The translations under genes were made by a program, and so were the position numbers. This document shows, piece by piece, positions 1 through 9,606 of a DNA stretch of 9,606 nucleotides. Source of the stretch: a bacterium. GTDB lineage: Bacteria; RBG-13-66-14. The stretch covers positions 1 through 9,606 of the forward strand of contig DATKYS010000099.1 of assembly GCA_035528375.1 (NCBI GenBank), in the 5' to 3' direction. The notes below the pieces were generated by a model, which saw only the letters and a program-made list of their open reading frames with translations, ran no database searches and had not been told where the DNA came from. The first letter of the stretch is position 1; every line of letters begins with the position of its first letter.

Positions 1-56
1 CGTAGGGGCGGGTGTCCACACCCGCCCGCGGGCGACCGTGGACGGTCGCCCCTACG
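1..56. repeat. REP/BIME-like twin-hairpin element
   Basis: Two perfect 10-bp stems lie back to back. GGGCGGGTGT (6-15) pairs with 18-27 across CC, and GGGCGACCGT (30-39) pairs with 42-51 across GG. The unit is bounded by CGTAGGGGCG (1-10) and its exact inverse CGCCCCTACG (47-56), so a GTAG tetranucleotide faces outward at both ends. GTAG followed by a palindrome is the known layout of REP elements, and inverted REP pairs form BIMEs. Assignment to that class is by architecture only. The first half (1-28) recurs identically at 9559-9586. It lies upstream of the TPR lipoprotein gene. Confidence 0.8.
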
Positions 57-143
57 GGGTATTACGCTGCTTTGTTGCGCCGGGGCGTTACTCGCTTCGG
101 GACAGGTCCGCAACCCGACGTCGTTGTTTATCGTAGAAGAAAC

Positions 144-1010
144 ATGCGCCGGTTCACCGTCTCACATCCGTCACTGGCCGCTTTAATCCTCTTTCCCGTC
201 CTGTCGGCGATCCTCGCCGGCTGCGCTCCCGAGGAGCCCAAGACGGGTCACGGGATAGACGAGCTGGCCGCCCTGGTGCGGGACAATCCCGACGACCCGG
301 AGCTGCGCTTCCGCTTCGGCCTGGCGTTTCTGGCCGAGGAGCCTCCGGACTGGGAGCAGGCCGGCATCCAGTTCGGCCGCGCCGCCGAGCTCGCCCCGAC
401 TTTCGCCGAAGCCCATTTCAACCACGGTATCTGCCTGGCCCGGACCGAATGCTACCCGGAGGCCGAGGAGGCCTTCCGGCTGACCATCAGCCTCGACCCG
501 AACTTCGCCCCGGCCTGGATCAATCTGGGGGTCATCCACCAGATCAACCGGCGCTTCGATGAGGCCTGCGACGCCTTTCAGCGCGCCGCCAGCCTGGACC
601 CCTCGTCCTACGAGGCGGCCTTCAATCTTGGGTGCGCCCGCGAAAACATGCGCGACCTTCCGGGCGCCGTCGAGGCCTACGAGGCGGCTATAACGCTGCG
701 ACAGGACCTGCCGCACGCCTACGGCAACGTCGCCCGACTGTACTACCTGGCCGGGAGGTACTCGGACGCCATCGCGCGGCTCGAGACCGCCCTGAAGCTT
801 CAGCCCGACACGCCCGCCATCTACTACGACCTCTACCAGTGCTACCGGGCCCTGGGCGACATCGCGAAATCCGAGGAGTACTACAATACGGCGATTACCA
901 TTGACCCCCGCTACGCGGAAATCTACGGCGAGTCGAGGGAGTTCGTCAACCTCCCCCAGGAGCTGATGATGACGACCCCCCGCCCCGAGGAGGGCAAAGA
1001 TGAAAATTAA
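144..1010 (+). CDS. TPR-repeat lipoprotein
   Basis: This 288-residue protein starts with a hydrophobic signal peptide (about residues 8-26) ending in a lipobox LAGC, with Cys27 the predicted lipidation site. About six tetratricopeptide repeats follow from residue 52 to 258, each about 34 residues, with recurring A..F..A..L.P patterns (for example AEEAFRLTISLDPNFAPAW at 107-125). TPR lipoproteins usually act as periplasmic or outer-membrane scaffolds for protein complexes; the partner here is unknown. The ATG at 144 was chosen because it gives the signal peptide directly. An in-frame extension back to position 12 would run through the repeat element and bury that signal. The Shine-Dalgarno (GAAGAAA) is weak. 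The last 11 bases overlap the next gene, so the two are probably translationally coupled. Its C-terminal tail (residues 275-288) is charged and lies outside the repeats. Confidence 0.9.
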   Translation: MRRFTVSHPSLAALILFPVLSAILAGCAPEEPKTGHGIDELAALVRDNPDDPELRFRFGLAFLAEEPPDWEQAGIQFGRAAELAPTFAEAHFNHGICLARTECYPEAEEAFRLTISLDPNFAPAWINLGVIHQINRRFDEACDAFQRAASLDPSSYEAAFNLGCARENMRDLPGAVEAYEAAITLRQDLPHAYGNVARLYYLAGRYSDAIARLETALKLQPDTPAIYYDLYQCYRALGDIAKSEEYYNTAITIDPRYAEIYGESREFVNLPQELMMTTPRPEEGKDEN

Positions 1011-1371
1011 ACCCGTGACCGGCGTGCTGATGCTCGTCGCCGCCGTGGCGGCCGGCTACATCCTTTCCGTGGCCTGCTCCTACGACCCCGTCGGCATCAC
1101 CAAGGAGGGAGCCGCGAAGATAAAGGTTTACGAGATACCCGGCTCCAACTTCCAGGGCAACCAGTACGAGGACTTCGCCGAGCTCCACTTCGACCCCAAC
1201 AACGACGACACCTCCCCCATGGTCCTCATCTACACGGACCAGGACTCAGAGATGACAACCTGGTACCCGGTCTCCGCGAACGACTGGTACGTGCGCGACG
1301 GGGAGATGCATCTGGAATCCCAGGCCGACTGGTGGTACCGGATCGTCATCCTCTACCAGTTGGAGGAGTAA
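1000..1371 (+). CDS. Small lipoprotein-like or membrane-anchored protein, copy 1 of a tandem pair
   Basis: This 123-residue protein is not a family I recognise. Residues 6-25 form a hydrophobic signal or anchor ending SVAC at Cys26. The -3 residue is Ser rather than the usual Leu, so lipidation is less certain than for its neighbours. The exported part has no Cys and is rich in Asp, Glu, Trp and Tyr. Residues 59-118 (FAELHFD...WYRIVIL) align with the next gene: shared AEL, a DD..P.V segment, an Asp cluster (D80-Q-D82), a Trp, an [ND/ED]-[WY]-x-[RH]-D block and a final Y-R-[IV]-V-I strand. A strong Shine-Dalgarno GAGGAGGG lies at 987-994, inside the end of the TPR gene, which the gene overlaps by 11 bases. 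Probable role: a periplasmic partner of the TPR lipoprotein, inferred only from the operon. Confidence 0.85.
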   Translation: MKIKPVTGVLMLVAAVAAGYILSVACSYDPVGITKEGAAKIKVYEIPGSNFQGNQYEDFAELHFDPNNDDTSPMVLIYTDQDSEMTTWYPVSANDWYVRDGEMHLESQADWWYRIVILYQLEE

Positions 1372-1372
1372 G

Positions 1373-1771
1373 ATGCGCAACACGCTTTTAATCGCCTCAG
1401 CGGCGATCCTCGCCCTGGGTCTTTCGTCCTGCGGGGACCCGGAGACGGTCATCGAGCCCTTCGCCGGCTACGTCGCCTACGAATTCACCCGGGCCGAGGT
1501 GGAGGCCGGCAAAGGCTGGCTCCAGATTGCCGAGCTCGAGCACGACTCGGTGGACGATGCGCCCGGGGTCCAGGTCTGGGGCGACGGGGACCAGGACGCC
1601 GACGACGACGGCGATGGGCCGGGGGAGCCGTACACGCGCTGGGACCAGCTCGCGCCCGAGGATTACAGACTCCACGACGACCAGCTGTTCATCTACCTCT
1701 CCGGCGACGACTCCGAGAACAGCCGCCACTACCGGGTGGTCATCTCCCGCCGGAGCCTGAACCTGGACTAG
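1373..1771 (+). CDS. Small Asp-rich lipoprotein, copy 2 of a tandem pair
   Basis: This 132-residue protein has a signal peptide (residues 1-19) ending in a good lipobox LSSC, with Cys20 as the lipid site. The family is not recognised. Residues 52-125 resemble residues 59-118 of the upstream gene, so the two look like diverged duplicates. Compared with copy 1 it carries an extra acidic glycine-rich stretch at 70-86 (GDGDQDADDDGDG then PGEP). Its alternating DxDxDG pattern resembles calcium-binding loops, but no binding can be shown from sequence. The start follows the previous stop by one base, and a GGAGGAG Shine-Dalgarno (1362-1368) lies inside the previous gene, so this is a coupled operon. 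No clear terminator follows the TAG at 1769-1771; the sequence runs into the repeat region. Confidence 0.87.
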   Translation: MRNTLLIASAAILALGLSSCGDPETVIEPFAGYVAYEFTRAEVEAGKGWLQIAELEHDSVDDAPGVQVWGDGDQDADDDGDGPGEPYTRWDQLAPEDYRLHDDQLFIYLSGDDSENSRHYRVVISRRSLNLD

Positions 1772-1829
1772 GCGCCCTCTATCCCACTCCCTTCGGGGTA
1801 CACCTTCGAGGGACGGGGCATGGAGTAGC

Positions 1830-1878
1830 TGCCGCATGTCCCCTCTCCCCGTGGGAAAGGGTCAGGGTGAGGGTCGAG
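1830..1878. repeat. CCTCTCCC-type intergenic repeat, copy A
   Basis: It begins with TGCCGCATGTCCCCTCTCCC (1830-1849), identical over 20 bp to 1947-1966. An imperfect hairpin follows (CCCTCTCCC against GGGAAAGGG), then AGGGTGAGGGTCG (1864-1876), also shared with copy B. The segment GTGAGGGTCGAG (1867-1878) occurs in reverse complement at 4774-4785. The copy at 4866-4903 is the same family in the opposite orientation. Confidence 0.8.
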
Positions 1879-1895
1879 GTCGGTAATGTTTATGC

Positions 1896-1922
1896 GGCGG
1901 CCCGCGGAGGGGCCGCCCTACG
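1896..1922 (-). repeat. REP-like GTAG hairpin
   Basis: The 7-bp arms GGCGGCC (1896-1902) and GGCCGCC (1911-1917) form a hairpin followed by CTAC (1918-1921), which is GTAG read on the - strand. The 16 bases 1916-1931 (CCCTACGTCATCGCAG) are the exact reverse complement of 4802-4817, which borders another GTAG element. The flank is therefore shared between copies as well as the hairpin. Confidence 0.72.
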
Positions 1923-1946
1923 TCATCGCAGATTGGGGGTGAGGGG

Positions 1947-2006
1947 TGCCGCATGTCCCCTCTCCCTTCTAGAGAGAGGCTCGCCTACGGGCTAGGGTGA
2001 GGGTCG
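1947..2006. repeat. CCTCTCCC-type intergenic repeat, copy B
   Basis: This is the second direct copy of the element at 1830. It shares the first 20 bp exactly and the AGGGTGAGGGTCG tail (1994-2006). The middle differs: CCTCTC (1959-1964) pairs with GAGAGG (1974-1979), followed by an insertion relative to copy A. The tandem arrangement around the GTAG hairpin suggests separate repeat families inserting in the same permissive gap. Confidence 0.78.
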
Positions 2007-2078
2007 GGATTGGGAACGTGAAAGCGACGGGGATGGTATCTGCGGCCGAAGGCAGGTTCCCAACCCACACTCCCGAAT

Positions 2079-2114
2079 ATCGGCAAACTCCGACAACAAC
2101 GGGGCTTTGCCGAT
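2079..2114. promoter_or_regulatory. 9-bp perfect inverted repeat at aminotransferase promoter (possible operator)
   Basis: ATCGGCAAA (2079-2087) and its exact inverse TTTGCCGAT (2106-2114) are separated by 18 bases. The right arm ends immediately before the extended -10 element, and the pair spans the -35 region. That placement suits a repressor or activator site for a dimeric regulator. It could instead be an RNA hairpin only if transcription starts further upstream. No T-run follows, so a terminator is unlikely. No regulator can be named. Confidence 0.5.
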
Positions 2115-2115
2115 T

Positions 2116-2124
2116 TGTTACAAT
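2116..2124 (+). promoter_or_regulatory. Extended -10 promoter for the aminotransferase-folK-panB operon
   Basis: TG-T-TACAAT (2116-2124) matches an extended -10 (TGnTATAAT) with one mismatch in the hexamer. No convincing TTGACA lies at the normal spacing, which extended -10 promoters tolerate. Transcription would start near 2131, giving a short leader containing the AAGGAGGG Shine-Dalgarno (2136-2143). Confidence 0.55.
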
Positions 2125-2147
2125 AGCGGCGCCCGAAGGAGGGTCCC

Positions 2148-3320
2148 GTGGATGTCTCCCCCTCGCGTCGCCTCGCCTCCGTAAAGCCCTACATCTTCTC
2201 GGAAATGGCCCTCTGGCGCCGGGAGGCCGCGGCTAAAGGACTGGAGATAATTGACCTTGGCCGTGGAGGGCCGGACCTCGGCCCCGCCGCCGAAGTCGTC
2301 GAGGAGCTGGCCGTCACCGCGGCGGACCCCGCCCAGTACTCCTACACCCCCTACACCGGCTCGCCCGAGCTCATCGGGGCCATCCGCGACTGGTACTCCC
2401 GCCGTTTCGGCGTGGAAATTTCCGATGACGGAATCGTCCTCCTGCCCGGCAGCAAGGGTGGGCTCTCCCGGGCGAACCTGGCACTGGCCGACCCGGGCGA
2501 TTTGGTGATTCTGCCCGACCCCGCCTTCCCGTCCTACCTGAGCTCGGCCCAGGTGGCTGGATTGGAGGTGCACCGGCTGGAGCTAAAGCCGGAGCTCGGG
2601 TGGCACCCCGAATTATCAGACATACCGGACGGGGTCGCCGGGCGGGCGCGCTTCATCATCCTCAATTTTCCCAACAACCCCACGGGCGCCGCGACGACGC
2701 GAAAATTCCTCACCGAGCTGGTGGAGTGGGCCGAGCGTACCCAGACCCTCGTAATCTACGACAACGCCTACCAGTTCGTCGCCTTCGACGGCCACGGGCC
2801 GCTCTCGATTCTGTCCATCCCCGGAGCCGTCGAGGTGGCCGTCGAGTTCCACACCCTCTCCAAGGCCTACGGCATGGCCGGGGTGCGCATCGCCTTCGCG
2901 GCGGGGCATCCGAGGGCGGTGGCCGCGCTGAAGAAAATCGAGATGTATTACCAGGCCGGCATCTTCGCCCCGTCCCTGGCGGCGGCCGTTGTGGCCTTGA
3001 ACGACGGGGACCCGACCGTGGCCGAGGCGGTGGCCGTGTACGCCGATCGGCGGGAGAAGGTCTCGGCGCTCCTGGACGGGATGGGGTGGCGGCACGAGAA
3101 ACCGGGCGGCGCCACGTACTTCTGGCTAAAAATTCCGGGCGGGGAGATGGACGACGTCGCCTTCTGCCGGGCGCTTTTGGAGAAAACGGGCGTCATCCTC
3201 ACCCCGGGCTCGGCATTCGGGGAAGCGGGCCGGGGCCGCGTCCGGCTCTCTCTCACGCTGCCCAAAACATTGCTGGAGCGCGCCCTGGTCTTGATCGAGA
3301 AGCATCTCCGGGAACGGTGA
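2148..3320 (+). CDS. Class I/II PLP aminotransferase, DapL-like (probable LL-diaminopimelate aminotransferase)
   Basis: This 390-residue protein has the fold-type I aminotransferase landmarks. These are an N-terminal PYIFSEM...IDLGRGGPDL segment, YTPYTGSPEL, GSKGG, LPDPAFPSY, NFPNNPTG (173-180), D205-x-x-Y208 for the cofactor ring and phosphate, Schiff-base K239 in SKAYGMAGVR, and R366 (RVRLSLT) for the substrate carboxylate. The layout is closest to the DapL-type enzymes that convert tetrahydrodipicolinate directly to LL-diaminopimelate for lysine and peptidoglycan, and length fits (DapL is about 380-410). GGPD replaces the usual GDPD, and GMAG replaces NMTG. Other substrates in this subgroup remain possible, so no symbol is given. 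Start is GTG at 2148, five bases after AAGGAGGG. Its TGA overlaps the folK start by four bases (GTGA). Confidence 0.88.
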   Translation: MDVSPSRRLASVKPYIFSEMALWRREAAAKGLEIIDLGRGGPDLGPAAEVVEELAVTAADPAQYSYTPYTGSPELIGAIRDWYSRRFGVEISDDGIVLLPGSKGGLSRANLALADPGDLVILPDPAFPSYLSSAQVAGLEVHRLELKPELGWHPELSDIPDGVAGRARFIILNFPNNPTGAATTRKFLTELVEWAERTQTLVIYDNAYQFVAFDGHGPLSILSIPGAVEVAVEFHTLSKAYGMAGVRIAFAAGHPRAVAALKKIEMYYQAGIFAPSLAAAVVALNDGDPTVAEAVAVYADRREKVSALLDGMGWRHEKPGGATYFWLKIPGGEMDDVAFCRALLEKTGVILTPGSAFGEAGRGRVRLSLTLPKTLLERALVLIEKHLRER

Positions 3321-3844
3321 GCGTGCCAAAAAGACAGGCCATCGTCGCCCTGGGGTCCAACTCCGGCGACCGACTGAAAAATCTGACCGAGGGTCTGGCC
3401 CGGCTCGCGGAAAACGGAGGCGTGAAGGTCGTCAAAGTCTCCGGCGTCTACGAGACCGAGGCCCAGGGGAAGGCCACCGGGGAGAGCTTCTACAACGCGG
3501 CGGCGCTCGTGGAGACCGCCCTCGACCCCGTGGAGCTCATCGCGCTTCTGGGGCGGACTGAGCGCAAGTTCGGCCGCGACGAGGACCGTAGACGGGAAGA
3601 CGGCGGACGGCGGCTGGACCTGGACCTCATCTACCTGGGCGACGTTGTCTACGACCGGGACGGCATCGTCGTGCCGCACCCGCGCCGGCGGTGGAGGGAC
3701 TTCGTCCTCGCGCCGGCGAACGAGATTACGCCGGGGTTCGTGGACCCCGAGGACGGCCTGACCGTGGCCGAGCTCTGGGAAAATCTGAAAAGAACCGGTG
3801 CCTCGCCACCCGAAAGAGTGGCGGAGATAAAGCAATTTCCCTAA
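3317..3844 (+). CDS. folK: 2-amino-4-hydroxy-6-hydroxymethyldihydropteridine diphosphokinase (HPPK)
   Basis: This cytoplasmic folate enzyme transfers pyrophosphate from ATP to 6-hydroxymethyl-7,8-dihydropterin. The family signatures are present in order: ALGSNSGDR (11-19), YETEAQG, the F-x-N motif in FYNAA, FGRDEDRR, the signature GRRLDLDLIYLGD with metal-binding D101 and D103, and VVPHPRRRWRDFVLAP near the C-terminus. Length (175 residues) is typical of single-domain FolK. Two in-frame GTG starts are possible: 3317, which overlaps the aminotransferase stop as GTGA, and 3323, two codons later. I chose 3317 for the coupling overlap; neither has a strong Shine-Dalgarno. PanB downstream uses 5,10-methylenetetrahydrofolate, so this gene supplies the pathway for its neighbour's cosubstrate. 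folK and panB are also neighbours in E. coli. Confidence 0.95.
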   Translation: MSVPKRQAIVALGSNSGDRLKNLTEGLARLAENGGVKVVKVSGVYETEAQGKATGESFYNAAALVETALDPVELIALLGRTERKFGRDEDRRREDGGRRLDLDLIYLGDVVYDRDGIVVPHPRRRWRDFVLAPANEITPGFVDPEDGLTVAELWENLKRTGASPPERVAEIKQFP

Positions 3845-3860
3845 GTGCGAGGGGGAGACG

Positions 3861-4676
3861 ATGGGAACGGAACAGTCCATCGAGCGGATGACGGCCGCCC
3901 AGATTACCGCGAAGAAGGCAGATGGGGCAAAAATCGTCTGCCTGACGGCCTACGACTACCCGAGCGCCCTGGTCTGCGACGAGGCGGGGGTGGACCTCGT
4001 CCTCGTGGGCGACAGCCTGGGCAACGTCATCCACGGCGAGCCGACCACCCTCCGGGTTACGATGGACGACATGCTCTACCACACGCGCATCGTGGACCGG
4101 GCCCTGAAGCGGGCCATGCTCGTGGGCGACATGCCGTTCCTGTCGTTCTCTTTGGGCGAGATCGAGGCGGTGCGCAACGCCGGGGAGTTCGTCGCCTGCG
4201 GGGCGCAGGGGGTAAAAATCGAGTGGCAGCCGGGCATCGAGCGCGTGGTCGGGGCGATTTCCGACGCCGGCATCCCGGTGATGGGGCATCTGGGGCTGAC
4301 CCCCCAGGCGATCCACCGCATCGGCGGATACCGGGTGCAGGGGCGCGACGCCGCCCAGGCCGAGCTGATGCTCCGGGAGGCGGAGAAAATAGAGCGGGCC
4401 GGGGCCTTCGCCATCGTGCTCGAGCTCGTCCCGACGGAGCTCGCGCGCCGCATCACCGGGGCCGTGAAAATCCCCACCATCGGCATCGGCGCCGGGCCGC
4501 ACACCGACGGCCAGATTTTAGTCTTCCACGACATGCTGCACATGCTGCCCGGGAAGAAGCTCAAGCACGTGAAGCGTTACCTGGATGGCTTCGAGGCGAT
4601 GGCCAGGGCGGTGGGGGAGTATTCCGACGAGGTGCGCGGGGGGAAGTTCCCCGGTGAGGAGCACGGGTTCAGCTAG
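3861..4676 (+). CDS. panB: 3-methyl-2-oxobutanoate hydroxymethyltransferase (ketopantoate hydroxymethyltransferase)
   Basis: PanB catalyses the first committed step of pantothenate and CoA synthesis: alpha-ketoisovalerate plus 5,10-methylene-THF gives ketopantoate. At 271 residues it has normal family length and all the recognised active-site positions: D51 (VGDSLG) and D90 (GDMPF) for Mg2+, K119 and E121 in VKIEW, H143 (MGHLGLTPQ) and E188 (LELVP). These sit six to seven residues later than the E. coli equivalents D45, D84, K112, E114, H136 and E181. The GIGAGPHTDGQILVFHDMLH block is also characteristic. ATG at 3861 follows a purine-rich Shine-Dalgarno (GAGGGGGAG, about 3849-3857), 16 bases after folK. 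panC and panD are not in the window. Candidate terminators lie downstream within repeat hairpins. Confidence 0.97.
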   Translation: MGTEQSIERMTAAQITAKKADGAKIVCLTAYDYPSALVCDEAGVDLVLVGDSLGNVIHGEPTTLRVTMDDMLYHTRIVDRALKRAMLVGDMPFLSFSLGEIEAVRNAGEFVACGAQGVKIEWQPGIERVVGAISDAGIPVMGHLGLTPQAIHRIGGYRVQGRDAAQAELMLREAEKIERAGAFAIVLELVPTELARRITGAVKIPTIGIGAGPHTDGQILVFHDMLHMLPGKKLKHVKRYLDGFEAMARAVGEYSDEVRGGKFPGEEHGFS

Positions 4677-4726
4677 ACGCGCTTAGCCGGGATTATCAAT
4701 GTCATTCAATAAAACGCACTCTTTAA

Positions 4727-4760
4727 TGTAGGGCGGCCCTTCTACGGGCTTCCGTTTTTT
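4727..4760 (+). repeat. REP-like GTAG element with weak terminator character
   Basis: GTAG (4728-4731) is followed by GGCGGCCC and a short hairpin GCCC (4736-4739) / GGGC (4746-4749) over a six-base loop, then TTCCG and six Ts (4755-4760). The head matches other GTAG elements here. The 4-bp stem is short and the T-run is offset by five bases, so termination after panB from this site is only a possibility. Confidence 0.5.
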
Positions 4761-4801
4761 CTATGTTCCCTACCTCGACCCTCACCTCGGCCCACGCCTC
4801 G

Positions 4802-4856
4802 CTGCGATGACGTAGGGACCGACCGACGGCGCGCCGTTCAGGTCGGCCCGTTTTCT
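4802..4856 (+). terminator. GTAG-headed palindrome followed by TTTT; possible panB terminator
   Basis: The flank CTGCGATGACGTAGGG (4802-4817) leads into a long palindrome at 4819-4848. It has a perfect 12-bp core ACGGCGCGCCGT (4826-4837) flanked by CCGAC and GGTCGG arms, followed by CCGTTTTCT. The strong GC hairpin with four Ts on the + strand could stop transcription from the panB operon. The element is also nearly the exact reverse complement of 9503-9542, so it belongs to a dispersed repeat family. Confidence 0.55.
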
Positions 4857-4865
4857 ATAAGGTGT

Positions 4866-4903
4866 CCCTCACCCCCATCCCCTCTCCCCATGGGAGAGGG
4901 GGG
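4866..4903. repeat. CCTCTCCC-type hairpin repeat, inverted copy
   Basis: A perfect 10-bp stem CCCCTCTCCC (4879-4888) / GGGAGAGGGG (4892-4901) closes a three-base loop, preceded by CCCTCACCCCC. This is the family seen at 1830 and 1947 in reverse orientation. It lies 25 bases beyond the stop of the - strand 58-residue gene, so the hairpin could mark the 3' end of that transcript, although no T-run follows on the - strand. Confidence 0.75.
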
Positions 4904-4927
4904 TTGCTTTCCATCGGGGGAAGGCCC

Positions 4928-5104
4928 CTACCGCTCCCGCTTGCGGGCCACCAGCCACACGATAATGCCGATGACCACCACCGCGGGCAGGGCGTAGATG
5001 ACGAGGAATACCAGGCCCTTGAAGAGCATCCACGCGACCAGAATGGCCAGGATCAGGATGCCGAAGGCGATGAGCGTGCCCTTGCTACCAGTCAGAGGTT
5101 TCAT
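4928..5104 (-). CDS. 58-residue small membrane protein, third of a tandem trio
   Basis: This short gene reads MKPLTGSKGTLIAFG at the start and ends VIGIIVWLVARKRER before TAG (4928-4930). It has two hydrophobic stretches, about residues 10-28 and 31-53, and a basic tail R54-R58, suggesting two transmembrane helices in the inner membrane. A strong Shine-Dalgarno AGGGAGG (5109-5115) precedes ATG with good spacing, which is the main support for a real gene of this size. It lies 22 bases after the stop of the preceding small membrane gene. It shares with it the pattern W..[FL]K..., a mid-helix Pro, VVV, and a C-terminal R-K/R cluster. Function unknown. Because of its size it is easily missed by gene callers. 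Confidence 0.75.
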   Translation of the reverse strand: MKPLTGSKGTLIAFGILILAILVAWMLFKGLVFLVIYALPAVVVIGIIVWLVARKRER

Positions 5105-5126
5105 CTTTCCTCCCTGGGCGGCGGTG

Positions 5127-5342
5127 CTACCGCCTCTTCGCGCGGCCGATGAGGTAAAAGACGACGGCGACGACGACGAGCGGCCCGAGAATCCACTTTA
5201 GAAGAAACCAAAACAGGCCGAGGAACAGGCCGAACACCCCGGCAATGATGCCTAACAGCGCAATGACGCCTATTCCGACCAGCGCCAGCGGGAACATCAA
5301 CCCCGCCAAAAGGCACCCGGCACCCTCGGAACCTCCGGTCAT
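5127..5342 (-). CDS. 71-residue small membrane protein, second of a tandem trio
   Basis: The protein starts MTGGSEGAGCLLAGLMFPLA and is almost entirely hydrophobic from residue 9 to 66, fitting two or three membrane helices, with a basic end GRAKRR. The segment GVFGLF...FW...LLKWILGPL.VVA.VFYLI closely parallels the upstream 64-residue protein. ATG at 5342 was chosen over a longer frame because it overlaps the upstream TGA as ATGA (5339-5342), indicating coupling, and is preceded by AAAGGA. The longer frame would add 30 polar residues from within the upstream gene. Cys10 follows a Gly, but no basic region and hydrophobic stretch come before it, so it is not a lipobox. Function unknown. Confidence 0.8.
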   Translation of the reverse strand: MTGGSEGAGCLLAGLMFPLALVGIGVIALLGIIAGVFGLFLGLFWFLLKWILGPLVVVAVVFYLIGRAKRR

Positions 5343-5533
5343 CGCTTTTTCCTTTCCCGGCAGCGCACCACGATGTAGACGATCAACCCTACCAGTAAAA
5401 GCGGCCCCAGGAACCAGCGCAGGAAAATCCACAGCGACCAGAAGAAGGAGCTGGTCAGCGTGAATACGCCGACGACGGCCAGGAGACCGATTAATACTTT
5501 CTCGCCGATGGACATGCCGGAAGAACCGCTCAT
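5339..5533 (-). CDS. 64-residue small membrane protein, first of a tandem trio
   Basis: The protein starts MSGSSGMSIGEKVLIGLLAV and has two hydrophobic segments (about 12-26 and 29-57) with a strongly basic tail RCRERKKR. Its second half FFWSLWIFLRWFLGPLLLVG matches the next gene's FW..LLKWILGPLVVVA, so these are paralogues. ATG at 5533 is preferred to an in-frame ATG at 5614, which would prepend 27 polar residues unlike the siblings. The Shine-Dalgarno near 5533 is weak (GGGGG). The gene sits 103 bases after the stop of the CBM9/DUF5916 gene, in the same direction. No clear promoter or terminator was seen in that gap, so co-transcription is possible. Function unknown. Confidence 0.8.
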   Translation of the reverse strand: MSGSSGMSIGEKVLIGLLAVVGVFTLTSSFFWSLWIFLRWFLGPLLLVGLIVYIVVRCRERKKR

Positions 5534-5636
5534 GACGGAGCCCCCGGGATGCGTGCCGCCCTGGTCATCAGCGCGAGCCTCCCGCCACCCGGCTCGAATC
5601 CCCTCGGAAAGCAAAGCCTGACCATTTCCGCCCGAC

Positions 5637-7856
5637 TCAGATGTCCAACGCGAAGGTGAGCTTCAGGAACAGGATGTGCTCCGCCTCCTCGCGGGTCGTG
5701 GGCTGGAGGAGGTTGTACACCAGGTAAACGTAGCTGCCCGGGAGGTAGTTATAGGCCAGAAGGGCGTTGAGCTCCTCCCGTCCGCCGAAGGTGTTCCGCT
5801 GGCCGAAGACCCGCAACCACACCTCGTCTACGAACTTCGCGGTCATGCCGAGGTTCACGAACCAGTGCTGGCCCTCCCAACCGAGATCGTCCATCCCCGG
5901 GGCGCCGAGGATGTCCTTGTCCGCCAGCTTCTCGAACTCCACCCCCCCCTCGAAGGTCAGCCCCGAGAACAGCGCATAGGAGTACTCCAGCTCCCAGTAG
6001 TTGAGGTCGTACCCGTAGAAGTCGCCGCCGACGTAGGTCAGCCCCAGGCCCGAGTAGCGATCCAGGTTGAACCCCAGGGTGCCGGAGTAGGTACCGTTCT
6101 GGTAGGAGAAACGCTCGGTCTCGGTTATCTCCTCGGTGTCGTAGTTGTTCCAGTAGCTGCCGTAGAGCGTCAGCCCCCAGAGGAAGTCCACCCCGACGTA
6201 TCCGCTCCACCCCTGGTAGGCCAACAGTTCGTCGGTGTTCTGGTCGTAGTGGTAGTAATCGCCGCCGACGTACACGTCCTTGAACCACCCCTCCCAGATG
6301 CCCCACAGGTACTCCACGTACGCGTACCCGCCCAGGGTGTCCAGGTCCGTGTAGGGCAGGTAGCCCATCTCGGCGTCGAAATTGGGCTGCACCTGCTGGC
6401 CCTGGATGCCGATCGTCCAGTTGGGGTCGTTCCACTCGGCGCCCACGTACCAGGCGTAGTCGTCCACATCGCGCTCGGGGTTGGTCTCGTAGGCGAACTC
6501 ACCCGTGGCCTGGAGGCCGAAATCCGTGGCCCAGCTGAAATCCAGCCCCAGCGTGGTGTCGTTGAGCGGCTCGGCTGCCGTCACGTACTCCCAATCGAAG
6601 GGTCCGTGCGACTCGATGGTCATCCGCTCGCGCTGGTACTTGTTGATGGCCGTGAGCCCCACGGCGCTGGACTCGAAGATGTCGTGGGTCAGGCGCACCG
6701 CAGCCACGTTGGCGTTGAAACGTTCCCTCCACCAGTCGCCGCGGTAGTAGGAGAGGTCGGCCTTGTCGGCCACGGTGCCCTCCACGTCGAGGAGGTAGTA
6801 GCGCAGGCCGCCGAGCTTGCCGTAGAGCTTTCCGGCGTAATAGATGTCCTGGAGCCGCCGGGAGTAGAAGAGCTCCAGCGGCAGGTCGAACAGGGATTTG
6901 CCGTCGCGGAAGAAGGGCCTCTTCTCGTTGAGGTACAGCTCGTCGCGGGAGAGGTTCAGCTCGTCCAGGTCGCTCTCTATCTGGGCGTAATCGGGGTTGA
7001 TGCTGCCCACGATGCTCATCGCCGGGAAGGGGCGGAAGTCAATGTCTATCCCGCCCGAGAAGGTATCCTCCACCCCGGTCTCGATGAGGGTGGGGTCTTC
7101 CCAGAGGATTGCGTCCTCCACGTCGTTCCACTGCCGTTTGGCCGTGCCGTAGGGCACGAAGCTGACGGTCACGGGGATCCCCAGGTCCCGGATGCCCTCC
7201 AGGCGGCCGAATTTGCTGACCTTGTAGAGGTTGGTGTCCAGGTTGCTCCAGATGGAGGACTCGTCGTTGGGAATCTCGTTGCGCCAGAAGTCTATCCCCC
7301 AGCCGTCGGTGGGGTCCACGTAGTGCAGCTCCCGCCAGGGTATTTTGAACTCGGCCACCCAGCGGTCCTCCTCGATGCCCGCCGCCGCCTTCCAGTCCCC
7401 GTCCCAGGCGCTGTCTATGTACTGGCCGTCCTGGGTGAAATAGGCGTCGTAGCGGGTACCCAGGGGGTTGACCACGAGCATGTACGCCGAGCGTCCGTCG
7501 TCGAAGGTGTCCAGAAAGATGGCGAAGGAGTCGTCCAGCCACAGGGGATCGTCGTGGTACACCATGTCGGCGACGATCTCGTCCACCTCTGTCTCGTAGC
7601 AGGCCACGCCGATGTAGAGGGCGTCCGAGTCGTAGAGCACGCGCACCAGGGTCTGCTGGGAGGCGGGCCAGGGGAGACCGATCCCGCGGTAAACGAAGCC
7701 CGTCGTCGCCTCGGCCTGCGTCCAGCCGATGTCGGTCAGGCGGCCGTCTATCAGGGGGGGAACCTGGGTCCGGACCGCCGTGACCTGGCGCGCCGAGACA
7801 CCGGTCACGGCGCACAAAAGCGCGAACAGGAAAACGAATCGTACCGTGGTCTTCAT
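5637..7856 (-). CDS. Secreted CBM9-like / DUF5916 beta-barrel-type protein
   Basis: This 739-residue exported protein has a Sec signal peptide (residues 1-22, cleavage after VSA). An N-terminal CBM9-like domain spans about 30-220: PPLIDGRLTDIGW with D37, G38 and W45, then ALYIGVACYE, DDSFAIFLDTFDDGRSAY and VNPLGTRYDAYF. A DUF5916-type region follows with NPDYAQIESD (from 287), NEKRPFF (310-316) and FYSRR. The rest alternates aromatic and polar residues as expected for outer-membrane beta-strands, ending LKLTFALDI without the common terminal Phe. Proteins of this architecture are known from several diderm phyla; their substrate is not settled, and carbohydrate binding is inferred from CBM9 alone. 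ATG at 7856 is preferred; an adjacent GTG at 7859 is also possible, and both use GGGGGT upstream. The three small membrane genes follow. Confidence 0.9.
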   Translation of the reverse strand: MKTTVRFVFLFALLCAVTGVSARQVTAVRTQVPPLIDGRLTDIGWTQAEATTGFVYRGIGLPWPASQQTLVRVLYDSDALYIGVACYETEVDEIVADMVYHDDPLWLDDSFAIFLDTFDDGRSAYMLVVNPLGTRYDAYFTQDGQYIDSAWDGDWKAAAGIEEDRWVAEFKIPWRELHYVDPTDGWGIDFWRNEIPNDESSIWSNLDTNLYKVSKFGRLEGIRDLGIPVTVSFVPYGTAKRQWNDVEDAILWEDPTLIETGVEDTFSGGIDIDFRPFPAMSIVGSINPDYAQIESDLDELNLSRDELYLNEKRPFFRDGKSLFDLPLELFYSRRLQDIYYAGKLYGKLGGLRYYLLDVEGTVADKADLSYYRGDWWRERFNANVAAVRLTHDIFESSAVGLTAINKYQRERMTIESHGPFDWEYVTAAEPLNDTTLGLDFSWATDFGLQATGEFAYETNPERDVDDYAWYVGAEWNDPNWTIGIQGQQVQPNFDAEMGYLPYTDLDTLGGYAYVEYLWGIWEGWFKDVYVGGDYYHYDQNTDELLAYQGWSGYVGVDFLWGLTLYGSYWNNYDTEEITETERFSYQNGTYSGTLGFNLDRYSGLGLTYVGGDFYGYDLNYWELEYSYALFSGLTFEGGVEFEKLADKDILGAPGMDDLGWEGQHWFVNLGMTAKFVDEVWLRVFGQRNTFGGREELNALLAYNYLPGSYVYLVYNLLQPTTREEAEHILFLKLTFALDI

Positions 7857-7897
7857 CACGCGACCCCCGGGGCTTATCGTTTGTGGAACTTTTTGGG

Positions 7898-7906
7898 ATT
7901 ATAGCA
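7898..7906 (-). promoter_or_regulatory. Extended -10 promoter for the CBM9/DUF5916 gene
   Basis: Read on the - strand, TGC-TATAAT is a perfect extended -10. No good TTGACA lies 17 bases upstream. Instead that region (7924-7935) carries TCCCC-AC-GGGGA, a small inverted repeat that could bind a regulator. The predicted transcript begins near 7891, giving a leader of about 35 bases. Confidence 0.65.
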
Positions 7907-7993
7907 CGACGAACCGGACCATCTCCCCACGGGGATGACGGCCTCCGCAGCGACCCGACATGCCTCACCAAGAACCGCGTCTAAAGAGGCGGC

Positions 7994-8380
7994 CTACGTC
8001 CCCGCGCTCACACCACCGCCGGACGAGCAACCGGCGTGGACCTCGTAGCTGACCTCGACCTCGTAGTCCACCCTGGTGAACAGGGCGTTCCTGGCATACG
8101 CCTGACGGGCGGCTACCATGTCGGTCCCCGCTTCGAGGTAGAGGCGGTAGATCTGGCCCGAGACGTGCTCCATGCGGTTCACGTGCTGGGTGGCGTTGAA
8201 GGTCGTCACGGCCGTCATGTTGGCGCCTGGCACCAGCATGATGACGATCACCTGCGGCCGGGCGTGGTCGTGGTTGCTCGTCGTCTCGGGCGCGTCCGGA
8301 CCCCAGACCTCGCCGGAATCGGCGCCGGTCAGGAGGATCAGGGCGACCAGCGTGAAAATCGAAATCAAGACCTTCCTCAT
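7994..8380 (-). CDS. Small secreted protein resembling a free-standing subtilase prodomain
   Basis: This 128-residue protein has a signal peptide (about residues 1-20) and a short linker. A compact domain spans 43-110: PQVIVIMLVPGANMTAV, then a helix, IYRLYLEAGTDMVAARQAY, then R-N and VDYEVEV. This order (V-strand, PGA, helix, IYRL-L, AG.D...A....R.N..V.Y.E) is that of the fervidolysin/I9-type N-terminal prodomains of S8 proteases. Such prodomains fold as a small alpha/beta sandwich and inhibit or chaperone their protease. No protease domain follows: the protein ends with a tail YEVHAGCSSGGGVSAGT containing its only Cys (C118). The assignment is pattern recognition only. ATG at 8380 follows AAGGAG closely; a longer upstream frame crosses the promoter and is rejected. 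It is divergent from the radical SAM gene. Confidence 0.82.
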   Translation of the reverse strand: MRKVLISIFTLVALILLTGADSGEVWGPDAPETTSNHDHARPQVIVIMLVPGANMTAVTTFNATQHVNRMEHVSGQIYRLYLEAGTDMVAARQAYARNALFTRVDYEVEVSYEVHAGCSSGGGVSAGT

Positions 8381-8422
8381 TTCGCTCCTTCGTGGGGGTG
8401 GTTTTTCCCAACTCAAAGGATT

Positions 8423-8452
8423 AGTATACGGAAGATACCATCCGCATAGCAA
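8423..8452 (-). promoter_or_regulatory. Sigma70-type promoter for the prodomain-like gene
   Basis: On the - strand TTGCTA (8447-8452) and TATACT (8423-8428) are separated by 18 bases, giving four and five matches of six to the -35 and -10 consensus. The transcript would begin near 8415, with a leader of about 35 bases before ATG at 8380. The GTATAC core (8424-8429) is palindromic, so it may also contribute to divergent transcription of the radical SAM gene, for which no separate clear promoter was seen. Confidence 0.6.
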
Positions 8453-8468
8453 GCCTGGGAACCGAACC

Positions 8469-9341
8469 ATGGAAAACCCCGACCGCTTCAGCGACTTCCC
8501 CCCCGCGCCCCGGTTCATCCAGATCGAGACCACCACCGCCTGCAACGCCGCCTGCCCCTTCTGCCTTCAGAAGGACCTCGAGCGGGGCCCGGTGAGGATG
8601 GAGGAGCGGCTCTGGCGGAAAATCATCGGCGAGACCCGCGGCCTGGGCGTCACCTACCGCCCCTTCCTGCAGAACGAGCCGCTTTGCGACGTCCGGCTGG
8701 AGGAAATCGTCGGGTACATTAAAGAGGACCCCACGGCGCGGGTGGAGCTCAACACCAACGGCGAGCTTCTGCCCGAAAAGAGGGCGCGCGCGCTCCTGGA
8801 GCTCGGTCTCGACGAGGTCCGCTTCTCCATTGACGCCGTCTCGACCGAGGTTTACGGAATAACGCGGCCCGGCATAGACCGCGACGCCGTCTACGAGCGC
8901 GTCACACGCTTCTGCGAGCTCGCCAAGTGCACCGACTGCACCACCCACGTGCGCATGATCGAGATGCCCGAAAACGCGGGCGAGCGGGACGAGTTCGAGC
9001 GTTACTGGGAGCCGCTGGCCGACCGGGTGGAGCTCGTGCAGCTCTACCGCTGGCCCTGGTCCGGCCAGACCGAGGCCGACGTGGTCCTCAAGCCCTGCCC
9101 GAAGATTTTGGGCGAGATGTTCTTCTTCACCGACGGCCGGGCGGTGCTGTGCTGCTGGGATGTGGTGGGACGCGGCGTGATAGGCGACGCGAACCTGAAC
9201 ACCGCCCTGGAAATCTGGAACGGCCCCGTCGTGGGCGATTTGCGAAAAATCCTCGCCCGGGGCGAGCGGCGGAAAATCCACCTCTGCTCCCGCTGCGACG
9301 CCTACGGGCACCTGGACTGGAAGCCGCCGCAAAAGCGTTGA
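8469..9341 (+). CDS. Radical SAM protein with SPASM-like C-terminal domain
   Basis: This 290-residue protein starts ATG at 8469 with a weak GGGA Shine-Dalgarno (8457-8460). Upstream in-frame sequence lies in the neighbour's promoter and antisense coding region. The [4Fe-4S]/SAM motif CNAACPFC gives C25, C29 and C32. LNTNGEL (94-100) and RFSIDAVSTEVYGITRPG (108-125) are typical core strands. The C-terminus has C210 (KPCPKILG), GRAVLCCWD with C228 and C229, GDANL and HLCSRCD with C273 and C276, matching a SPASM-type auxiliary-cluster domain. A further set C139, C144 and C147 lies inside the barrel region, which is unusual. SPASM enzymes modify peptides, proteins or carbohydrates; the substrate is not evident. 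A maturase for the divergent secreted protein is only a guess. No partner gene follows. Confidence 0.9.
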   Translation: MENPDRFSDFPPAPRFIQIETTTACNAACPFCLQKDLERGPVRMEERLWRKIIGETRGLGVTYRPFLQNEPLCDVRLEEIVGYIKEDPTARVELNTNGELLPEKRARALLELGLDEVRFSIDAVSTEVYGITRPGIDRDAVYERVTRFCELAKCTDCTTHVRMIEMPENAGERDEFERYWEPLADRVELVQLYRWPWSGQTEADVVLKPCPKILGEMFFFTDGRAVLCCWDVVGRGVIGDANLNTALEIWNGPVVGDLRKILARGERRKIHLCSRCDAYGHLDWKPPQKR

Positions 9342-9365
9342 CGCAATCCCTGTGTACGCCGGGAA

Positions 9366-9400
9366 GGATTCGGATGACCGTGGATGGTCGTTCCTGAATC
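9366..9400. repeat. Degenerate palindrome downstream of the radical SAM gene
   Basis: GATTC...GATGACC (9367-9379) faces GGTC...CCTGAATC (9386-9400) around a six-base centre. Its core GACCGTGGATGGTCG nearly repeats GACCGTGGACGGTCG at 34-48 of the first element, so it looks like a decayed relative. It sits 26 bases after the radical SAM stop and could fold in the RNA, but there is no T-run. Confidence 0.55.
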
Positions 9401-9410
9401 GTGCAATTGC

Positions 9411-9438
9411 CGTAGGACGGGGATTCCTATCCCCGCCG
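9411..9438 (+). repeat. REP-like GTAG hairpin
   Basis: GTAG (9412-9415) is followed by a 7-bp perfect stem CGGGGAT (9418-9424) / ATCCCCG (9429-9435) with a TCCT loop. The GTAG head is the same as in the other elements, but the stem sequence is different. Confidence 0.7.
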
Positions 9439-9475
9439 TTTATTCAAGGCAGCCCTCACCACTGACTGCAATGAT

Positions 9476-9542
9476 GTAGGGGCGGGTCTTTAGACCCGCC
9501 CTCGGGCCGACCTAAACGGCGCGCCGTCGGTCGGCCCCTACG
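9476..9542. repeat. REP/BIME-like twin-hairpin element
   Basis: GTAG (9476-9479) and CTAC (9538-9541) bound two hairpins. The first is GGGCGGGTCT (9480-9489) / AGACCCGCCC (9492-9501). The second has outer arms GGGCCGACC (9504-9512) / GGTCGGCCC (9529-9537) and inner arms ACGGC/GCCGT. It has the same architecture as 1-56. Its second half is a near-exact inverted copy of 4811-4850. It is preceded by CTGCAATGAT, a variant of the CTGCGATGAC flank at 4802. Confidence 0.8.
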
Positions 9543-9558
9543 TCTTGTGTTCGTTGGG

Positions 9559-9586
9559 CGTAGGGGCGGGTGTCCACACCCGCCCG
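9559..9586 (+). repeat. REP-like GTAG hairpin, identical to window start
   Basis: These 28 bases equal positions 1-28 exactly: GTAG then a perfect 10-bp stem GGGCGGGTGT / ACACCCGCCC. The second hairpin of the twin element is absent; ATTTTTAAGG follows and the window ends in AGCCCTCAC, which also occurs at 9451-9459. On the + strand the hairpin plus ATTTTT could act as a terminator for the upstream gene. Confidence 0.75.
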
Positions 9587-9606
9587 ATTTTTAAGGAAGC
9601 CCTCAC

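Follow-up and report, generated by a model that had tools for sequence, protein, structure and literature searches.

What do three consecutive, very short minus-strand reading frames (64, 71 and 58 residues) encode within the 9,606-nucleotide stretch of Coatesbacteria DNA analyzed here (hereafter, the window), and do they belong to each other, to the gene upstream of them, or to any family already described? The open reading frames were found just where the earlier note had placed them: gene A (5339..5533) is predicted to encode an inner-membrane protein of 64 aa that is apolar from about residue 13 to 56 and ends in a basic tail (RCRERKKR), gene B (5127..5342) a 71 aa paralogue of it, as judged from the frame, its orthologues and its homology to A, and gene C (4928..5104), which has orthologues as well, a 58 aa protein that is probably a diverged paralogue of the other two. 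The linkage between the frames is also as described, with the stop codon of A overlapping the start codon of B in an ATGA at 5339-5342, and with 22 bases (5105-5126) between B and C, a gap that ends CAGGGAGGAAAG ahead of the ATG of C, which is preceded by GGGAGGAAAG and has a strong Shine-Dalgarno. On the same strand, 103 bases upstream of A, lies the gene of a secreted 740 aa CBM9/DUF5916 protein (5637..7859; PF19313 and PF06452 both above cut-off), a protein that the note had also placed before the trio and that by its position may be part of the same module, while downstream of the trio panB is found on the opposite strand, and the genes around the trio (panB, HPPK, an aminotransferase) are of a housekeeping kind.

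As the genes are very short, and as one relative has a frameshifted A and is devoid of B, the frames might be regarded as spurious or decaying, a reading whose probability we consider practically negligible and which is already contradicted by the comparisons made with the relatives. The frames are about 80-98% identical in two congeners over most of their length (the start of gene A being the only part of lower identity), against 55-65% for the flanking intergenic DNA, and the substitutions fall mostly at third positions (e.g., 8/1/21 over the three codon positions of B between the window and G001). Nei-Gojobori dN/dS ratios between genomes, excluding two pairs with saturated dS, were 0.14-0.30 for A, 0.11-0.28 for B and 0.13-0.45 for C, so that, where the earlier note had asked for unconserved frames or near-neutral ratios as grounds for giving up its proposal, conserved frames and ratios of about 0.1-0.45 were seen instead. 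The start codons of A and B and the ATGA overlap recur in G001 and G002, and the signs of selection, the conserved starts, the ribosome sites and the gene order extend over three genera, with C present also in a fourth; judged from these sequence comparisons, A, B and C are real genes.

Whether the three are paralogues, as had been claimed, has a different answer for A and B than for C. A and B are clearly paralogous by sequence: their profiles align to each other with an E of 2.4e-13 over 48 columns, the local-shuffle z lies at 3.8-9.9, and a B-only profile picks up A at 2e-6 to 3e-10 in five genomes. The FW...[RK]W motif proposed for the pair is indeed common to both, but the spacing from FW to [RK]W is three residues longer in A than in B, and the two motifs are therefore not colinear in the strict sense. 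C, the more diverged of the three, is probably a paralogue too, as is better seen in the relatives than in the copy of the window. With a profile made from A and B alone, C is matched at 1.7e-4 in G003 and at 1.1e-4 in G006, and across 386 genomes every protein outside these loci stays short of 1e-3, which makes for a useful control against chance similarity between membrane proteins. The match of C survives composition shuffling in 4/5 C sequences (p 0.0004-0.009), while for the window's own C the local shuffle comparison with A and B falls short (p = 0.07).

The W..FK named earlier as a feature of C did not hold up, the relatives carrying WLIFS or WLIFP instead; what they keep is [KR]F.[LV]P, then a helix rich in V, then a basic tail, with the sequences reading IKFVL-PAVVVIGLVTWLVVRKRER and LRFIV-PGLVVLAVIMFFVGRKRDR where the counterpart in B is LKWILGPLVVVAVVFYLIGRAKRR. 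The step [KR]W-x-L-x-P, an apolar helix and a basic tail are present in A and B of all genomes with intact copies, and the counterpart in C is [KR]F-x-[LV]-P for G003, G004 and G006, whereas the window's C has IYALP; the motif, the helix and the tail, in the tandem order A-B-C, are what defines the family here, and apart from this IYALP they were found. Elsewhere, chance alone also yields C-profile matches at 2e-6 to 3e-4, and the case for C thus rests on the A+B profile together with synteny. One such match, in G057 (E 2.3e-6), was rejected as a family member: it lies in a much longer, multi-helix membrane protein resembling an ABC-transporter permease, and C-profile matches of about 1e-4 to 1e-6 outside the family were accordingly treated as chance membrane similarity.

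The distribution of the trio is narrow. In the family RBG-13-66-14 of Candidatus Coatesbacteria, represented by the window's own genome (G000) and six relatives (G001-G006), a complete trio in the order A-B-C is found in 5/7 genomes (G000, G001, G002, G005 and G006), spanning three genera. Orthologues of both A and B were found in G001, G002, G005 and G006, and those of C in all six relatives. In G004, of a fourth genus, C runs into a contig end and the DUF5916 gene is truncated at the end of another contig, so that A and B may just be missing from the assembly. In G003, C is intact, there is no room for B, and A (L004:873-1050) is broken by a one-base shift, be it real or an assembly error, which suggests that the three genes may not all be required at once. 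G006 has A and B about 270 bases apart and has B and C overlapping instead; coupling between A and B is therefore not universal.

The trio did not turn up in the phylum's seven other genomes or in about 370 further ones (386 relatives from a wide range were searched), nor was any relative of it found on viral contigs, and within the window's own genome the A/B profile matches no other locus. A scan of named genomes gave matches only in Candidatus Coatesbacteria bacterium RBG_13_66_14 (MFAF01000060.1; a congener) and in the more distant MAG SMBSF40 (JAIOSI010000213.1). Across the genomes searched, the trio is thus restricted to one family of one phylum.

The earlier note recognized no family in the three proteins, and searches agree with it: Pfam, NCBIfam and PHROG at loose thresholds gave scattered sub-threshold membrane matches only, a PDB profile search gave no relative, and the literature on Coatesbacteria and on tandem small membrane proteins yielded nothing specific. 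Three families were considered on their weak scores, each below cut-off. SA1362 (NF041554), itself of unknown function, weakly matches 5/13 members (best E 7.2e-4), the window's A reaching 15 bits where the curated cut-off is 42. PspG (PF09583) is likewise a small apolar inner-membrane protein and aligns to residues 16-52 of C (14.3 bits, E 0.052); with this and the size and apolar build of the proteins in mind, one could think of a stress-response role, akin to that of PspG or of other small phage-shock proteins, in sensing or relieving membrane stress. We hold this to be decidedly unlikely, as the alignment is far below the gathering score of 25 and concerns 1/13 members, A and B being without any match to PF09583, and as there is no psp gene in the window or the scanned neighbors.

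Even less probable, and to our minds very improbable, is that these are pore formers of the holin or toxin kind, such as phage lysis proteins or type I toxins. Short, apolar proteins with basic tails in tandem copies would certainly fit the description, and holin superfamily III (PF07332), whose members are short multi-helix membrane proteins, gives weak matches in 5/13 members, the best of them, with an E of 0.053 over the 13, being short of the gathering score; but the window is free of phage genes, viral contigs gave no relative, no PHROG is common to more than 2 of 13 members, and the neighbors are bacterial housekeeping genes. The stable vertical conservation, copies that are diverged rather than near-identical, and the lack of an Rfam antitoxin RNA (both the Rfam and the tRNA scans of the window were empty) also speak against it. 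A, B and C are, as far as sequence can tell, a new orphan family within a known kind, the small membrane proteins.

Regarding topology, hydropathy shows long or double apolar segments, of about 44-60 residues in each of A, B and C, which are too long for one membrane crossing and make a two-helix hairpin with a cytoplasmic basic C-terminal tail likely; the conserved [KR][WF]-x-[LIV]-(G/A)-P step would then mark the start of the second helix. AlphaFold2 modeled A (9-63) and B (4-70) each as an unbroken helix without a hairpin, from three-sequence alignments and with a pTM of 0.40-0.46, and, a continuous helix of this kind not being physically sensible for a single bilayer crossing, the models were treated as uninformative for topology.

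Could the trio work with the DUF5916/CBM9 protein, an outer-membrane-type one, as its inner-membrane partners or maturation factors? The two stand 103 bases apart on one strand in the window, and the trio locus is downstream of DUF5916 also in G001, G002, G003 and G006, even if in G006 a predicted membrane ORF, a small protein termed D here and more than 1 kilobase intervene. In G005, however, the trio sits at an unrelated locus, flanked by an AI-2E transporter on one side and a DUF3592 protein on the other, with DUF5916 on another contig and followed by D. Protein D is a membrane protein of 64-66 aa encoded downstream of DUF5916 in G003, G005 and G006 (L004:1047-1241 in G003; L098:4251-4451; L099:6156-6353), its stop codon overlapping the start of A in G003; at E 0.01 it is absent from the window, G001, G002 and G004, the end of the DUF5916 gene being unassembled in the last. 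Comparisons of D, as a possible further paralogue, with the three proteins of the trio gave no consistent relation and did not support this reading.

As D stays with DUF5916 in G005 and the trio is elsewhere, the trio is a unit separable from DUF5916, and the envelope role that the earlier note had thought plausible from this neighborhood loses its main support, the more so as DUF5916 homologues are widespread, and common in genomes devoid of the trio, whereas the trio is confined to one family. The search for conserved trios beside DUF5916, which the note had recommended, thus bore out the order A-B-C (5/7 family genomes) and not the invariable company of DUF5916. The link between the two is one of neighborhood only, and a working partnership seems unlikely.

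The reading we favor, to which we would give not quite an even chance, is that tandem duplication within a single Coatesbacteria family gave rise to A, B and C as paralogous inner-membrane proteins, which would be made from one transcript by coupled translation and would fold as hairpins, and which may assemble into a hetero-oligomer that regulates some membrane process. Joint assembly is suggested by the conserved order, the close translational coupling and the paralogy taken together. The hetero-oligomer would be an accessory or regulator and not an enzyme, a role assigned by analogy with small membrane proteins such as MgrB: PMC8404706 describes MgrB as a small regulatory membrane protein of 47 aa and, along with the overview PMC11539335, has known small membrane proteins mostly modulating larger partners. 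The likeness lies in being very short and apolar, and in that small regulatory membrane proteins typically modulate larger membrane proteins; MgrB differs in that no sequence relation to it was found and that it is not a tandem trio.

A bolder version, in which the three constitute a previously undescribed hetero-oligomeric membrane complex consisting of only three tandem paralogous mini-proteins and invented within one Coatesbacteria family, appears fairly unlikely. If the three do assemble, complexes composed of nothing but paralogous mini-proteins would offer a neat model of how membrane complexes originate; for now, the trio is one more orphan small-protein family. It is, nonetheless, a lineage-specific one with clear paralogy and selection, from a candidate phylum represented here by metagenome-assembled genomes only, and small-protein families of this sort are easily missed by annotation.

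Some other features of the window deserve mention. Just downstream of gene C, a scan found the stem of an intergenic hairpin (4878..4902) similar to a large family of repeats dispersed over the genome: the pattern CCCTCTCCC...GGGAGAGGG...GGTGAGGG has 138 exact matches in the 2.6-Mb genome and 0 for the reversed control. Several copies are at contig ends, so the repeat may fragment the assembly (2.63 Mb in 144 contigs). Two tandem small acidic proteins of secreted or lipoprotein-like character (123 and 132 aa; no Pfam match) are encoded at 1000-1771. Finally, a small secreted protein encoded at 7994-8491 has GEVWGP at its mature N-terminus; the codon pattern of this motif occurs once per genome in the genus, and positional relatives of the protein in G004 and G006 have, by eye, the same kind of motif also near the C-terminus.
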